DNA of 64,000 nt from Acidaminococcus massiliensis (GTDB taxonomy: Bacteria; Bacillota; Negativicutes; Acidaminococcales; Acidaminococcaceae). A program made the translations under genes and the position numbers. Each line of letters opens with the position of its first letter. Positions within the stretch are counted from its first letter, which is position 1. The stretch lies in contig NZ_LT608315.1 of assembly GCF_900095825.1 (NCBI RefSeq), positions 1,538,311-1,602,310 on the forward strand, read 5' to 3'. Of the stretch, positions 1-64,000 are shown piece by piece. The notes beneath the pieces were generated by a model. That model was not told where the DNA came from. It did not search any database and saw only the letters and a list, made by a program, of their open reading frames with translations.

Positions 1-1
1 G

Positions 2-187
2 GTCAACGACGATACCTTTGCCATCGCCCTGCCCAAAGATTCCAAGGATGTGGCCAAGATCAACGACATCCTGAAAGAAATGAAGTCCAACGGGGAATTC
101 CACAAGATCCTGGTGCAATACCTGGGAGAAGCGGCCGCCAAGCAGTATGAAGCAGCGGAAGCCAAATTGGACATTGCCAAACAATAA
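2..187 (+). CDS. Polar amino-acid ABC transporter substrate-binding protein, C-terminal end (partial)
   Basis: The window opens inside this gene; 61 codons are visible before TAA. The residues FAIALPKDSKDVAKINDILKE followed by a helical tail resemble the last lobe of SBP_bac_3 (family 3) binding proteins, where the final helices pack against lobe I. It lies 28 bp upstream of a His/Glu-type permease and then a GlnQ-type ATPase, which supports its being the periplasmic or lipid-anchored solute receptor of one amino-acid importer operon. The signal peptide and ligand pocket lie outside the window, so the substrate cannot be told. Confidence 0.8.
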   Translation, partial: VNDDTFAIALPKDSKDVAKINDILKEMKSNGEFHKILVQYLGEAAAKQYEAAEAKLDIAKQ

Positions 188-215
188 TCCCACTTGAAAA
201 GAGAAGCGAAATCCT

Positions 216-872
216 ATGTTTAAATTTTCCGTTTTAGTGCCATATCTGCCCCTTCTGGAAAGTGCTGTGTGGGTGACGTTGAAATTCACCTTCTTCTCCA
301 CCTTCCTGGGGTTCATCGGGGGCTTTTTCCTGGCCCTCATCACCATCTCCCGGAACCGGATCCTGGCGCCCCTGGCCCGGTTCTATATTTCCGTCTTCCG
401 GGGGACACCGCTTTTGGTGCAGCTGATGCTGATCTATTTCGCCACGCCCCAGATCACTGGATATACTATTTCAGCCCTGGAAGCCGGGGTCCTGTCCTTT
501 GGACTGAATTCCGCGGCTTATATTTCAGAAGCTCTCCGGGGCGGTATCCTTTCCGTGGATAAAGGCCAGTGGGAAGCAGCCCTTTCCCTGGGGGTGCCCA
601 AGCACCGGTTCATCCTGGACGTGATCCTGCCCCAGGCCATCAAGAATACTTTCCCGGCCCTGATCAACGAAAGCATCGCCCTCCTGAAGGATTCCAGCTT
701 GGTTTCCGTCATCGGGGTGGCCGATACCCTGCGCTGGGCAGATTTGATCCAGGCCAAGACTTTCCGGGCTTTTGAAGCCTTCATCGTAGCGGCTGCCGTC
801 TATTATGTGCTGGTGATGATCCTCACCTTTGTGGGAGCTTATTTTGAAAAGAAGGTGCGTATCAGTGACTGA
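216..872 (+). CDS. Polar amino-acid ABC transporter permease (HisM/GlnP type)
   Basis: This 218-residue inner-membrane protein has about five hydrophobic spans and the usual length for the family. The cytoplasmic EAA loop that docks the ATPase is visible near residues 125-145 (WEAALSLGVPKHRFILDVILP). Upstream is the binding protein. Downstream the ATPase gene overlaps by 8 bases if its GTG start is used, implying coupled translation. The operon order binding protein, permease, ATPase is classical for glutamate, glutamine or cystine importers. In an amino-acid-fermenting organism a glutamate or related substrate is plausible but not shown by sequence. Confidence 0.93.
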   Translation: MFKFSVLVPYLPLLESAVWVTLKFTFFSTFLGFIGGFFLALITISRNRILAPLARFYISVFRGTPLLVQLMLIYFATPQITGYTISALEAGVLSFGLNSAAYISEALRGGILSVDKGQWEAALSLGVPKHRFILDVILPQAIKNTFPALINESIALLKDSSLVSVIGVADTLRWADLIQAKTFRAFEAFIVAAAVYYVLVMILTFVGAYFEKKVRISD

Positions 873-1599
873 CATCATCCAAGTAGAACATGTAGCAAAA
901 AGTTTCGGCAGCCTGGAAGTGCTGAAAGACATCACCCTCAGTGTAGGGAAGGGGCAGGTGGTCACCATCATCGGTCCGTCCGGCAGCGGGAAATCCACCC
1001 TGCTCCGGTGCCTGAACCTGCTGGAAAGACCCAATGCCGGAAAAATCATCTTCGAAGGCCAGGATATCCTGGCACCGGGGGTCAAGATCGCGGACATCCG
1101 GAAAAAAGAAGTGATGGTGTTCCAGCACTTCAATCTGTTCAAGAACATGACCGTGCTCCGGAACGTGACCTATGCTCCCATGGTGGTCAACGGAAAGAGC
1201 CGGGAAGAAGCGGAAAAGGACGGCCGGGAGCTCTTGGCCAAGGTAGGCCTGGGAGATAAAGCGGACGAATATCCCAGCCGGCTTTCCGGGGGGCAGCAGC
1301 AGCGGGTGGCCATTGCCCGTGCCATGGCCATGCATCCCGATGTGCTTTTGCTGGACGAACCCACTTCTGCCCTGGATCCGGAAATGGTCAAAGAGGTGCT
1401 GGACGTGATCCGGGACCTGGCCAAAAGCGGCATCACCATGGTGCTGGTGACCCATGAAATGGGCTTTGCCCGGGATGTGTCCGATGTGATCCATTTCATG
1501 GACGGAGGCTACCTGGTGGAAAGCGCTCCTCCGGCGGAATTCTTCGCCCATCCCAAATCGGAACGGGCCCGGAAATTCCTTTCTAAGATCTTAGCCTGA
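865..1599 (+). CDS. Polar amino-acid ABC transporter ATP-binding protein (GlnQ/HisP type)
   Basis: This ATPase energises the importer encoded by the two preceding genes. Walker A GPSGSGKST, Q-loop VFQHFNLF, signature LSGGQQQR, Walker B LLLDEPTSALD and the switch histidine in VTHEMGF are all intact. The frame is open from an ATG at 829, but the family normally begins only a few residues before IIQVEHVAKSFG. The GTG at 865, overlapping the permease stop by 8 bases, gives a 244-residue protein of standard length and is preferred. The GTG choice is inference; the family assignment is secure. Confidence 0.93.
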   Translation: MTDIIQVEHVAKSFGSLEVLKDITLSVGKGQVVTIIGPSGSGKSTLLRCLNLLERPNAGKIIFEGQDILAPGVKIADIRKKEVMVFQHFNLFKNMTVLRNVTYAPMVVNGKSREEAEKDGRELLAKVGLGDKADEYPSRLSGGQQQRVAIARAMAMHPDVLLLDEPTSALDPEMVKEVLDVIRDLAKSGITMVLVTHEMGFARDVSDVIHFMDGGYLVESAPPAEFFAHPKSERARKFLSKILA

Positions 1600-1606
1600 G
1601 GTGCCT

Positions 1607-2287
1607 ATGAAGATCCGTATCATCAACCCGGATTACGGGGTAGGGGAAAAAAACATGGCCCAGCGCTGCCGGATCCTCCAGCAGTTCGTGGGGCCCGATG
1701 TAGAACTGTCCATGGTCTGCCTCACCCGGACGAAAGTGGAAATCGACAGTGCCGCGGATGTAGTCCTGGCCGGGGCGGAGATCTTGGACCTGGCCCAGGA
1801 GGCGGAACAGGAAGGCTGTGATGCCGTGGTACTGTACTGCTTTTCCGATCCGGCGGCGGAAGCCTGCCGGGAACGGCTGAAAATCCCTGTAGTGGGCGGA
1901 GCCCAGGCATCGGTGCTCTTGGCGCCGCTCGTGGCCAGGCAGGCTGGGGTCATCCTCAGCGACCCTTCCCGGATCGGGGAAAAGGAACTGTTCCTGCCCA
2001 CTTTGGGCATCGCTCCCGGCCGGATCAAGGCCATCGGGGCCATCCATTTCCAGGGAAGATCCATCTGGGACAACCGGGAAGAAGCCTTTTCTCAGCTGGC
2101 GGAAGAAGGCAGCCGGCTGATCCGGGAAGCGGGAGTCCAGAGCCTGATCTTGGGCTGCCTGTCCTTTTTAGGATTGGCCCGCCCCCTCAGCGAAAAGCTG
2201 GGCGTGCCGGTGATCGACCCTGCCGTAGCCGCCGTCTGTACCGCAGAAAGCTTGGTGCGGCAGGGACTCCTTTTCCCTTGCACCTGA
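1607..2287 (+). CDS. Aspartate/glutamate/hydantoin racemase superfamily protein
   Basis: The 226-residue protein starts MKIRIINPDYG, the characteristic beginning of the HyuE/Asp-Glu racemase superfamily. Two cysteine-containing segments fit the two-thiol racemisation mechanism: VVLYCFSDPAAEAC near residue 75 and LILGCLSFLG near residue 182. A GTG at 1601 lies in frame, but ATG 1607 is preceded by TGAGGTG and is the better start. It begins 7 bp after the ABC ATPase stop, so it probably shares the amino-acid uptake operon. The linkage suggests that it interconverts enantiomers of the imported amino acid or a derivative. The substrate is unknown. Confidence 0.8.
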   Translation: MKIRIINPDYGVGEKNMAQRCRILQQFVGPDVELSMVCLTRTKVEIDSAADVVLAGAEILDLAQEAEQEGCDAVVLYCFSDPAAEACRERLKIPVVGGAQASVLLAPLVARQAGVILSDPSRIGEKELFLPTLGIAPGRIKAIGAIHFQGRSIWDNREEAFSQLAEEGSRLIREAGVQSLILGCLSFLGLARPLSEKLGVPVIDPAVAAVCTAESLVRQGLLFPCT

Positions 2288-2306
2288 CTGTAAAGTATGT
2301 TATAAT
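2278..2306 (+). promoter_or_regulatory. Promoter of rpsO
   Basis: TTGCAC (2278-2283) and a perfect TATAAT (2301-2306) are separated by 17 bp. The -35 lies inside the last codons of the racemase gene, so rpsO has its own sigma-70/A-type promoter. Confidence 0.8.
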
Positions 2307-2310
2307 TCCA

Positions 2311-2413
2311 GAGTGCCGAAAGGGCACAGTATCTGAAACCTTGGCGCTGCTGCGCGACACTCCGACGCCAGCTGCAGCCAGAGGCTTTTCTATGACCAAG
2401 GAGGAAAAGAAAC
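2311..2413 (+). promoter_or_regulatory. rpsO 5' leader, possible S15 autoregulatory RNA
   Basis: About 100 nt separate the predicted start of transcription from the rpsO ATG, longer than needed for translation. The segment holds a perfect hairpin GTGCC-GAAAG-GGCAC (2313-2327) and a GC-rich interval with further pairing potential (GGCGCTGCTGCGC). In several phyla S15 binds its own leader to repress translation, with leader structures that differ between lineages. I see the structure potential; binding by S15 is inference. Confidence 0.45.
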
Positions 2414-2680
2414 ATGTTGACACCTGCCAGAAAGAAAGAACTCATCGAAACCTATCGGATCAATGAACAGGATACCGGATCTCCGGAAGTCCAGATCGCC
2501 ATCCTGACCGAACGGATCGGCTATCTGACCGAACACCTGAAGAACAACAAGAAGGACCATCATTCCCGCCGGGGCCTGCTGAAAATGGTCGGCCAGCGCC
2601 GGGGTCTGCTGAACTACCTGATGAAGAAGAACATCGAACGGTACAGAAGCATCGTAGAAAGACTGGGCCTGCGGAAATAA
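2414..2680 (+). CDS. rpsO: 30S ribosomal protein S15
   Basis: The 88-residue protein matches bacterial S15 throughout: the start [22 protein letters not shown], the central [26 protein letters not shown] and the C-terminal [11 protein letters not shown]. It binds the central domain of 16S rRNA early in 30S assembly. An AAGGAGG ribosome site sits 8-9 bases before ATG. It is a single-gene unit with its own promoter and a strong intrinsic terminator; pnp, the usual neighbour, does not follow. Confidence 0.98.
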
Positions 2681-2699
2681 TTCCAGAAGGGATCCAAAG

Positions 2700-2746
2700 G
2701 GGTCGCTGCACATGTAAGAAACACATGTGCAGCGACCCTATTTTTT
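2700..2746 (+). terminator. Intrinsic terminator of rpsO
   Basis: There is a perfect 16-bp stem (2700-2715 with 2723-2738, arm GGGTCGCTGCACATGT) and a 7-nt loop, followed by TATTTTTTAT. Confidence 0.95.
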
Positions 2747-2853
2747 ATATTTCTCTTGACATTGATACAAATCCGAATATGTTACAATACTTTGTGATTC
2801 AAGCGAGTAAATCAGATGGATTGTTCTGAATTTTATCGGAAATGAGAGAACTG

Positions 2854-2862
2854 TGCTATAAT
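2854..2862 (+). promoter_or_regulatory. Extended -10 promoter of the autotransporter gene
   Basis: TGC-TATAAT (TATAAT 2857-2862) has no good -35. A second candidate, TTGACA (2756-2761) with TATGTT 16 bp on, lies 80 bp upstream, so the gene may have two start points. Confidence 0.6.
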
Positions 2863-2867
2863 ATAGT

Positions 2868-2910
2868 CAATTGTTGAACAAGTGTATTCAATTCATTATT
2901 CAACCAATTG
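2868..2910 (+). promoter_or_regulatory. Inverted-repeat operator candidate at the autotransporter start site
   Basis: CAATTGTTGAA (2868-2878) is mirrored by TTCAACCAATTG (2899-2910). Inside lies a second symmetric pair, TTGAA-N8-TTCAA (2874-2891). The site covers the expected +1 region of the extended -10 promoter, where a bound repressor would block initiation. The protein that would bind it is not identifiable here. Confidence 0.45.
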
Positions 2911-2940
2911 TTATCTTTAGTGCAAGGAGCCTGATTGCCG

Positions 2941-5900
2941 ATGAAAAAACAACTTCCGAGACCAACGACCCTGGGGCTCACGGCCGCTGTGCTGCTGTCC
3001 CTGCTTTCCTGGCAGGGGAAAGCACAGGCCGATGCCCGGACCTATGAGTATGTGAACAAATGGAGCGGAGATGCCACAGAGGGAGATCCCATCACCGTAA
3101 AGCATCTCCAGGGATGGAACCAGGATCAGGTGACAGTAGGGAAAGACAGTACCCGTCAGGTGACCATCGAGGACTACGGGGGCGGCAACGGAGGAGATGC
3201 CACTGTCCTGGGGAAAAACATTTCCTTTACCGGTGGATTCACCACCGGAGGCACCATCCATGCCGGGAGCGCAGATACAGAGAACCTTTCAGCGGTGACC
3301 GTCAATGCGGTGCAGCTGGGGGGACAGAGTGCCGGGGGAACGGTGGACCTGGACGGGAAGAACCTTTCCGTCACTGGCAGCCAGGGCGTCAATGTAGCAG
3401 GGGGCAGTACCCTCAGCCTGGGTACCCGCTACATGACGGGGAATCTGCACATCCAGACCCTCAGCGTATCCGGCTCCAGCACCGTAACTATCGGCAATGC
3501 CAATGCCGGGAACATCACCATCGATGAATTCGGGGTGGGCGGGACCCAGACCTCTTCCACGGGGGAACCCATCCTGAACACCATCACTGTTTCTGGGAAC
3601 AACCTGTCCATCGGGAATACCCGGGCTTCTGAATCCAATGCCCAGGTGACCTTTAACGCCCGGGGCAATGTGACCGCCAAAAACGGCCTGGTGATGACCG
3701 GATCCTACCTTCCCAGCTCCGCTCCCTATGCTTCCGTCACGGTGAACGCGGGGGGAGATGTGGAATTGGGAACATACGGCCAGACCTCCAGCCCCTGGAA
3801 CCGGAATGCGGCCTTGGCTGCTGTGGGGGGCCATGCCAAGATTGCTGTGACGGCCGCTGGGAAAGTGGATGCTTCCGGAGATTTCACCGTGACTGGGGAC
3901 GGCAGCATCCGGGTGAAAGCCGCCAGCATCTCGTCGGACGGTCTCCTCCATGCCACCGGTAAAGATGCCAGCTTGACCCTCATCGCAGAAGATCCGGCGG
4001 GGAACCGGGGGGATATCACTGCTCAGGAACTCCAGGTGGACAGCCAGGGGACCGCTTCCCTTACGGGGAAGACCATCACCCTGGCTCCGGAGGCGGATGG
4101 CAGTTACTTCCATCGGTCCCTCCATGTGACGGACTGTGATGTGGATATGGATGCAGATGAAATCAATCTGGCTTCCGGAATCTTATTCAACGGGACCGCA
4201 AAGTTGGATCTGAAGGCTGCCCGTAAGCTGACCATCGGGAATGCCCTGAATGAAAATTCCTATGATACCAGTGCCATCCGTCTTACCTACGGCGGTTACG
4301 GAGAAACGGGCACCGGGCAGCTCTATGCCGGCGGCAGCCAGGCGGAGGTGACGGTGAACGGTTCCGTGGCCGTGACAGGGACCAGCAATCAGGATGAATT
4401 GGCCTGGTTCAACGGGAAAAATCTGGTCTTCAATGCTTCCAGAAAGCCGGCTTTGACGGATACTTCTTCTGATATGTACAACGCGGTAGCATTGGACTTT
4501 ACCGATTCCCAGTTCTGGTCCGGCAATGTGGATACCACGGAGACCACTACAGTGAACGGCCATATCTTGACCAACGGATCCAATGCCTTCGTTCTCTATG
4601 GCAGCCAGGCAGTCACCCTGAACGGGCTGAAAGGGGATTTCGAAAATAACAAGAACGCTTTTTCCCTCACCGACCGAGGCAGTTCTTCCATCCAGATCGG
4701 GGATGCAGATACGGCCCAGACTACGGTGAACGGGGAAATCGTCACGGGAAAAGATACCATCCTGTATGTGGGCGGGAAAAATATCCTTTTGGACAACGCC
4801 GGCTATACGGCCCTTTATGCCAACGCCAACAGCAGATCCGTGGAAATTGGCCGGACGGCGCCGGAAGGAAGTACCTCCGATACGTTGGCCATCAAAGGAC
4901 GGCTGCTGGTCAACGGGGTCGCCCGGATGGATGTAGTGGGGAAAAATATCACCCTCAGCGACGGGGCCGCTCCGGACAGCGGGACCCTGGGGACCACGGT
5001 GAAGACCAAGGAAGACGGGACTTCTACGGACCCGGACAGCCATACCCATGACGCTGTAGTGATCCAACAGGCTGCGGACAATGCCCTGGTCATCGGGGAA
5101 GCGGATTCCAACGTGAGCATCGATGGCCGGCTGGTGGGCCTCAATGGAGGGTATTCCGTGGACGGAGACACCATCCACATCTATGAAGGTTCCAATAAAA
5201 ATCAGAACCTGATCCTCACCACCGGTGGCGCTGTGAACTTGGGCCATGATGGGACCCGTCTGCTCCAGATCGACGGGGGCATCTGGGCCCTGGGGGATTC
5301 TGCCAACAAAGTGGCTCTGGAAGGGAAGGACATCCTCATCGATCCGGCCAGCGGTATGCGGGCGGTCCAGGCCAATGCCATGCCGGTAACGATCGGCGGC
5401 AGTGCAACAGAAAATGCAGTGGTGAAGGGAGAAATCTGGTCCCTTTCTGAGAAAGCTCCCATCACCTTGGATGCCAACCACTACGTCCTTTCAGCCAATG
5501 GCAGCACCTATGCGGCCCGTTCTTCCGGAGGCGGTTCCGTCACCCTGGGCCATGAAGGCAGCACCGGGGTCATCGACGGGGATCTGACCGCTGCTGCCGG
5601 CAGTTCTCTGGAGGCGTATCTGAAAGGCAGCGGTTCCCAGCTGAAGGGCAAGGTGGATGACCAGAATCTGGATTCCGGGATCGCTCCCGACGCTGGGATC
5701 ACCCTTCATCTCAATGACGGTGCCATCTGGAATCTGGATGGCGATTCCAAAGTTACCAGTCTTCAGGCCGATAAGGGGATCATCCATCTGAATCAGGATA
5801 CGACTGATCAGAGCCTGTATACGGGGAACTTCGCCGGGGACGGGGCGGTTGTCCTTATGGGCCACCAGGGGAATGCCCAGGTGAATGACCGTCTCTATGT

Positions 5901-7062
5901 GAAAGGGGCCCATACGGGGACCACCCAGCTGCAGCTCCATGCGGTCAAGGGAAAATGGACCGACGGGGCCATCGGGTCCGTCCTGGTCAGTGTAGGGGAA
6001 GAACAGGGAAAATTCTATGTGCCGGATCAGGAAGACCGGCTGTTCTTCCACCGGGTGCTCCTGGACACCCATGAAAAGAGCAAGGGAGATGCTGTCACCC
6101 AGGGCTACAATACTGATTGGTATCTGAAGGGCTTCCAGAACCTCCCCACCGATGACAAGGGTCATCATACCCATTTCGTCCAAAGCATGATGGGGCTCCA
6201 GGGTATGAACTACCAGATGTGGCGGGAAGATACGGACAGCCTGTTCAAACGGATGGGGGACCTGCATACCCAGGATGCCGCACCGGAAGGGGTCTGGGCG
6301 AGAGCCGCCGGGACCCGGAGCCAGCGCAGCGGGGAAGAAGGAGCCTTTACCCTCCAGCACCATCAATACCAGGTGGGCTATGACAAGCTTTTGGGAGAAA
6401 ATGGGAAAGAACGTCATTACCAGGGCATTGGCCTGGGCTACAGCCGGGGCACGGGGACTTTTTACGGAGGGACTTCCGATCTGACCGGCATCAGCCTGGG
6501 ACTCTACGATACCCATGTGAAGAAGGACGGCCAGTACTGGGATTTCGTCCTGAAGGGCCAGCATCTCTCTGATGAAGTGTATGGCAGCTACGGAGCCAAA
6601 GGGACCCTGGACAACAACGGCTTCACCGCCGGGGCGGAATACGGCTGGAAGAAGCACTTTTCCGGAGGCTGGTTCCTGGAACCCCAGGCCCAGTTCACCC
6701 TGGGCTGGCTGAAGGGGGCCTCTGCGGACCTGGCCAATGGGGTCCGGTATGAGGAAAACAACATCCACAGTGCGGTAGGACGGGCCGGATTCCGGGCCGG
6801 GTATGAAGACCACCGGGCCCAGTTCTTCGTAAAGGCGGACTGGTTCCACGAATTCGGAGGCAGCGGGGAGATCCGCTTCGCCGACGACGAAGGGTTCCTG
6901 AAGCTGGACCGGGATTACGGGGACAACTGGTTCGAATACGGCTTCGGCATGGCCGTCCAGCTGTCGCCCCAGAGCCAGTTCTACCTGGAAGGAGAAAAGA
7001 GCAGTACCGGCACCTACCGGAAGAACTGGAGCTGGGATGCCGGGGTGAGATGGAAGTTCTGA
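2941..7062 (+). CDS. Autotransporter (type Va) with beta-helical passenger and C-terminal barrel
   Basis: This 1373-residue protein has a Sec signal peptide (MKKQLPRPTTLG to about residue 30, cut after QGKAQA). A long Gly/Asn/Thr-rich passenger follows (about 31-1080) with recurring short strands such as GKNI, TVNG and VTIGG, typical of a right-handed beta-helix. The C-terminal roughly 270 residues form the outer-membrane barrel, ending in DAGVRWKF with the terminal Phe recognised by the BAM machinery. ATG 2941 has AAGGAG 11 bases upstream; an in-frame TTG at 2935 is less likely. It is flanked by terminators on both sides, so it is monocistronic. The passenger's role (adhesion or other) cannot be read from sequence. 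It is direct evidence for a diderm cell envelope. Confidence 0.92.
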   Translation: MKKQLPRPTTLGLTAAVLLSLLSWQGKAQADARTYEYVNKWSGDATEGDPITVKHLQGWNQDQVTVGKDSTRQVTIEDYGGGNGGDATVLGKNISFTGGFTTGGTIHAGSADTENLSAVTVNAVQLGGQSAGGTVDLDGKNLSVTGSQGVNVAGGSTLSLGTRYMTGNLHIQTLSVSGSSTVTIGNANAGNITIDEFGVGGTQTSSTGEPILNTITVSGNNLSIGNTRASESNAQVTFNARGNVTAKNGLVMTGSYLPSSAPYASVTVNAGGDVELGTYGQTSSPWNRNAALAAVGGHAKIAVTAAGKVDASGDFTVTGDGSIRVKAASISSDGLLHATGKDASLTLIAEDPAGNRGDITAQELQVDSQGTASLTGKTITLAPEADGSYFHRSLHVTDCDVDMDADEINLASGILFNGTAKLDLKAARKLTIGNALNENSYDTSAIRLTYGGYGETGTGQLYAGGSQAEVTVNGSVAVTGTSNQDELAWFNGKNLVFNASRKPALTDTSSDMYNAVALDFTDSQFWSGNVDTTETTTVNGHILTNGSNAFVLYGSQAVTLNGLKGDFENNKNAFSLTDRGSSSIQIGDADTAQTTVNGEIVTGKDTILYVGGKNILLDNAGYTALYANANSRSVEIGRTAPEGSTSDTLAIKGRLLVNGVARMDVVGKNITLSDGAAPDSGTLGTTVKTKEDGTSTDPDSHTHDAVVIQQAADNALVIGEADSNVSIDGRLVGLNGGYSVDGDTIHIYEGSNKNQNLILTTGGAVNLGHDGTRLLQIDGGIWALGDSANKVALEGKDILIDPASGMRAVQANAMPVTIGGSATENAVVKGEIWSLSEKAPITLDANHYVLSANGSTYAARSSGGGSVTLGHEGSTGVIDGDLTAAAGSSLEAYLKGSGSQLKGKVDDQNLDSGIAPDAGITLHLNDGAIWNLDGDSKVTSLQADKGIIHLNQDTTDQSLYTGNFAGDGAVVLMGHQGNAQVNDRLYVKGAHTGTTQLQLHAVKGKWTDGAIGSVLVSVGEEQGKFYVPDQEDRLFFHRVLLDTHEKSKGDAVTQGYNTDWYLKGFQNLPTDDKGHHTHFVQSMMGLQGMNYQMWREDTDSLFKRMGDLHTQDAAPEGVWARAAGTRSQRSGEEGAFTLQHHQYQVGYDKLLGENGKERHYQGIGLGYSRGTGTFYGGTSDLTGISLGLYDTHVKKDGQYWDFVLKGQHLSDEVYGSYGAKGTLDNNGFTAGAEYGWKKHFSGGWFLEPQAQFTLGWLKGASADLANGVRYEENNIHSAVGRAGFRAGYEDHRAQFFVKADWFHEFGGSGEIRFADDEGFLKLDRDYGDNWFEYGFGMAVQLSPQSQFYLEGEKSSTGTYRKNWSWDAGVRWKF

Positions 7063-7136
7063 GGAGACAACATCCCGATTCAAAGAAACCCGCTGCCCGG
7101 GTTCTTTCCAAAGGCTAGAGGCGAGAGAATAGTGAC

Positions 7137-7170
7137 GGAGATGGGAAAATCATTTCCCATCTCCAATTTT
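7137..7170 (+). terminator. Intrinsic terminator of the autotransporter gene
   Basis: A perfect 12-bp stem GGAGATGGGAAA / TTTCCCATCTCC has a 4-nt loop ATCA and is followed by AATTTTT. Confidence 0.93.
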
Positions 7171-7173
7171 TCC

Positions 7174-7202
7174 TTGACATTTCCCTCACTATACAGTATA
7201 CT
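7174..7202 (+). promoter_or_regulatory. tRNA operon promoter
   Basis: TTGACA (7174-7179), 17 bp, TATACT (7197-7202). The consensus-like boxes suit a stable-RNA promoter. Confidence 0.85.
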
Positions 7203-7211
7203 AATTAAATC

Positions 7212-7233
7212 GACAGCACCTGAAGGTGCTGTC
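7212..7233 (+). other. Leader hairpin of the tRNA operon
   Basis: A perfect 9-bp stem GACAGCACC-TGAA-GGTGCTGTC lies between the predicted +1 and tRNA-Asp. It has no U-tract, so it is not a terminator. It may serve as a processing or stability element of the precursor transcript. Confidence 0.5.
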
Positions 7234-7240
7234 AGACAAC

Positions 7241-7317
7241 GGCCCAGTAGTTCAGTTGGTTAGAATGCCGCCCTGTCACGGCGGAGATCGTCGGTTCGAG
7301 TCCGTCCTGGGTCGCCA
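7241..7317 (+). tRNA. tRNA-Asp (GTC)
   Basis: A 77-nt cloverleaf with acceptor GGCCCAG paired to CTGGGTC, anticodon GTC at 7275-7277, T-loop TTCGAGT and encoded CCA end. It is the first gene of a five-tRNA operon. Confidence 0.96.
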
Positions 7318-7320
7318 ATT

Positions 7321-7396
7321 GCCTCGGTAGCTCAGTTGGTAGAGCAAAGGACTGAAAATCCTTGTGTCCGCAGTTCGATTCTGCGCTGAGGCACCA
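7321..7396 (+). tRNA. tRNA-Phe (GAA)
   Basis: A 76-nt cloverleaf with acceptor GCCTCGG/CTGAGGC, anticodon GAA at 7354-7356 and encoded CCA. It is separated from tRNA-Asp by 3 bases. Confidence 0.96.
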
Positions 7397-7404
7397 TTCT
7401 TCAT

Positions 7405-7479
7405 GCGGAAGTAGCTCAGTGGTAGAGCATCACCTTGCCAAGGTGGGGGTCGCGAGTTCGAATCTCGTTTTCCGCTCCA
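7405..7479 (+). tRNA. tRNA-Gly (GCC)
   Basis: A 75-nt cloverleaf with acceptor GCGGAAG closing with TTTCCGC (one G-U), anticodon GCC in CTTGCCA, and encoded CCA. Confidence 0.95.
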
Positions 7480-7488
7480 TTTTCATAT

Positions 7489-7562
7489 GGCGACGTAGCC
7501 AAGCGGTAAGGCAGAGGTCTGCAAAACCTTTATCCCCAGTTCGATTCTGGGCGTCGCCTCCA
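7489..7562 (+). tRNA. tRNA-Cys (GCA)
   Basis: A 74-nt cloverleaf with acceptor GGCGACG/CGTCGCC, anticodon GCA in TCTGCAAAA, and encoded CCA. Confidence 0.95.
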
Positions 7563-7570
7563 ACTTTTTC

Positions 7571-7659
7571 GCCGAGGTGGCGGAACTGGCAGACGCAAGG
7601 GACTTAAAATCCCTCGGAGAGTGATCTCCGTACCGGTTCGATTCCGGTCCCCGGCACCA
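7571..7659 (+). tRNA. tRNA-Leu (TAA)
   Basis: An 89-nt class II tRNA with the long variable arm CTCGGAGAGTGATCTCCG, anticodon TAA in ACTTAAAAT, and encoded CCA. The acceptor GCCGAGG against CCCCGGC leaves one A-C mismatch at the fifth pair, a small oddity. Confidence 0.95.
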
Positions 7660-7669
7660 TTGAAATTTG

Positions 7670-7702
7670 AAAGACTGTTGCATAGGCAGCAGTCTTTTTT
7701 TG
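7670..7702 (+). terminator. tRNA operon terminator
   Basis: Stem AGACTGTTGC / GCAGCAGTCT (one G-U) with loop ATAG is followed by TTTTTTTG. Confidence 0.92.
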
Positions 7703-7771
7703 TGTGCCGAATCTGGAGAAAGATATGGTACAATAAGGGAGATCAAAAAGAATACAAAGGAGTCATGACCC

Positions 7772-9040
7772 ATGGAAGAACGACGAATCATCCACGTGGA
7801 AGAAAAGCTTCCGGTCCTGGAAACCATTCCCCTGAGCCTGCAGCATCTGTTTGCCATGTTCGGCTCCACCGTACTGGTGCCTTTTCTCCTGCACGTGGAC
7901 CCTGCCACAGCCCTGTTTATGAACGGGGTGGGGACCCTGCTGTACCTGACCATCTGCAAATGGAAGCTCCCTGCCTATCTGGGCTCCAGCTTTGCTTTCA
8001 TTTCCCCTGTGCTGGCCGTCTGTGCCACCCCGGGGATGACCTACGGAGACGCCCAGGGAGGTTTCATCGCCTTCGGGCTCTGCTTCATCCTCATCGGCCT
8101 CATGGTGAAGAAAATCGGCACCGGCTGGATCGATGTGCTGTTCCCGCCCGCGGCTATGGGGTCCATCGTGGCCATCATCGGCCTGGAACTGGCGCCTCTG
8201 GCCCTCAACATGAGCGGGTTCGTGGATCCGGTCCAGGGGATGACCAACGGCCAGGCCATGACCATTTCCATGTTCACCCTGATTGTCACCATCCTGGCCA
8301 CCGTCCTGGGCCGGGGTTTCATCGCCATCATCCCCATCCTCATCGGGGTGGTGTCCGGCTACGTCCTCAGCTGGTGCATGGGAGTGGTGAACTTCTCTGC
8401 GGTGGAAACTGCCGCCTGGTTCTCTTTCCCCACCTTCTATCAGCCCCGGTTCAACCTCTCTGCCATCATGATGATCCTGCCCGCCCTGTTCGTGGTGCTG
8501 GCAGAACATCTGGGCCATCTCTTCGTCACCAGCGACATCGTGGGCCGTGACCTGATCAAGGATCCCGGGCTCCACCGGTCCCTCATGGCCGATGGCCTGT
8601 CCAACGTGCTCTCCGGGTTCCTGGGTTCTACTCCCAACACCACCTACGGGGAAAATATGGGAGTCATGGCCATCACCGGGGTGTACAGCACCTGGGTCAT
8701 CGGAGGAGCCGCCATTTTTGCCATCTTGTTTTCCTTCATCGGGAAAGTGGCTGCGGTGATCCACGGGATCCCCACCCCGGTGATGGGCGGCGTCTGCATC
8801 TTATTGTTCGGTTTTATCGCTGCATCCGGTCTGCGGATGATGGTGGAGCGGAAGGTGGATTTCACCCAGCCTAAGAACCTGATCCTTACGGCTGTGACCA
8901 TGATCAGCGGTCTTTCCGGGGCGGCAGTCCACATTGGGCCCGTCCAGCTCAAAGGCATGGGCCTGGCTACGGTAGTGGCCATCCTGGCCAGCCTGGCATT
9001 CCTGATTTTCGAAAAATTAGGCCTGTCCAACGAAAAATAA
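7772..9040 (+). CDS. uraA: Uracil permease, NCS2 family
   Basis: This 422-residue inner-membrane nucleobase symporter has about 14 hydrophobic segments. It carries NCS2 hallmarks: the opening LSLQHLFAMFGSTVLVPFLL, the QLGHxxVTSDIVGRDL-like stretch AEHLGHLFVTSDIVGRDL, and NTTYGENMGVMAITGVYS with the proton-relay Glu. The close resemblance to UraA and PyrP rather than xanthine carriers favours uracil. An extended -10 (TGG-TACAAT, 7727-7735) and AAGGAG site precede ATG. No pyrR or PyrR-attenuator structure is evident in the short leader. It stands beside guaA but probably has a separate promoter. Confidence 0.93.
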   Translation: MEERRIIHVEEKLPVLETIPLSLQHLFAMFGSTVLVPFLLHVDPATALFMNGVGTLLYLTICKWKLPAYLGSSFAFISPVLAVCATPGMTYGDAQGGFIAFGLCFILIGLMVKKIGTGWIDVLFPPAAMGSIVAIIGLELAPLALNMSGFVDPVQGMTNGQAMTISMFTLIVTILATVLGRGFIAIIPILIGVVSGYVLSWCMGVVNFSAVETAAWFSFPTFYQPRFNLSAIMMILPALFVVLAEHLGHLFVTSDIVGRDLIKDPGLHRSLMADGLSNVLSGFLGSTPNTTYGENMGVMAITGVYSTWVIGGAAIFAILFSFIGKVAAVIHGIPTPVMGGVCILLFGFIAASGLRMMVERKVDFTQPKNLILTAVTMISGLSGAAVHIGPVQLKGMGLATVVAILASLAFLIFEKLGLSNEK

Positions 9041-9052
9041 TCGGATTTGGAA

Positions 9053-9081
9053 TTGAAAGAAATCGCGAAGTATGGTATATT
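9053..9081 (+). promoter_or_regulatory. Promoter of guaA
   Basis: TTGAAA (9053-9058), 17 bp, TATATT (9076-9081) with an upstream TGG. The leader is only about 30 nt and holds no purine riboswitch. Confidence 0.75.
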
Positions 9082-9118
9082 GTTTTAAATATTACAAACT
9101 ACCAAAGGGAGGCAGAAT

Positions 9119-10663
9119 ATGGAGAATTTACAGCATGAGGTTGTCCTGGTGGTTGACTTCGGCGCACAGTACAGCCAGCTGATTGCCAGACGCGTCCGTG
9201 AATGCGGTGTGTACTGCGAAATCATTCCTTACAATTATACCCTGGATCAGATCAAAGCCAAAAATCCCAAGGCCATCATCCTGTCCGGCGGTCCCAACAG
9301 TGTCTATGCGGAAAATACTCCCAGCGTAGATGCCGGGGTCTTTGCAATGGGGATCCCCGTCCTGGGCATCTGCTATGGAGACCAGTTCATGACCAAGGCC
9401 CTGGGCGGCAGTGTAGCCCATGCGGGCAGCGGGGAATACGGCAAGACCGCCGTGGTGCTGGACAACGAAACCCGCCTCTTCTCCGGCTTGGAAAAGAACA
9501 ATGTGTGCTGGATGAGCCATCAGGACTATGCGGAAAAGGCTCCCGAAGGCTTCACCGTCATCGCCCATACGGACGAATGTCCCATTGCCGCCATGCAGAA
9601 TGAGGACAAGAAGCTCTATGGCGTCCAGTTCCATCCAGAAGTGATGCACACTCCCTTTGGCAAGCAGATGTTCAGCAATTTCCTGTTCAATATCTGCAAT
9701 CTGTCCGGGGATTGGACCATGTCTTCCTTCGCCCAGAACAAGATCCGGGAAATCCGGGAAAAAGTAGGGGACAAGAATGTGCTCTGCGCCATGAGCGGCG
9801 GGGTGGATTCCTCCGTAGCTGCCGTCCTGGTCCACAAGGCTGTGGGCAAGCAGCTCACCTGCGTATTCGTGGACCACGGCCTGCTTCGGAAAGATGAAGG
9901 AGACCAGGTGGAACAGGTCTTCAAACGGGACTTCGACATGAACCTGATCCGGGTCAACGCCCAGGACCGTTTCCTCAGCAAACTGAAAGGGGTCAGCGAC
10001 CCTGAAAAGAAACGGAAGATCATCGGGGAAGAATTCATCCGGGTCTTCGAAGAAGAATCCCAAAAAATCGGTCATATGGACTTCCTGGTCCAAGGGACCA
10101 TCTATCCGGACGTGGTGGAATCCGGCGGTACCGGGACCTCTGCCACCATCAAGAGCCACCACAACGTAGGCGGCCTGCCCAAGGACATGAAACTGGGCCT
10201 CATCGAACCTCTCCGGGAACTGTTCAAAGATGAAGTCCGTGCCGTGGGCGAAGAACTGGGCATCCCTTCCGAACTGGTATGGCGCCAGCCCTTCCCGGGC
10301 CCTGGCCTGGCCATCCGTGTCTTGGGCGAAGTCACCGAAGAAAAGCTCCACATCGTCCGGGAAGCCGATGCCATCTTCCGGGAAGAAATCGCCAAAGCCG
10401 GCCTGGACCGATCCATCTGGCAGTATTTCGCCTGTCTCCCCAACATCCGCAGCGTAGGGGTCATGGGTGACTTCCGGACCTACAGCAATACCATCGCCCT
10501 CCGTGCCGTCAACAGCACCGATGGCATGACTTCTGACTGGTCCCACATTCCCTACCACGTACTGGACATCGTGTCCCGCCGGATCGTCAACGAAGTTCCC
10601 GGGGTGAACCGGGTGGTCTACGATATCACCAGCAAGCCGCCGGCGACGATTGAGTGGGAGTAA
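9119..10663 (+). CDS. guaA: GMP synthase (glutamine-hydrolysing)
   Basis: This 514-residue enzyme converts XMP, glutamine and ATP to GMP in the cytoplasm. The N-terminal class I amidotransferase domain (about 1-195) has the nucleophile in GICYGDQ and the catalytic His-Glu in FHPEV. The ATP pyrophosphatase P-loop SGGVDSSV lies near residue 227. The C-terminal dimerisation domain ends in [11 protein letters not shown], the invariant GuaA terminus. GICYGDQ has Asp where most homologues have Met or Leu. AAAGGGAGG precedes ATG. Repeat elements begin 19 bp after the stop codon. Confidence 0.98.
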
Positions 10664-10682
10664 GCGGCTAACACATAATATC

Positions 10683-10804
10683 GGGGCACAATAAGGGCCC
10701 ATCTGCTTTGTCAGCGGGAGATTTGGATTGCGGCATGTACGCCTATGTACTATGCCACAATCCAAATCTCCCGCTTTCGCGCATCTGGACCCTTCTTGTG
10801 CCCC
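10683..10804 (+). repeat. Palindromic repeat family A, copy A1 (full, nested hairpin)
   Basis: The outer arms are GGGGCACAA (10683-10691) and TTGTGCCCC (10796-10804). The inner arms are AGCGGGAGATTTGGATTG (10713-10730) and its exact complement CAATCCAAATCTCCCGCT (10758-10775), extended by GGCATGTAC / GTACTATGCC around a short loop. The unpaired shoulders CATCTGCTTTGTC and TTCGCGCATCTGG are shared by all A copies. It lies 19 bp after the guaA stop. Family name is mine. Confidence 0.85.
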
Positions 10805-10815
10805 GGCCGAGATTC

Positions 10816-10931
10816 GCGGGATATGCACCCATCTACTTTGTCAGCGGGGAATTTGGTCCGCGGCATGTACGTCCATGTACTATGCCACGAACCAAATTCC
10901 CCGCTTTCGCGTATCTGGGTACATCTCCCGC
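10816..10931 (+). repeat. Palindromic repeat family A, copy A2 (full)
   Basis: The outer arms are GCGGGATATGCACCC (10816-10830) and GGGTACATCTCCCGC (10917-10931). The inner arms are AGCGGGGAATTTGGTCCG (10843-10860) and CGAACCAAATTCCCCGCT (10888-10905). Compared with A1 the inner arms differ at several positions, mostly with matching changes on the other side, so pairing is conserved rather than sequence. Confidence 0.85.
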
Positions 10932-10959
10932 GCCTGGAAGAGAGTCGAAGGCAAAAAAA

Positions 10960-11093
10960 GACATCAGACACGGCCGGAGGCCTTCAGATTCCAGACGTCA
11001 GCTTGTTGGCGATGAGCAGATCGGTACTGCATCTAAAGCGGACAAAGCTGAAGTCTGCCTTCTGGGAGGCCCGCCAGGGCCGGTTCTGACGTC
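10960..11093 (+). repeat. Structured repeat family B, copy B1
   Basis: The element is 134 bp. P1 is GACATCAGACACGGCC against GGCCGGTTCTGACGTC. P2 is AGACGTCAGCTTGTT (10993-11007) against ACAAAGCTGAAGTCTG (11042-11057). An apical stem GATG-A-GCAG / CTGCATC and a small hairpin GGCCCGCCAGGGCC complete the fold. It follows A2 directly and ends about 37 bp before the -10 of the next gene. No coding potential was seen. Confidence 0.8.
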
Positions 11094-11126
11094 TTCTAAG
11101 GGCTCCAGGACAACTGTCTGGAAATA

Positions 11127-11135
11127 TGGTACAAT
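11127..11135 (+). promoter_or_regulatory. Extended -10 promoter of the small gene pair
   Basis: TGG-TACAAT lies 36 bp before the ATG at 11171. No clear -35 is present. Confidence 0.5.
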
Positions 11136-11170
11136 AAAATGAAAAATAATCAGCAAAGGCGGTGGAGAAT

Positions 11171-11440
11171 ATGCGGTATCCATATATGACATTGGCCGAT
11201 GAAACGGAAATCAGCCATTCCAGCATGGGGGATGATGGAACTGTCCGAGTCTATATCGAAACACCTTGTGAAGGCGGATTCCATCATGCAGAATGTATCC
11301 TACCTGGATATCAGTGGAAAGATATACAGGGTTATCCTGCGGAAAAGATACAGGAATTCGATTCTTTCCTGCATCATAATGCCCATATGATCCTGGAACT
11401 GGCGCAGGCCGGAGGTTTTGCCCATGCCACAGCTGTTTAG
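11171..11440 (+). CDS. Small protein of unknown function paired with a DUF4160 protein
   Basis: This 89-residue acidic protein (MRYPYMTLADETEISHS...) has no signal peptide or membrane segment. I do not recognise a named family with certainty. ATG 11171 follows GGTGGAG at a proper distance; a GTG at 11162 is in frame but overlaps that site. The next gene starts inside its last codons (17-bp overlap), implying coupled synthesis. Small coupled pairs with DUF4160 partners are common in bacteria and are often toxin-antitoxin-like, but nothing here proves that. Confidence 0.7.
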   Translation: MRYPYMTLADETEISHSSMGDDGTVRVYIETPCEGGFHHAECILPGYQWKDIQGYPAEKIQEFDSFLHHNAHMILELAQAGGFAHATAV

Positions 11441-11702
11441 AATCGGGCCCTATTTAGTGTATTTCTGGTCCAATGAAAACAATCCGGTAGAGCCGGTACA
11501 TGTCCATATTGCAGAAGGCAGGCCTTCCCCAAATGCCACGAAAGTGTGGATTACAGAAAGCGGGAAGGCTCTTCTCTGCAACAATCATTCCAAGATTCCT
11601 CAAAGAACTTTGGTTATGCTTTTAAGAATTATAGAGGCAAACAGTGACTATATTTTGCAAACCTGGAGAAAGCATTTTGAGGAACTGCGTTTTTATTGCT
11701 GA
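11424..11702 (+). CDS. DUF4160 domain protein
   Basis: This 92-residue protein carries the DUF4160 pattern: FRIGPYLVYFWSNENNPVEPVHVHIAEG near the start, then KVWI and a C-terminal helix ending in WRKHFEEL. The HVHI motif and the length match the family. ATG 11424 has GGAGG 8 bases upstream inside the preceding gene, and an in-frame TTG lies at 11418. DUF4160 proteins usually pair with another small protein, as here, and are suspected components of toxin-antitoxin-like modules. The biochemical role is not known. Confidence 0.8.
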   Translation: MPQLFRIGPYLVYFWSNENNPVEPVHVHIAEGRPSPNATKVWITESGKALLCNNHSKIPQRTLVMLLRIIEANSDYILQTWRKHFEELRFYC

Positions 11703-11759
11703 CAACAGACAATTTGGTAAAATAAGTATATCATCAACACAACGAAAGGGAGTGTTCTC

Positions 11760-12383
11760 ATGATGCAGGGTGTTCGCTTCTTTCTCTCCCTGCTGCTGGC
11801 ACTGGGGATGCCGGCAGCGGTGCTGGCCAGTCATTTCATCCCTATGGAACGGGCTTTCCTCCAGATCCCGGATTCTTCCTCCAAAGTGGTCCAAAAAGAT
11901 TTTTCTGAAGGAAAACGGAAAATGCATTTTCTGGGAGGTCGGACCCGCATGGGCAGCCCGGCACTGGTGGCCGTCCGGAAGGGCCATTTCCTGGAACAGG
12001 ACAGCGCCCTCTGGCAGGACATCCGGCCCAATGATGCCAACCGTCACATCACCTACAGCATCGAACAGCTCAAAGATACCGACACCGGCCGCTTTTTCTA
12101 CAGCGTCACACCGGGACTTTCCCATTCCGACTGTCTCTTTGAAACCATGCTCATCGGCTATGACAAAGAAGGGAAAAAGGTCCAGGAATTTATCAACAGC
12201 AAGAATTTCTATGCCCCCCATGGGGTGGACATCGATTCCATCATGACCCACCGGGGCAATCTTTACTTGGCCAAATACGATTTCGGCGGCTTCCAGGACG
12301 GGACTGTCTATCGGCTGATCTGGAACCCGGAAAAGGATTGGTTTGGGTTTGAACAGGTGAGTCCTGGCGAGGCACGGAGCTGA
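11760..12383 (+). CDS. Exported protein of unknown function
   Basis: A 207-residue protein with a signal peptide of about 22 residues (MMQGVRFFLSLLLALGMPAA, then VLA-S). The mature part contains TYSIEQLKDTDTG, LIGYDKEGKKVQEFINS and KYDFGGFQDGTVYRLIWN, with mixed beta character. A single cysteine near residue 124 rules out a disulfide. AAGGGAG precedes ATG. I do not recognise the family. It stands alone between the DUF4160 pair and a repeat cluster, so context gives no clue to function; a periplasmic location is inferred. Confidence 0.75.
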   Translation: MMQGVRFFLSLLLALGMPAAVLASHFIPMERAFLQIPDSSSKVVQKDFSEGKRKMHFLGGRTRMGSPALVAVRKGHFLEQDSALWQDIRPNDANRHITYSIEQLKDTDTGRFFYSVTPGLSHSDCLFETMLIGYDKEGKKVQEFINSKNFYAPHGVDIDSIMTHRGNLYLAKYDFGGFQDGTVYRLIWNPEKDWFGFEQVSPGEARS

Positions 12384-12391
12384 CGCATAAC

Positions 12392-12459
12392 CCAGGCACG
12401 GGAGATGCACCCATCTACTTTGTCGGGTTCGCGTATCTGGGCACATCTCCCGCGCCTGG
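12392..12459 (+). repeat. Palindromic repeat family A, copy A3 (inner hairpin missing)
   Basis: The outer arms CCAGGCACGGGAGATGCACCC-like (12392-12412) and GGGCACATCTCCCGC plus GCCTGG (12439-12459) are retained. The shoulders CATCTACTTTGTC and TTCGCGTATCTGG are joined by only GGG where full copies carry a 63-bp hairpin. This shows the element is modular. Confidence 0.8.
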
Positions 12460-12468
12460 AAGAAAATC

Positions 12469-12513
12469 GGGCCCATCTGCTTTGTCGAATTTGCGCATCT
12501 GACCTACTCTGGT
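12469..12513 (+). repeat. Family A remnant, copy A4
   Basis: Only the core remains: GGGCCCATCTGCTTTGTC joined to TTTGCGCATCTGACC. It directly follows A3. Confidence 0.6.
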
Positions 12514-12542
12514 GCTCAGGGAAAAAACCGAGGGAGAAAACA

Positions 12543-12674
12543 GACATCAGACACGGCCGGAGGCCTGCAGACATCAGATATCAGCTTGTTGGCGATTGAG
12601 CAGGGTGCTGCATCTGCATCGGACAAAGCTGACGTCTGCCTTCTGAGAGGCCCGTGAGGGCCGGTTCTGGCGTC
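12543..12674 (+). repeat. Structured repeat family B, copy B2
   Basis: P1 is GACATCAGACACGGCC / GGCCGGTTCTGGCGTC. P2 is TATCAGCTTGTT / GACAAAGCTGACGTCTG. The small hairpin GGCCCGTGAGGGCC is present. It is followed by TTTTAAGGG and, 31 bp on, by the next promoter region. Confidence 0.8.
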
Positions 12675-12751
12675 TTTTAAGGGATTTGGGACAAAGGGCT
12701 GGATTTATGATAGAATCAAGGGGTAAATCATCTTTTCAGGGAGGACTTATC

Positions 12752-13786
12752 ATGATCCGATTCAACAATGACTACAACCACGGGGCCCATCCCAACATCC
12801 TGGAAGCCCTGGTCCGTACCAACGATACCCAGTTCAGCGGTTATGGCACCGATGAATGGTGTGACAAGGCAGAAAAAATGATCCTGGACTTGTGCCAGTG
12901 TCCCCAGGGCAAAGTGTATTTCTTCCCAGGAGCCACCCAGGTGAACCTGGTGACCATCGCGGCCTTTCTGGGCTCTTGTGACAGTGTGGTCTGCGCTTCC
13001 ACCGGTCACATCAATGGCCATGAATGTGCTTCTATCGAAAATACCGGCCACAAGATCCTGGTTTTGCCCCAGAAAGACGGGAAAATCACCGCCGCCCAGA
13101 TTGAACAGGAAGTCCGGTCCTATTATGATGCCGGTGAACCGGAATGGCTCACCCGGCCTTCACTGGTCTATGTTTCTTTCACCACTGAATACGGCACCCT
13201 GTATTCCAAAGCGGAACTTACCGCCATTTCAGAAGTCTGCCGGAAATATGGGATGGCTCTCTTTGTAGACGGAGCCCGGCTGGCCTATGGATTGGCTGCT
13301 CCGGACAATGACCTGACCCTGCCGGATTTGGCCCAGCTTACGGACGCTTTCTACCTGGGCGGCACCAAATGCGGCGCCTTTTTTGGGGAAGCGCTGGTCC
13401 TTACCCATCCGAAAGCTGTCCGCCGGTTCAAGGCCCATATGAAACAGAGCGGAGCCGTCCTGGCCAAAGGCTGGCTTCTGGGCCTTCAGTTCTATACTCT
13501 GCTCCGGGATGGCCTGTATTTTAAACTGGCTGCCCGGGCGGATGCCTTTGCCCTTCGGATCCGGGAAGCCTTCCGGCAGAAGGGGATCCCTGAATACGTG
13601 GTCAGTCCCACCAACCAGCAGTTTGTGGTCCTCACTCCGGAAAAGGCGGAAAAATTGGCCCAAAAATATGTCTTTGAAAAAGAAGGGAACCTGGAAGACG
13701 GCCGGCTGGTGGTCCGCTTCTGCACCTCCTGGAGTACGGAGGAGGGGGAGGTGGAGGCGCTTATCGCCGACATCGCCGACGCATAA
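12752..13786 (+). CDS. Low-specificity L-threonine aldolase-like PLP enzyme
   Basis: A 344-residue fold-type I PLP enzyme of the beta-eliminating lyase family. The start MIRFNNDYNHGAHPNILEAL, the TDEWCDKAEKMI stretch, the PLP-stacking His in STGHING, the Asp in VDGARLAYG and the Schiff-base Lys in LGGTKCG match threonine aldolases that split L-threonine or allo-threonine to glycine and acetaldehyde. AGGGAGG precedes ATG; an upstream in-frame extension from 12686 lacks a ribosome site. Its stop codon TAA is contributed by the first bases of repeat A5 (GCATAACCCAGG). It is monocistronic. Confidence 0.9.
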   Translation: MIRFNNDYNHGAHPNILEALVRTNDTQFSGYGTDEWCDKAEKMILDLCQCPQGKVYFFPGATQVNLVTIAAFLGSCDSVVCASTGHINGHECASIENTGHKILVLPQKDGKITAAQIEQEVRSYYDAGEPEWLTRPSLVYVSFTTEYGTLYSKAELTAISEVCRKYGMALFVDGARLAYGLAAPDNDLTLPDLAQLTDAFYLGGTKCGAFFGEALVLTHPKAVRRFKAHMKQSGAVLAKGWLLGLQFYTLLRDGLYFKLAARADAFALRIREAFRQKGIPEYVVSPTNQQFVVLTPEKAEKLAQKYVFEKEGNLEDGRLVVRFCTSWSTEEGEVEALIADIADA

Positions 13787-13787
13787 C

Positions 13788-13915
13788 CCAGGCGCGGGAT
13801 ATGCACCCATCTGCTTTGTCAGCGGGGAATTTGGTCCGCGGCATGTACGTCCATGTACTATGCCACGAACCAAATTCCCCGCTTTCGCGTATCTGGGTAC
13901 ATCTCCCGCGCCTGG
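13788..13915 (+). repeat. Palindromic repeat family A, copy A5 (full)
   Basis: The outer arms run from CCAGGCGCGGGATATG (13788) to CATCTCCCGCGCCTGG (ending 13915). The inner arms are AGCGGGGAATTTGGTCCG (13821-13838) and CGAACCAAATTCCCCGCT (13866-13883). The conserved left flank GCATAACCC overlaps the threonine aldolase stop codon. Confidence 0.85.
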
Positions 13916-13924
13916 AAGAGAGCT

Positions 13925-13977
13925 GGGCCCATCTGCTTTGTCGTATTCGCGCATCTGGACCCATCTCGTGCGCCTGG
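13925..13977 (+). repeat. Family A remnant, copy A6
   Basis: GGGCCCATCTGCTTTGTC and TTCGCGCATCTGGACCC are joined without the inner hairpin. The unit ends in GCGCCTGG. Confidence 0.6.
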
Positions 13978-13998
13978 CAGGAATTGGGGAAGAAGAAA

Positions 13999-14133
13999 GA
14001 TGTCAGACACGGCCGGAGGCCTGCAGATTTCAGACGTCAGCTTGTTGGCGATGAGCAGATTGGTATTTGCATCCAAATCGAACAAAGCTGAAGTCTGACT
14101 TTTGAGAGGCCCGTAAGGGCCGTTTCTGACATC
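13999..14133 (+). repeat. Structured repeat family B, copy B3
   Basis: P1 is GATGTCAGACACGGCC / GGCCGTTTCTGACATC. The outer six bases GATGTC/GACATC are a matched two-sided change compared with copies that have GACGTC. P2 is AGACGTCAGCTTGTT / AACAAAGCTGAAGTCTG, with the apical stem GATGAGCA / TGCATC and hairpin GGCCCGTAAGGGCC. Confidence 0.85.
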
Positions 14134-14164
14134 TTTCCAACTATGCCTGCTTTACAGAAAAATG

Positions 14165-14194
14165 TTGACAAAGAGGGAATGACGGTGTTATTAT
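14165..14194 (+). promoter_or_regulatory. Promoter of the nitroreductase gene
   Basis: TTGACA (14165-14170) and TATTAT (14189-14194) are 18 bp apart. The first MarR-type operator candidate starts 2 bp downstream. Confidence 0.7.
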
Positions 14195-14195
14195 A

Positions 14196-14209
14196 TGCAT
14201 GCGCATACA
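14196..14209 (+). promoter_or_regulatory. Operator candidate O1 (MarR-type palindrome)
   Basis: TGCATGCGCATACA differs at one base from the perfect palindrome O2. It sits directly after the -10. Confidence 0.6.
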
Positions 14210-14258
14210 AATGAAACCGAAATCACAAATGGATCTTGGTTTGGATTTTCCAAAAATA

Positions 14259-14272
14259 TGCATGCGCATGCA
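14259..14272 (+). promoter_or_regulatory. Operator candidate O2 (perfect 14-bp palindrome)
   Basis: TGCATGCGCATGCA is its own reverse complement. It lies in the nitroreductase leader, 63 bp from O1 (six helical turns). Confidence 0.65.
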
Positions 14273-14320
14273 AAAAATAATTCCAATCAGAAAGAGATAA
14301 ACAAAAAAGGAGAGAACAAC

Positions 14321-14970
14321 ATGGAAGAAAAAAGCATTCAGGACGCATTGATCAACAGAAGATCCATCCGGGATTTCAGCAGCAAGCAGGTATCAGAAGA
14401 GACCATCCGGGACATCGTGAAGGATGCCAGATGGGCCCCGTCCTGGGCCAATGGCCAACCCTGGAAACTGTATGTGGCGCTGGGCAAAGCAGCTGAAGAA
14501 ATCCGCCGGGATTACAGAAATGGGACGGCCCGTCAGGAAGGACCAGAGATGCAGTCTTACCAGGGAGAACGCTGGGGCCGTCGGGAGCAGCTGAACATGT
14601 CCCACTGGGGAGGGCAGCTGCAGCAGTTCCTGGGCAGCGAAGGCAGGAAGTTCGGACAGAGCCAGCAGGACCTGTTCAATCCCCTGCCATTGCCGTCATT
14701 ACCATATCCGCCCAAGGTCCTCTTTGGGAGGTCTTTGATGCCGGAGCTTTTGAGGAAAGCCTGATGCTCAGTGCCTACAACCATGGGGTGGATTCCATTG
14801 CGGCTGTGGCCTTTGTCACTGCTCCTTCTTATCTGCACCAGAAACTGGGAATCCCGGATTCTGAACGGATCCTTATGGGCGTGGGCCTGGGATACCGGTC
14901 TGACGCTGCCATCAATCGGTTTCGGAGTGATCGGGAGAAGGTGGAGGACATCCTCTCCATTACCCAATGA
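14321..14970 (+). pseudogene. Nitroreductase family flavoprotein, frameshifted
   Basis: The 5' frame (14321-14764) encodes a nitroreductase N-terminus: INRRSIRDFSSKQVSEE, then WAPSWANGQPWKLYVAL and GGQLQQFLGSEGRKFGQSQQDLFN. The homologous continuation PAIAVITISAQGPLWEVFDA, then SLMLSAYNHGVDSIAA and GVGLGYRSDAAINRFRSD, is read in the other frame to 14970. The shift falls at a CCCC run near 14681-14684, consistent with loss of one base. Intact, the protein would be about 216 residues and would reduce nitro- or quinone-type compounds with FMN and NAD(P)H. Both halves are well conserved, so the lesion is recent or a sequencing error. AAAGGAGAG precedes ATG. Confidence 0.85.
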
Positions 14971-15073
14971 GTTGGAGAAAATGGACAGCAGGAAATCGGA
15001 AAGGAGGTGACGGTTTACCGCCCTGGGGCGAATCATTCCGGCATTGACGGGGGAGTTCTCTCAGCATAGAATA

Positions 15074-15087
15074 TACATGCACTTACA
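15074..15087 (+). promoter_or_regulatory. Operator candidate O3 upstream of marR
   Basis: TACATGCACTTACA matches O1 at 11 of 14 positions and lies 28 bp before the marR ATG. This suggests autoregulation. Confidence 0.45.
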
Positions 15088-15114
15088 AACAAATGAAAGC
15101 AGAGGAGATCTTTC

Positions 15115-15513
15115 ATGAACAACAGCAGTGAATGCCAGATCATTCATCATTGGATGAGGTTCACCAAAAGTTATCGGATGCTGGAGCAGAAAATCGAGAG
15201 CAGGATCAGAGAAAAAGCAGGGCTTTGCCTCAACGATTTCTATCTGCTCTACTATCTGGGAGAAAGCCGCAATCACGAGATGAGACTGCAGGATGCCTGC
15301 GAAATGATCCAGATGAGCCAGAGCGCCTTGTCCCGGCTTGTCCAACGGCTGGAAGGATACAATGAACCCATTATCCGGAGATGTATCTGCCATGAAGATA
15401 AACGGGCGGTCTATATCTCATTGACAGAAGAGGGAAAGGCTCTGTACGAGTCTATCATCCAGGATATTGCCGATATCCTGGTGGAGTTTTCGGAAGTGGA
15501 TTTCAGCCGGTGA
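15115..15513 (+). CDS. MarR-family transcriptional regulator
   Basis: This 132-residue protein has the MarR winged-helix layout: an N-terminal dimerisation helix (about 8-30), then the helix-turn-helix LQDACEMIQMSQSALSRLVQ (about 63-82), and the wing with DKRAVYISLTEEGKALYE, the conserved DKR of the family. One Cys in RRCICHEDKR near the wing base could be a thiol sensor, as in quinone- or thiol-responsive MarR proteins. It follows a nitroreductase gene whose promoter carries two palindromes similar to one before marR itself, so local control of both genes is inferred. Confidence 0.9.
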   Translation: MNNSSECQIIHHWMRFTKSYRMLEQKIESRIREKAGLCLNDFYLLYYLGESRNHEMRLQDACEMIQMSQSALSRLVQRLEGYNEPIIRRCICHEDKRAVYISLTEEGKALYESIIQDIADILVEFSEVDFSR

Positions 15514-15682
15514 ATCTTTCTTTCTGAGGGCAGTTTCAGTGATACTGTACCGACAAGGGAATTTTCATTTGAAAAAGAAAATCAGATTATTGACCGTTCC
15601 ACCATTGAACAGTCTTTGGATGCCCCGGGGGCTGAAGCCTACCGGATCGTATTCCAGGGAAAGGCAGCCGGAGGCGTATGAT

Positions 15683-18193
15683 ATGAACGCAAAACACATC
15701 CCTCCCGTCCCTGACCACATTGAGGTCCGGGGCGCCAGGGTCCATAACCTGAAAAATATCGACGTGGACATTCCCCTCCACAAAATCGTGGGGATCGCCG
15801 GGGTATCCGGGTCCGGGAAATCCTCCCTGGCCCTGGGGGTCCTGTATGCGGAAGGGTCCCGGCGGTACCTGGAATCTCTTTCCACCTATACCCGGCGCCG
15901 GATGACCCAGGCGGCCAAAGCGTCGGTGGACCAGGTGCTGTACATCCCGGCGGCTCTGGCCCTCCATCAGCGGCCCGGAGTCCCGGGAATCCGCAGCACC
16001 TTCGGCACCGGCACGGAACTGCTCAACAGTCTCCGGCTGATGTTTTCCCGGCTGTCCAGCCACCGCTGTCCCAATGGCCACTATCTGCCTCCCACCTTGA
16101 AAATGGCGGCGGAACAGCCCATTTTCTGTCCAGAATGTGGGGCTCGGGTGGAACCTCCGGGAGCGGAAGACCTGGCCTTCAACAGCCGAGGTGCCTGTCC
16201 CCGGTGCGGAGGTACGGGCATCATCCGGACCGTGGACGAATCTACTCTGGTCCCCGATGAGAGCAGGACCATCGAAGAGGGGGCCGTGGCGCCCTGGAGT
16301 TCCCTGATGTTCAATGTCATGATCAAGGTGTGCCAGGCCATGGGAGTGCGGACGGATGTGCCTTTCCGGGATCTGACCCCGGAAGAGAAGGATATGGTGT
16401 TCCACGGCCCGGCGGAAAAAAAGCATATCCTGGTCCAGTCCAACAAGGGCCGTGATCTGGTGGAAGTGAATTTTACCTTTTTCAATGCGGTGCGCACGGT
16501 GGAAAATGCCCTGTCCAAGGTGAAGGACGAAAAGGGCATGAAACGGGTGGAAAAGTTCCTGAAGCAGGCTGTGTGCCCGGACTGCGGAGGCACCCGGCTC
16601 AGTGAAGCGGCCCGGGCTCCCCGGCTCCGGGGCATCAGTCTGGCGGATGCCTGCCGGATGACCCTGGGGGACCTGGTGGAGTGGGTGGACGGGGTGCCGG
16701 CATCCCTGCCGGAAGAAATGCGCCCCATGGCCCGAAGCATCTGCGAATCCTTCCAGACTGCCGCCCGCCGTCTCCTGGATCTGGGACTGGATTACCTGAC
16801 CCTGGACCGGGCGGCTTCCACCCTTTCCACCGGAGAACGGCAGCGGATGCAGCTGGCCCGGGCAGTGCGGAACCGGACCACCGGAGTGCTCTATGTACTG
16901 GACGAACCCTCCATTGGGCTCCATCCTGCCAATCTGGAAGGACTCACCGGGGTTATGGACGACCTGCTGGCGGACGGCAATTCCATCGTCCTGGTGGACC
17001 ATGATGTCCAGCTGCTGGGACACAGCGACTGGCTGGTGGAGATGGGGCCGGGCGCCGGGGCGGACGGAGGACAGGTCATCACTCAAGGAACGGTGGAGGC
17101 GGTAGCGGCCAATCCCCACTCCCGGATCGGACCCTTCCTCTCTGGGAAGGCTGGGATTGTCCGGACGAAAAATCCTCAGCCTCTTTTTGCCCAGGGACGG
17201 ATCCATCTGTCCACTGGTCCTATCCACACAGTGCAGCCTCTGGAGGTGGATTTCCCCAAAGGCCGGCTGACGGCGGTCACCGGTGTTTCAGGCTCCGGCA
17301 AGACCACCCTGGTGCTGGAAAGCCTGGTGCCCGGTCTGAAAGCCGCTCTGGACGGGAATCCTCTGCCGGATCCTGTGAAGGCCGTGGAAGCCCAGGGCAT
17401 CCGCCAGGTGAAACTCATCGACGCCACTCCCATCGGCATCAACATCCGCTCCACCGTGGCCACCTATGCAGGTATCCATGATGAACTGCGGAAGGTCTTT
17501 GCCCGGACGGAGGAAGCCCAGAAGCAGGGGCTGAAAGCCGGGGACTTTTCCTACAACACCGGACGGCTCCGCTGTCCCACCTGCGACGGCACCGGGGTCA
17601 TCAGTCTGGATGTCCAGTTCCTGCCGGACGTGGATATCCCTTGTCCGGACTGCAAAGGATCCCGGTATGCCAAGGCCGTGGGAGAAATCCGCCGGCAGCC
17701 GAAAAAGGGCGGCCAGTCCCGTTCCCTGACGGAACTGATGAACTGCAGCGTGTCCCAAGCCCTGGAAGCCTGCCGGGATCTGCCTCTGGTATCCAAACGG
17801 CTCCAGGCTCTCCAGGACCTGGGCCTGGGTTACCTGACCCTGGGAGAAGACACCCCCGGCCTTTCCGGCGGGGAGGCCCAGCGGCTGAAACTGGCCAGTG
17901 AATTGGGAAAAAGCCAGGGAGATTCCGTCTTTGTCTTTGATGAACCCACCATCGGCCTCCATCCTTTGGACGTCCAGACCTTGCTCCAGGTGTTCCAACG
18001 CCTCCTGGATAAGGGAGCTACGGTCATTGTCATCGAACACGACTTGGACTTGATCCGGAATGCCGACTATATCGTTGACATGGGGCCGGGCGGCGGCTGC
18101 AGAGGCGGACGGATCGTGACCAGTGGGACGCCGGAAGAGGTGAAGAGATGCAGGGAGAGCCGGACCGGATACTATTTGAAGGATGACAAATGA
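15683..18193 (+). CDS. UvrA-like ABC ATPase (UvrA2-type excinuclease subunit A paralogue)
   Basis: An 836-residue tandem-ATPase protein of the UvrA family, about 100 residues shorter than canonical UvrA. The first nucleotide site has GVSGSGKSSL (near 45) and signature LSTGERQRMQLA. The second has GVSGSGKTTL and LSGGEAQRLKLA. Zn-module cysteines appear as CPRCGGTG and CPTCDGTG...CPDCKG. Shortened paralogues lacking part of the UvrB-binding and insertion regions occur beside drug-resistance or stress genes. GGAGG lies 8 bases before ATG 15683; the frame is open upstream to 15467 but has no ribosome site there. It follows marR and may be co-regulated. Its contribution to repair is unknown. Confidence 0.9.
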   Translation: MNAKHIPPVPDHIEVRGARVHNLKNIDVDIPLHKIVGIAGVSGSGKSSLALGVLYAEGSRRYLESLSTYTRRRMTQAAKASVDQVLYIPAALALHQRPGVPGIRSTFGTGTELLNSLRLMFSRLSSHRCPNGHYLPPTLKMAAEQPIFCPECGARVEPPGAEDLAFNSRGACPRCGGTGIIRTVDESTLVPDESRTIEEGAVAPWSSLMFNVMIKVCQAMGVRTDVPFRDLTPEEKDMVFHGPAEKKHILVQSNKGRDLVEVNFTFFNAVRTVENALSKVKDEKGMKRVEKFLKQAVCPDCGGTRLSEAARAPRLRGISLADACRMTLGDLVEWVDGVPASLPEEMRPMARSICESFQTAARRLLDLGLDYLTLDRAASTLSTGERQRMQLARAVRNRTTGVLYVLDEPSIGLHPANLEGLTGVMDDLLADGNSIVLVDHDVQLLGHSDWLVEMGPGAGADGGQVITQGTVEAVAANPHSRIGPFLSGKAGIVRTKNPQPLFAQGRIHLSTGPIHTVQPLEVDFPKGRLTAVTGVSGSGKTTLVLESLVPGLKAALDGNPLPDPVKAVEAQGIRQVKLIDATPIGINIRSTVATYAGIHDELRKVFARTEEAQKQGLKAGDFSYNTGRLRCPTCDGTGVISLDVQFLPDVDIPCPDCKGSRYAKAVGEIRRQPKKGGQSRSLTELMNCSVSQALEACRDLPLVSKRLQALQDLGLGYLTLGEDTPGLSGGEAQRLKLASELGKSQGDSVFVFDEPTIGLHPLDVQTLLQVFQRLLDKGATVIVIEHDLDLIRNADYIVDMGPGGGCRGGRIVTSGTPEEVKRCRESRTGYYLKDDK

Positions 18194-18216
18194 CCCAGGC
18201 GCAGGGAAACTGGAAA

Positions 18217-18358
18217 GACGTCAGACACGGCCAGCAGCCAACAGATTTCAAACGTCAGCTTGTTGGCGATGAGCAGTCCGGTGCTGCATTTACATCGAAC
18301 AAAGCTGACGTCTGACTTCTGAGAGGTTCGTCCGGGCCGTTTCTGGCTTCTTTTTTTT
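18217..18358 (+). repeat. Structured repeat family B, copy B4, ending in a poly-T tract
   Basis: P1 is GACGTCAGACACGGCC / GGCCGTTTCTGGCTTC. P2 is AACGTCAGCTTGTT / AACAAAGCTGACGTCTG. The right end runs into TTTTTTTT, so this copy could terminate the uvrA-like transcript. A short A-type remnant (CCCAGGCGCAGGG) begins right at the stop codon. Confidence 0.8.
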
Positions 18359-18448
18359 ATGCAGTTGTCATGCCAACGGAATTATTTCTACCAATCTACT
18401 ATACTTAAACCATCAAAGAAATACCAAACAAATTGGGAGGAATGTTCC

Positions 18449-19399
18449 ATGATCACTGTGAAAAATACGCTGGCCGAAGTTGTCCGGGATTATCCCCAGA
18501 CCATCCCCTTTTTCAATGAGCTTCACTTGGATTACTGCTGCGGCGGGGGGATCCCTCTGGAAGAAGCGGTGAAGGATACGGACTTGGATGCGGAAAAAGT
18601 GGTGGCGGACCTGAATGCTTTCATTGCTGCCCACAGCGCCAAAACCGGCAGCCAGCAGGAATCCCTGGACCGTTTCAAGAAGCTTTCCATTCCGGATATG
18701 CTCCAGGATCTGGAAGCCACCCACCATGTGGATGAACGGAAATACATGGCAGAAATCGAAACGGACCTGAACAAGATCCTCTTGGTCCATTTCGTCCACC
18801 ACGGGGAACTGCTCACCCGTCTCCATCATCTCTACGGTACTCTGAAAACTGGACTAGAAGAACATTTTGCCCGGGAAGAACGGATGGTGTTCCCGCTGAT
18901 GCGGACCTATCCCCAGCCCAACCTGGAAGTCCTCACCCTGATCCAGAACCTGGAAAAAGATCATTCTGCCGCCGGGGACATCATCAAGGAAATCGAAGCC
19001 CTGACGGATCATTTCACCGTGCCGGCCGATGCCTGCGCCACCTTCAAACGGACTTATCAGCTGTTGGAAGCATTCGTCAATGATGTGTTCGTCCATATCT
19101 TCAAGGAAAACTCCATCGTTTTCCCGGAATATGCGGAAAAAGCGCCCAACCAGGAAGAACTGGATCATCAGGTGGAAGTGTCTCTGGAACAAGAAGCGGG
19201 CAGCAACAGCAACACCTGCGGCTACTGTGAAAACGAAAATGGAGAAGAAAAGAGCCCGGTGCTCTTTGAATGCGGCAACTGCGGCGCCCTGTACTGCAGC
19301 GACTGCGGAGAGACCGGCTGCCCCAGCTGCGGCGCCTCCTTCAGTCACGCCCATCCTTTGGAATACTCGGGGAGCAGTTGGAATCCGAACCAGGACTAG
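18449..19399 (+). CDS. ric: Iron-sulfur cluster repair di-iron protein with C-terminal zinc-ribbon-like extension
   Basis: This 316-residue protein joins an N-terminal ScdA_N domain (LAEVVRDYPQTIPFFNELHLDYCCGGG, residues 6-32) to a hemerythrin-like four-helix bundle. The bundle contains FVHHGELLTRLHH, EEHFAREERMVFPLM, EKDHSAAGD and HIFKENSIVFPE, which supply the His and Glu ligands of the di-iron site. The YtfE/ScdA/Ric family repairs Fe-S clusters damaged by nitric oxide or peroxide. Beyond the usual end is an extra cysteine-rich tail with CGYC, CGNCGALYCSDCG and CPSCG. ATG 18449 has GGGAGG 8 bases upstream. It is monocistronic between repeat clusters. Confidence 0.92.
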   Translation: MITVKNTLAEVVRDYPQTIPFFNELHLDYCCGGGIPLEEAVKDTDLDAEKVVADLNAFIAAHSAKTGSQQESLDRFKKLSIPDMLQDLEATHHVDERKYMAEIETDLNKILLVHFVHHGELLTRLHHLYGTLKTGLEEHFAREERMVFPLMRTYPQPNLEVLTLIQNLEKDHSAAGDIIKEIEALTDHFTVPADACATFKRTYQLLEAFVNDVFVHIFKENSIVFPEYAEKAPNQEELDHQVEVSLEQEAGSNSNTCGYCENENGEEKSPVLFECGNCGALYCSDCGETGCPSCGASFSHAHPLEYSGSSWNPNQD

Positions 19400-19423
19400 G
19401 CAATAAGAGGGCTAACGCATAAC

Positions 19424-19551
19424 CCCAGGGCACAATAAGGTCCCACCTGCTTTGTCAGCGGGAGATTTGGATCGCGGCATGTACGTCTATGTACTATGCC
19501 ACAATCCAAATCTCCCGCTTTCGCGCATCTGGGCCTTTCTTGCGCCCTGGG
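19424..19551 (+). repeat. Palindromic repeat family A, copy A7 (full)
   Basis: The outer arms are CCCAGGGCACAATAAGG (from 19424) and CCTTTCTTGCGCCCTGGG (to 19551). The inner arms are AGCGGGAGATTTGGATCG (19457-19474) and CAATCCAAATCTCCCGCT (19502-19519). The left flank GCTAACGCATAACCCC matches other copies. Confidence 0.85.
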
Positions 19552-19600
19552 AAGAAATCCATGGAATAGGCACCCATCCGCTTTGTCAGGGGAAGAAGAA

Positions 19601-19700
19601 AGACGTCAGCTTGTTAAGCGGAAGCAGGGCAACTGCATCTGCACCGAACAAAGCTGACGTCTGACTTCTGAGAGGACCGCAAGGGCCGGTTCTGGCTTCT
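19601..19700 (+). repeat. Structured repeat family B, copy B5 (5' truncated)
   Basis: P2 is intact: AGACGTCAGCTTGTT (19601-19615) and AACAAAGCTGACGTCT (19647-19662). The left P1 arm is absent, while the right part GGGCCGGTTCTGGCTTCTT remains. Confidence 0.75.
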
Positions 19701-19740
19701 TCTATTCCCAGGGGCTGAATGGAGGCTTGGATCGAGCGGT

Positions 19741-20883
19741 TCACTCCTCTGCCAGTTTCAGGAACAGGGAAACCGGGGTCCGGAGGATCCTGTCGTTGAA
19801 ATCATATTCCGGACGGTGGGGAGTGGGCCAGTCTTTTCCGTTGCCCACGTAAAACATGGCACCGGGGCAGACTTTCAGGTACCAGCCGAAATCTTCCGAA
19901 GGCCGCCAGGGCTGTTCCATGGGAGCCAATTCCAGGCCTAGGCTGCGGGCAGCCCTGCGGACCCGTTCCGCACATCGGGGTGTATTGACCGTGGCCGGAA
20001 AGGGGTCGGATTCGGCAAAAGAAAGAGCGAGGCCGGATTGCTTCCCCAGACGGAGGGCTTCCTCCCGGAGACGGTTTTCCACTTCTGCCAGGTCTTCTTC
20101 CCGGTCCGCCCGCAGGGTGAGGGAAATCTCTCCATCTCCCGGGGAAATGCCGAAATTGCGGCCTCCCAGATTGATCCCTACGATGGTGAGCAAGGTAAAG
20201 AAGGGGGCTTTACAGGCTTCCTTTTCCAGCTGGCCGGCAAATAGCGTCATCTGGGCCAGGGCCAGAGCTGGGTTCCTGCCGTTTTCCGGGGCACCGGCAT
20301 GGGTCTCTTTTCCCAGGAAGCGGATGATCAGCCCCTTGGAAGCGCACTGGGTGAGGCCATCCCGGACCATCACCGCGTTTTCCGGATAGCCGCTGAGATT
20401 GTGGAAAGCATAGACTTCGTCCAGTCCTGCCTGTTGGACGAAATCTGCACAGGGTTTTCCTCCTTTGCCGATTTCTTCTGCTGATTGGAAAATGAGATAC
20501 ACCGGCCGCCGGATCTTACGGTCCTTTTCCAGGAGCAGAGAAAGGGCTGCCAATACAGCGGAATGGCCGTCGTGGCCGCATTTATGGGCAACTTTCTCTT
20601 TTTTCGAACCATAGGATAGAGCAAGGGTTTCCGGCAGAGGCAGGGCATCCATATCTGCCCGGAAGCCGATGGGGGGCTTTCCCTTCTCCACAGCCGGTTC
20701 ATACAGTGCATAGAACCAGTCCCCCTGGTCCACGACTTTCAGATTCGTATGCAGCCTGATGAAATCCATCAGGCGTTTTTTTGTCTCTCTTTCTTGTCCA
20801 GACAATTCCGGATGGGCATGGAGGGTATGGCGCAGCGCAATGATCTGTGCCCAGTCCTGTTGAGATATAAGTTCCTGATCCAT
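19741..20883 (-). CDS. M20D-family amidohydrolase (N-acyl amino acid / peptide deacylase)
   Basis: A 380-residue metallo-amidohydrolase. Metal and catalytic motifs are FRADMDALPL, HKCGHDGHSA (near 100), the Glu pair in FQSAEEIGKGG, and HAGAPENGRNPA in the dimerisation lobe, as in hippurate or N-acetyl-amino-acid hydrolases. The start at 20883 has AAAGGAAAAG upstream; an in-frame ATG at 20931 has no ribosome site. It is the only gene on this strand between 10 and 31 kb. It diverges from the YwnB/sirtuin operon across a 221-bp regulatory gap. The physiological amide substrate is unknown; release of a free amino acid is inferred. Confidence 0.9.
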   Translation of the reverse strand: MDQELISQQDWAQIIALRHTLHAHPELSGQERETKKRLMDFIRLHTNLKVVDQGDWFYALYEPAVEKGKPPIGFRADMDALPLPETLALSYGSKKEKVAHKCGHDGHSAVLAALSLLLEKDRKIRRPVYLIFQSAEEIGKGGKPCADFVQQAGLDEVYAFHNLSGYPENAVMVRDGLTQCASKGLIIRFLGKETHAGAPENGRNPALALAQMTLFAGQLEKEACKAPFFTLLTIVGINLGGRNFGISPGDGEISLTLRADREEDLAEVENRLREEALRLGKQSGLALSFAESDPFPATVNTPRCAERVRRAARSLGLELAPMEQPWRPSEDFGWYLKVCPGAMFYVGNGKDWPTPHRPEYDFNDRILRTPVSLFLKLAEE

Positions 20884-20989
20884 GGTTGTCTTTTCCTTTC
20901 TGAGGGCTGTTGCAGCGCCCTTTTGTCTCATTTCCTAATGGTACTACAAATCCAGCAGAAAAAAAATAATAAATGATGTAACAAAACTA

Positions 20990-21018
20990 TTGACAACAAA
21001 ACCAAGATGATGTACTAT
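20990..21018 (+). promoter_or_regulatory. Promoter of the ywnB-like/sirtuin/macrodomain operon
   Basis: TTGACA (20990-20995), 17 bp, TACTAT (21013-21018). Confidence 0.8.
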
Positions 21019-21025
21019 ACATCAT
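21007..21025 (+). promoter_or_regulatory. Operator candidate: palindrome over the -10
   Basis: ATGATGTA-CTA-TACATCAT has perfect 8-bp arms and contains the whole -10 box. The same half-site ATGATGTA recurs at 20973-20980, upstream of the -35. Confidence 0.6.
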
Positions 21026-21032
21026 GTAAGAA

Positions 21033-21049
21033 GTAATAAAAAATATTAC
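21033..21049 (+). promoter_or_regulatory. Rrf2-type operator candidate R1
   Basis: GTAATAAAAAATATTAC (GTAATA-N5-TATTAC, perfect 6-bp arms) starts 15 bp after the -10. Related 17-mers lie before the Rrf2 gene (43071-43087) and the flavin reductase gene (46350-46366). Confidence 0.6.
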
Positions 21050-21104
21050 AATAATAAAACAAACTGGTTGGAAGGGTTACCCCCTTCTGAAAGGAGAAAT
21101 TCAA

Positions 21105-21740
21105 ATGAAAAAGATTGCTGTTGTTGCTGCCAATGGCCGTGTTGCCAAAAAAGTGATTGCCGAAGCCCTGGACCGGGGAGATGAAGTGGTGGCTTTTGGC
21201 CGCCATGCCGAAAATGATACGGCTGCCCAAAACTACATCCGGAAAGACATCCTGGATCTGACCCGGGAAGACCTGGCCGGTTTCGATGCGGTGGTGGACG
21301 CCTTCGGGGCCTGGGCTCCGGAAGCTCTGCCCGGCCATTCCATTACCCTGAAGCATCTCTGCGATGTGCTTTCCGGGACGGAGGTACGTCTGGTGGTGGT
21401 AGGGGGTGCCGGATCCCTGTACCTGGATAAAGAACACAAGACCCAGCTGGTGGACAGCCCGGACTTCCCGGATGCCTTCAAGCCGCTGGCTCTGGCCCAG
21501 GGAAAGGCGCTGGAAGAGCTGCGGGAAAGAACGGATGTCCGTTGGACCTTCATCAGCCCGGCTGCTGATTTCCAGGCGGATGGGGAACGGACCGGGAAAT
21601 ATATCCTGGCAGGGGAAGAACTTACGGTGAACCCCAAAGGCGAATCCATCATCTCCTACGCTGATTACGCCATCGCTCTGGTGGATGAAATCGAAAAAGG
21701 GAACCACATCCAGCAGCGGATCTCCGTGGTGCGGGGGTAA
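21105..21740 (+). CDS. NAD(P)-binding Rossmann protein of the YwnB / NAD(P)H-binding family
   Basis: A 211-residue atypical short-chain dehydrogenase. The nucleotide-binding segment KKIAVVAANGRVAKKVIAEAL is followed by AFGRHAEN, VVDAFGAWAPEA, VVGGAGSLYLDK and WTFISPAADFQADG, the COG2910/YwnB pattern. In Bacillus, ywnB neighbours ywnA, a Rrf2 regulator. Here a YwnA-like Rrf2 gene is 22 kb away but its presumed operator is present before this gene. AAAGGAG precedes ATG. The genes 37 bp downstream are a macrodomain-linked sirtuin and a macrodomain, so an oxidative or NAD-related stress role is inferred. The reaction is unknown. Confidence 0.88.
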   Translation: MKKIAVVAANGRVAKKVIAEALDRGDEVVAFGRHAENDTAAQNYIRKDILDLTREDLAGFDAVVDAFGAWAPEALPGHSITLKHLCDVLSGTEVRLVVVGGAGSLYLDKEHKTQLVDSPDFPDAFKPLALAQGKALEELRERTDVRWTFISPAADFQADGERTGKYILAGEELTVNPKGESIISYADYAIALVDEIEKGNHIQQRISVVRG

Positions 21741-21777
21741 CCCTGCCACGGGAGTTGTCCTTAAAGGAGGGATGGGA

Positions 21778-22692
21778 ATGACGGGAAATATTACGGACGA
21801 AAACATTGCCCTGCTGGAAGAAAAAATCTCCCAGGCGGAAGCCATCCTTGTTGGTGCAGGAGCCGGGCTGTCTACGGCAGCAGGGTTCACCTATTCCGGC
21901 AAACGGTTTCACCAGTGGTTCTTCGATTTTGAACAGGCCTATGGCATCCGGGATATGTATTCCGGCGGTTTCTATCCCTTTCCCAGCCGGGAAATCTACT
22001 GGGCCTGGTGGAGCCGGCAGATTTACTTGAACAGGTATGTGGATGCGCCTCTTCCGGTGTATCCCCAGCTGCTGGACCTGGTCCATGGAAAGGAATACTT
22101 TGTCCTCACTACCAATGTGGACCACCAGTTCCAGCGGGCCGGGTTCGACAAAAAACGCCTGTTCTACACCCAGGGGGATTATGGGCTCTTCCAGAAAGAG
22201 CGGCCCGGACGGAAAAAGGAAACCTGGGACAACGAAGAAATGGTGTACCGGATGCTGGAAGCCCAGGGGTTCGTGAAAGACCGGGACGGCCGGTACCAGG
22301 TGCCATCTGATGGGCATATCCGGAAAGCCATCCCTGCCGCACTGGTGCCCAAGGCACCGGATGACGGTTCTCCCTTGGTGATGAACCTGCGCTGTGACGA
22401 TACTTTTGTGGAAGATGCCGGGTGGCACTGGGCGGCTGGGCAGTATCACCGGTTCCTCCAGAAGTTCCAGGATAAGAAGATCCTGTATCTGGAACTGGGT
22501 GTGGGGATGAATACCCCGGTGATCATCAAATATCCCTTCTGGCAGCGGACCGGGGACAATCCCCAGAGCTTTTATGTGTGCATCAACCGAGGCGCTGTTT
22601 TCTGCCCGGACGAAATCCGTGGCCGGAGCCTGTGCCTGGACGGGGATATTGCGGAGGTACTGGAAAAACTCACGGAAAGGAAGGAGGCATGA
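21778..22692 (+). CDS. Macrodomain-linked sirtuin (SirTM, class M), probable protein ADP-ribosyltransferase
   Basis: A 304-residue SIR2-fold protein. GAGAGLSTAAGF (near 28-39) forms the NAD site and TTNVDHQF the second conserved loop. At the position of the catalytic His of deacetylases it has YTQGDYGLF, Gln in place of His, which is the hallmark of SirTM enzymes that transfer ADP-ribose instead of deacylating. The four zinc cysteines of classical sirtuins are absent. ATG 21778 lies 7 bases after AAAGGAGG; an ATG at 21772 is too close. It is directly followed by its macrodomain partner. Known SirTM enzymes modify a lipoylated GcvH-like carrier; no such gene is in this window. Confidence 0.9.
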   Translation: MTGNITDENIALLEEKISQAEAILVGAGAGLSTAAGFTYSGKRFHQWFFDFEQAYGIRDMYSGGFYPFPSREIYWAWWSRQIYLNRYVDAPLPVYPQLLDLVHGKEYFVLTTNVDHQFQRAGFDKKRLFYTQGDYGLFQKERPGRKKETWDNEEMVYRMLEAQGFVKDRDGRYQVPSDGHIRKAIPAALVPKAPDDGSPLVMNLRCDDTFVEDAGWHWAAGQYHRFLQKFQDKKILYLELGVGMNTPVIIKYPFWQRTGDNPQSFYVCINRGAVFCPDEIRGRSLCLDGDIAEVLEKLTERKEA

Positions 22693-22694
22693 CC

Positions 22695-23480
22695 ATGGAA
22701 CAGGAAGAACGGCGGATTTGGCTGATACGGCAGCTCCAGAAGGAAATGCCGGACTATGCCGGGATCCCTTTGCCGGAAGATCCGGAAAGACAGTGGCAGC
22801 TGTTCCGGGGGCTGTGCAATCTGCGGCCGCCCCGGAAGGCTTCCCGGGAATTCCTGGAAGTCCAGGATGCTTTCCTTCAGGAAATGACCCGGGAAAAAGG
22901 CATCATTGCCTTGGATGATCTGGAACCCTCTCCGGTGGATCCCCGGTTGTTCCTGTGGCAGGGAGATATCACCCGGCTCCAGGCCGATGCCATCGTGAAT
23001 GCCGCCAACAGCCAGCTTTTAGGTTGCTTCCGGCCCAACCACAACTGCATCGACAACCTGATACAGACCATGGCCGGGGTCCAGCTCCGGTATGCCTGCT
23101 GGGAGCTGATGGAGGAACAGGGCTGCCCAGAGCCTACAGGACGGGCCAAGATTACCAAGGGATACAATCTGCCGGCCCGGTATGTGCTCCATACGGTGGG
23201 TCCCATCGTCCAGGGAAAAGTCACAGAACGGGACCGGCAGCTGCTGGCTTCATGCTATCGGTCCTGCCTGGAAATGGCTGATGCCGCAGGGCTCCGCAGC
23301 ATTGCTTTCTGCTGCATTTCTACCGGTGTCTTCGGTTATCCGCCGGAAGCAGCAGCACCGGTGGCGGTGGGGGCTGTCCGGGAGTATCTGAAAAATCACC
23401 CGGCTTCCGCTCTGGAAAAAATCGTCTTTGATGTCTATCAGGATCGGGATAAGATCCTCTATGGAAGGGCACTGGACTGA
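22695..23480 (+). CDS. Macrodomain protein ADP-ribose hydrolase (zinc-macrodomain type)
   Basis: A 261-residue protein with a helical N-terminal region (1-85) and a macrodomain (about 88-255). Motifs are LWQGDITRLQADAIVNAANS, then LGCFRPNHNCIDN, whose Cys-x4-His-x-Cys arrangement fits the zinc-binding macrodomains linked to SirTM, HTVGP and CCISTGVFGYP in the phosphate loop. These enzymes remove ADP-ribose placed by the sirtuin partner. AAGGAGG ends 7 bases before ATG 22695; an alternative ATG at 22689 would overlap the sirtuin stop as ATGA. Writer and eraser are thus co-translated. Confidence 0.92.
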   Translation: MEQEERRIWLIRQLQKEMPDYAGIPLPEDPERQWQLFRGLCNLRPPRKASREFLEVQDAFLQEMTREKGIIALDDLEPSPVDPRLFLWQGDITRLQADAIVNAANSQLLGCFRPNHNCIDNLIQTMAGVQLRYACWELMEEQGCPEPTGRAKITKGYNLPARYVLHTVGPIVQGKVTERDRQLLASCYRSCLEMADAAGLRSIAFCCISTGVFGYPPEAAAPVAVGAVREYLKNHPASALEKIVFDVYQDRDKILYGRALD

Positions 23481-23497
23481 TCTGCAGACTTTTCTCG

Positions 23498-23526
23498 TTG
23501 ACACGCTCCTAGGTATCTGGTAGGAT
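23498..23526 (+). promoter_or_regulatory. Promoter of the Sel1/metallo-beta-lactamase gene
   Basis: TTGACA (23498-23503), 17 bp, TAGGAT (23521-23526). Confidence 0.7.
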
Positions 23527-23653
23527 ATATGAGTAAAGAAAATAAGGGCTATGGTTGGAGCCGGCTGGTGAAACAGCAAAATCGACGCAGTGCGGGAGCA
23601 TTGCGTCTTTTTCTTTATCCGCCCAAGCCTTAGAGAAAGAAGGAAGCACGTCC
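23527..23653 (+). promoter_or_regulatory. Structured 5' leader with internal terminator (possible attenuator)
   Basis: Between promoter and ATG lie two adjacent small hairpins, GGCT-N8-AGCC and GCTG-GTGAAA-CAGC. They are followed by a terminator hairpin GACGCAGTGC-GGGA-GCATTGCGTC with TTTTTC (23584-23612). A terminator placed after the promoter and before the start codon is the layout of attenuators and small riboswitches. I cannot match it to a known riboswitch, and a leftover terminator of the macrodomain operon is also possible. Confidence 0.5.
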
Positions 23654-25273
23654 ATGAACTGTCTGCAGAAATCCCTGATCCTGGCCCTGAGTGCTGCCAG
23701 TCCTTTTGTGTTCCAGACTCCGGCAGGGGCCCAATCCTATGCGGCTCCCCATTTCCATCAGGAAGGCCGGTGGCACAGTGTGGCCCTCAAACTGCTCCTG
23801 GATGCGGGCATCCAGGCCTATCAGCAGGGTGACTATACCCAGGCTCTGTCCCTGTTCCGGCAGGCTGCGGCCAGAGGACACGGCAAAGCTCCCCGGTACA
23901 TCGGCCTTTGTTACGAAAAAGGACTGGGGGTGGCCCAGGATCTCCAGGAAGCGGTGGAATGGTATCGGAAAGCCGCTGCTAAGGGGGACATCACCGGGGC
24001 TTATCTATTGGCCCGATGCTATGAAAAAGGAAACGGCGTTCCTCAGGATCTGGCTCTGGCCCACAAGTACTACCGGCAGTCGGCCCAGCGGGGAGACATC
24101 ATCGCAGCCCCGGCCATGACCGCCCTGGGGAGACTGGCGGAACAGGGGGTGGGGGAGCCCAGAGACCCGGCAAAAGCCAAAACCTGGTATGCCAAAGCCG
24201 ATGCTGCTGGGTATGCTCCGGCCCATGAGGCCCTGACCAAGCTCCTGGGCCATGAACCGAAAGTCCATACGCCCCGGGTCCTGACGGAACGGGTGTCTGC
24301 CGGCAGCAGCCGGGATCTGGCGGACGGGGTCACCCGCCTGGACGTGACCCATATCTGGAAGCCAGTCCGGACCATCGACTTTTCCTCCAAACACAATGTG
24401 CTGATCCAGAATCCGGATGGTACCACTGTGCCCATGGATCAGCCCTGGTTCGCTTCCGCCCAAATAGCCCCTGGCACCTGGCAGATCCGCAGCGACGGGG
24501 ACTACTGCTACCTGCTGGAAGGAGACAGCCTGGCGGTGATGATCGACTGCGGCTACGGAGCCGGGAACATCCGCCAGTACGCCCAGACCCTCACTGCCAA
24601 ACCGGTGCAGTACGTGATCAATACCCACTACCATTTCGACCATACGGCCAATGATGCCTACTTCGATGCCGCCTTCATGACTCCCGAAAGCGTGGAGTAC
24701 GCTACCATCCCGTATGCCAGCTTCCAGGGCATCACTTTCCCCCGGGACTATCCGGTGATCACCGTCCAAAACGGATACAAAATGGATCTAGGGAACCGGG
24801 AACTGGATATCCTGACCTTGCCCCATGCCAACCACACCTTGGGGGGGCTGATGGTCCTGGATCCATCCCGGAAGATCCTCTTTACCGGAGATGAGTTCCT
24901 GGGGAATGACAAAATCGATCTGAACATCTCTCTGGAGGATTTTGCTGCCAACATGGAACGGATCGGCGCTGTCCGCAGCCAATTCGACGTCATGTACGGA
25001 GGTCCCGGGAAGAAGGACGCCAGTGTGTTTGATGCCTGTGCAGCTGCCGCCCGGGCAGGTTTGGATCCCGACTTGAAAACAGGACCTTCTTCCAGCACTG
25101 GTTTCAAGCCCCAGCCTGCCGCTCCCGCCCAGGGCACGATGGTCTATAGACGGGGCAGCGTCCGGCCGGGAGACGGCACTTTCAATGCCCCGGAACCCGT
25201 GATCCAGGGTATCCGCCGGTCCTTTACCGTGAACGGATTCCAGGTGAATTTCACGGAACCTGAAAAAAAATAA
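23654..25273 (+). CDS. Exported Sel1-repeat / metallo-beta-lactamase-fold fusion protein
   Basis: A 539-residue protein. A signal peptide (about 1-26, ending AGAQS) is followed by three to four Sel1-like repeats (about 50-185), seen as AAARGHGKAPRYIGLCYEKG and AAAKGDITGAYLLARCYEKG. A metallo-beta-lactamase domain (about 280-470) has the metal motif HYHFDHTAND, a further ligand in HANHTLGG and FTGDEFLGNDK. The usual last His is replaced by a GGPGKKD region. The C-terminal tail ends in TVNGFQVNFTEPEKK. It is probably a periplasmic hydrolase, the repeats giving a protein-binding scaffold. The substrate is unknown. The fusion order is uncommon. Confidence 0.85.
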   Translation: MNCLQKSLILALSAASPFVFQTPAGAQSYAAPHFHQEGRWHSVALKLLLDAGIQAYQQGDYTQALSLFRQAAARGHGKAPRYIGLCYEKGLGVAQDLQEAVEWYRKAAAKGDITGAYLLARCYEKGNGVPQDLALAHKYYRQSAQRGDIIAAPAMTALGRLAEQGVGEPRDPAKAKTWYAKADAAGYAPAHEALTKLLGHEPKVHTPRVLTERVSAGSSRDLADGVTRLDVTHIWKPVRTIDFSSKHNVLIQNPDGTTVPMDQPWFASAQIAPGTWQIRSDGDYCYLLEGDSLAVMIDCGYGAGNIRQYAQTLTAKPVQYVINTHYHFDHTANDAYFDAAFMTPESVEYATIPYASFQGITFPRDYPVITVQNGYKMDLGNRELDILTLPHANHTLGGLMVLDPSRKILFTGDEFLGNDKIDLNISLEDFAANMERIGAVRSQFDVMYGGPGKKDASVFDACAAAARAGLDPDLKTGPSSSTGFKPQPAAPAQGTMVYRRGSVRPGDGTFNAPEPVIQGIRRSFTVNGFQVNFTEPEKK

Positions 25274-25281
25274 AAAAGACC

Positions 25282-25310
25282 TTGCATCTTTTGGGACACT
25301 CTGCTATAAT
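25282..25310 (+). promoter_or_regulatory. tRNA-Arg promoter
   Basis: TTGCAT (25282-25287), 17 bp, perfect TATAAT (25305-25310) preceded by TGC. Confidence 0.85.
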
Positions 25311-25328
25311 AACATTCGTTCGGTAAAC

Positions 25329-25403
25329 ACGCCCGTAGCTCAGTGGATAGAGCAACGGCCTCCGGAGCCGTGTGCGGTGGTTCGATTCCACTCGGGCGTA
25401 CCA
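25329..25403 (+). tRNA. tRNA-Arg (CCG)
   Basis: A 75-nt cloverleaf with acceptor ACGCCCG fully paired to CGGGCGT, anticodon stem ACGGC/GCCGT with loop CTCCGGA (anticodon CCG), T-loop TTCGATT, and encoded CCA. Confidence 0.96.
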
Positions 25404-25414
25404 TTTAAAACTTG

Positions 25415-25450
25415 CCTCATAGTTCGCGTCAGCGGGGTATGAGGTTTTTT
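25415..25450 (+). terminator. tRNA-Arg terminator
   Basis: Stem CCTCATA / TATGAGG with a 16-nt loop is followed by TTTTTT. Confidence 0.85.
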
Positions 25451-25493
25451 GTTGCCCTGGTGGTTTTTTCAGTCAACTGGACCAGGGAAAAAG

Positions 25494-25502
25494 TGGTATA
25501 AT
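25494..25502 (+). promoter_or_regulatory. Extended -10 promoter of the thioesterase operon
   Basis: TGG-TATAAT (TATAAT 25497-25502). No good -35 is present. Confidence 0.6.
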
Positions 25503-25537
25503 AAATAAGTTGTCAATCCATGGAGAAATGATTTTCC

Positions 25538-25984
25538 ATGAGGGAGAAAAGAGGTTATGCCGTGGTTAGTATCACAGATCGTGTGCGCTTTTCAGAAACT
25601 GATTTGATGGCCGTGGTCCATCATACCAATTATCTGCGCTGGTTCGAAATGGGGCGTGTGGCCTATTTCCGGCAGGCAGGCATCGACCTGAATCAGCTGC
25701 GGGAAGCTGGCTATATGGTCCCGATCGTCGAAGTCCAATGCAAATACCGCCAGTCCGCCCGGTTCGATGATGTGTATGAGATCCAGACCACACTGACGGC
25801 CTGCAGCCGGGCCATGATCCGGTTCAGCTACCGGGTCCTCCGGAAGGCGGATGGAGCCCTGCTGGCCGAAGGCAGTTCCAAGAATGCCTTTGTGAACCTG
25901 GAGGGGAAAGTGGAACGGCTGACATCCGAGTATTATGAAAAACTGCAGCAGCTGGCTGCACAAGAAAGGGAGATCCAAGCATGA
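25538..25984 (+). CDS. Hotdog-fold acyl-CoA thioesterase (YbgC/FadM type)
   Basis: A 148-residue 4HBT hotdog protein. The catalytic segment RFSETDLMAVVHHTNYLRWFEMGR, with Asp before the hydrophobic VVHH turn, matches YbgC-type enzymes that hydrolyse short or aromatic acyl-CoA thioesters in the cytoplasm. The start is ambiguous. ATG 25538 has a weak, distant GGAG. GTG 25562, eight codons later, follows AGAGG closely and gives the usual length before RVRFSETD. The stop overlaps the next ATG as ATGA, so the three genes from here to 27157 form a coupled operon. Confidence 0.88.
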   Translation: MREKRGYAVVSITDRVRFSETDLMAVVHHTNYLRWFEMGRVAYFRQAGIDLNQLREAGYMVPIVEVQCKYRQSARFDDVYEIQTTLTACSRAMIRFSYRVLRKADGALLAEGSSKNAFVNLEGKVERLTSEYYEKLQQLAAQEREIQA

Positions 25985-26520
25985 TCAATGTGATTTTACT
26001 GATTCTGGGGCTGTGCGTCCTGGGCCTTTTGGTGATGATCGTCTACGCCGCCCTGAAGCCCACCGATGCAACCCGCGTGGTGGTGGAAGAAAAGACCCCG
26101 CTGAAACTGGAGTATCTGGACCATGACAAGGCTGTGATGTCTTTTGAGGTGCCTCTCCGGAACAAGAGCCCGGAAAGTGCTGCAGTGACCGATTGCTTCG
26201 TCCGTCCCTATCTGCCCCAGGAACAGTTCCCCGATGCCTGGTGCACCGGCAATGTGGAAAAAAGCGACCGGCGCCGGAATGACCATTATTTCGAAGCCCT
26301 GGTGCTGAAGGAATGGTCCGAATGGACGCTGATCGTCACCTTGACCCTCCGGGCCCGGAACGGCAAGGACATGCGGGAAATCCTGAACCGGATGGTGGAT
26401 ATGGATGCGGCCATCTTCGTCTGCGGGGTGGGCCGGAAAGCCCATTATGTGCGGAAATATTTCTTCACCGTCTTCGCGGATGAACTGAAAAAATTGGCAG
26501 GGGGTGCCTACAATGGCTGA
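25981..26520 (+). CDS. Membrane-anchored protein of unknown function
   Basis: A 179-residue protein with one N-terminal membrane span (MINVILLILGLCVLGLLVMI) and a soluble domain of mixed beta-alpha character containing MSFEVPLRNKSPESAAVTDC, EWTLIVTLTLRARNG and YFFTVFADELKKL. It overlaps the thioesterase stop by 4 bases and the next gene by 8. I do not recognise the family. Position between a thioesterase and an F420-ligase-like protein gives no clear role. Confidence 0.8.
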   Translation: MINVILLILGLCVLGLLVMIVYAALKPTDATRVVVEEKTPLKLEYLDHDKAVMSFEVPLRNKSPESAAVTDCFVRPYLPQEQFPDAWCTGNVEKSDRRRNDHYFEALVLKEWSEWTLIVTLTLRARNGKDMREILNRMVDMDAAIFVCGVGRKAHYVRKYFFTVFADELKKLAGGAYNG

Positions 26521-27157
26521 GAAATATGAAATCATTCCCATTCCGACCCGGATCCTCACCGTCCATGACAATATCGTAGATGCGGTACGGGAATTCGGCG
26601 GCGACAAGATCGGTCCCCGGGACGTGGTCTGTGTAGCAGAAAGTGTGGTGGCCATCACCCAGAACCGGGCCATCCGTCCGGAAACCCTGAAGATTTCCTT
26701 TGCGGCCAAGGTCCTGAGCCAGCTCTTCCCTGGGGTGGGGAGCATCGGGAACTGGTCCGCCATGCAGAGCCTCCTCAACGAATCCGGTACCTTGAAAGTG
26801 CTCTTTGCGGTGGTGGTGGGCTTCTTTGCCAAATGCTTGGGCAAGAATGGGGTGTTCTACCAGCTGGGCGGAGAACAGGCCCGGCTCATCGATGACATCA
26901 CCGGTACCATGCCTCCCTATGATAAGCACATCGTCCTGGGCCCCAAGAATCCGGTGCGGGTGTCTGAAAGCATCAAGGAAGGGTTGGGCTGTTTCGGCGC
27001 CGCCGTGGCGGACGTGAACGACCTGAAACGGTCCTGCTGCCTGGGCTGCACCAAAGGGGTGGATCCCCGCCTGGTGGAAAAGATCCTCATCGACAACCCC
27101 TTCGGCAATGACAGCCAGAAGACGCCGATTTGTGTGATCAAGAATTACATTGATTAA
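26513..27157 (+). CDS. F420-0:gamma-glutamyl ligase-like (CofE-fold) protein
   Basis: A 214-residue protein resembling the CofE / F420-0 gamma-glutamyl ligase fold: IIPIPTRILTVHDNIVDAVREF and GPRDVVCVAESVVAITQNRAI near the start, the ligand loop with IDDITGTMPPYD, and DNPFGNDSQKTPICVI near the end. CofE adds glutamates to coenzyme F420. F420 is not expected in this lineage and homologues in Firmicutes lack a known substrate, so a different ligation is likely. ATG 26513 is used; a GTG at 26504 is in frame. It overlaps the previous gene by 8 bases and is the last gene of the operon. Confidence 0.65.
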   Translation: MAEKYEIIPIPTRILTVHDNIVDAVREFGGDKIGPRDVVCVAESVVAITQNRAIRPETLKISFAAKVLSQLFPGVGSIGNWSAMQSLLNESGTLKVLFAVVVGFFAKCLGKNGVFYQLGGEQARLIDDITGTMPPYDKHIVLGPKNPVRVSESIKEGLGCFGAAVADVNDLKRSCCLGCTKGVDPRLVEKILIDNPFGNDSQKTPICVIKNYID

Positions 27158-27182
27158 GCAGCATTGCTGCTTAATCAATGTA
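27146..27182 (+). terminator. 17-bp perfect hairpin spanning the stop codon (no U-tract)
   Basis: TACATTGATTAAGCAGC (27146-27162) pairs perfectly with 27166-27182 across a 3-nt loop. The gene's last codons and TAA lie in the left arm. Without a U-tract it may act as an RNA-stabilising or weak termination element. Confidence 0.6.
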
Positions 27183-27413
27183 GTCAGGAGTCGGAAGTCT
27201 GGAGCCCAATGATAAATTTGCGGGCAAATTTTTAAATGTGTAAACCGGAACCGTAGAGGCTGCACGCCGGGCAGCCCGCTGAATTATCGATAGTCCGTGC
27301 ATAGAGCGGGCCGCCGGGCCTGCGGCCCCTACGGTTTTATACAATCAAAAGAAACTGGCCTTCAAGCCAGGTTCTGTCCTGAGGCTTCCGACTTCAGACT
27401 TCTGACTCCCGAC
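27183..27413 (+). repeat. Nested inverted-repeat element (MITE-like)
   Basis: Outer arms GTCAGGAGTCGGAAGTCTGG (27183-) and CTTCAGACTTCTGACTCCCG (27392-) match at 19 of 22. Inside, AACCGTAGAGGCTGCACGCC and GGCCCCTACGGTT form a second inverted pair around GAATTATCGATAGTCC. There is no open frame of note. The size and symmetry suggest a non-coding mobile or structural repeat filling the 370-bp gap before rdgB. Confidence 0.6.
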
Positions 27414-27417
27414 TTAA

Positions 27418-27447
27418 AAAGCTGTTGCGCAGGCAACAGCTTTTTTT
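27418..27447 (+). terminator. Intrinsic terminator before rdgB
   Basis: AAAGCTGTTGC / GCAACAGCTTT is followed by TTTT (seven Ts in all after the stem core). Confidence 0.9.
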
Positions 27448-27527
27448 ATCAAATAGAACTTTTTCCCTCTGGATTTATCCCCTCACAACAGTTACAATAA
27501 CAGTTGTAGAAAAGGTAGGTGAAATTG

Positions 27528-28121
27528 ATGTTGGAAGTTGTAATCGCAACCCACAATCTGGGCAAAGTAGAGGAATTCAAGTCGCTGATGGATGAACTCG
27601 GCATCACCTTTACCTGCCTCAGCGATTATCCGCCTCTGCCGGAACCGGAAGAGACGGGACGGACCTTTGCGGCCAATGCCCGGCTGAAAGCCCGGTATTA
27701 TGCCAAGGCCCTGGGAAAGATCTGCCTGGCCGACGATTCCGGGCTGGAGGTGCTGAGCCTGAAGGGAGCCCCTGGTGTCCGGTCCGCCCGCTATGCGGGA
27801 GAAAAGGCGACAGATGAAGAGAACAATGATCTGCTCCTGGCCAATATGAAGATGCAGGTCCGGAGGAACTGCCGGTTCTTCTGCGCCTTGGCCATGGCCA
27901 ATCCGGAAGGGCGGATCCTGGCAGAAAGTGCCGGGATCTGTGACGGGATCCTGCTCCATGAGCCCCATGGGACCAATGGATTCGGGTATGATCCCCTTTT
28001 CTGGTCCACGGAACTCCACAAACCCCTGGGCGAGGCCACCTTGGAAGAAAAGAATGGCATCAGCCACCGGGCCAAAGCCATCCGGAAGCTGGTGAACCAA
28101 TGGAAAAGGATGAACAAATGA
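27528..28121 (+). CDS. rdgB: XTP/dITP diphosphatase (non-canonical purine NTP pyrophosphatase)
   Basis: A 197-residue Ham1/RdgB protein that hydrolyses ITP, dITP and XTP to monophosphates, preventing their incorporation into nucleic acids. Motifs are IATHNLGKVEEFKSL at the start, the acidic LADDSGLEVLSLKGAPGVRSARYAG, and the C-terminal GTNGFGYDPLFW and SHRAKAIRKL. ATG 27528 gives the canonical start; a GTG at 27519 is in frame but too near the GGTAGG site. Its stop overlaps the next start as ATGA, a common rdgB-yfcE-type pairing. Confidence 0.96.
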   Translation: MLEVVIATHNLGKVEEFKSLMDELGITFTCLSDYPPLPEPEETGRTFAANARLKARYYAKALGKICLADDSGLEVLSLKGAPGVRSARYAGEKATDEENNDLLLANMKMQVRRNCRFFCALAMANPEGRILAESAGICDGILLHEPHGTNGFGYDPLFWSTELHKPLGEATLEEKNGISHRAKAIRKLVNQWKRMNK

Positions 28122-28600
28122 AAATCGGCGTGGTCAGCGATACTCATGGGGACCTCCATGCCCTGGAAGCTGTCCTGGATCAGGCCGGGGAAGTGGACCT
28201 GTGGCTCCACGCCGGAGATTACAGCCAGGATGCCCCGTACATCGAAGAAGCCACGGGGATCCCAGTCTATGCGGTCTGCGGCAACTGCGACAGCTATGCG
28301 GACCGGGCACCGGCAGAACTGGTGACGAAACAGCTGGGCTTCACCTTGGCCATGACCCACGGCCACCGGTATGTCCGGTACAATGACTGGAGCCAGCTGC
28401 TGTATTGGGGAGAAGAAAAGAAGGCGGATGTGGTAATCTTCGGCCACATCCATGTGCCGGTGAACCGGGAAGAAGACGGGATCCTCTTGATCAATCCAGG
28501 AAGTCCCAGCCGGCCCCGGAACGGGGTGCCCAGTTTCGGCATCCTGACCCTGGAGGCAGGGAAAAAACCGGTATTTGAAGTGCAGGCAGTGAGAGGATGA
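28118..28600 (+). CDS. YfcE/MJ0936-type metallophosphoesterase
   Basis: A 160-residue calcineurin-like phosphodiesterase. Metal-binding motifs in order are GVVSDTHGD, HAGDY, GNCD, THGH and GHIHVP, all intact. The family hydrolyses phosphodiesters in vitro; the natural substrate is uncertain. It is translationally coupled to rdgB by a 4-base ATGA overlap. Confidence 0.94.
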   Translation: MKIGVVSDTHGDLHALEAVLDQAGEVDLWLHAGDYSQDAPYIEEATGIPVYAVCGNCDSYADRAPAELVTKQLGFTLAMTHGHRYVRYNDWSQLLYWGEEKKADVVIFGHIHVPVNREEDGILLINPGSPSRPRNGVPSFGILTLEAGKKPVFEVQAVRG

Positions 28601-28643
28601 AAAGAGTTTGCTGGACACTGCAAGTTGAAAGGAGCCGAGAGAA

Positions 28644-29894
28644 ATGGCAAATACGGAAGAACTGAACAAAGAGGCACTGGAACTCCATGCCAAGAACCAC
28701 GGAAAGCTGGAGGTGCGCTGCAAGGTACCTTTGGAAAACGGCCATGACCTGTCCTTGGCTTATACCCCCGGGGTGGCTGAACCCTGCCGGAAGATCAAGG
28801 AGAATCCGGATCTTTCCTTCGAATACACTTGGCGAGGCAATATGGTGGCCGTAATCAGCGACGGCACCCGGGTCCTGGGCCTGGGGGACATCGGTCCGGA
28901 AGCCGCCATGCCCGTCATGGAAGGGAAGGCTGTGCTGTATAAGAAATTCGGTGACGTGGATTCTGTGCCCATCTGTATCGATGCCAAAGATCCGGAAGAA
29001 TTCGTCAACATCGTGGAAAAACTCCAGCCCTCTTTCGGAGGCATCAACCTGGAAGACATCTCTTCCCCCAAATGCTATGCGGTGGAAGCGGAATTGATCA
29101 AACGGTGCAAGATCCCCGTCTTCCACGACGACCAGCACGGCACAGCCATCATCGCCTGCGCAGCCATCCTGGGGGCCCTTCGGTATGTGAAGAAGGACAT
29201 CAGCAAGGTGAAAGTGGTGGTGAACGGCTGCGGGGCTGCCGGTTCCGCCATCGGAAAGCTGCTGGTGCGCTTGGGGGTCAAAGACCTGACCATGATCGAT
29301 GTCCATGGGGCTGTCTATGAAGGCCGTCCGGGTGAAATGGACATGGCCACCGCATACTTGGCCAGCGTCACCAACCAGCGCCATTACCAGGGCGATCTGA
29401 AAGGGGCCGTGAAAGGGGCCGATGTGCTCCTGGGGGTTTCTGCTCCCTGGCTGTTCACCAAGGAAGTCATCCAAAGCATGAATCAGGATGCCATCGTATT
29501 CGCCCTGGCCAACCCGGTGCCGGAGACCACCTATGAAGAAGCCAAGGCTGCTGGAGCGGCCGTAGCCGGGACGGGCCGGAGCGATGCCCCTAACCAGGTG
29601 AACAATGTGTGTGTGTTCCCGGGGGTGTTCCGGGGTGCCCTGGATGTCCGGGCTTCTGCCATCACGGAAGAGATGAAAGTGGCTGCGGTGAAAGCCATCA
29701 CCGGTCTGATCCCGGACGATGAACTGCGGGAAGACTATGTGGTGCCCGGTGCCTTTGACCGGCGGATCGTCCCCGCCATTGCTGCTGCCGTAGCCAAAGT
29801 GGCTATGGAACAGGGCATCGCCCGGATCAAGCGGGACCCGGAAGAAATCCGGAAAGAAGCTGCAGAACGGGTGGAACGGAATTGGAATGCGTGA
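28644..29894 (+). CDS. NAD(P)-dependent malic enzyme (oxaloacetate-decarboxylating)
   Basis: A 416-residue short-type malic enzyme, malate + NAD(P)+ to pyruvate + CO2. The N-terminal malic domain has the Tyr in LSLAYTPGVAEPC and KGNMVAVISDGTRVLGLG-like residues. KFGDVDSVPICIDAKDPEEFV and the metal site ISSPKCYAVE, then FHDDQHGTA, follow. The Rossmann domain carries NGCGAAGSAIGKLL. It provides pyruvate and a link between C4 acids and fermentation. The ribosome site GAAAGGAG precedes ATG. It lies 43 bp after the phosphodiesterase. Confidence 0.95.
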   Translation: MANTEELNKEALELHAKNHGKLEVRCKVPLENGHDLSLAYTPGVAEPCRKIKENPDLSFEYTWRGNMVAVISDGTRVLGLGDIGPEAAMPVMEGKAVLYKKFGDVDSVPICIDAKDPEEFVNIVEKLQPSFGGINLEDISSPKCYAVEAELIKRCKIPVFHDDQHGTAIIACAAILGALRYVKKDISKVKVVVNGCGAAGSAIGKLLVRLGVKDLTMIDVHGAVYEGRPGEMDMATAYLASVTNQRHYQGDLKGAVKGADVLLGVSAPWLFTKEVIQSMNQDAIVFALANPVPETTYEEAKAAGAAVAGTGRSDAPNQVNNVCVFPGVFRGALDVRASAITEEMKVAAVKAITGLIPDDELREDYVVPGAFDRRIVPAIAAAVAKVAMEQGIARIKRDPEEIRKEAAERVERNWNA

Positions 29895-29952
29895 TTTTTC
29901 CGCTGGGCGGAAAGATCGGTTGACAGCTGAGAAAGCAGAAAGGGAGGAAAAA

Positions 29953-30777
29953 ATGATGAAAAAATTGGCACTAGTCCTGGCGGGGCTCCTGGCCTTGGCC
30001 GGCATCGCCGGGGGCTGCGGAAGCTCCACGGGCAGCAAGCCTGCAGGGGGAGACAAGAAAGTGGTCCTGAAGGTGGGGGCATCACCGGTTCCCCATGCCG
30101 AGATACTGGAAAAAGTGAAACCGATCCTGGCCAAGGATGGGGTGGATCTCCAGGTGGTGGAATTCACCGATTATGTGAAACCCAACCTGAGCCTCAGCGA
30201 CAAAGAAATCGACGCCAACTTCTTCCAGCATCTGCCGTATCTGGAAAAGTTCTGCAAGGATCGGAACCTGTCCCTGGTTTCCATGGGCAAGGTACACATC
30301 GAACCCATGGGAGTGTATTCCCGGAAAATCAAAGACATCAAAGCCGTGCCTGAGGGTGCGAAAGTGGCCATCCCCAACGATCCCACCAATGGCGGCCGTG
30401 CCCTGGCCATCCTGGAAAAGGCCGGTCTCCTGAAGCTGAAAGAAGGAGTGGGGGTGCTGGCCACCGCCAACGACATCGTGGAGAACCCCAAGAACCTCCA
30501 GATCACCGAAGCAGAAGCTGCCATGCTGCCCCGGACCTTGGATGATGTGGATCTAGCCGTGATCAACTCCAACTTCGCCATGGAAGCCAAGCTGAATCCC
30601 ACCAAAGATGCTCTGTTCATCGAAGCCAAAGATTCTCCTTACGCCAACATTGTCGCCGTCCGCAAAGGGGACGAAAACCGTCCGGAAATCCAGAAACTGA
30701 TGAAAGCCCTGAACAGCCCAGAAGTGAAGAAATTCATCGAAGAGAAATACAAGGGCGCCATCGTTCCGGCATTCTGA
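29953..30777 (+). CDS. metQ: MetQ/NlpA-family methionine-type ABC substrate-binding lipoprotein (orphan)
   Basis: A 274-residue lipoprotein with signal peptide and lipobox near residue 22 (LAGIAGGC). NlpA family features are GASPVPHAEILEKVKPILA, EFTDYVKPNLSL, DANFFQHLPYLEKF, AIPNDPTNGGRAL and INSNFAMEA. It would deliver D/L-methionine or a related ligand to a MetNI transporter, but neither metN nor metI is adjacent. ATG 29953 follows GGGAGG at 5 bases and a second ATG at 29956 is equally possible. The malic enzyme lies 58 bp upstream and a HigA-like gene 10 bp downstream. Confidence 0.9.
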   Translation: MMKKLALVLAGLLALAGIAGGCGSSTGSKPAGGDKKVVLKVGASPVPHAEILEKVKPILAKDGVDLQVVEFTDYVKPNLSLSDKEIDANFFQHLPYLEKFCKDRNLSLVSMGKVHIEPMGVYSRKIKDIKAVPEGAKVAIPNDPTNGGRALAILEKAGLLKLKEGVGVLATANDIVENPKNLQITEAEAAMLPRTLDDVDLAVINSNFAMEAKLNPTKDALFIEAKDSPYANIVAVRKGDENRPEIQKLMKALNSPEVKKFIEEKYKGAIVPAF

Positions 30778-30787
30778 GGTCCGTGTC

Positions 30788-31057
30788 ATGCCCAACACCA
30801 TCGTTTATGAAGACGGAACGGCTTTCCATCCAGGTTCCTATCTGGAAGACCTGCTTACCGAATGGGAGATGACGCCGGCCCAGTTTGCCCATAAGCTGGG
30901 GAAGCCGGTGGAAACGGTCCAAGAGCTGCTGGAAGGGGCCATCCCGGTGGATCTGGAACTGGCCAGCAAACTGGAGGAAGCTACGGAAATCAGTGCAGCA
31001 GCCTGGCTGAACCTGCAGTTCATGTTCGATGAGAAAGTGGAAGCCCACAAGAAATAA
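30788..31057 (+). CDS. HigA-like XRE-family helix-turn-helix protein
   Basis: An 89-residue protein with the HigA antitoxin-like layout: FHPGSYLEDLLTEWEMTPAQFAHKLGKPVETVQELLEG carries the helix-turn-helix. DLELASKLEEATEISAAAWLNLQ carries the conserved AxxWLNLQ end typical of HigA proteins. No HigB toxin gene is upstream; instead it follows metQ by 10 bp. It may be an orphan antitoxin recruited as regulator. Convergent with the LysR gene, whose stop is 4 bp away. Confidence 0.85.
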   Translation: MPNTIVYEDGTAFHPGSYLEDLLTEWEMTPAQFAHKLGKPVETVQELLEGAIPVDLELASKLEEATEISAAAWLNLQFMFDEKVEAHKK

Positions 31058-31061
31058 CAGT

Positions 31062-31916
31062 TCAATAGTTCGTCCAGAACAGACGGGCGGTCTCGTGGAG
31101 AGGCCGCCCTTTTTTGCGCACCAGGCAGACTTGGCTGGCCAGAGCAGCTTCTTCCACCGGCACCGCTGTGAGCCCATGGCTCAGAGAGACCACCGATTCC
31201 GGCACCAGGGCGATTCCCAGCCCCGCCTGGGCCCACTGGAGACAGCTCCGGGCATCGTCTGCCAGGCAGCGGAAATACAGGGAGAAATCCCGTTTCCGGC
31301 AGGTTTCCTGGATGATCCGCTCCCAGCGGCGGTAGCCCAAAAGGGCCAGACTTTGGAGGGCTTCTAAGGTAAGGGCGTCCGGCAGGGAGGAGGGGAACAG
31401 TTCCCGGACTCCCACGGCGCAGAAACTTTCCTGGCAGAGGACTTTCCGGTCCACCCGGGAATGGGAGAAGGGCGTCCGGATCACCGCCAGATCGATGGTC
31501 TCTTTTTCCAAGGCATCCAGCAGCTGGTAGGTGTTCCCCTCGTAGAGCTGGAAGGAAATCTCCGGATACCGCTGGATGAAATACCGGACGCCCCGGAAAA
31601 AATGCTCCCCGGTCCCGGAAGAAATCATCCCCAGGTGGAGGCTTCCCTTCTTTCCCAGCTGGAAATTCTTCATGTCCTCCTGGGCGGCCAGGGTCAGGCT
31701 CTGGATCCGTTTGGCGGTGTCATAGAGGCTCTGGCCGGCCTCGGTGAGCCGGATCTTCCGGCTGCCCCGTTCCAGGAGACGGACCCCGCACTGGGCTTCC
31801 AGCCGCTGGAGCTGGAGGGAGACCGGGGGCTGGGTCAGGTTCAGGCGCCGGGCCCCGGCAGAGATGGAGCCTTCTTCCACCACGGCAATGAGACAGTTCA
31901 GTTGTTCCAGATTCAT
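31062..31916 (-). CDS. LysR-family transcriptional regulator
   Basis: A 284-residue protein. The N-terminal winged helix MNLEQLNCLIAVVEEGS, SAGARRLNLTQPPVSLQLQRLE and RLLERGSRKIRLTEAGQSLY is clear. The effector domain follows from about residue 90. It is transcribed divergently from a two-gene ABC exporter across 108 bp rich in AT palindromes (TATATAGAAAATATATGATT), so it is the likely local regulator of that exporter. The inducer is unknown. The last 50 bases of the gene contain a terminator acting on the opposite strand. Confidence 0.92.
   Translation of the reverse strand: MNLEQLNCLIAVVEEGSISAGARRLNLTQPPVSLQLQRLEAQCGVRLLERGSRKIRLTEAGQSLYDTAKRIQSLTLAAQEDMKNFQLGKKGSLHLGMISSGTGEHFFRGVRYFIQRYPEISFQLYEGNTYQLLDALEKETIDLAVIRTPFSHSRVDRKVLCQESFCAVGVRELFPSSLPDALTLEALQSLALLGYRRWERIIQETCRKRDFSLYFRCLADDARSCLQWAQAGLGIALVPESVVSLSHGLTAVPVEEAALASQVCLVRKKGRPLHETARLFWTNY
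31085..31115 (+). terminator. Intrinsic terminator of the metQ-higA unit, inside the LysR coding end
   Basis: GGGCGGTCTC-GTGG-AGAGGCCGCCC (one bulge) is followed by TTTTTT on the + strand. It lies within the last codons of the convergent LysR gene. Confidence 0.85.
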
Positions 31917-32024
31917 ATTCCATCCTCCTATATAGAAAATATATGATTCTCAATAGATTCAATATCTATTATATAGCAATCCTGGTGGTAAGATAAAGGC
32001 AGTCCAAAAAATGAGGTGCGTATC

Positions 32025-33782
32025 ATGAAAAAATTCCTTCCCTATTTTCGGGGATATGGCTGGGACTGCTTCCTGGCCCCTGTGTTCAAACTGCTGGAAG
32101 CCCTGATGGACCTGGCCGTGCCTCTGATGATCGCCGCCATGATCAACCAGGGACTGGCCAGCAGCGACAAAGGCTTCCTGTTCCGCTGCTTCCTGATGCT
32201 CATGGGGCTTATGGTCTTGGGCATGGGTTTTTCTTTCACTGCCCAGTATTTTGCCGCCCGGGGCAGCGTGGGGGTGGTGACCCGGCTCCGGCAGGCCCTG
32301 TTCGACCACATCCAGGGGCTGTCCTACAGGGAACTGGATACCCTGGGCACCGATACCCTGATCACCCGGCTCACCAGTGACGTAACGCAGGTCCAGACGG
32401 GCCTGAACCTGGCCCTGCGGCTGCTGCTCCGGAGTCCTTTCATCGTGTTCGGGTCCATGGTCATGGCCTTCTTCATCGATGTGCCCAGCGCCCTGGTGTT
32501 CGCCATTTCTATTCCTTTGCTCCTTGTTGTGGTGCTGGGGGTCATGGGCCGGAGCATTCCCTTGTTCAAACGGGTCCAGGAAGCCCTGGATCGGCTGCTC
32601 CAGACCACCCGGGAAAACCTCACCGGGGTCCGGGTGATCCGGGCTTTTTGCCAGGAAAAAACAGAGGTGGAAGAATTCGACAGCCGGAACGCGGACCTGA
32701 CCCGGAAGAATCTCCATGTAGGCCGCTGGTCCGCCTTGATGACCCCGGGGACCTACCTATTGGTGAACCTGGCCACGGTGATCCTGATCCGCCAGGGAGC
32801 CCTCCGGGTAGAAATGGGTGCCATGGCCCAAGGGGATGTGGTAGCTCTTTACAACTATATGGCCCAGATGATCATCGAACTGGTGAAGCTGGGCAGTATG
32901 GTGATCACGCTGAATAAATCGGCAGCCTGTGCAAGCCGTATCCAGGGTATCCTGGAGGTGAAAAGCTCCCTGACCAGTCCCGCTGCTTACGGACCCCTTC
33001 AACCGGTGAGCGGGGGACCGGCCGTGGCTTTCCATCATGTATCCTTTGGCTATGCCGGAGGTGCCGAAGCCGTCACAGATTTGGATTTTGCCATTCCCAA
33101 GAGCAGTACCGTAGGGATCATCGGGGGCACCGGCAGCGGCAAGACCACCCTGGTGGACCTGATTCCTCGTTTCTATGATGTGACCCGGGGCAGTGTGGAA
33201 GTGGACGGCCGGGATGTGCGGGAGTACCCGGCAGGTCGTCTCCTGGAAAAGATCGCCCTGGTGCCCCAGAAGACCGTGCTCTTTGAAGGCACCATCCGGG
33301 ACAACCTGCGCTGGGGCAAGGCCGATGCCACCGATGAAGAACTCTGGCAGGCCCTGGAAACTGCCCAGGCCAAAGATGTGGTGCTGGGGAAGGAAGGCCA
33401 GCTGGACGCCCTGGTGGAACAGGGGGGACGGAACCTGTCCGGAGGTCAGAAACAGCGGCTGACCATTGCCCGTGCCCTGGTGAAACGCCCGGAGATCCTG
33501 ATCCTGGATGATTCTGCCAGCGCCCTGGATTTTGCCACCGACCTCCGTCTCCGCCAGGCCATCAAGGCCCTGGAAGGGGAAATGACCGTATTCATCGTAT
33601 CCCAGCGGACCAGCAGCGTCCGGCAGGCAGATTTGATCCTGGTGCTGGACGATGGGAAACTGGTAGGCCAGGGAACCCACCTCCAGCTGCTGGAGACTTG
33701 CCCGGTGTACCAGGAAATCTTCGATTCCCAGTATCCCGGCCGGCGGGCGGAAGAACTCCGCCAAGGAAAGGAGGAAGCCTGA
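32025..33782 (+). CDS. Heterodimeric ABC exporter, subunit 1 (degenerate-site half)
   Basis: A 585-residue half-transporter with six membrane helices (about 15-305) and a nucleotide-binding domain. Walker A is GGTGSGKTT and signature LSGGQKQR. The Walker B region reads ILILDDSAS, with Asp where the catalytic Glu is expected, so ATP bound there is hydrolysed poorly. This is the pattern of the asymmetric heterodimers BmrC and TM287. It forms one complex with the following gene, whose start touches this stop. ATG 32025 follows TGAGGTG. Substrates of such pairs include drugs, lipids and peptides; none is indicated here. Confidence 0.92.
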   Translation: MKKFLPYFRGYGWDCFLAPVFKLLEALMDLAVPLMIAAMINQGLASSDKGFLFRCFLMLMGLMVLGMGFSFTAQYFAARGSVGVVTRLRQALFDHIQGLSYRELDTLGTDTLITRLTSDVTQVQTGLNLALRLLLRSPFIVFGSMVMAFFIDVPSALVFAISIPLLLVVVLGVMGRSIPLFKRVQEALDRLLQTTRENLTGVRVIRAFCQEKTEVEEFDSRNADLTRKNLHVGRWSALMTPGTYLLVNLATVILIRQGALRVEMGAMAQGDVVALYNYMAQMIIELVKLGSMVITLNKSAACASRIQGILEVKSSLTSPAAYGPLQPVSGGPAVAFHHVSFGYAGGAEAVTDLDFAIPKSSTVGIIGGTGSGKTTLVDLIPRFYDVTRGSVEVDGRDVREYPAGRLLEKIALVPQKTVLFEGTIRDNLRWGKADATDEELWQALETAQAKDVVLGKEGQLDALVEQGGRNLSGGQKQRLTIARALVKRPEILILDDSASALDFATDLRLRQAIKALEGEMTVFIVSQRTSSVRQADLILVLDDGKLVGQGTHLQLLETCPVYQEIFDSQYPGRRAEELRQGKEEA

Positions 33783-35519
33783 ATGAAGCAGAATAATTCC
33801 AGCTGGGAAACCTTGAAAAAAGTCTGGAAGGTCATCGATGCCTATCGTCTGCTCCTGATAGGGAGCCTGGTGCTGGCCGGGGCTTCCGTAGCCCTCCAGC
33901 TCTATGTGCCCATCCTGTTCGGCCGGGCCATCGACGGGATCGCAGGGCCGGGACAGGTGGATTTCGCCCTGGTGGGCCATTATGCCTCCCAGATCATTTT
34001 CCTGGTGATCCTGTCCAGCCTGGCCACTTGGGCCATGAATCTCATCAACAACAAGCTGGCCTTCAATACTGTCCGGGATATCCGGAGCCGGGCCATCCGC
34101 CGGATCCAGCAGCTGCCCCTGTCCTTTTTGGACAGCCACAGCACCGGAGACCTGGTCCAGCGGGTGATCGCCGATGTGGACCAGATCTCTGACGGGCTGC
34201 TCCTGGGATTCACCCAGCTGTTTTCCGGCCTGGTGACCATTTTGCTTACCCTGTATTTCATGTTTTCCACCCACCGGACCATTTCCCTGATGGTCATCGT
34301 CCTGACTCCGCTCAGCTTCCTGGTGGCCAAATTCATCGCCAGCCGGTCTTACAAGCTGTTCCAGGACCAGACCGCCATCCGGGGGAGGCAGACGGCTCTC
34401 ATCAACGAAACCATCGGCAACGAAAAAGTGGTGAAGGCCTTCTGCCATGAAGAACGCTCTTCGGACCAGTTCCGGTCCCTCAACGGAGACCTGCAGCAGG
34501 CCACCCAGGGAGCCCTGTTCTACAGCTCCCTCACCAATCCTTCTACCCGGGCGGTGAACAACGCCATCTATGCTTTGGTGGCTCTGGTGGGGTGCTGGGA
34601 GATCCTGGCCGGAGGCCTTACCGTAGGAGGGCTCACCGTGCTGCTGTACTACGCCAACCAGTATATGAAGCCTTTTACGGATATCAGCTCCGTGGTTACC
34701 GAGCTCCAGAATGCCATGGCCTGTGCTGCCCGAGTGTTCGCCTTGATCGAAGAAACGCCCCAGAGCCCGGATCCGGACCGGAAGCTGGTGTTCCAGGAAG
34801 GCCGGATGGATATCCGCCATGTGTATTTTTCCTATGACAAAAAGAGATCCCTCATCGAAGACTTCAACTTCCAGGTGGAACCGGGCCAGACCACGGCCAT
34901 CGTAGGACCCACTGGCTGCGGCAAGAGCACCTTCATCAACCTGCTCATGCGGTTCTACGATGTGGACCGGGGGACCATTGCCATCGACGGCCAGGATACT
35001 GGAAAAGTGGACCGGCACTCCCTCCGTCGGACCTATGGGATGGTGCTCCAGGAAACTTGGCTGAAACAGGGGACCATCCGGGAGAACATCGCCTTCGGGA
35101 AGCCGGAAGCCACCGAAGAAGAGATTATCCGGGCCGCCCAGGAAGCCCACAGCTGGGAATTCATCCGCCGGCTGCCCCAGGGACTGGATACGGTGGTGGA
35201 CGACGACAGCCTGAGCCAGGGCCAGAAGCAGCTCCTGTGCATCACCCGGGTGATGCTGGCCCTGCCGCCCATGCTGATCCTGGACGAAGCTACTTCCAGC
35301 ATCGATACCCGGACCGAGATCCAGATCCAGAACGCCTTTGCTAAGCTCATGGAAGGACGGACCAGTTTCATCGTGGCACACCGGCTTTCCACCATCCGCA
35401 ATGCAGACCGGATCTTGGTGATGAAAGACGGCAGGATCATCGAACAGGGGACCCACGAAAGCCTCATGGCCCAGGGCGGGTTCTACAAGGAACTGTACAA
35501 CAGCCAGTTTGCGGGGTGA
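33783..35519 (+). CDS. Heterodimeric ABC exporter, subunit 2 (catalytic half)
   Basis: A 578-residue half-transporter. Six membrane helices precede the nucleotide domain with Walker A GPTGCGKST, Walker B MLILDEATSSID with the catalytic Glu, and H-loop IVAHRLST. The signature is LSQGQKQLL rather than LSGGQ. The canonical hydrolysis site therefore combines this Walker B with the intact signature of subunit 1. The degenerate site combines subunit 1's Asp with this altered signature. ATG follows the previous TGA with no gap. A hairpin terminator follows. Confidence 0.94.
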   Translation: MKQNNSSWETLKKVWKVIDAYRLLLIGSLVLAGASVALQLYVPILFGRAIDGIAGPGQVDFALVGHYASQIIFLVILSSLATWAMNLINNKLAFNTVRDIRSRAIRRIQQLPLSFLDSHSTGDLVQRVIADVDQISDGLLLGFTQLFSGLVTILLTLYFMFSTHRTISLMVIVLTPLSFLVAKFIASRSYKLFQDQTAIRGRQTALINETIGNEKVVKAFCHEERSSDQFRSLNGDLQQATQGALFYSSLTNPSTRAVNNAIYALVALVGCWEILAGGLTVGGLTVLLYYANQYMKPFTDISSVVTELQNAMACAARVFALIEETPQSPDPDRKLVFQEGRMDIRHVYFSYDKKRSLIEDFNFQVEPGQTTAIVGPTGCGKSTFINLLMRFYDVDRGTIAIDGQDTGKVDRHSLRRTYGMVLQETWLKQGTIRENIAFGKPEATEEEIIRAAQEAHSWEFIRRLPQGLDTVVDDDSLSQGQKQLLCITRVMLALPPMLILDEATSSIDTRTEIQIQNAFAKLMEGRTSFIVAHRLSTIRNADRILVMKDGRIIEQGTHESLMAQGGFYKELYNSQFAG

Positions 35520-35521
35520 GA

Positions 35522-35565
35522 GAGGGCTGCTGCAAGTGGTCTCCACACCTGCAGCAGTCCTCTTG
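35522..35565 (+). terminator. Hairpin terminator of the ABC exporter operon
   Basis: AGGGCTGCTGCA / TGCAGCAGTCCT stem (one G-U) with inner GTGG/CCAC is followed by CTTGTCTTCC, a weak U-tract. Confidence 0.65.
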
Positions 35566-35618
35566 TCTTCCTTCCCCCAGCGTGCTACAATGGGGAAAAT
35601 CTTGAAGGAGGGTCCGGT

Positions 35619-35945
35619 ATGACTCGATTCCAGAAAATCGTCGTTGCCCTGCTGACCGTCAATATGCTGGCTACCGTGGGCCTGTATCTGCGCCTGGACA
35701 GCCAGGAGCTGCTGCTGGAAAAGGAAGTCCGCAGCATGAAACGGGATATCTTGGGGACCCGGTATGATGACACCAATCTGAAGAACAGCCTGGCCAGCCT
35801 GGAAAAACAGGTAGGGAAGCTGGGCGAAGATACCCGGAAAGCCATGGAAAAACCGGAAGTCCCGGCACCTAAGCCGGAACAGCCGGCTCCTAAGACCAAA
35901 GCCACCGGCATCCAGGGATTTTTGGATCAACTGTTTGGGAAGTGA
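35619..35945 (+). CDS. Small membrane-anchored coiled-coil protein
   Basis: A 108-residue protein with an N-terminal membrane span (FQKIVVALLTVNMLATVGLYL), a heptad-like coiled coil (about 28-80, LLLEKEVRSMKRDIL and SLASLEKQVGKLGE), a Pro/Lys linker (KPEVPAPKPEQPAPK) and a short C-terminal helix QGFLDQLFGK. The layout recalls spacers that cross the periplasm or tether to the envelope. No family recognised. TACAAT at 35585 and GGAGG support independent expression. Confidence 0.75.
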   Translation: MTRFQKIVVALLTVNMLATVGLYLRLDSQELLLEKEVRSMKRDILGTRYDDTNLKNSLASLEKQVGKLGEDTRKAMEKPEVPAPKPEQPAPKTKATGIQGFLDQLFGK

Positions 35946-35948
35946 AAA

Positions 35949-35980
35949 AGGGGCTGTTGCTCATGCAGCAGCTCCTTCTT
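35949..35980 (+). terminator. Intrinsic terminator
   Basis: AAGGGGCTGTTGC / GCAGCAGCTCCTT stem with a short loop is followed by CTTTACGTCTTTTTT. Confidence 0.75.
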
Positions 35981-36027
35981 TACGTCTTTTTTACAGAACC
36001 ATCACAAAAAACTGACAGAATTCTCCT

Positions 36028-36049
36028 ATAATAAAAACGATTTTATGAT
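36028..36049 (+). promoter_or_regulatory. Operator candidate at the ABC importer promoter
   Basis: ATAATAAAA (36028-36036) and TTTTATGAT (36041-36049) are inverted with 8 of 9 matching around ACGA. The left arm is part of the -10 TATAAT (36027-36032), so a bound protein would block transcription. It resembles but does not match a Fur box. Confidence 0.45.
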
Positions 36050-36065
36050 GATTGGGAGAAATCGA

Positions 36066-37019
36066 ATGGAAATCAGACTGGAAAATCTCTGCAAAGCCTT
36101 TGACGGAAAACCGGTGATCCGGGACATTTCCCTCTGCATCCGGGATCACAGCCTTACCACTCTCCTGGGGCCTTCCGGCTGTGGCAAGACCACCCTGCTG
36201 CGGATGCTGGCCGGACTGGAGACGCCCGACGGGGGCGAGATCCAGCTGGGGGACCGCTGTGTCTATTCCTCCCGCCGGAAACTCCTGGTGCCTCCGGAAA
36301 AGAGGGACATGGGGTTCGTGTTCCAGGATTTCGCCCTGTGGCCCCATATGACCGTATTTGAAAACGTGGCCTTTGGGCTGCGGGCCAGGGGGAAGACGGA
36401 ACATCTCCAGCAGGAAGTGGAACGGGCCCTTTCCATCGTGCAGCTGGAAAACCTGGGGGACCGGTATCCTGGAGCCCTTTCCGGAGGGCAGCAGCAGCGG
36501 GTGGCTTTTGCCCGGGCTATCGTCCTGCGGCCGGAATGCATCCTTTTCGACGAGCCTCTTTCTGCCCTGGATGCTCTGCTGCGGATCCAGATGCGGCAGG
36601 AGCTCCGGCGTCTGGTGACCCAGCTGGGGATCACGGCGGTCTTTGTGACCCACGACCAGGAAGAAGCCATGTGCATCAGCGATGCCATTGCCGTGCTCCA
36701 AGGGGGCAGGGTGGAACAGATGGGCACTCCCCAGGAACTGTACGACCATCCTGCCACCCTCTTTACGGCCCAGTTCATCGGCAAGGGGAACTGGCTGGAT
36801 GCCCACACCCTTTTCCGACCAGAAAAAGCCCGGCGGAAACCGACAGAAAATGCTCGGTCCTTTGGGACCACCGTCCGGGGCTGCACGTTCCTGGGGCCGG
36901 TGTGGCAGCTGCAGCTGGGATGGCAGGATCAGGAATGGACCTGCTGGAGCCCGGCCCCTATGCCCACGGGGGATCAATTGACACTGTTCGTCCCTGAACA
37001 GGATATCCTGCATCTTTGA
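36066..37019 (+). CDS. ABC importer ATP-binding protein (FbpC/PotA type)
   Basis: A 317-residue ATPase with Walker A GPSGCGKTT, Q-loop FVFQDFALWPHM, signature LSGGQQQRVAFARA, Walker B ILFDEPLSALD, H-loop VTHDQEEAM, and a C-terminal OB-like region (about 235-317) as in ferric-iron, polyamine and phosphonate importers. ATG 36066 follows GGGAG; an in-frame ATG at 36045 lies at the expected transcription start. First gene of a three-gene operon with binding protein and permease. Confidence 0.92.
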   Translation: MEIRLENLCKAFDGKPVIRDISLCIRDHSLTTLLGPSGCGKTTLLRMLAGLETPDGGEIQLGDRCVYSSRRKLLVPPEKRDMGFVFQDFALWPHMTVFENVAFGLRARGKTEHLQQEVERALSIVQLENLGDRYPGALSGGQQQRVAFARAIVLRPECILFDEPLSALDALLRIQMRQELRRLVTQLGITAVFVTHDQEEAMCISDAIAVLQGGRVEQMGTPQELYDHPATLFTAQFIGKGNWLDAHTLFRPEKARRKPTENARSFGTTVRGCTFLGPVWQLQLGWQDQEWTCWSPAPMPTGDQLTLFVPEQDILHL

Positions 37020-37036
37020 AACGAAAGGAAGGAAAC

Positions 37037-38044
37037 ATGATGGATTGGAAAAAAACAGCAATGCTCCTTTGTTCTGCCTGTCTCTGTCTGAGCCTGACGG
37101 CCTGCGGGACGCAAACGGAAAAGAAAGCCGCTCCGGCTTCCTCCGGGGAGAAGAAAGTGACGGTGTACATGCCATCCCCGGCAGGCCTTTCGAAGAAACT
37201 GGCCCAGGGCTTCGAGAAAAAGACAGGCATCAAGGTGGAGACCTTCCAGGGTACCACTGGGGAGATCCTGGCCCGTCTGGAAACGGAAAAGAACAATCCC
37301 ACAGCGGATGTGGTGATCCTGGCTTCTTGGAGCGACGGCCTGAATCTGAAGAAACAGGGCGGGCTCCTGTCCTATGCACCCCAGAACAGCGACAAGCTGG
37401 TGAAGGGCTGGCAGGATCCGGATCACCAGCTCACCGGGTACAGTGCCTCGGCGGTGGGGGTCATCTACAACACCCGGCAGTATCCCAAACTGGATGCGGA
37501 TTGGGCGGAACTGGGGGATGCCGCTTATAAGGATAAACTGGCCATCCCTGACCCGGAAAAATCCGGGGCCTGCAAGGATTTCCTGGCCGGCTATGTGAAC
37601 AAATACGGCTGGAGCGCGCTGGAAGCTATGGCGAAAAACGGCATGAAGGTGCCAGGGGCCAACAAGGCGGCCCTGGAAGCGGTGACCACAGGAGAAGTAG
37701 GAATCCTGGTGGCCGGCGTGGATTACAATGCCTATACGGCCAAGAAAAAGGGAGAACCTCTGGATATCTATTATCCCAAGAGCGGTACCATCGTGAATCC
37801 CCGGCCGGCCATGATCCTGGCCAAGGCACCCCATGGGGAGAACGCCAAGAAGTTCATGGACTATCTCCTTTCTGATGAAGCCCAGAAACTGGTGGCCGAT
37901 GCCTATCTGCTGCCAGGCCGGAGCGATGTGAAGGCCAAGGGGACCCAGCTGGCGGATATCCCCCAGATCACCCCAGAATGGGATAAGATGATGGCTCTGG
38001 CTTCCAAAGCGGCAGCCAGGCTGAACGAACTGTGCAGACGGTAA
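37037..38044 (+). CDS. ABC importer substrate-binding lipoprotein (AfuA/FbpA-like)
   Basis: A 335-residue lipoprotein with lipobox LSLTAC near residue 19. The body is family 1/AfuA-like: FQGTTGEILARLETEKNNPTAD, GYSASAVGVIYNTRQYP and VDYNAYTAKKKGEPLDIYYP. The paired tyrosines of true ferric-binding proteins are not clearly present. The end MDYLLSDEAQKLVADAYLLPGRSDV is like AfuA proteins that bind sugar phosphates or 2-aminoethylphosphonate. The ligand is therefore open between iron and an organophosphate. ATG 37037 follows AAAGGAAGG; a second ATG at 37040 is possible. Confidence 0.9.
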   Translation: MMDWKKTAMLLCSACLCLSLTACGTQTEKKAAPASSGEKKVTVYMPSPAGLSKKLAQGFEKKTGIKVETFQGTTGEILARLETEKNNPTADVVILASWSDGLNLKKQGGLLSYAPQNSDKLVKGWQDPDHQLTGYSASAVGVIYNTRQYPKLDADWAELGDAAYKDKLAIPDPEKSGACKDFLAGYVNKYGWSALEAMAKNGMKVPGANKAALEAVTTGEVGILVAGVDYNAYTAKKKGEPLDIYYPKSGTIVNPRPAMILAKAPHGENAKKFMDYLLSDEAQKLVADAYLLPGRSDVKAKGTQLADIPQITPEWDKMMALASKAAARLNELCRR

Positions 38045-38059
38045 GCAGGTGACAGGCGC

Positions 38060-39724
38060 ATGGAAAAACGTTGGCGTTGGCTGCTGTCCTTAGCTCTGGC
38101 GGCAGTCCTGATCCTGCTGATCGGAGCCCCGTTGGCTGATGTATTTGTAAAGGCGGTCGTCATCGATGATCGCCTTGCTCTTTCTTATGCCCAGGAAACC
38201 TTGGCAGAACCGGGGAACGGACGGATGATCATCAATTCCTTGGTGCTGGGCGTTTTGGTGGTGCTGGGGTCCACGGTGCTGGGGGTGCCGGCGGCCTACC
38301 TCCTAGCCCGGACGGAACTGGCCCGGAAACGCTGGCTGGATGTGCTGTTCCTGGTCCCTTTTATGACGCCTCCTTACATCGCTTCTATGGGATGGATTCT
38401 CTTCATGCAGAAACGGGGACTGTTCGCCCAACTCTTCCCGGTGTTTCCCAATGGGATCCCGGCATTCTTCACCCTGGGGGGACTGGTCCTGGTCATGAGC
38501 CTCCATATCTTCCCCTTCCTGATGGTCCTGCTGAAGAATGCCATGCTCCGTCTCCCGCCTTCCCTGGAGGAAGCTGGGGCGGTGAATGGGGCCGGGCCTT
38601 GCCTGCGGCTGCGGAAGATCTTCCTGCCCCTACTCACCGGGAACTACGCCATCGGGGCTCTGCTGGTATTCGTGAAGACCATTTCCGAATACGGCACCCC
38701 TTATACCCTGGGCCGGCGGATCGGCTTCGACGTGTTCACCACCCATATCCACCGGTACGCGGCCATCGCCCCCATCTCTTTCGGCAAGGCGGCAGTGCTG
38801 GCTTCCGTCCTCACGGGGATCTGCCTCCTCTTGTGGCTGGTGCAGGATTTCATCACCCGGCACCACCAGTATGCCCTGGTGGGAGGGAAGGGCCAGCGGC
38901 AGGCTTTCAAGAAGCTGAGCCCTCTGGGCCGGATCGGAGCCTGGGGCTTCCTGGGAGGGATCTATTTCCTGGCTGTGGGGATCCCGTATTTTTCCGTGAT
39001 TTCCACTTCTTTGATCCGACTCCGGGGATATGGGCTGGCGGCAGGGAATTTCACCTTCCAGCATTACCAGGAACTCCTAGGGACCAGTGACGGGGCCTTG
39101 GAAGCCATCGGCAACAGCTTTGCCATTGCTGGGGCGGCGGCCACCCTCTGCGCGGTGCTGGGGACGGCGGCGGTACTCCTGGTCCAGAGCCTTCCCCTGC
39201 GGCTGGGGAAAATCCTGGAAGGGCTGAGCCTGGTGCCGGAAATGCTGCCAGGGATCGTCCTGGTCATCGGCCTCATGCTGTTCTGGAACGATTTATATGA
39301 GGTGCTGCCCCTGTACAACACCCGGGCCATCCTGGTGGTAGGGTATACGGCCTTGTTCCTGCCCTATACCGTCCAGTATGTGACCAGCGCCTACGGACAG
39401 ATCAGCGGGAACCTGCTGGCAGCTGGCCGGGTGTTCGGAGGGAGCCGGTTCTATATCTTCCGGAAGATCACTTTTCCCCTGCTCCTCCGGGGAATCGGCG
39501 CCGGCTGGATGATGACCTTCATCATTTCTGCCCGGGAACTGGTGGCTCCCAGCCTCATGGCGCCACCGGATACCTTGGTGATTTCCACCTTCATCCTGCG
39601 GGAATTCGAACAGGGCAGCGTCTCCCTGGGCATGGCCATGGCCGTGCTGTGCATGGTGCTTACCACCGGGATCCTCTTGGCGCTGCGTCTGGGGAAAGGG
39701 AAGGCCTCCTCTGGAGAGAACTGA
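38060..39724 (+). CDS. ABC importer permease (FbpB-type fused double permease)
   Basis: A 554-residue inner-membrane protein with about twelve spans in two homologous halves. Each half carries an EAA-like loop: LEEAGAVNGAGPCLRLRKIFL (near 175) and LLAAGRVFGGSRFYIFRKITFPL (near 460). The duplicated architecture is typical of ferric and AfuB-type importers, where one chain forms the whole channel. It starts 16 bp after the binding protein and ends the operon. A strong inverted repeat follows at 39752-39795. Confidence 0.92.
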   Translation: MEKRWRWLLSLALAAVLILLIGAPLADVFVKAVVIDDRLALSYAQETLAEPGNGRMIINSLVLGVLVVLGSTVLGVPAAYLLARTELARKRWLDVLFLVPFMTPPYIASMGWILFMQKRGLFAQLFPVFPNGIPAFFTLGGLVLVMSLHIFPFLMVLLKNAMLRLPPSLEEAGAVNGAGPCLRLRKIFLPLLTGNYAIGALLVFVKTISEYGTPYTLGRRIGFDVFTTHIHRYAAIAPISFGKAAVLASVLTGICLLLWLVQDFITRHHQYALVGGKGQRQAFKKLSPLGRIGAWGFLGGIYFLAVGIPYFSVISTSLIRLRGYGLAAGNFTFQHYQELLGTSDGALEAIGNSFAIAGAAATLCAVLGTAAVLLVQSLPLRLGKILEGLSLVPEMLPGIVLVIGLMLFWNDLYEVLPLYNTRAILVVGYTALFLPYTVQYVTSAYGQISGNLLAAGRVFGGSRFYIFRKITFPLLLRGIGAGWMMTFIISARELVAPSLMAPPDTLVISTFILREFEQGSVSLGMAMAVLCMVLTTGILLALRLGKGKASSGEN

Positions 39725-39751
39725 AAATCAGACGGGAAACCGGACTTTTCC

Positions 39752-39795
39752 AGAGACCGGGACTTGGGGATTTGTTTCCTCAGGTCCCGGTCTCT
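39752..39795 (+). other. Long hairpin between importer operon and DUF4127 gene
   Basis: AGAGACCGGGAC (39752-39763) and GTCCCGGTCTCT (39784-39795) are perfect complements, with further pairing inside. No U-tract follows. The right arm ends 5 bp before the TATAAT of the next gene, so it could stop the upstream transcript or influence the downstream promoter. Confidence 0.55.
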
Positions 39796-39835
39796 ATGGT
39801 ATAATGACACTATTCAAAGGAAAAGAGGTGGCATT

Positions 39836-41413
39836 TTGGGCTGGTGTAAAGGTGTTGGACTATCTGTGGCGCTGCTGGTGGGGCTCTGTGCGCCTGCGGC
39901 AGCGGAAAAGCTGCTCTTCATTCCCCTGGACAGCCGGCCGGTCTCCCTGGCCTATACGGTGGACAGTTTCCGGAAGGCAGGGGTGCAGGTGGTGACCCCG
40001 CCTGGGGAATATCTGGCCAATGACCGGCAGACGGGGGACCCGGTGAAGCTCTCTCAGTGGCTGGAACAGGAAGCCCGGGGAGCGGACGGGGCGGTGGTTT
40101 CTCTGGATTCCCTGATCTACGGGGGCTTGGTCCCCTCCCGGACCCATGAGCTGGATCCCCAAGTGCTGGCCGAACGGGCAGAAGGACTGCTGGCTTTCAA
40201 AGAGAGGCATCCCGGAGTCCCGGTCTATGGCTTTGCCACCGTCATGCGGTCGCCCAAATGGAGCAGTGCCCCGGCGGAACCGGCCTATTATGCCCAATAC
40301 GGGCCCCAGATCTTCCGGTGGGGCGCCCTCCGGGACCGGCAGGAACAGGGGCTGCTGGTCCGGAAGGAGAAAAAGGAGCTGGCCGGGCTGGAAAAAGACC
40401 TGCCCTTGGAAATCCGTCGGGATGTGTTGGAGCGGCGGAAAAAGAACCTGTTCGTGCTGAAGGGCCTTGTCCGGGGCCTGGAAAAAGGGAAGCTGGATTA
40501 TCTCCTGATCGGCCGGGATGATTCCGCCCCCTATTCCGAAGCCCATCGGGATGCCCGGGAACTGGAAAAATTCAGCGATCCGGCATTCCGGTACAAGTTC
40601 CGGAGCTTTTCCGGGGCAGATGAACTGGGGATGGTGCTGCTGAACCGGGCCCTGAATAAAGCCCGGGGAGAGACGCCCCTGGTGTATGCTTACTATAATG
40701 AAGGAAAGGGACCGGCCACCGTAGCTAGCTATGAAGACAGTCCCATCCGGACCAGCTATCGGCAGCATGTGCTGGCTTCCGGCGGCTATCCCGCCCAGTG
40801 GGACAAACGGGCGGATCTGGTGCTGGGGATCTATACTCCGGCAGATGGGGTGACCTTGGGGGCGGATGATCCCCGGAATGGGGAAGCCTTGGACGAAAGG
40901 GGACAGCGGTTCCTGGAAAAGACCTGGGACTATGTACAGCGGGGGGCCAATGTAGGGATCGCGGATGTGGCTTTTGGGAACGGAAGCAGCCGGGGGCTGG
41001 TCCGCGCTCTGTTGGAAGAAAAGGACGGCCAGGAACCCCTGGGGTATCAGCTGGGGTCCTATGCCGGGTGGAATACCGCCAGCAACAGCCTGGGGTACGC
41101 TTTGGGCCAGGGGATGCTCCGGCCCTATCTGGATCCCCAGGACCGTCAGGCACTCCTGACCGTGCGCTACCTGGATGACTGGCTGTACCAGAGCCGGGTC
41201 CGCCAGGAAGTGCGGAAGGAACTGATCTGGCCCAGCCAGTGGCCGGACGGGAAACTCACGGACAGCCAGACGGAACAGGCGGAAAGAATGGTGACGGAGA
41301 AGATGGTGCAGGAAGGCGCACCTCTTCTAGGCGGACGGCCGGAACGATACCGGTACCGGCTGCCCTGGCATCGGACATTCGAAGTAGAAGTGGCCCTGCG
41401 GGCCAGTTCTTAG
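39836..41413 (+). CDS. DUF4127 family protein, exported
   Basis: A 525-residue protein with a signal peptide (MGWCKGVGLSVALLVGLCAP to AAAEK). The mature start KLLFIPLDSRPVSLAYT and DGAVVSLDSLIYGGLVPSRTH, GFATVMRSPKW, LLIGRDDSAPYSEAHRD and ADEL are DUF4127 signatures. The family function is unknown; conserved Asp and Arg residues suggest an enzyme. The best start is TTG 39836 with AAGAGGTGG just upstream; the frame is open to 39764 but without a ribosome site. The promoter is TGG-TATAAT (39797-39805). Confidence 0.88.
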   Translation: MGWCKGVGLSVALLVGLCAPAAAEKLLFIPLDSRPVSLAYTVDSFRKAGVQVVTPPGEYLANDRQTGDPVKLSQWLEQEARGADGAVVSLDSLIYGGLVPSRTHELDPQVLAERAEGLLAFKERHPGVPVYGFATVMRSPKWSSAPAEPAYYAQYGPQIFRWGALRDRQEQGLLVRKEKKELAGLEKDLPLEIRRDVLERRKKNLFVLKGLVRGLEKGKLDYLLIGRDDSAPYSEAHRDARELEKFSDPAFRYKFRSFSGADELGMVLLNRALNKARGETPLVYAYYNEGKGPATVASYEDSPIRTSYRQHVLASGGYPAQWDKRADLVLGIYTPADGVTLGADDPRNGEALDERGQRFLEKTWDYVQRGANVGIADVAFGNGSSRGLVRALLEEKDGQEPLGYQLGSYAGWNTASNSLGYALGQGMLRPYLDPQDRQALLTVRYLDDWLYQSRVRQEVRKELIWPSQWPDGKLTDSQTEQAERMVTEKMVQEGAPLLGGRPERYRYRLPWHRTFEVEVALRASS

Positions 41414-41417
41414 TGAA

Positions 41418-41645
41418 GCCTCACGCTTAATGTCTCACGTCTCACGCCAAAAGAGACCATCTGATCAAGCCAGATGGTTTTGGATGCAGAAAAACCAAAA
41501 GCTGGGAAGGACAGAGTCGTGAAATGTTTCTGCGGCTTTGGTGGCGGGTATTTTAGAAGCAGATGCGTCAGTATCTGGTATCCTTTGGCGTGGGACGTGA
41601 AGCGTGAGACGTTGGGCGGCGGATGTATCAGCATCTGCTTTTTAT
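41418..41645 (+). repeat. Inverted-repeat rich spacer, including terminator of the DUF4127 gene
   Basis: CCATCTGATCAAGCCAGATGG followed by TTTT (41458-41481) is a perfect 7-bp terminator stem. It is bracketed by CTCACGTCTCACGCCAAA (41433-) and TTTGGCGTGGGACGTGA (41584-), an inverted pair. AAGCAGATGC (41557-) is mirrored by GCATCTGCTTTTT (41630-). No gene is seen in this 280-bp gap. The motif CTCACGCCTCACGCC recurs near 56590. Confidence 0.55.
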
Positions 41646-41696
41646 GGACTGCGGACCAATGAAGGCTCATAAAATACATTCAGGGAGGATAAAGGT

Positions 41697-42995
41697 ATGA
41701 CCTATTACGAAGAAGCCATGGAGATGAAGGACGAGATGATCCGGCAACGGCGGGATTTCCATGCCCATCCGGAAACTGCCTGGACGGAATTCCGGACCAC
41801 TTCCTTCATTGCAGAGGAACTCCAAAAGCTGGGGTATGAAGTCCTCATGGGCAGCGACATCCTGGATGAAGGAGCCCGGATGATGGTGCCCGATGAAAAG
41901 ACTTTGAAACAGTGCGCCCAGCGGGCCATCAAAGAAGGGGCCAACCCGGTGCTGGTGGACCGGATGAAAGGGGGCATGACCGGCTGTGTGGGGATCATGC
42001 ATTTCGCCAAACCGGGGAAAACCGTGGCCCTGCGGTTCGACATCGATTCCCTGTTCGTGGCGGAAGATCCGGCTCCCAGCCATCGGCCCAGCGCCCTTGG
42101 ATTCCAATCCAAGCATCCGGGGCTGATGCATGCCTGCGGCCATGACGGCCATGCCACCATCGGTCTGGCAGTGGCCCGGCTGGCAGCAGCCCACAAAGAC
42201 CGGATGGCAGGTACCCTGAAAATCTGCTTCCAGCCAGGAGAAGAAGGAGTGGTCGGGGCCAAAAGCATGGTCCGGAGCGGCATCGTAGACGATGTGGATT
42301 ACTTCATCAGCGGGCACATCGGCCTGGGCAATTATCACGACAGTTCTCTGGTCTGCATGACCCAAGGCTTCCTGGCCACGGACAAGATGGATGCCGTGTT
42401 CACCGGCGCTCCCAGCCACGCCGGGGCCGAACCGGAAAAAGGGAAGAATGCCCTGTTGGCAGCGGCCCAGGCGGCCATTTCCCTCCACACCATCAGCCGG
42501 CACAGCGGCGGCTCTTCCCGGATCAATGTGGGGGTCCTGGAAGCCGGTACGGGACGGAATGAGATCCCGGCCAACGGGCTCATCAAATTCGAGACCCGGG
42601 GAGAAACGGCGGAAATCAATGATTTCATGGTCCGGGAAGCCAAACGGATGGTCCGGGCGGCGGCGATGCTCTATGATGTGGGGGTGGAGATCCTGCCCCG
42701 GGGCAGCGCTACCTCCTCCAATTCTTCCCCGGAAATGGGAGAAGAGATCTACCAGCTGATCGAACCCCTCCATGTGTACAGCCACGTGGCCCGGGAACAG
42801 AAAGTCAGCGGCAGCGAGGACTGCTGCTACTTCATGAGCCGGGTCCAGGAACACGGGGGACAGGCGGTGTACATGCTCTACGGCACCGAGGAAGCCGCCG
42901 GCCATCACCAGAGCGATTTCGACTTCAACGAAGACGTCCTGCCCCGGACCGCCGGGACCATCGCCTTTTTGGTGGAACATTTTGGGAATCAATGA
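41697..42995 (+). CDS. M20D amidohydrolase, AbgA-like (p-aminobenzoyl-glutamate hydrolase type)
   Basis: A 432-residue metallopeptidase. RRDFHAHPETAWTEFRTTSFIAEEL, DIDSLFV, HACGHDGHATIG (near 145), the Glu pair in FQPGEEGVVGA, and HAGAEPEKGKNALLAAA match AbgA more than hippurate hydrolases, including the insertion after the first metal region. AbgA with AbgB releases glutamate from p-aminobenzoyl-glutamate. No abgB or abgT is adjacent, though two further M20 genes are in the window. The ribosome site GGGAGG precedes ATG. Confidence 0.88.
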   Translation: MTYYEEAMEMKDEMIRQRRDFHAHPETAWTEFRTTSFIAEELQKLGYEVLMGSDILDEGARMMVPDEKTLKQCAQRAIKEGANPVLVDRMKGGMTGCVGIMHFAKPGKTVALRFDIDSLFVAEDPAPSHRPSALGFQSKHPGLMHACGHDGHATIGLAVARLAAAHKDRMAGTLKICFQPGEEGVVGAKSMVRSGIVDDVDYFISGHIGLGNYHDSSLVCMTQGFLATDKMDAVFTGAPSHAGAEPEKGKNALLAAAQAAISLHTISRHSGGSSRINVGVLEAGTGRNEIPANGLIKFETRGETAEINDFMVREAKRMVRAAAMLYDVGVEILPRGSATSSNSSPEMGEEIYQLIEPLHVYSHVAREQKVSGSEDCCYFMSRVQEHGGQAVYMLYGTEEAAGHHQSDFDFNEDVLPRTAGTIAFLVEHFGNQ

Positions 42996-43029
42996 GGGGG
43001 GCTGCTGCATGCGCAGCGGCCTCTTTTCT
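42994..43029 (+). terminator. Intrinsic terminator of the AbgA-like gene
   Basis: GAGG plus GCTGCTGC-ATGC-GCAGCGGCCTC is followed by TTTTC. The stem starts within the stop codon. Confidence 0.85.
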
Positions 43030-43051
43030 ATTTGCCTCCTTTAGGAAACTG

Positions 43052-43060
43052 TGCTATGAT
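43052..43060 (+). promoter_or_regulatory. Extended -10 promoter of the Rrf2 gene
   Basis: TGC-TATGAT (TATGAT 43055-43060). Confidence 0.6.
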
Positions 43061-43070
43061 AAATTAAGAA

Positions 43071-43087
43071 GTAATAAATAAAATTAC
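43071..43087 (+). promoter_or_regulatory. Rrf2-type operator candidate R2 (autoregulatory)
   Basis: GTAATAAATAAAATTAC, an inverted repeat GTAAT-N7-ATTAC, begins 11 bp after the -10 and matches R1 at 15 of 17 positions. Confidence 0.6.
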
Positions 43088-43127
43088 ATCATCCCAGCTG
43101 CTCGGCAGTGGGAAGAAAGGAGCCATT

Positions 43128-43559
43128 ATGCAAATCTCAACCAAATTCACCATTGCCATCCATATTTTGGCGGCTACGGAGATCTTCGGGGACCAGTACA
43201 AGATCACCAGCGATTTCCTGGCTTCCAGCGTGGGCTGCAACCCGGTGATCATCCGGAACCTGATGAAGCAGTTGAAAGGAGCCGGCCTCATTGCCGTGCG
43301 GCGGGGTCCTGGGGGAGTACGGGTGACCAAGCCCCTGGAGCAGATCACCTTCTACGATGTCTACGAAGCGGTGGAAACCAACAAAGAAGAACTATTCAAC
43401 TTCCACGACCGGCCCAATCCCCAGTGCCCGGTGGGACGGAACATCCATAAGGCCCTGGACGGCCAGCTCCGGGAGATCCAGAAGCAGTTCGAAGCCGATC
43501 TGCGGCAGCATAACGTGGGCGAAGTGGTAACCGACCTGAAGAAGGAGATTGCCGGCTGA
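43128..43559 (+). CDS. Rrf2-family transcriptional regulator (YwnA-like)
   Basis: A 143-residue winged-helix protein: MQISTKFTIAIHILAATE, then SVGCNPVIIRNLMKQLKGAGLI as recognition helix and RGPGGVRVTKPLEQIT as wing. The C-terminal sensor region has a single cysteine in PNPQCPVGRNIHKAL, the YwnA pattern, and lacks the three-cysteine Fe-S cluster of IscR or NsrR. The DNA-binding region has another Cys. A thiol-based sensor is inferred. Its own promoter and those of a YwnB-like operon and a flavin reductase share a 17-bp palindrome. It is monocistronic. Confidence 0.92.
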   Translation: MQISTKFTIAIHILAATEIFGDQYKITSDFLASSVGCNPVIIRNLMKQLKGAGLIAVRRGPGGVRVTKPLEQITFYDVYEAVETNKEELFNFHDRPNPQCPVGRNIHKALDGQLREIQKQFEADLRQHNVGEVVTDLKKEIAG

Positions 43560-43595
43560 AGGAGAAAGTTGGAGGGACCGGGCCCCTTTCGGCTC

Positions 43596-43625
43596 TTGCC
43601 ACCGTGGACAGAAGTGCGCTATAAT
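43596..43625 (+). promoter_or_regulatory. Promoter of the carrier/peptidase operon
   Basis: TTGCCA (43596-43601), 18 bp, TATAAT (43620-43625). The leader is about 55 nt. Confidence 0.7.
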
Positions 43626-43687
43626 AGCATCATCTTTGCAATTTATCAGGATAAAGCAGTCTTGATAGGCAGAAATGAGGAGAAGTT

Positions 43688-44857
43688 ATGGGAAGTATTG
43701 TTTCGTTGACGGCACTTTTTTGCATCTATGCGGTCAGTGAGCTGATCGCCATGCGCACCCGGGCCATTTTGTCCACGGTGCTGGGAATCTCGGTGATCCT
43801 CCTGGCCGGGTTCTGGTCCGGGCTCCTGCCCCAGACCCTCATCAAGGACGCCCAGGTGTCCGGCATCGGCATGGGGGTAGTGGGGATGCTGATCGTCTCC
43901 ATGGGGACCACCATCGATTTCACCGAGCTGAAGCAGGAATGGAAAGTGGTGGTCACCTCCGTCCTCTGTGTGGTCTTTGCCGTAGCGGCCATCATCCTCA
44001 TCGGGGCTTTCGTCATGGATCCCAAGATTGCCATCTCCGGATCCCCCATCTTTGCCGGGGGCAATGCGGCCACCTTGATCATGCTGGCGGCGGCCAAGGA
44101 AAAGGGGCTGGAATATGTAGGGACTTTCTGCCTGGTGCTGCTGGTGACCCAGAAATTCTTCGGCATTCCCATCGCTTCCTTTGCCCTCCGTCACCTGGCC
44201 CGTCAGCTGCGGGTGGATCCGGGCTTTGTGGCCCAATACAGCGAGGAAGCAGAGAAAAAGGCGGAAGCCGCCCGGAAACGGCCTCTCGCAATGCCTTCCG
44301 CCTTTGACAAGCCATCCGTCTACCTGGCCAAATTGGGGTTGGTGGCCACCCTTTCCTTCTATGCCGCCAGACTCACCGGGGGCCATATCCATTACTTGGT
44401 GATGTGCCTGATCCTGGGGACCCTGTTCTTTGCCCTGGGTTTCCTGGATAAGGGGATCCTGGCCAAGACCCAGTCCAGCGGGCTGATCATCTTCTTTGTG
44501 ACCATCGTGATCTTCACCAATTTGGGGGCCACTACGCCTCAGCAGGTCCTTTCCGTGCTGCCGCCCCTGATTTGGTCCGCCGTCCTGGGGGTGGCCGGCC
44601 TGTGCGCTGCTGCTTTGCTGTGCAGCCGGCTGTTCCGGATGCCCTTTACCTTGGCGGTATCCCTGGGGATCACCTGTACTTTCGGCTTTCCTACGACGAT
44701 GCTGATTTCCCAGGAAGTCTCAGAAGCCATGGGGGAAACGGAAGCACAGCGGAAGGCTCTCCTGAATTTCCTGCTGCCCAAGATGCTGGTAGTTGGGTTC
44801 GTGACGGTGACCATCACTTCCGTGGTCTTGGCGGGCTTTGTGGTGAATATCTTGTAA
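43688..44857 (+). CDS. Multi-span membrane protein, probable transporter of unknown specificity
   Basis: A 389-residue protein with about ten membrane segments, for example SVILLAGFWSGLLP, VVGMLIVSMGTTIDF and GLIIFFVTIVIFTNLGA. It has a charged cytoplasmic loop near 185-205 (EEAEKKAEAARKRP). The segment SGSPIFAGGNAATLIMLAAA and the inverted-topology look recall secondary carriers of the GltS or 2HCT class, but I cannot place it in a named family. It sits directly before an M20 peptidase gene (15 bp gap) in one operon, so import of a peptide-like or acylated glutamate substrate is a reasonable guess. Confidence 0.75.
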   Translation: MGSIVSLTALFCIYAVSELIAMRTRAILSTVLGISVILLAGFWSGLLPQTLIKDAQVSGIGMGVVGMLIVSMGTTIDFTELKQEWKVVVTSVLCVVFAVAAIILIGAFVMDPKIAISGSPIFAGGNAATLIMLAAAKEKGLEYVGTFCLVLLVTQKFFGIPIASFALRHLARQLRVDPGFVAQYSEEAEKKAEAARKRPLAMPSAFDKPSVYLAKLGLVATLSFYAARLTGGHIHYLVMCLILGTLFFALGFLDKGILAKTQSSGLIIFFVTIVIFTNLGATTPQQVLSVLPPLIWSAVLGVAGLCAAALLCSRLFRMPFTLAVSLGITCTFGFPTTMLISQEVSEAMGETEAQRKALLNFLLPKMLVVGFVTVTITSVVLAGFVVNIL

Positions 44858-44872
44858 AAGGAGCATGAGGGA

Positions 44873-46033
44873 ATGGATACACTGGATCTGCAGCTAAAAG
44901 CATATATCGAAGGGCACCGGCAGGAGATGCTGGCCCTGTGGGAAGAAATCGTCGATACGGAAAGCGGTCCCGAACAGCTGGACGGGGTGGACCGGGTGGG
45001 GGACATCCTCCAGCGGGAATTGGAAAAGGCGGGGGCCGCGGTGCGCCGAGTACCTGTGGACCACGCCGGAGACTTGATCGTAGGGGACTGGAACCCAGGA
45101 TCGGAAGCAAGACCGGTGGTGTTCATGGGCCATATGGATACAGTGTTCCTAGCGGGGGAAGCGGCCAAAAATCCCTTCCGGGTGGATGCAGCTGGCAATG
45201 CCCATGGTCCGGGGGTGCTGGATATGAAAGCGGGGCTGGTGATCGGCCTCTATGCCCTAAAAGCCCTCCAGTCCATTGGCTGGAAGAAGTATCCCATCCG
45301 GTTCCTGGGGATCCCGGACGAAGAGACCCTCCATATGTTCTCCAATGCCAAAAACCTGATTGCCCAGGAAGCGGCAGGAGCGGCTGCTGCCTTCAATTTC
45401 GAGCCGGGACCTGTCAATGACAGATTGGTCATCGGCCGGTACGGCGGAGGACCTGTTTCCATCACCGTCCATGGGGTGGCGGCCCATTCCGGCAGTGCCC
45501 CGGAAAAAGGCCGTTCAGCGGTATTGGAAGCGGCTCACAAGATCCTGAAGCTGGAAGCAGCCAACGATATCCCTCGGGGGAAACTGATCAACTGCGGGGC
45601 AGTGGAAGGGGGTATCGGGGAAAATACCATTCCGGATTTCTGTAAGATCCGCATCGGCATCCGGTACCGGAACCAGTCCATCGGGGACGAGATCTTCGCC
45701 CTTTTGCGCCAGGTGACGGAGGAGCGCACCGTGGAAGGGACTTGGGCGGAATTGGATGTGAGCCGGGTAATGGCCTGCATGGAGACCACAGACGGGGTCC
45801 GGAAACTCTATGACCATGTAGCGGATACGGGGGAAGCTTTGGGCCTGGGCCGGATCCCGGGCATCCAGGTAGGCGGTCTTTCCGACGCGGGGATCACCAT
45901 AGGGGCCGGAGTCCCCACCCTGTGCGGCATGGGAGTCCGGGGAGAAGGGGCCCATACGGACCGGGAATATGCCCAGGTAGAGTCCCTGTACGAACGGTGT
46001 CTCTTGGCAGCGGCTGCCGTCCGTACCCTGTGA
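44873..46033 (+). CDS. M20A-type metallopeptidase (carboxypeptidase G2-like)
   Basis: A 386-residue zinc peptidase. The first metal motif is FMGHMDTVF and the bridging Asp lies in HGPGVLDMKAGLV. The catalytic/metal Glu pair is in GIPDEETLH. HSGSAPEKGRSAVLEAA marks the dimerisation lobe and the terminal metal His is in GEGAHTDREY. The pattern fits glutamate carboxypeptidases that cut C-terminal glutamate from folates or peptides. The ribosome site AAAGGAG precedes the gene. It shares an operon with the upstream carrier and possibly the 39-residue ORF downstream. Confidence 0.9.
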   Translation: MDTLDLQLKAYIEGHRQEMLALWEEIVDTESGPEQLDGVDRVGDILQRELEKAGAAVRRVPVDHAGDLIVGDWNPGSEARPVVFMGHMDTVFLAGEAAKNPFRVDAAGNAHGPGVLDMKAGLVIGLYALKALQSIGWKKYPIRFLGIPDEETLHMFSNAKNLIAQEAAGAAAAFNFEPGPVNDRLVIGRYGGGPVSITVHGVAAHSGSAPEKGRSAVLEAAHKILKLEAANDIPRGKLINCGAVEGGIGENTIPDFCKIRIGIRYRNQSIGDEIFALLRQVTEERTVEGTWAELDVSRVMACMETTDGVRKLYDHVADTGEALGLGRIPGIQVGGLSDAGITIGAGVPTLCGMGVRGEGAHTDREYAQVESLYERCLLAAAAVRTL

Positions 46034-46040
46034 GGCGGCC

Positions 46041-46160
46041 ATGGACCGGAGAGTCATCGCCAATGTGATCCTGGGGTTCGGCTGCATCGCCTTGGTCCAG
46101 CAGGAATTTTTCCTGGGAGCCGGTCTCATCGCCCTCAGCTGTCTGGTGCGGAAGGAGTGA
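46041..46160 (+). CDS. Possible 39-residue membrane protein
   Basis: ATG 46041 lies 7 bp after the peptidase stop with GAGGCGG 8 bases upstream. It encodes a 39-residue chain, MDRRVIANVILGFGCIALV, then a hydrophobic stretch and LVRKE, compatible with one or two short membrane segments. No homologue can be named. Codon use and ribosome site make it plausible, not certain. Confidence 0.45.
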   Translation: MDRRVIANVILGFGCIALVQQEFFLGAGLIALSCLVRKE

Positions 46161-46172
46161 CGGGTTCAGCAA

Positions 46173-46312
46173 GAAGTTGGACACGGCCCCCGAAAGGGAC
46201 CTTGGGACGTCAGAATCAGCCTTGTTGGGCTCAACAGCTGGACCATTCTGCTTATTGGGGACAAGCTGATGTCTGCCTTCTGACAGGCCCGTTAGGGCCG
46301 GGGCTGACATCT
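46173..46312 (+). repeat. Structured repeat family B, copy B6 (diverged)
   Basis: ACACGGCC and GGCCGGGGCTGACATC form the outer pair. GACGTCAGAATCAGCCTTGTT and ACAAGCTGATGTCTG form the inner pair. GGCCCGTTAGGGCC keeps the small hairpin. It starts 13 bp after a stop codon and ends 23 bp before the next -10. Confidence 0.7.
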
Positions 46313-46334
46313 ACCCAGGGATGTTGACCAGGTA

Positions 46335-46343
46335 TGGTATAAT
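46335..46343 (+). promoter_or_regulatory. Extended -10 promoter of the flavin reductase gene
   Basis: TGG-TATAAT (TATAAT 46338-46343). Confidence 0.65.
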
Positions 46344-46349
46344 AGATAT

Positions 46350-46366
46350 GTATCATAAAATATTAC
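46350..46366 (+). promoter_or_regulatory. Rrf2-type operator candidate R3
   Basis: GTATCATAAAATATTAC starts 7 bp after the -10. The right half TATTAC is identical to R1 and the left half is degenerate. Confidence 0.5.
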
Positions 46367-46387
46367 ATTTCAAAGGAGAAAACTGAA

Positions 46388-46969
46388 ATGAAAGTATTGC
46401 TGTTCAATGGCAGCCGGCGGGAAAAAGGCTGCACTTATACGGCCCTGTCCCTGATTGCCAAGGAACTGGAAAAAGCCGGGATCGATACGGAAATCATCTA
46501 CATCGGCCTCAATGCAGTGAACGGGAAACTGGATGCTTTGGTGAAGGAATGTGCCGCTAAGATGAAGGAAGCGGACGGCCTTGTCATCGGGTCTCCGGTG
46601 TACTACGCTTCTCCTACAGGAGAGATCCAGGTGTTCCTGGACCGGTTTGCAGGAGCGGCAGGGGCTGACCTGCGGCACAAACCGGCAGCTGCCGTCGCCT
46701 CCGCCCGGAGAGCCGGCACCAGCGCCACCTTGGATGTGCTGTACAAATACCTGATGTACAACGAAATGCCCGTGGTCACTTCCAACTACTGGAATATGGT
46801 CCATGGGAATACCCCGGAAGAAGTACTCCAGGACAAAGAAGGGGTCCAGATCATGGAAACCCTGGGCAAGAACATGGCCTGGCTGCTGAAATGCCTGGAA
46901 GCCGGCAAAAAAGCAGGGGTGGAAGAACCGGCCAAACCGGTGAAAGTGATGACCAATTTCATCCGCTAA
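46388..46969 (+). CDS. NADPH-dependent FMN reductase / flavodoxin-fold oxidoreductase
   Basis: A 193-residue flavodoxin-like protein: [19 protein letters not shown] forms the FMN phosphate loop. [24 protein letters not shown] is the conserved second flavin segment of iron-sulfur-flavoprotein-like reductases, and [14 protein letters not shown] follows. The Fe-S ligand cysteines of Isf are not present as a cluster; one Cys sits in the loop REKGC. It probably reduces quinones, azo compounds or free flavin. CAAAGGAG precedes ATG. A Rrf2-type palindrome suggests redox control. Confidence 0.9.
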
Positions 46970-46987
46970 AAAATCCCCAAAAAGTGC

Positions 46988-47016
46988 TTGACGGCTTCTG
47001 ATATTTGCCGTATAAT
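46988..47016 (+). promoter_or_regulatory. tRNA-Pro promoter
   Basis: TTGACG (46988-46993), 17 bp, TATAAT (47011-47016). Confidence 0.85.
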
Positions 47017-47028
47017 AGCTCTTGTGTT

Positions 47029-47105
47029 CGGGGCGTAGCGCAGTTTGGTAGCGCGCTTCCTTGGGGTGGAAGAGGTCGTGAGTTCGAATCTCGCCGCTCC
47101 GACCA
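47029..47105 (+). tRNA. tRNA-Pro (GGG)
   Basis: A 77-nt cloverleaf with acceptor CGGGGCG/CGCTCCG (one G-U), anticodon stem CTTCC/GGAAG with loop TTGGGGT (anticodon GGG), T-loop TTCGAAT, and encoded CCA. Confidence 0.96.
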
Positions 47106-47118
47106 TTTAATCGAACGG

Positions 47119-47151
47119 AACGCCACAAAGTTCAGCTTTGTGGCGTTTTTT
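47119..47151 (+). terminator. tRNA-Pro terminator
   Basis: AACGCCACAAAG-TTCAG-CTTTGTGGCGTT is followed by TTTT. Confidence 0.93.
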
Positions 47152-47195
47152 CATGTGCAAAAGCTGCCGGAATAGGTGACCTGGATCGGCAGCCA

Positions 47196-47204
47196 TGCTA
47201 TAAT
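47196..47204 (+). promoter_or_regulatory. Extended -10 promoter of prfC
   Basis: TGC-TATAAT (TATAAT 47199-47204), 54 bp before the chosen ATG. Confidence 0.6.
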
Positions 47205-47257
47205 TATCATGGAAAATTTTGAGCCAACCGTTATGGAGTACAGGAGGAATGCCTTGC

Positions 47258-48868
47258 ATGTCTGAGCTGCAGGAGAAAATCGCGAAAAGAAGGACCTTTG
47301 CCATTATTTCTCATCCGGATGCCGGTAAGACGACGCTGACTGAGAAATTATTGCTATATGGAGGCGCCATCCATCTGGCTGGTTCCGTGAAATCCCGGAA
47401 AGCCAACAAGCATGCCGTCTCTGACTGGATGGAAATCGAAAAGCAGAGAGGGATCTCCGTCACCTCTTCGGTGCTGCAGTTCGACTATGATGGGTACCGG
47501 GTGAACATCCTGGATACTCCCGGGCACCAGGACTTTTCAGAAGATACCTATCGGACCTTGATCGCCGCCGACAGTGCAGTGATGCTGATCGATGCCGCCA
47601 AAGGGGTGGAACCCCAGACCAAGAAGCTGTTCTGGGTCTGCCACCGGCGGAAACTGCCCATCTTTACCTTTGTGAACAAATTGGACCGGTACGGCCGGGC
47701 TCCCATGGACCTGATGGATGAAATCGAGAAGGTGCTGCACATCAACGCTTATCCCATCAACTGGCCCATCGGGGTGGACGGCCACTACATCGGGGTCTAC
47801 GACCGGCTGAAGAAACAGGTGGAGCTTTTCGATAATGACAGCAGCCACGGGTCCAAGATCCTGAAGAGCACCACCGGCAGCCTGGACGATCCTGCCATCC
47901 GGGAAGCCATCGGAGAAGCCAATCTCCAGACTTTGATGGATGATATCGAGCTGCTGGATCTGGCCGGGGACGAATTCGACCTGGAAAAAGTAGATGCAGG
48001 GGAACTGACACCCATGTTCTTCGGATCCGCCATGACCAACTTCGGGGTCCGGAGCTTCCTGGAGAAATTCCTGGAACTTTCCCCGGCCCCCCAGCCCCGG
48101 AAACTGAAGGACGGCGGCGTGGTGAACCCCACCGATGAGGATTTCACCGCCTTCATCTTCAAGATCCAGGCCAATATGAACCCGGCCCACCGAGACAGGA
48201 TCTCTTTCATGCGGATCTGTTCCGGGGTGTTCGAGAAGGGCATGACCGTGTGGCATGTCCAGGGACAGAAACCGGTGAAGCTGGCCCAGCCCCAGCAGTT
48301 CATGGCTCAAGAGCGGACTACGGTGGAAAAGGCCTATCCCGGGGACATCATCGGGGTGTTCGACCCGGGGATCTTCACCATCGGGGACACCCTGTGCAAT
48401 GAGAAGCACCCGGTGCAGTTCGAAGATTTCCCCATTTTCCCACCGGAAATCTTCGCTAAGGTCCAGCCCAAGGATTCCATGAAACGGAAGCAGTTCGAAA
48501 AGGGCATCATCCAGTTGGCCCAGGAAGGTGCTATCCAGGTATTCCGGCAGAAGGACATCGGGATGGAAAGCTTCGTTGTGGGGGTTGTGGGGGTGCTGCA
48601 GCTGGAAGTGTTGGAATACCGGCTGCTGAACGAATACAACGCCAAACTGCTCATGGACCAGCTGCCCTATTCCGTGGCCCGGTGGGTCTATGCGGATGAT
48701 CCGGAACTGATCCGGAATATCAAAGGCTTGGACAACGGGATGCTGGTGTACGACAAATTGGACCGTCCTGTGGTGCTGGTTTCCAACGAATGGAACCTGA
48801 ACTGGATCTTGGAACGGAACCCGGGGATCAATTTCACCCAGGTGCCCAGCGAAGCGCGGGCGATTTAA
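47258..48868 (+). CDS. prfC: Peptide chain release factor 3
   Basis: A 536-residue translational GTPase that removes RF1/RF2 from the ribosome after termination. G motifs are SHPDAGKTTLTEKLL (G1), the conserved RGISVTSS (G2), DTPGHQDFSEDTYRTL (G3) and FVNKLDR (G4). The closing region PVVLVSNEWNLNWILERNPGI is typical of RF3. It is distinguished from EF-G by its length and by MEIEKQRGISVTSS. ATG 47258 lies 10 bases after AGGAGG; an ATG at 47249 is too near. It is monocistronic with its own promoter. Confidence 0.96.
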   Translation: MSELQEKIAKRRTFAIISHPDAGKTTLTEKLLLYGGAIHLAGSVKSRKANKHAVSDWMEIEKQRGISVTSSVLQFDYDGYRVNILDTPGHQDFSEDTYRTLIAADSAVMLIDAAKGVEPQTKKLFWVCHRRKLPIFTFVNKLDRYGRAPMDLMDEIEKVLHINAYPINWPIGVDGHYIGVYDRLKKQVELFDNDSSHGSKILKSTTGSLDDPAIREAIGEANLQTLMDDIELLDLAGDEFDLEKVDAGELTPMFFGSAMTNFGVRSFLEKFLELSPAPQPRKLKDGGVVNPTDEDFTAFIFKIQANMNPAHRDRISFMRICSGVFEKGMTVWHVQGQKPVKLAQPQQFMAQERTTVEKAYPGDIIGVFDPGIFTIGDTLCNEKHPVQFEDFPIFPPEIFAKVQPKDSMKRKQFEKGIIQLAQEGAIQVFRQKDIGMESFVVGVVGVLQLEVLEYRLLNEYNAKLLMDQLPYSVARWVYADDPELIRNIKGLDNGMLVYDKLDRPVVLVSNEWNLNWILERNPGINFTQVPSEARAI

Positions 48869-48877
48869 GGAGAAAAG

Positions 48878-48976
48878 GAGGGAACCTGCCTGAAGCAGGT
48901 TCCTGTGAAGGGAAACGCAGCCGGTGGCTGCTAACCCACCACCAGCCTGGCGGCTGGTCCCCCGCCCTTGAAAAGG
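48878..48976 (+). repeat. Palindromic spacer with family E repeat unit
   Basis: GGAACCTGC-CTGAA-GCAGGTTCC is a perfect hairpin that may terminate prfC. It is followed by CCACCACCAGCC-TGGC-GGCTGGT and CCCCCGCCC-TTGAAAA-GGGCGG. The latter two form a unit also found at 52861-52909 and, inverted, at 52647-52698. Confidence 0.6.
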
Positions 48977-48998
48977 GCGGATATAGTGAGGTGGACTT

Positions 48999-49742
48999 AT
49001 GGATAACAAGAAACCTGCCATGGACATCCTGGGGGTCCCGGTGACGCCCTTTTCCATGGGGGAAGCAGTGGCGTGGCTCATGGACCGGGTGGACCGGGAA
49101 CTGCCTACCCAGGTGGTCACTGCCAATGCAGAGATCATCATGATGGCCCAGAAGCTGCCGGCTTATAAGGCCCTTTTGAAAAAAACGGACCTGGTCCTGG
49201 CGGACGGGGCCGGAACCGTATGGGCCGGACGGACTCTGGGACATCAGGTGCCGGAACGAGTGGCCGGCTTCGACCTGTTCCTGGAACTGCTCCGGGAAGG
49301 GGCCCAACGGGGGACGAAATTCTTCCTGTTCGGCGCTGCCCCGGGGATCGCAGAAGCGGCGGCCCAAAAAGCAGCAGAGATCGCTCCCGGGGTCCGGATC
49401 GTAGGGACACGGAACGGCTATTTCACCCAAGCTGATGAACCGGAAATCATCCGGCAGATCAACGGAAGCGGTGCCCAGGTGCTCTTTGCCGCCCTGGGGG
49501 CTCCCAAACAGGAATTCTGGCTGGAAGAACACCGGGATGCCCTGGCTCCTGCCCTGCGGGTGGGCCTGGGCGGCAGCTTCGATGTGCTGGCCGGCAAGAT
49601 GGAACGGGCTCCCAAATGGATGCAGGAAGCTTCCCTGGAATGGTTGTTCCGGCTGTACAAGCAGCCCAGCCGTCTGGGGCGGATGATGGCACTGCCCCAG
49701 TTCGTGGTGAAGGTGCTGGAATACAAACATTCCCACAAGTGA
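48999..49742 (+). CDS. WecG/TagA/CpsF-family glycosyltransferase
   Basis: A 247-residue GT26 enzyme: DILGVPVTPFSMGEAVAWL, VVTANAEIIMMAQK, VLADGAGTVWAGRTLG with the conserved Asp, FFLFGAAPG and VLFAALGAPKQEFWLEEH are family signatures. The C-terminal RAPKWMQEASLEWLFRLYKQPSRLGRM is the membrane-associating tail. GT26 enzymes transfer ManNAc or ManNAcA to lipid-linked GlcNAc for teichoic-acid linkage units or enterobacterial common antigen. In this diderm organism an envelope polysaccharide is inferred. It is followed by phospholipid genes. Confidence 0.93.
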   Translation: MDNKKPAMDILGVPVTPFSMGEAVAWLMDRVDRELPTQVVTANAEIIMMAQKLPAYKALLKKTDLVLADGAGTVWAGRTLGHQVPERVAGFDLFLELLREGAQRGTKFFLFGAAPGIAEAAAQKAAEIAPGVRIVGTRNGYFTQADEPEIIRQINGSGAQVLFAALGAPKQEFWLEEHRDALAPALRVGLGGSFDVLAGKMERAPKWMQEASLEWLFRLYKQPSRLGRMMALPQFVVKVLEYKHSHK

Positions 49743-49778
49743 AAAATGGGGTCTGCCCCCACCGTTTACCAGCAGAGT

Positions 49779-49808
49779 TTGGACAAAGGAACTGAGATAA
49801 GGTATAAT
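49779..49808 (+). promoter_or_regulatory. Promoter of the psd-pssA-GT2 operon
   Basis: TTGGAC (49779-49784), 18 bp, TATAAT (49803-49808). Confidence 0.65.
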
Positions 49809-49832
49809 AAAACGATGGGTGGAGGTGAAGCT

Positions 49833-50480
49833 GTGACCAAATACAAATACAGAATCGTCAAAGAAGGATATCCTTTCATCGGGACCATGCTGGCTGTGAC
49901 TGTGCTTGCAGGATATCTGGCCGGGCCGGTGTTCGCCGTGCCGCCGGCAGTCCTGATGCTCTATTTTGCCTATTTTTTCCGGAACCGGGTGCTGGACGTG
50001 AAGCAGGATCCCAATATCCTGTATTCTCCGGCGGACGGTACGGTGATGGGTGTGGAAGAGTTTTACGATAAAGAATTTCTCAACGAACCGGCCAAAAAAG
50101 TGACCATTTTCCTTTCCGTATTCAATGTGCATACCAACCGGGCGCCCATGACGGGGCTGATCAAGTACATGCGCTACACCTGCGGCGGGTATGAACCAGC
50201 TTTCAAGGATTCTGCCCCTGTGGTGAATGAACGGATGGCCATCGGCCTGGACAATGGATCCAACCGGATCCTGGTCATCCAGATTGCCGGCATCCTGGCC
50301 CGCCGGATCGTTTCCTGGACCAGCCTGGGCAGCCGGCTGAAACAGGGGGAATGTTACGGCATGATCAAATTCGGGTCCTGCACGGAACTGGTGGTTCCCC
50401 GCTCGGTGGAAATCATGGTGCGCAAAGGCGATAAGGTGCAGGGCGGTATCAGTATCATCGGGAGGCAGAAAGCAGAATGA
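49833..50480 (+). CDS. psd: Phosphatidylserine decarboxylase proenzyme (short type)
   Basis: A 215-residue membrane-associated enzyme making phosphatidylethanolamine. The N-terminal hydrophobic region (about 20-50) is followed by SPADGTVMGVEE, FLSVFNVHTNRAP with the conserved His, and the self-cleavage site in GMIKFGSCTELVVP, where Ser becomes the pyruvoyl group. The short length is the archaeal/Bacteroides-type Psd. GTG 49833 follows GGAGGTG; the TATAAT at 49803 rules out starts before about 49815. The stop overlaps pssA by 4 bases. Confidence 0.93.
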   Translation: MTKYKYRIVKEGYPFIGTMLAVTVLAGYLAGPVFAVPPAVLMLYFAYFFRNRVLDVKQDPNILYSPADGTVMGVEEFYDKEFLNEPAKKVTIFLSVFNVHTNRAPMTGLIKYMRYTCGGYEPAFKDSAPVVNERMAIGLDNGSNRILVIQIAGILARRIVSWTSLGSRLKQGECYGMIKFGSCTELVVPRSVEIMVRKGDKVQGGISIIGRQKAE

Positions 50481-51166
50481 ACTACAAACGCATGGTCCCC
50501 AACAGCATCAGCGGCCTGAGCCAGATGCTGGGACTCATTTCCATCTATCTGTCCATGGAAAAGGATTTCAACCTGGCAGCTATCTTCATCATCTTGGCCA
50601 TCCTGGCCGATTCCTGTGACGGCCGTGCCGCCAGGGCTTTAGGGGTCAGCGGTCCTTTCGGGGTGGAAATGGATTCCCTCTGTGATGTATGTTCTTTCGG
50701 GATGGCCCCTGCCGTCCTGATCTATACCTACTCCCTCCAGCAGTTGGGAGTGGCGGGGATGGTCATTTCCGGCCTCTTCGCCTTTGGGGCAGCCATGCGG
50801 CTGGCCCGGTTCAATGTGAACGTCACGGCCATCCACGGCTATTTCCAGGGCATGCCGGCACCGGCCGGGGCCTGTGTCATCGTCACCTTCGTCCTGGGAG
50901 GGATGCAGATCAGTCCGCTGCTCACGGCCCTGCTCACCGTTGCCGTAGCCTGCCTCATGTACAGCGATGTGAAGTATCCGGATTTCAAGGGCCATGGGAA
51001 TCCCCTGTTCCGGGTGCCGGTGATCATTGCCTTCATCTTGGGGGCCCTGGTGCTCTGGAGCGATGTGAAGGCCTGGCCTTTTGTGATCATGTTCACCTAT
51101 ACCCTCTGCGGGGTGCTCAATGCAGTCTATGTGAAAGTGACGGGAAAACAGGCCGTCTTTAAATAA
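50477..51166 (+). CDS. pssA: CDP-diacylglycerol-serine O-phosphatidyltransferase
   Basis: A 229-residue membrane enzyme with the CDP-alcohol phosphatidyltransferase motif D-x2-DG-x2-AR-x8-G-x3-D-x3-D seen as DSCDGRAARALGVSGPFG then EMDSLCD (about 47-74), and further membrane helices. It makes phosphatidylserine from CDP-DAG and serine, which the Psd encoded just upstream decarboxylates. ATGA overlap with psd shows coupled translation. The pair accounts for phosphatidylethanolamine synthesis. Confidence 0.95.
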   Translation: MNYKRMVPNSISGLSQMLGLISIYLSMEKDFNLAAIFIILAILADSCDGRAARALGVSGPFGVEMDSLCDVCSFGMAPAVLIYTYSLQQLGVAGMVISGLFAFGAAMRLARFNVNVTAIHGYFQGMPAPAGACVIVTFVLGGMQISPLLTALLTVAVACLMYSDVKYPDFKGHGNPLFRVPVIIAFILGALVLWSDVKAWPFVIMFTYTLCGVLNAVYVKVTGKQAVFK

Positions 51167-51187
51167 GAGGAGGAAACAAGAGGTTTT

Positions 51188-52474
51188 ATGAGCACGTATT
51201 TCGACATCATCATGGTTCCCCTCCAAGTGCTGATCGTCTTTTTCACCATTTATTATTTTGTCATTTCCCTGTTCGGCATCCTACCCCGGAAAAAAGAAAA
51301 GAAGATCCTGACTCCCCAAACCACATTTGCCGTCATCGTCGCCGCCCACAATGAAGAAAAGGTCATCGGCGAACTGGTGGAGAACCTCCATATGCTCCGG
51401 TATCCCGATGAACTGTACGACATCTTCGTGATCGCCGACAACTGCAGCGACCATACGGTGGAGGTGGCCCGGAAGGCCGGTGCCTTGGTGTATGAACGGT
51501 TCAACCAGGAAGAAGTGGGGAAGGGATTTGCCCTGGAATGGATGTTCCGGCAGCTGTTCGCCTTGGACAAACAGTATGCTGCAGTTGCCATCTTCGATGC
51601 GGACAACCTGGTCCATCCGGACTTCCTGAAGGAAATGAACAACCGGTTCTGCAAGGGTGAAAAACTGATCCAAGGGTATCTGGATGTGAAGAATCCCAAC
51701 GACAGCTGGGTCAGCGGCACTTTTGCCATCAACTTCTGGATCGTGAACCATGTGTGGCACTTGGCCAAATATACCATCGGGCTCTCCAGCGTATTCGGGG
51801 GTACCGGCATGGTGATTGCCACGGAAGTGCTGAAGAAATATGGGTGGAAGGCCACCTGCCTGACGGAAGACATGGAATTTACCATGAAATGCCTGCTGGA
51901 AGGCATCCCCACCGCCTGGTGCCAGGATGCCATCATCTACGACGAAAAACCCCAGACCTTCAAAGCTTCCTGGAACCAGCGGAAGCGGTGGGCCCAGGGC
52001 CAGTTCGATGTGGCAGGCCGTTATATGGGGAAACTGCTGAAAGAGGGGATCCGGAAGCGGGACATCGTGATCCTGGATGGGGTCATCGATGTGTTCCAGC
52101 CCTATTTCATGCTGATTTCCACCTTCTTCGTGCTCTGCAGCACCATCTACAATTTCGTGCCCTTCTACACCAACGTGCTCTATGCCCTGCTGCCCTACCA
52201 TGTGTGGCAGGTGATCGGGGTGGCCCAGTATGTGATCCCCGCCATCATCCTGTTCAAGATCAATGCAGCCCCCAAATCCTGGTTCTACACCCTGTTCTAC
52301 CCGCTGCTGCTCTACAGCTGGGTGCCCATCACCATTTTGGGCTTCCTGCACCGGCATGAACATGTGTGGAGCCACACCATCCACACCCGGAGCATCAGCT
52401 TCAATGATGTGCTGGTCCCAGAAAGCGCAGAGACCGGACCGAAGCAGATCGTGCTGCCAAAAGAGAAAAGATAA
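51188..52474 (+). CDS. Membrane glycosyltransferase, family 2 (cellulose-synthase-like)
   Basis: A 428-residue processive-type GT2. An N-terminal membrane helix is followed by VIVAAHNEEKVIGELV, FVIADNCSD, the metal site IFDADNLV, the catalytic TEDMEF and the QRKRW motif of processive enzymes. Three to four C-terminal membrane helices follow. It lies 21 bp after pssA, likely in the same operon. Product could be an envelope polysaccharide or glycolipid; the neighbouring PS/PE genes hint at a lipid acceptor, which is inference. Confidence 0.9.
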   Translation: MSTYFDIIMVPLQVLIVFFTIYYFVISLFGILPRKKEKKILTPQTTFAVIVAAHNEEKVIGELVENLHMLRYPDELYDIFVIADNCSDHTVEVARKAGALVYERFNQEEVGKGFALEWMFRQLFALDKQYAAVAIFDADNLVHPDFLKEMNNRFCKGEKLIQGYLDVKNPNDSWVSGTFAINFWIVNHVWHLAKYTIGLSSVFGGTGMVIATEVLKKYGWKATCLTEDMEFTMKCLLEGIPTAWCQDAIIYDEKPQTFKASWNQRKRWAQGQFDVAGRYMGKLLKEGIRKRDIVILDGVIDVFQPYFMLISTFFVLCSTIYNFVPFYTNVLYALLPYHVWQVIGVAQYVIPAIILFKINAAPKSWFYTLFYPLLLYSWVPITILGFLHRHEHVWSHTIHTRSISFNDVLVPESAETGPKQIVLPKEKR

Positions 52475-52511
52475 GAGAAGTCAGCTGCCAACGGTTGGCG
52501 GCGGCCGGAAA

Positions 52512-52542
52512 GGACTCGTCCATGGGGGCGGGTCCTTTTTTC
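52512..52542 (+). terminator. Intrinsic terminator of the psd-pssA-GT2 operon
   Basis: GGACTCGTCC-ATGG-GGGCGGGTCC (two G-U) is followed by TTTTTT. Confidence 0.9.
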
Positions 52543-52646
52543 TATGGCAAGAAGAGTCCCACGCCCAGAACGGATCTTGTCTTACGCCGAAGGCTGTCCG
52601 GCTTCCGCAGGCCTTTGGATAAAAAAAACAAGTGGTCCGCACGGCC

Positions 52647-52915
52647 CAAGTCCTCCCTGTGAGGGGAGGGGGACCGTGCAGAGCACGGTGGTGGGGGCAT
52701 CGGCGGCAGCCGATACTTTGCAGGAGCCATGGACAACAGTTGGACGTGTGGTAGAAATATGGAACGGGAAAATCGGCGACCCCGAAGCCCCCGTTTCTGT
52801 ATTTCCGACTGAGTGGAAACTGGATGTCCGCCAAGGTATTCGGTCCTTTCAGGACCTCATGCCCCCACCACCGGACAAGCCCGGTCCCCCGCCCCTGCAG
52901 GGCGGACTGGGCTTC
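52647..52915 (+). repeat. Family E repeats in inverted pair with 155-bp spacer
   Basis: The left unit, 52647-52701 (AAGTCCTCCCTGTGAGGGG, GGGGGACCGTGC, GGTGGTGGGGGCAT), is mirrored by the right unit, 52857-52915 (ATGCCCCCACCACCGG, GGTCCCCCGCCC, GGGCGGACTGGGC). Each unit also contains internal hairpins. The spacer has no convincing gene. This is a BIME-like arrangement. The 800 bp from 52545 to 53341 contain no protein gene I can support. Confidence 0.65.
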
Positions 52916-52960
52916 TGGCCTTGCTTGGTACTTTGTACGAGTATACATCGATTCTCCAGG

Positions 52961-53147
52961 AGCCGGGAGGGCAGGCCCAGGAGGAGTCGGCGGGATCACA
53001 TCGGGTGTCGTCGCTCTTGGGGTGGAGCACGCGGGCGATAGTGTCCGGCTTCCTGGTCCGTAGCCGCAGCCTTTGACCGACAGGGCAAGGCGATAGGCTG
53101 TGAACCTCCCGCCAGGGACGAACGGGTCTGCCCTCCCGGCGGAGGGG
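52961..53147 (+). ncRNA. Candidate structured non-coding RNA, unassigned
   Basis: GCCGGGAGGGCAGGCCC (52961-) closes with GGGTCTGCCCTCCCGGC (ending about 53142), a near-perfect 17-bp stem. Inside, GGCGGG/CCCGCC, TCACA/TGTGA and GTCGC/GCGAT fit an elongated, interrupted hairpin of about 185 nt. Upstream is TATACA (52942-52947) with TTGCTT 15 bp before it. Size and shape resemble 6S RNA but I cannot confirm conserved 6S sequence. A repeat remnant is the alternative. Confidence 0.35.
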
Positions 53148-53341
53148 CGGGGTTCAGGTCAGTACGGGTATAGGAGGACTTTTCTCATCTGGGAGGCCGG
53201 GATGGGTTTGCCTGGGACGAATCCCTACGTCGTCGACCTCGAAGCAACGATGAAAAATTTTTGACCCCATTTCTGAATGGCTATACTGTGATGGAGGTTC
53301 CACCGAGAACTTGTTGACACATATTCTTTTCTGTTCCATCC

Positions 53342-53370
53342 TTGACAAAATCCTCGCATATCTGTATACT
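53342..53370 (+). promoter_or_regulatory. Promoter of the M-box / mgtA transcript
   Basis: TTGACA (53342-53347), 17 bp, TATACT (53365-53370) preceded by TG. A second TTGACA lies at 53314. Confidence 0.88.
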
Positions 53371-53384
53371 ATTTATATCAACAG

Positions 53385-53545
53385 AATAGTTCCGGTAGGC
53401 AAGGCTCCTACAGGGATATGGACTGCTGCCGCAACAGGATGGAGACATCCCGCGTAGGTCTGAACAGGCTGCGTCAAACAAGAAGGCGCCGCATAATGCA
53501 GTTTCACCGCCCTGTAGAGTTAAAGCTCGTACGGTGGCAGTGGAT
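53385..53545 (+). promoter_or_regulatory. M-box (ykoK) magnesium riboswitch
   Basis: The segment has the M-box order of conserved blocks: GGTAGGCAAGGCTCCTACAGG, then GGATATGGACTGCTGCC, GGCGCCGCATAATGC, and the 3' TAGAGTTAAAGCTCGTACGG. These match the GGTGAGGCTCCTA, GCTGCC and GTGCTAAAGCTCTACG signatures of ykoK leaders. It lies between a consensus promoter and a terminator hairpin, upstream of a P-type Mg2+ ATPase. M-box RNAs fold compactly with Mg2+ and then expose the terminator, so expression should rise when Mg2+ is scarce. Exact ends are approximate. Confidence 0.88.
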
Positions 53546-53581
53546 GCATCCAATTCCATTGAAGAAATGTTTGTTTTTGTC

Positions 53582-53610
53582 GCCGTTCGGGGAAGCCCCG
53601 GACGGCTTTT
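53582..53610 (+). terminator. Expression-platform terminator of the M-box
   Basis: GCCGTTCGGGG-AAG-CCCCGGACGGC is followed by TTTTCTG. It sits 190 bp before the mgtA start, so read-through transcripts carry a long second leader with an unsupported 43-codon ORF (53616-53747, no ribosome site). Confidence 0.85.
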
Positions 53611-53802
53611 CTGTTATGTGTAATCAAGTCCTTGAAAGGTGGTGGCAAAGCATGGACGGCGCAAGTGGAGGCAGTCATCCTCACAGTTTGGGCAGCGGAA
53701 TTTCCACAGACTGGCAGTGCCGGTCCGGTTTTGCTGCGCGGTTTTGAGCTGACGGCCTCTTAAAGAGGGGGAATGGCCCCCGGATTTCTTTAGGAGGATA
53801 TC

Positions 53803-56562
53803 ATGAAAAAAGAAAATATGGATAAAAAAGTCCAGGCAGCAGCCCGGGAAGCCCAGGCAAAGCTCCAGCAGGCTGCTTCCCTGGCTAAGGAAGAAGTACT
53901 GGCCCGTTACGGGTCTTCTGTCACGGGCCTCACCCAGGAACAGGCGGAAACTTCCCGGGACAGATACGGTGCCAACAAGGTGACCCGGGAAAAGAAGAAG
54001 AGCGTCCTTACCCGGCTGGCCCAGGCCTTCATCAACCCTTTCACGGTGATCCTGTTCGTCCTGGCCGGGGTTTCTGCAGTGACGGATATCATCATCCCCC
54101 TCCAGCAGGGGGAACCAGAGGAATGCAATCCGGTGACCGTGTGCATCATTTTGACCCTGCTGCTGATTTCCGGTGCCCTGCGGTTCATCCAGGAAACCCG
54201 GAGCGGGGATGCAGCGGCCAAACTCCTGGAACTGATCACCACCACCTGCACGGTGATCCGGGACGGGGGAAAAAAAGAGGAGATCCCCCTCCAGGATGTG
54301 ACCGTGGGAGATCTGGTGTTCCTCTCCACCGGGGATATGGTGCCGGCGGACCTGCGGATCCTGGAAGCCAAGGACCTGTTCGTGAGCCAGGCTTCCCTTA
54401 CCGGGGAAAGTGCGCCCCAGGAAAAGGTCCCCCAGGCCATCCCGGACAGCAGCCAGAAAGCGGTGACGGAACTGTCCAACTTGGCCTTTATGGGCACCAA
54501 CGTGATTTCCGGTTCTGCCACCGGCTTGGTGCTGGGTATCGGCGACCATACCCTCTTCGGGAGCATGGCCAGTTCCATGGCCCAGGAAGCCCCGGAGACT
54601 AACTTCACCAAGGGAGTCAATGCCGTATCCTGGGTGCTGATCCGGTTCATGCTGGCCATGGTGCCCGTGGTCTTTTTCGTCAACGGCATCACCAAGGGGG
54701 ACTGGGTCTCTGCCTTCCTCTTCGCCATTTCCGTGGCGGTGGGGCTCACCCCTGAGATGCTCCCCATGATCGTCACCACCTGTCTGGCCAAGGGCGCCGT
54801 CTCCATGTCGGAGAAAAAGACCGTGGTGAAAAGCTTGAACTCCATCCAGAGCTTCGGAGCCATGGACGTGCTCTGCACCGACAAGACCGGGACCCTGACC
54901 CAGGACCAGGTGGTGCTGGAATACCATCTGGATGCGGACGGCCGGTCCAGCCAGCGGGTGCTCCGGTACGCCTACCTGAACAGTTATTTCCAGACCGGCT
55001 ACAAGAACTTCATGGACCGGGCCATCATCCAGAAAACGGAAGAAGAGGAACAGGCTGATCCCCAGCTGGTGGATCTGTCGGAAAACTACCAGAAGGTGGA
55101 CGAGATCCCCTTCGATTTCGCCCGGCGTCGACTGTCCGTCCTGGTGACGGACCCCAAAGGCCGCACCCAGATGATCACCAAAGGGGCCGTGGAAGAGATG
55201 CTCTCTGTCTGTACCTTTGTGGAACGGAACCATGAACCGGTACCCTTGACGGACGCACTGCGGAAAACCATCCGGTCTGTAGCTGATCATCTCAATGAAG
55301 AAGGGATGCGGGTCATCGCCCTGGCCCGGAAAATCAACCCCTCCCCGGTGGGGGCTTTCGGGGTGAAAGATGAAACCGGCATGGTGCTATTGGGCTACCT
55401 GGCCTTCTTGGATCCTCCCAAGGAAAGTGCCGCCAAAGCCATCGAAGCCCTGAAAGATCACGGGGTCACCACCAAGGTGCTCACTGGGGACAATGAAAAG
55501 ACCACCCGGTGCATCTGCCGTCAGGTGGGGCTGCCGGTGGAACACATCCTTTTGGGCAGCGACCTGGAAAAGATGGATGAACAGCAGCTGTCAGGGGAAG
55601 TGGAACGGACCACTGTGTTCGCCAAACTCTCTCCGGACCAAAAAGCCCGGGTGGTGGAAGCCCTCCAGGCCAAGGGCCATACCGTGGGTTTCATGGGGGA
55701 CGGCATCAACGACGCTCCGGCGCTCAAGATGGCGGATATCGGGATCTCCGTGGACAGTGCCGTGGATATCGCCAAGGAAAGCGCGGACATCATCCTCTTG
55801 GAAAAGAGCCTGATGGTGCTGGAAGAAGGCATCGTAGAAGGCCGGAAGACCTACGCCAACATGATCAAGTACATCAAGATGACGGCTTCTTCCAATTTCG
55901 GGAACATGTTCTCCGTACTGGCTGCCAGTGCCTTGCTGCCGTTTTTGCCCATGAGCAGCCTCCAACTGATCATCCTGAACCTGCTGTACGAGATTTCCTG
56001 CATCGCCATTCCTTGGGACAATGTGGATGAGGATTATTTGAAAGTCCCCCGGAACTGGGATGCCTCCAGCATCGGCAGTTTCATGCTGTGGCTGGGGCCC
56101 ACCAGTTCGGTGTTCGACTGGATCACCTACTTGGTGCTTTACTTCGTGATCTGTCCCCAGATCATTTCCGGAGGGCTGACTTACAACCACATCGCCCCGG
56201 ATGCGGTGATCGCTCAGGGCTCTTTGGCAGGCATGCCTGTGCGGGAAGCCTATGAATCCCTGTTCCAGGCCGGGTGGTTCGTGGAATCCATGTGGACCCA
56301 GACCCTGGTCATCCACATGATCCGGACCCCCAAGATCCCCTTCCTCCAGAGCCATGCTTCCGCCATGCTCACCACCCTGACCTGTGCCGGCATCGCCCTG
56401 TGCACCCTGCTGCCCTTTACCGGGGGACTGGGGAGGGACCTGGGCTTCCTGCCTCTGCCGGGAGTCTATTTCGGCTTCCTGGCCCTGGTGGTGCTGGCTT
56501 ATATGCTCCTGGCCACCAGCATCAAGAAAGCCTATATCCGGCATTACGGGAGCCTGCTGTGA
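53803..56562 (+). CDS. mgtA: P-type ATPase, magnesium-translocating (type IIIB)
   Basis: A 919-residue Mg2+ uptake pump of the inner membrane. [13 protein letters not shown] marks the actuator, the phosphorylated Asp is in [12 protein letters not shown] (near residue 362), and KGAVEEML is in the nucleotide domain. [14 protein letters not shown] and [12 protein letters not shown] complete the hinge. Ten membrane helices are predicted. [20 protein letters not shown] is diagnostic of MgtA/MgtB. AGGAGG precedes ATG. Control by the upstream M-box is strongly indicated. The C-terminus runs into a spacer leading to a tiny membrane-protein gene. Confidence 0.96.
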
Positions 56563-56570
56563 GGGGATAG

Positions 56571-56674
56571 GACCGCCCACGTGCAGCGTCTCACGCCTCA
56601 CGCCGCAGGAAAGGAACCCGCCTGCTGCAGGTTCCCTCTTGAACGACCAACGATGAACGACCAACGATGAACGA
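56571..56674 (+). repeat. Short repeats between mgtA and the small ORF
   Basis: CGTCTCACGCCTCACGCC (56587-) recalls the motif near 41433. GGAACC-N-GCAGGTTCC forms a hairpin like that at 48883. GAACGACCAACGAT is repeated twice in tandem followed by GAACGA (56641-56674). Confidence 0.6.
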
Positions 56675-56689
56675 AAGGAGGAACGGGCC

Positions 56690-56812
56690 ATGTTGAACCT
56701 GATGGATGTAGAACCGCTGTTCTGGATCGGGTTGGGTGCCGTGGCTGCAGTAATCTGCCTCATGCAGATCGTCTGCTGGAGCCAGGCCCCGAAAGCCCAG
56801 CGCCATGGATGA
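56690..56812 (+). CDS. 40-residue single-span membrane protein downstream of mgtA
   Basis: ATG 56690 lies 8 bases after a strong AAAGGAGG. The protein MLNLMDVEPLFWIGLGAVAA plus a further 20 residues has one hydrophobic segment (about 9-30) and a basic tail ending KAQRHG. It precedes the terminator hairpin at 56838 with no other gene between, so it may share the mgtA transcript. In enterobacteria the 31-residue MgtS and 30-residue MgtR bind MgtA/MgtB; a similar accessory role here is inference, without sequence similarity. Confidence 0.65.
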   Translation: MLNLMDVEPLFWIGLGAVAAVICLMQIVCWSQAPKAQRHG

Positions 56813-56837
56813 CCGACGACGATGGGTACATGGAAAG

Positions 56838-56887
56838 ACGCCATTGGGAAAGAACGGGAACGTTCCTTCTGCAATGGCGTTTTTTTT
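56838..56887 (+). terminator. Family C hairpin, copy C1, acting as terminator
   Basis: ACGCCATTGGGAAAGAACG-GGAA-CGTTCCTTCTGCAATGGCGT is followed by a run of eight Ts. The apical GAACGGGAACGTTC is identical in copies C2 and C3. Confidence 0.9.
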
Positions 56888-56987
56888 GCCGGTACCATGG
56901 ATGCTGACAAATAGGATCATATGATGAACAACGGGTAACAGAAAAAGCAGCTTTTAAAATATTTTACACAAAAACGTGAAATTATTA

Positions 56988-56993
56988 TATAAT
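56988..56993 (+). promoter_or_regulatory. -10 of the ATC-hydrolase/nhaC operon
   Basis: TATAAT (56988-56993) with TTACAC 18 bp upstream. Confidence 0.55.
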
Positions 56994-57024
56994 GGTATAC
57001 ATTCACAATAAGGGGGAGATTTGT

Positions 57025-57579
57025 ATGAGTCAAAAAGAAATCGCGGATTTTATGGAAAAAAGCCGGATCAATGAACCTGCCACTCCAGAAGAATTCCGGG
57101 AAGCGGTCTTGGGAGCCTACAAGGACCGGGCCCGGCAGATCTATTTCATCTGGCGGAAGCTGAAAGAACTGTATCCAGAAGTGGATGCCAACCGGGTCAT
57201 CCGGGAGGGGAGCTGGGATTTCGGGTATTACCAGGGGCAGCAGATCGCCAAAAAATATGGGGCCGAGAATGTGGGGCCCAAAGAAGCCCTGCTGGGACAG
57301 ACGTCCCGGGGCGGGCTGCAGGTGTTCCAGCAGGAAATCACCCAGCTGGACGATGACAAGGCAGTGAAGATCTTCCATCACTGCCCCCATGTGGAAGCCC
57401 TTCAGGAACTGGGCCTTGCTCCAGAAGAAATCAAGATGTTTTGCCGGGATATGCTGGGCCATTGCGATTATGCCATCTGTGCGGCTTTCCCCAACGTGGA
57501 CATCGATTTCCCCACCACCATTGCCGATGGGGAAGGGAAGGGCTGTGCCATGACCATTACCAGAAAGAAGGAGAAATAA
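57025..57579 (+). CDS. L-2-amino-thiazoline-4-carboxylic acid hydrolase-like protein
   Basis: A 184-residue soluble protein resembling the ATC hydrolase family (L-cysteine-forming thiazoline ring opening). Helical REAVLGAYKDRARQIYFIWRKL is followed by WDFGYYQGQQIAKKYG and HHCPHVEALQELGL. FCRDMLGHCDYAICAAFPN carries conserved Cys and Asp residues. AGGGGGAG precedes ATG. It lies 1 bp before nhaC, so they are co-transcribed; no ready metabolic link is apparent. The family name does not establish the substrate. Confidence 0.65.
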   Translation: MSQKEIADFMEKSRINEPATPEEFREAVLGAYKDRARQIYFIWRKLKELYPEVDANRVIREGSWDFGYYQGQQIAKKYGAENVGPKEALLGQTSRGGLQVFQQEITQLDDDKAVKIFHHCPHVEALQELGLAPEEIKMFCRDMLGHCDYAICAAFPNVDIDFPTTIADGEGKGCAMTITRKKEK

Positions 57580-57580
57580 G

Positions 57581-59017
57581 ATGGCAGGAACGAAGAACAA
57601 ACTGATCCGGAAGCCCACCTTCGGGGAGGCCATGACCCCTCTTGTGGGCATGCTGATCCTCCTGGGGCTGGGCTATGGAAAATTCGGCCTGCCCATCCAG
57701 GCCCTCTTGATCGTGGCTGCTTTCGTGGCCTCCCTGATTGCCAAACGGGTGGGCTACGGCTGGGAAGATATGATCGCAGGCATTACCGATAAGATCCACA
57801 GCAGCCTGGGGTCCCTGTTCGTCATGGTCTGTGTGGGCGGCATGATTGCCAGCTGGATGGTCTCTGGGACCATTCCTCTGCTGATCTATTATGGGATCCA
57901 GATCATCAATCCCCATTATTTATATGTGACGGCCTTTTTCGTCTGTGCAGTGATTTCCACCTTCACGGGGACTTCCTTCGGGTCCGCAGGGACCGCCGGG
58001 GTGGCCATCATGGGCATCGCCATTGCCCTGGGACTGCCCCTGGATATCACGGCCGGAGCCGTTTTGTCCGGTGCCGTGTTCGGGGATAAACTGTCCCCCC
58101 TGTCCGATACCACCATCCTAGCCCCCATTGCAGCTGGGACCACCCTGTACAGACATATCCGGAGCATGATGTACACCACCGGGGCTGCATCTATCGCCTG
58201 CATCGTGGTCTATACCATCCTGGGCTTCAATACCAATGTAAGCACCCTGTCTAATCCGGAACAGGTGACCGCCATGCTGTCCAACCTGGAAGCCCTGTAC
58301 CATTTCAATCCCATCCTGCTGCTGCCACCGGTACTGGTGTTCTGGGGAGCCTATACCAAAAAGCCCACCATTCCCATGCTGCTCCTGTCTTCCGTCATCG
58401 CCCTGGCCATGGGCATGATCTTCCAGGGATTCACCCTGAAAGTGGCCCTGAACGCTTTTGTGAAAGGCTTCAATGTTTCCATGCTGCCGGCCGTAGCCGG
58501 AGGGGTCAAGACCCTGAAAGTCATCAACACCCTGCTGAACCGGGGCGGCCTCATGGGCATGATGGGGACTGTACTTCTGGTGTTCTGTGCCTTCGCCTTT
58601 GCTGGGATCTTCAGCAAGGCCGGCTGCATAGAAGTGATCCTGGAACGGGTGAAGTCGTCCATCAATTCTGTGGGCAACCTGATCGCTGCCACCGTGGGCT
58701 CCACCCTGTTCATGAGCATCGTGACCGGGAGCTCCTACCTGGCCATCCTGATCCCTGGGGAAATGTTCCAGGACCTCTACAAGAAATTCAAGCTGGCTCC
58801 CGAAACTCTTTCCCGTACCCTGGAAGACGCCGGGACCTGCGCTGTGCCCATTGTGCCCTGGTCCGTGGCCGGGACCTATATGGCCGCCACCCTGGGCGTC
58901 CCTACCGTCCAATACATGCCCTACGCCGTCCTGTGCTACGGCAGCATGATCTTCGCCCTGATCTATGGGTATACAGGACTCTTCCTGATCAAGGCAAAGG
59001 AGGGGGAGGAAGAATAA
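57581..59017 (+). CDS. nhaC: Na+/H+ antiporter, NhaC family
   Basis: A 478-residue inner-membrane protein with about twelve spans. KPTFGEAMTPLVGMLILLGLGYG, the hallmark GTSFGSAGTAGVAIMGIA, GAVFGDKLSPLSDTT and the late VPWSVAGTYMAATLGVP match NhaC/ArcD-like exchangers. It may exchange Na+ for H+, or malate and lactate as in MleN relatives. It starts immediately after the ATC-hydrolase-like gene and is followed by a strong terminator. Confidence 0.9.
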   Translation: MAGTKNKLIRKPTFGEAMTPLVGMLILLGLGYGKFGLPIQALLIVAAFVASLIAKRVGYGWEDMIAGITDKIHSSLGSLFVMVCVGGMIASWMVSGTIPLLIYYGIQIINPHYLYVTAFFVCAVISTFTGTSFGSAGTAGVAIMGIAIALGLPLDITAGAVLSGAVFGDKLSPLSDTTILAPIAAGTTLYRHIRSMMYTTGAASIACIVVYTILGFNTNVSTLSNPEQVTAMLSNLEALYHFNPILLLPPVLVFWGAYTKKPTIPMLLLSSVIALAMGMIFQGFTLKVALNAFVKGFNVSMLPAVAGGVKTLKVINTLLNRGGLMGMMGTVLLVFCAFAFAGIFSKAGCIEVILERVKSSINSVGNLIAATVGSTLFMSIVTGSSYLAILIPGEMFQDLYKKFKLAPETLSRTLEDAGTCAVPIVPWSVAGTYMAATLGVPTVQYMPYAVLCYGSMIFALIYGYTGLFLIKAKEGEEE

Positions 59018-59070
59018 AAACGCAGTGATATTCTCTGTCATTGCAGGATTCGTTATGTGAAAAGGATTAA

Positions 59071-59114
59071 AAAGCCGGCAGGTGAGGAATGGAATCCTTG
59101 CCTGTCGGCTTTTT
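59071..59114 (+). terminator. Intrinsic terminator, possibly bidirectional
   Basis: AAAGCCGGCAGG / CCTGTCGGCTTT with inner AGGA/TCCT is followed by TTT. The left side AAAAAG gives a short U-tract for the convergent Rpn gene. Confidence 0.9.
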
Positions 59115-59144
59115 ATGTTGCAGTGTGCTTTTACGTTCTGCTTT

Positions 59145-59981
59145 TTACGGTAATTTTGTCAGCCTGGCAATCTCTTCTTCTGAAATCCCTGTCTGGTCAG
59201 CGATATCTGCAATTGACTGTCCCTTTTGCAGCATCCTCTTGATGATTTCAAGCTGCGCTTTTTCCAGGCCTTTCTTCTCCCCCAATGCGATGCCTTTTGC
59301 TAGGCCTTCTTCTTCAGCCTCTCTTTGGCGTCTCCTGATTTCATCACTTAAAATCATGTACTCTCGCCTCACTTTATCCATGCTCTTGACAAAATGGACT
59401 TCACGATCCAGGTTTTCTACAAAATGTCCTTCAGCCGCTTTTCCATCCACATACCGGAGAAAGGCAGCAATATCAGGATCTGCTGCATTTTCGCTGCCCT
59501 TGCTGTTCAGGAACATCCGGGTCTCTTCGTCCTTTAATTGTACCTTGTTATCCTCTTTACAGCAATGGGTGAATGTGTAAATGGGCAGACCCTTGTGGAA
59601 GGGGTCAAAGGTGCAAATGAAGATTACGTAAGAGGGGTTCAGTTCTTCATACGGTTTGCCCTTGTCCAACAGTTCTCCATCAATCATGCTTTGGTAAAAT
59701 CGGCTGCGTTTGGCCAGGTCGTTCTTGGGGGAGTTGGAGCACTGCATCTCGATGTCATAGACTCGGCCTTCGTCATCTTCTACATAGACATCCAGACGGA
59801 TGCTTTTGCCGTCCAGGCGGAGGTCTATGGTCTTTTCGAAATCCAGGTAGCGAAGAGAACGGACTTTGATGTTCAAGATTTTTTCGATGAGATGGGTGCA
59901 AAGCCGTTCATTGCGCATGACATGTTGGAAGAGAAAGTTGTCCCGGATAGTGAGTTCGTCAAAAGTCTTGATTTTTTCCAT
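59145..59981 (-). CDS. Rpn-family PD-(D/E)XK nuclease / putative transposase
   Basis: A 278-residue protein of the recombination-promoting nuclease family. FDELTIRDNFLFQHVM is followed by the nuclease core SIRLDVYVEDDEGRVYDIEMQ, with Asp and E-x-Q of the PD-(D/E)XK site. RSRFYQSMIDGELLDKG and PSYVIFICTFDPF follow. The C-terminal half is charged and helical (EEEGLAKGIALGEKKGLEKAQ) and ends in a helix-turn-helix-like QSIADIADQTGISEEEIARL. AAGGAGG lies 7 bases before the start at 59981. A longer upstream frame runs through a family C repeat and is rejected. No terminal repeats were found. Confidence 0.9.
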   Translation of the reverse strand: MEKIKTFDELTIRDNFLFQHVMRNERLCTHLIEKILNIKVRSLRYLDFEKTIDLRLDGKSIRLDVYVEDDEGRVYDIEMQCSNSPKNDLAKRSRFYQSMIDGELLDKGKPYEELNPSYVIFICTFDPFHKGLPIYTFTHCCKEDNKVQLKDEETRMFLNSKGSENAADPDIAAFLRYVDGKAAEGHFVENLDREVHFVKSMDKVRREYMILSDEIRRRQREAEEEGLAKGIALGEKKGLEKAQLEIIKRMLQKGQSIADIADQTGISEEEIARLTKLP

Positions 59982-60134
59982 TGCTCTGCCTCCTTGTAGA
60001 ATGGATATAGTGAATCCATTCGGCAGGAAACAGGAAGTTCCTTCCTTGTTTTTAGATAGACCGTCATTAAATGGAAAAAAACCGTCATAAGCTGCAATCG
60101 TTCCAATCACAACAAGACGATGGGCAACTGAAAG

Positions 60135-60182
60135 AACGCCATTGGAAAAGAACGGGAACGTTCCTTCTGCAATGGCGTTCTT
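60135..60182 (-). terminator. Family C hairpin, copy C2
   Basis: AACGCCATTG-GAAAAGAACGGGAACGTTC-CTTCTGCAATGGCGTT. It lies just after the 3' end of the esterase gene on the minus strand, followed there by CTTTC, a weak U-tract. Confidence 0.75.
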
Positions 60183-60223
60183 TGTTGGATCCATGTAAGC
60201 TGCCAATTTCCGTTGCAGCAAGC

Positions 60224-61018
60224 TCAGCGGGGGAAAATCCAGCGGATCGCATCCGGGAACCGCTGCTTCCAGAACAGCTGGGAGTGTCTTGCTTCCGGAT
60301 AGATATTGTATTTGATTTTTTCCTTGGGGATCTGCAGTTCCATGTATTTTGTATAGAGCAGATCTGCGCCTTGGAGGAATTCTTCTTTGGTAGTGAATCG
60401 GCCGAATTCGTTGGTCCCCACATCCATATAGATCCGCTGTAAATGGACGGCATCTACAGTCTGGAAGAAATCGATTACGTTCTGCTTCCACAAGGCTACA
60501 GAACTGCTGAGTGCGGCCAGGCGGCTGAAGATATCCGGATAGGCAAAAGCTGCGTAAACCGCCAGGATGCCCCCTGTACTGTAGCCCAGGATGGCTGTTG
60601 CATCTGCCTCTCTCCGGGTCCGGTAATTTGCGTCCACCCAGGGTTTCAGGGAGCGGACCATCCATTCTGCATACGCTTTGCCTTTTCCGGCGATCCCTTT
60701 GACTCCGGGCCGTTCTCCATCTTTCAACACGAAAGGCGTATACAGTTCTGTCCGTTCCGCCCTGTCCTTGGGACAGCACAGGGCCACCAGGATGAATTCA
60801 GGAAGATATCCTTTATAATCTTGGTAATATTGGGCAAAATCCATGCTGCAGTCGCCCCATAAAATATCTTTGTCGAAAAAGGCATCCTGGCCGTCGTTCA
60901 TATACAGGACTGGGTATCTTTTGTCCGTCTGCTGGTAGCCATCCGGCGTCATGATGCGGACGGTGCAGGAACCGGAACCCATCAGAGAAAGAGGAAGCTG
61001 ATATTCTTTGATTTCCAT
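60224..61018 (-). CDS. Alpha/beta-hydrolase, esterase-D / Fes-like
   Basis: A 264-residue putative esterase. PVLYMNDGQDAFFDKD follows the first strands. The nucleophile elbow is GYSTGG (near residue 145) and the catalytic His lies in PEARHSQLFW. The pattern is that of the esterase family related to enterochelin esterase and S-formylglutathione hydrolase. No signal peptide, so it is cytoplasmic. It lies 24 bp downstream of a 2HCT carboxylate symporter on the same strand, probably one transcript; a shared substrate such as an ester of a hydroxy acid is a guess. Confidence 0.85.
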   Translation of the reverse strand: MEIKEYQLPLSLMGSGSCTVRIMTPDGYQQTDKRYPVLYMNDGQDAFFDKDILWGDCSMDFAQYYQDYKGYLPEFILVALCCPKDRAERTELYTPFVLKDGERPGVKGIAGKGKAYAEWMVRSLKPWVDANYRTRREADATAILGYSTGGILAVYAAFAYPDIFSRLAALSSSVALWKQNVIDFFQTVDAVHLQRIYMDVGTNEFGRFTTKEEFLQGADLLYTKYMELQIPKEKIKYNIYPEARHSQLFWKQRFPDAIRWIFPR

Positions 61019-61042
61019 GATTTCACCTCAATGATTTTTCGA

Positions 61043-62356
61043 TTACATGAATTTGCTGAACATGAAGCTGGCAATCACCAGAAGGATGGCCCCGCCGATC
61101 CGAGAGGAAATGGCCGCATAGGGCATCAGTTCCATCCGTTTGGCAGTCCCGAGCACCTGGACATCCCCGGATCCTCCTGCATTGGCCATGCACAGACCAG
61201 CCGTGATCATGGCTTCAATGGGATAGAAGTGGAAAAGTTTGCCCACCAGGGCTGCCCCAAGGCATGCTCCCAGGACCACGACGAAAACGTAGACGATGAC
61301 TTGGATGGAGAGGACCTTGATGTAATCGTTCAGATTGGTGCTCAGTCCTACGCAGAACAGCAAGGGGAAGGACAGATATTTGACAAAAAATCCCTGGATA
61401 TTCTTGGCTGCCGCTTTCAGATCGTCAGGCACACAATTGCTGATGTTCAGCAGCATCACGAAAATGATCATGAAAGCGAATTTATGGATCTTAAAGCCCA
61501 GATGGAGATAGTTGTTGATGAGAGAAACCTTGCCGGCATAGTAATGGGCGCCCATGTAGACGAAGAGAGCCAGGGTAAAAGCAGCTGCATAGGTGATCAT
61601 GCTGATTTCCGCATTTTGTTTCTGGGCCGGACCTTCCTTGCTGAGGGAAGGGACATCCAGCAGTTTCCCATTCCCAGTCAGGGCGGGAAAACGTTCGCCC
61701 AGACGGTTCAAAAAGGCGGCAAACAGTACGGCCATGATATTGCCAAGCATCAGGACGGCAAACGCAGAGGCATACCAGACGGAGGGATTGTTGCCAGTGA
61801 CTTCACCGTAAATCTTGCTCATGGGGATGGCACCGGCACCGTTCCCGCCTCCCATGATAGGCATGGCGATGGAAAGGACGGATTCTACAGGACTGCCACC
61901 CAAGAGAACCGCCGCACCTGCGCACAGGATGAAAGAACCGGCAATGGCCCCCAGGATGGTCGGGATGTAGCCGATGAAAGAACGGATGAGGAGCCGGCGT
62001 TCAACGGACAATACAGATCCGAAAATCAGGATGACGACGTATAATTCCAGAAACCCTTGGCTTCCGTTGAATACGGTCATGGTCTTGATGGTGCTTTCCG
62101 GAAACAGCTTGAAAGTATTGATGAAGGAAGCTGCCAAGTTGGCAAACAGGATCCCTCCGCCCAGCCAGTCTTTCCAAACCGGGATCTTGTCACCGATCAG
62201 GCCGAAGGCCGTGCCTACAATCATGGCGCAGGCAAAGGCCCCCATGATGTTGTTGAGAAGGTATCCCTGACAGGCAATGAATACGGTGATTGCCAGCAAG
62301 GCGATGTACATGCGCAAGGGCATGCCCAGTACGGTTGTTTTCCCAGATCCACTCAT
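61043..62356 (-). CDS. 2-hydroxycarboxylate symporter (CitS/MaeN type)
   Basis: A 437-residue secondary carrier of the 2HCT family with about eleven spans. The two re-entrant-loop motifs are present: PIMGGGNGAGAIPMSKIYG in the first half and CMANAGGSGDVQVLGTAKRM in the second, with the substrate-binding Arg following. It transports citrate or malate with Na+ or H+. The start at 62356 is the first ATG before MSGSGKTTVLGMP; longer upstream frames are not supported. Divergent from a LysR regulator. Confidence 0.92.
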   Translation of the reverse strand: MSGSGKTTVLGMPLRMYIALLAITVFIACQGYLLNNIMGAFACAMIVGTAFGLIGDKIPVWKDWLGGGILFANLAASFINTFKLFPESTIKTMTVFNGSQGFLELYVVILIFGSVLSVERRLLIRSFIGYIPTILGAIAGSFILCAGAAVLLGGSPVESVLSIAMPIMGGGNGAGAIPMSKIYGEVTGNNPSVWYASAFAVLMLGNIMAVLFAAFLNRLGERFPALTGNGKLLDVPSLSKEGPAQKQNAEISMITYAAAFTLALFVYMGAHYYAGKVSLINNYLHLGFKIHKFAFMIIFVMLLNISNCVPDDLKAAAKNIQGFFVKYLSFPLLFCVGLSTNLNDYIKVLSIQVIVYVFVVVLGACLGAALVGKLFHFYPIEAMITAGLCMANAGGSGDVQVLGTAKRMELMPYAAISSRIGGAILLVIASFMFSKFM

Positions 62357-62386
62357 TATGATGATTCCCCCTGTTTCGAAATAAAA

Positions 62387-62400
62387 ACATTCCGGAATGT
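62387..62400 (-). promoter_or_regulatory. Palindromic operator candidate before the 2HCT symporter gene
   Basis: ACATTCCGGAATGT is a perfect 14-bp palindrome, 31 bp from the symporter start. The minus-strand -10 may be TACTAT at 62439-62444, so the site would lie downstream of it. It is a plausible site for the divergent LysR protein. Confidence 0.45.
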
Positions 62401-62573
62401 ATTTGCCAATGCATCGTACGATTTTTTGTGCTTCCATCATAGTATTTTTCAGCAGAGATGTCGATGAGGGGATTTTAATAACTTGTATGCGGCTTTTTTC
62501 ATATTCTTTTGTTCTGGCGGTATATAAGGTATAATAAGTAGAAACTATGATGGATGGAGCAGCAGGTGTTGAA

Positions 62574-63473
62574 ATGATTGACGGAAAATATAGATTCATA
62601 TTGACCATTGCCGCCAAGCGAAGCTTTTCAAAAGCGGCTGAGGCCCTGTACATATCACAGTCCCATTTAAGCCATCTGGTGGCTTCCGTGGAAAAAGAAC
62701 TGCATATCCGGATCTTTGATCGGAGCAGGAAGCCTCTGTCCCTTACAGAGGATGGACTGATCTACGTGGAATATATGGAAAAGATCCTGGCTTTGGAGAA
62801 GGGCCTGAAAGAAGCTTTGCAGAAGGAACCGACCCGCCAGGAAAAAATCATCCATTTGGGAATGGGGCCGGCGCGTACCCCCTTGGTCGCTCCCCTTGTT
62901 TTGAAGTATTTCGAAAATCACTTCCCAGATATCAGGATTGAAATCGTCGAAGACAACAGCAATGAAGGACTCCTGAAAAAAGTCTTGGATGGGACATTGC
63001 AGCTGGCCTTCTATACGTCTCCGGATCCGCCTGCAGAAGTGGATCGGGTGGTCCTGTATAAAGAACTGCTTTGGCTGGTCCTTCCGGCAGATCATCTTTT
63101 GGAAACGGACAAAAGGGAAGATACCCTTTATTCTGAGGACCTGAAGAAGTTGGAACAGAATAAGTTCCTGGTGCTGCAGGAATCTTATGGCCTGGGCCAG
63201 TATGCCCGGGAGTTCTTCCGAAAATATGATTTCCACCCGAAAGAAATCTTCACGGTCAAGAACCTGGAATCCCTGCAGAGCTTGGCTGCTTCCGGCATCG
63301 GCATCACCCTTCTTCCTACAACCTGGAAGGAACGCTCTTTTACAGAGATTTCGCCCCAGTATTATAAAATCGGAGAACCTCCTTTTGGCAGAGAAATCTA
63401 TATGATCTATCAGAAATCCCACGAACTGACAGAACCAGAAAAGGTCGTCTGCAGATTATGTTCCCATCATTGA
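62574..63473 (+). CDS. LysR-family transcriptional regulator, likely controlling the 2HCT symporter
   Basis: A 299-residue protein. The DNA-binding domain YRFILTIAAKRSFSKAAEALYISQSHLSHLVASVEKEL and RIFDRSRKPLSLTEDG lies at 4-60. The effector domain opens with IIHLGMGPARTPLVAPLVLKYF and ends near VVCRLCSHH. TATAAT at 62530-62535 places transcription near 62542, making the ATG at 62574 a better start than 62547. Divergence from the symporter with 217 bp between them is the classical LysR layout. Confidence 0.92.
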   Translation: MIDGKYRFILTIAAKRSFSKAAEALYISQSHLSHLVASVEKELHIRIFDRSRKPLSLTEDGLIYVEYMEKILALEKGLKEALQKEPTRQEKIIHLGMGPARTPLVAPLVLKYFENHFPDIRIEIVEDNSNEGLLKKVLDGTLQLAFYTSPDPPAEVDRVVLYKELLWLVLPADHLLETDKREDTLYSEDLKKLEQNKFLVLQESYGLGQYAREFFRKYDFHPKEIFTVKNLESLQSLAASGIGITLLPTTWKERSFTEISPQYYKIGEPPFGREIYMIYQKSHELTEPEKVVCRLCSHH

Positions 63474-63536
63474 ATAAGAAATCCATTTTCCGAAAGAACC
63501 GCGCCACGGATGATTGACGATGGACAAATGAAAAAC

Positions 63537-63583
63537 CGCCATTGAGAAAGAACGGGAACGTTCCTTCTCAATGGCGTTCTTTT
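63537..63583 (+). terminator. Family C hairpin, copy C3, terminator of the LysR gene
   Basis: CGCCATTGAGAAAGAACG-GGAA-CGTTCCTTCTCAATGGCG is followed by TTCTTTT. Compared with C1 the outer stem differs (GAG/CTC), with pairing kept. Confidence 0.85.
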
Positions 63584-63618
63584 AGCGGAAGCTGTTGGCG
63601 TCCAATTATAATCATTCT

Positions 63619-64000
63619 TTAATGATCTTCTGCAGGGACGTTACGTACAGAAGCAATAAGAGAATTATTCAAATTCTCTTTTACAATTTTAATGAAGGAT
63701 TTTATCAGAGAAGAGTGTCTTTGGTGTTCAGGATAATTAACAGAAATCATCAGTGGCTTAAAATCAGGGAGAGGATGTATGATATGTTCCTTCGAAAAAG
63801 GATAAGTTGAACATTGAATTAAAGTCCTGGGGCAGAGCATAAATCCCATTTGAGAATAACACATACTGAGCATCGTACCTACATCACGTAATTCTAATAT
63901 TTTGGTAATATGTAATTTTTGATCGGAAATATATTGATGACAATATTTACCAACAGTAGTATCAGAAGGCATGATAAGAAAAGGACAGCACTGGATAATA
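63619..64000 (-). CDS. LysR-family regulator, C-terminal part (runs off the window)
   Basis: On the minus strand the frame is open from the window edge to the stop at 63619, giving about 126 visible residues. The sequence PFLIMPSDTTVGKYCHQYI, ILELRDVGTMLSMCYSQMGFMLCP and PLMISVNYPEHQRHSSLIKSFIKIVKE is the second half of a LysR effector-binding domain. An internal ATG at 63972 is not a gene start, since the homologous sequence continues upstream. It lies convergent to the preceding LysR gene across the C3 terminator. Base composition is more AT-rich than the neighbours, hinting at transfer. Confidence 0.8.
   Translation of the reverse strand, partial: IIQCCPFLIMPSDTTVGKYCHQYISDQKLHITKILELRDVGTMLSMCYSQMGFMLCPRTLIQCSTYPFSKEHIIHPLPDFKPLMISVNYPEHQRHSSLIKSFIKIVKENLNNSLIASVRNVPAEDH

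Follow-up and report, generated by a model that had tools for sequence, protein, structure and literature searches.

What might a sirtuin and a macrodomain, of the families that attach and remove ADP-ribose, be doing behind a gene for a probable quinone reductase in a bacterium that appears, from its genome, to make no lipoylated proteins? The question arises in a 64-kb stretch of Acidaminococcus massiliensis DNA (hereafter the window), in which ywnB, SirTM and Zn-Macro form one operon, all on the same strand, between positions 21105 and 23480 (Table 1). The preliminary description of this DNA had proposed such an operon, led by an NAD(P)-binding protein and containing a sirtuin with Gln in place of His and without zinc cysteines, followed by a macrodomain. 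Each of these points held up, on the basis of the same-strand open reading frames and a match of the leading protein to NAD_binding_10, alignment of the sirtuin to SpySirTM, and the zinc motif and PRK04143 score of the macrodomain. The sirtuin gene is thus genetically linked to a macrodomain, as expected of class M sirtuins.

Table 1. Genes, promoter and operator-like sites of the operon and of the candidate regulon in the window
Feature	Position	Strand	Description
Operator-like site TGTAACAAAACTATTGACA	20977..20995	.	TGTAA-N9-TTACA, 1 mismatch; right half overlaps -35 hexamer TTGACA
Sigma-70-type promoter TTGACA-17-TACTAT	20990..21018	+	10/12 consensus positions
Perfect dyad ATGATGTA-CTA-TACATCAT	21007..21025	.	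Covers -10
Second operator-like site AGTAATAAAAAATATTACA	21032..21050	.	1 mismatch; just 3' of -10
ywnB	21105..21740	+	211 aa; NAD(P)H-binding protein, probable quinone reductase; Pfam NAD_binding_10
SirTM	21778..22692	+	304 aa; class M sirtuin, probable protein ADP-ribosyltransferase
Zn-Macro	22695..23480	+	261 aa; zinc macrodomain, probable ADP-ribosyl hydrolase
Operator-like site AGTAATAAATAAAATTACA	43070..43088	.	1 mismatch; upstream of rrf2 gene; nearly identical to site 21032
SifR/YwnA-type Rrf2 repressor	43128..43559	+	143 aa; Pfam Rrf2; motif HDRPNPQC; candidate operon regulator
Operator-like site TGTATCATAAAATATTACA	46349..46367	.	1 mismatch; 20 bases 5' of FMN reductase gene
NADPH-dependent FMN reductase	46388..46969	+	193 aa; Pfam FMN_red 103.8 bits; third candidate regulon unit

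By family, residues and predicted fold, the sirtuin is probably a SirTM-type protein ADP-ribosyltransferase. It aligns to SpySirTM (5A3A) with an E value of 3e-51 and reads FYTQGDYGLFQK, with Gln132 occupying the position of the catalytic His of other sirtuins. Mutation of Asn118, Gln137 and Arg192 of SpySirTM dramatically decreased transfer (Rack 2015, PMC4518038); these residues align to N113, Q132 and R205 of the window protein, which are conserved in 93/94, 94/94 and 93/94 aligned sequences, respectively, the window protein counted. In the alignment to SpySirTM the zinc cysteines are lost, the SpySirTM pairs QCSQHC and CPEC being replaced by QKERPG and KAPDDG. An insert of about 17 residues is present relative to the short form. 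The AF2 model (pLDDT 92.6) has the SirTM fold, with 5A3A as the top Foldseek match (E 1.6e-27, TM 0.84/0.90), followed by 8RSN. NAD+ depletion by other bacterial proteins with a sirtuin fold serves in defence against phages, a precedent for regarding the sirtuin as a defence or toxin-like NADase with the macrodomain as its antidote. We consider this very improbable, as sequence, residues and predicted fold all match SirTM, and the annotated genes that recur beside SirTM in other genomes encode mostly redox enzymes and regulators. A defence system was likewise rejected after a PADLOC search with 5 window proteins gave no match to its defence models.

The macrodomain scores 348.3 bits against the NCBIfam model PRK04143 for protein-ADP-ribose hydrolases (cut-off 272), and its structural relatives include 5KIV (E 1.9e-75) and 8RSI (E 3.5e-70). 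The Cys/His/Cys zinc motif of the catalytic loop, GCFRPNHNCIDN in the window, aligns to GCFIPMHNCIDN in 8RSI and GCMQANHDCIDN in 5KIV, and the protein is a probable Zn-Macro ADP-ribosyl hydrolase. Its most likely start is the ATG at 22695, judged by eye from the spacing to a Shine-Dalgarno-like AGGAGG; an alternative ATG lies in the same frame at 22689 and overlaps the stop codon of the sirtuin gene. As a separate observation, the arginine pair reported for SauMacro (Arg175/176; PMC11490716) corresponds to Gln-Gly here, with numbering that relies on an inferred 6-residue offset, and is too thin to weigh.

A pairing of SirTM transferase with macrodomain hydrolase, as originally suggested, is therefore upheld by family, residues and predicted fold. 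Its portrayal as a variant set apart from lipoyl-linked systems was overstated, because lone SirTM/Zn-Macro operons lacking GcvH-L and LplA2 have already been described (Rack 2015, PMC4518038; Ariza 2024, PMC11490716), and the hosts of SirTM named in the accessible parts of these papers include Veillonellaceae and Clostridiaceae.

The preliminary description had also found the lipoyl partners missing from the window and had suggested searching the genome for GcvH-L and LplA2. The absence extends genome-wide: in profile searches of the whole host genome (99.99% complete), GCV_H, LplA-B_cat and E2-type lipoyl domains each gave no match, and no lipoyl carrier or lipoate ligase was found. The single BPL_LplA_LipB match is BirA-like, judging by sequence, and the three Biotin_lipoyl matches read as two biotin carriers with EAMKM and one HlyD-type protein. 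The host thus appears to make no lipoylated proteins. The sole SirTM substrate given as known in the accessible text of Ariza (2024, PMC11490716) is lipoylated GcvH-L, which would favour the lipoyl-dependent arrangement of Staphylococcus and Streptococcus, with GcvH-L and LplA2 encoded elsewhere. We find this barely credible and have rejected it, given that the genome lacks GCV_H, LplA-B_cat and E2-type lipoyl matches, that the Zn-Macros from published lone pairs fail to demodify GcvH-L (same source), and that 110 search loci (L005-L114) held no open reading frame like any of 12 GcvH and 2 LplA queries, which were canonical and which a divergent GcvH-L could escape.

The top solved relative of the window YwnB (E 3.3e-73, residues 3-209 of 211) is 4R01, the pneumococcal SpYwnB, for which quinone reductase activity has been published and which SifR, the Rrf2 quinone sensor of pneumococcus, controls (PMC9218516). 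The Gly-rich loop reads AANGRVA in the window versus AANGQAG in active SpYwnB, and with this altered loop NAD(P)H-dependent quinone reduction by the window protein is probable rather than assured. Loss of loop glycines was considered as a mark of SirTM-linked copies. The idea was rejected, since copies both with and without SirTM linkage have lost them and several of the linked ones retain them.

Association was counted in three samples. Of 108 anchored SirTM loci, the 97 that reach 39% identity or more were kept for neighbour and operator counts; they represent 96 distinct sirtuins (L008 and L058 encode the same protein), and the named loci are the top 80 of more than 582, which tilts the sample to close relatives of the window sirtuin. 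In the phylum sample, 20 of 26 genomes with a sirtuin match were kept, the exclusions (G057, G059, G061, G091, G259, G396) having 25-30% identity and no Zn-Macro in their short flanks; one kept match (G246) is incomplete, lying at a contig end, and two (G140, G326) have no Zn-Macro adjoining the sirtuin. In the family, 7 of 12 genomes with a match were retained and 5 were excluded at 28-31% identity over about 120 residues; some family genomes are just 60-90% complete.

One alternative is that YwnB itself is the ADP-ribosylation target, marked by SirTM and unmarked by Zn-Macro so as to tune quinone reduction. In favour of this idea, YwnB is the first gene of a shared operon, lies close to one or other gene of the pair in further lineages, where gene order differs, and in the phylum sample has a close match in 7/20 SirTM genomes versus 4/378 others (P = 7.6e-8, shared ancestry ignored). 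However, 12 of those 20 genomes lack any YwnB match, and YwnB lies within 6 kb at only 11 of the 97 loci (on the same strand in 11/11) and is missing from 86; among the 46 loci that reach 4 kb on both sides the split is 4 to 42. In the family, SirTM and YwnB are each found in 7/59 genomes and overlap only in the window genome, leaving six with SirTM alone and six with YwnB alone, and hence no association. Moreover, YwnB also adjoins Rrf2 or HxlR regulators away from SirTM, so that shared regulation accounts for the SirTM-YwnB linkage. With co-occurrence lacking, YwnB as a dedicated substrate was dropped as the leading idea, and we regard it as decidedly unlikely.

Shared regulation is indeed where the sequence around the operon points. 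The published SifR operator is TGTAA-N9-TTACA (PMC9218516), and at up to one mismatch all four N9 sites of the window lie just upstream of the operon (two), rrf2 and the FMN reductase gene, each site carrying one mismatch, versus 0-3 matches for control spacers of 5-8 and 10-13. The two operon sites are 55 bp apart, a spacing that is identical before ywnB in two other loci (L181, L191), and the form overlapping the -35 recurs in five (L181, L183, L191, L205, L206). The promoter itself is a consensus match only, this pattern having been found twice in the region versus 1.4 expected, and the longer dyad ATGTAA-N6-12-TTACAT has no match in the window. The perfect dyad over the -10 was set aside as a common regulon site, since even with two mismatches allowed it occurs nowhere else in the genome, and it is not before ywnB in the relatives compared. 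In the whole-genome pattern search, the two places with no mismatch are those from which the pattern was derived, and at up to three mismatches the reversed control pattern exceeds the real one (55+48 vs 27+23).

The candidate regulator is encoded 22 kb from the operon. It matches the structures 1YLF and YwnA (1XD7), is the best of three host Rrf2 proteins for 36/36 SirTM-linked Rrf2 queries, and carries HDRPNPQC, which fits the HxxPNPxC motif given for SifR/YwnA. Cys100 is present in 36/36 aligned sequences, the window protein counted; the window protein has an additional cysteine, Cys37, that is absent from the other 35. In L050, the sole SirTM locus matched, a homologue of the FMN reductase (40% identity) is encoded 1.5 kb away from SirTM.

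Across the 97 loci, exact N9 matches to the published motif numbered 41, spread over 27 loci, versus 0-3 sites for other spacers and 3 in far flanks. Of these 41 matches, 35 are just 5' of an Rrf2, YwnB, SirTM, Zn-Macro or PNPOx gene. The enrichment recurs over many loci whose gene orders differ, whether or not YwnB is among the neighbours. An Rrf2 gene lies within 5 kb in 29/97 loci. In 51/97 no site was found even with one mismatch allowed, many contigs being short, and among the 68 loci without Rrf2 a site occurs in 21, versus a background of 15-20 of 97, a modest excess. The operator-SirTM link may accordingly be less than general.

The recurrence bears on whether the pair is a horizontally acquired passenger, placed behind a SifR-controlled ywnB with no functional meaning in the shared control. 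SirTM is patchy, being found in 7/59 family genomes with only 57-61% identity within the genus, and a genus mate with no SirTM match (G413) has a ywnB leader that by eye resembles the window's, from which it follows that ywnB was probably present before SirTM. Nevertheless, a single chance insertion would not yield operator enrichment in many loci and gene orders, and we judge the passenger reading unlikely.

We therefore favour, with somewhat better than even confidence, a lipoate-independent ADP-ribosylation switch within a SifR-type electrophile (quinone) regulon. This reading builds on observed gene families, catalytic residues, absence of matches to lipoyl genes, operator placement and enrichment at SirTM loci, and on the modelled SirTM fold; repressor binding, the inducer, the enzymatic activities and the switch logic are what we infer. 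The Rrf2 repressor would keep the promoter off through the two predicted operators, one over the -35 and the other just past the -10. The repressor would come off once its Cys100 had reacted with quinones or similar electrophiles, and YwnB and the SirTM/Zn-Macro pair would then be made together. YwnB would act as a co-regulated detoxifying enzyme, reducing quinones with NAD(P)H, while SirTM would transfer ADP-ribose from NAD+ onto a probably acidic side chain of some cellular protein, itself probably encoded outside the operon, and Zn-Macro would strip it off again, making the switch reversible. A lipoylated carrier is left out of this scheme because the host appears to have none. The earlier suggestion of a tie to NAD(P)H redox state thus survives as a redox connection, with the NAD(P)H state giving way to SifR/YwnA-type quinone or electrophile control.

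It is conceivable, though at slightly less than an even chance, that lone SirTM/Zn-Macro pairs over much of their range are the protein-modifying arm of SifR/YwnA-type regulons, lipoate-independent and electrophile-induced, protecting or retuning a redox enzyme, and perhaps of greater age or breadth than the version with lipoyl-GcvH-L known from Staphylococcus and Streptococcus. A host with no lipoylation gene found suggests another use for the pair there, and its placement behind a quinone-reductase gene and its probable control by a quinone-sensing repressor suggest a role for these little-understood proteins. With a specific regulator, operator and inducer class proposed, the inducing stimulus and the labelled protein become experimentally approachable.

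What is probably new here is the regulatory result, namely SirTM/Zn-Macro behind ywnB under a candidate SifR/YwnA-type Rrf2 protein. A literature search, with subscription papers mostly outside its scope, found no published connection between SirTM and a regulator of SifR or YwnA type. The nearest observation comes from an S. aureus clpX mutant, which shows altered HypR and QsrR levels and weaker induction of the sirTM operon, with a regulatory link unstated in the accessible text (PMC12710355).

Three known systems invite comparison. The published lone operons likewise have a class M sirtuin adjoining a zinc macrodomain without GcvH-L and LplA2 (PMC4518038, PMC11490716), whereas the window operon is led by ywnB, its sirtuin lacks the zinc cysteines and has an insert, its host has no lipoylation genes found, and SifR/YwnA-type control is proposed. 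The extended SirTM operon of Staphylococcus and Streptococcus shares the writer and eraser families and an oxidoreductase partner; in contrast, the window operon includes none of GcvH-L, LplA2, OYE and LLM, and its genome has no GcvH or lipoate ligase match. Finally, the SifR regulon of Streptococcus pneumoniae and ywnAB of Bacillus subtilis have in common with the window an Rrf2 protein with HxxPNPxC; their TGTAA-N9-TTACA-type operators and their ywnB and FMN reductase targets have candidate counterparts in the window, the operator-like sites there with one mismatch each (PMC9218516). Unlike in those systems, the ywnB unit of the window runs on into SirTM and Zn-Macro, and its Rrf2 protein adds Cys37.

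By the sequence features tested, the operon's sirtuin and macrodomain belong with SirTM and Zn-Macro, their activities being predicted. Sequence comparison relates the sirtuin to S. pyogenes SirTM (5A3A; E 3e-51), and N113, Q132 and R205 of the window protein align with Asn118, Gln137 and Arg192 of SpySirTM, mutations of which dramatically decreased transfer (PMC4518038). These residues are kept in 93, 94 and 93 of 94 aligned sirtuins, respectively, the window's included. A predicted structure (pLDDT 92.6), built on 47 sequences from the window and the loci, retrieved 5A3A first and the fungal fusion 8RSN second in Foldseek, with canonical sirtuins far behind. The preliminary description of a sirtuin with Gln and without zinc cysteines, followed by a macrodomain, was borne out by the alignments and by the macrodomain's PRK04143 score (348 bits; cut-off, 272); the macrodomain also bears the zinc motif. 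Cysteines at the four zinc places number zero or one in 70 of the 94 sirtuins, two in one and four or more in 23. Compared with the short form, the window sirtuin carries about 17 inserted residues, an insert present in all 70 Cys-poor and 11 of the 23 Cys-rich sequences.

Further SirTM-like genes were seen elsewhere. In the same-genus genome G407, a tandem pair adjoins an Rrf2 gene (L210:9223-11026), with no Zn-Macro match in the surrounding 19 kb; one protein keeps the catalytic Gln; in its partner, as in a protein at L212:9840-10706, that position is Glu and the glycine motif is degenerate. By their residues, the Glu-bearing proteins look like pseudo-enzymes. Extra paralogues in L032 (G232), L033 (G326) and L034 (G283), 29-31% identical to the window's sirtuin, retain Asn, Gln and Arg and have no Zn-Macro in their short flanks.

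The absence of lipoyl partners from the window, initially presented as a departure from the usual arrangement, extends genome-wide. In the host genome (2.67 Mb, 4 contigs, 99.99% complete), GCV_H and LplA-B_cat profiles found no match; each matched 13 of 14 control genomes (10 and 12 above cut-off, respectively). The one BPL_LplA_LipB match reads from its own sequence as BirA-like, with an N-terminal helix-turn-helix; two of three Biotin_lipoyl matches carry EAMKM (biotin) and the third reads as an HlyD-type membrane-fusion protein. One host protein reads as a glutaconyl-CoA-decarboxylase-type biotin carrier, so that the host is likely to be Acidaminococcus-like. Because both profiles came back empty and the remaining matches are of biotin, BirA or HlyD type, the host is predicted to have no lipoylated protein. 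Among 28 SirTM genomes (the phylum sample supplied 20, and the other 8 stand behind named loci with YwnB), GCV_H exceeded the cut-off in 12 and LplA in 10; no ORF of loci L005-L114 resembled any of 12 GcvH and 2 LplA proteins, a comparison that a very divergent GcvH-L could escape. The supposed departure was overstated, since such lone pairs are already published: bacterial SirTM/macrodomain pairs also exist as independent operons (Rack 2015, PMC4518038) and, according to Ariza 2024 (PMC11490716), lone-pair Zn-Macros do not demodify GcvH-L, other targets being unknown.

We surveyed neighbours of 108 SirTM anchors, the best 80 of more than 582 contig loci plus 28 from whole genomes. Within 6 kb, Zn-Macro accompanies 80 anchors, an Rrf2 regulator 29, a PNPOx-type protein 23 and YwnB 11 (11/11 on the sirtuin's strand), followed by ABC ATPase, HxlR and FMN reductase (9 each) and LysR (8). 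Apart from Zn-Macro no recurrent neighbour is general, and so none of the local genes has the look of an obligatory SirTM substrate, though only 46 of the 97 closer loci (SirTM at least 39% identical to the window's) reach 4 kb on both sides. The representative of the PNPOx cluster near 23 loci (L106:5638-6252) has a PNPOx-like flavin domain and then two 4Fe-4S motifs. A 279-aa protein without Pfam match (L017:2276-3115; G140) lies between YwnB and SirTM, on a 19-kb contig with no Zn-Macro match.

YwnB itself had been put forward for testing as an ADP-ribosylation target. At 57% identity or more, YwnB occurs in 7 of 20 SirTM genomes versus 4 of 378 others (398-genome phylum sample, shared ancestry ignored); among 59 family genomes SirTM and YwnB occur in 7 each and coincide in the window's alone, no more often than expected by chance. 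This phylum-level excess with chance-level family overlap points to a regulatory niche common to both and speaks against YwnB as a required target, leaving that suggestion unsupported. In G413, a genus mate without any SirTM match, the ywnB leader looks by eye like that of the window, and thus the SirTM/Zn-Macro pair probably joined a pre-existing ywnB unit.

Features of the operon and its surroundings (window positions)
Feature	Position	Strand	Remark
NAD(P)H-binding protein (YwnB-like), 211 aa	21105-21740	+	first of three close-set genes
Sirtuin (SirTM), 304 aa	21778-22692	+	middle gene
Macrodomain protein, 261 aa	within 21105-23480	+	last gene; start 22695 or 22689
Promoter-like TTGACA-17-TACTAT	20990-21018		ahead of three-gene operon
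TGTAA-N9-TTACA-like sites, at most one mismatch	20977, 21032, 43070, 46349		all four of the window
Candidate Rrf2 regulator	43128-43559		
FMN reductase gene	46388-46969		
Promoter-like TTGACA-17-TAGGAT, then hairpin and T run (23584-23607)	23498-23617		before Sel1/metallo-beta-lactamase gene
Sel1 repeats and metallo-beta-lactamase domain fused in single ORF	23555-25273		
Di-iron RIC-type protein (ScdA/YtfE-like), extra Cys-rich C-terminal part	18359-19399		past M20 gene, itself divergent from operon

The hairpin and T run downstream are a candidate operon terminator or attenuator.

SifR, a pneumococcal Rrf2 quinone sensor, has the published operator TGTAA-N9-TTACA (PMC9218516). In the window, the form GTAATA-N5-TATTAC stands before the operon (no mismatch), before the rrf2 gene (one) and at 46350 (two), three sites versus 0.28 expected, a number reached in 1 of 100 shuffles; its 5-7-5 core also precedes ywnB in several relatives and is the core of the SifR operator. 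Control spacers of 5-8 and 10-13 give 0-3 window sites at up to one mismatch, versus 4 for N9. The operon's two sites are 55 bp apart, a spacing repeated before ywnB in L181 and L191, and the 46349 site lies 20 bases ahead of the FMN reductase gene; YhdA, a SifR regulon member, is also an FMN-dependent reductase (PMC9218516). Genome-wide, a reversed control pattern gave 103 weak matches against 50 for the pattern itself, and therefore only the strongest places carry meaning. Against a general SifR-type link, other YwnB copies adjoin HxlR, with a different dyad; HxlR-linked ywnB promoters (L121, L123, L124) share a motif around AAAGTGC-TACTTTAC, possibly an HxlR operator.

An Rrf2 profile matched four host proteins, three above cut-off, and of these three the window's was the top match, at up to 69% identity, for all 36 Rrf2 queries whose genes accompany SirTM, SirTM-like or YwnB genes. 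It bears HDRPNPQC, an instance of the HxxPNPxC motif reported for SifR and for YwnA of Bacillus subtilis (PMC9218516), with the Cys kept in 36/36 aligned Rrf2 proteins, its own counted; by motif, this candidate fits the SifR/YwnA group.

Near the 97 SirTM genes (within 4.5 kb; 0.68 Mb), the exact operator occurs at 41 sites in 27 loci, versus 0-3 for each control spacer (5-8, 10-13) and 3 N9 sites in far flanks (0.59 Mb). Thirty-five of these are found no more than about 250 bases ahead of the called starts of five gene kinds: Rrf2 (18), YwnB (7), SirTM (5), Zn-Macro (4) and PNPOx (1). Allowing one mismatch, N9 sites number 98 near SirTM (other spacers, 17-26) and 41 in far flanks (18-34). Near sites then occur in 25 of the 29 loci that have an Rrf2 gene and in 21 of the 68 that lack one, the latter a modest excess because other spacers give 15-20 of 97; 51 of the 97 loci have no such site, which counts against a general link.

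For the operon, the explanation that fits best is a lipoate-independent pair for reversible ADP-ribosylation, expressed under SifR/YwnA-type control along with a probable quinone reductase. The gene families, the key residues, the predicted fold, the empty searches for lipoyl genes and the placement of the operators are what the analysis shows; binding by the repressor, a quinone or electrophile as inducer, transfer of ADP-ribose by SirTM, its removal by Zn-Macro and the purpose of such a switch are inferred. In the features tested the operon differs from the extended SirTM operon of Staphylococcus and Streptococcus, the lipoyl-dependent version with GcvH-L and LplA2.
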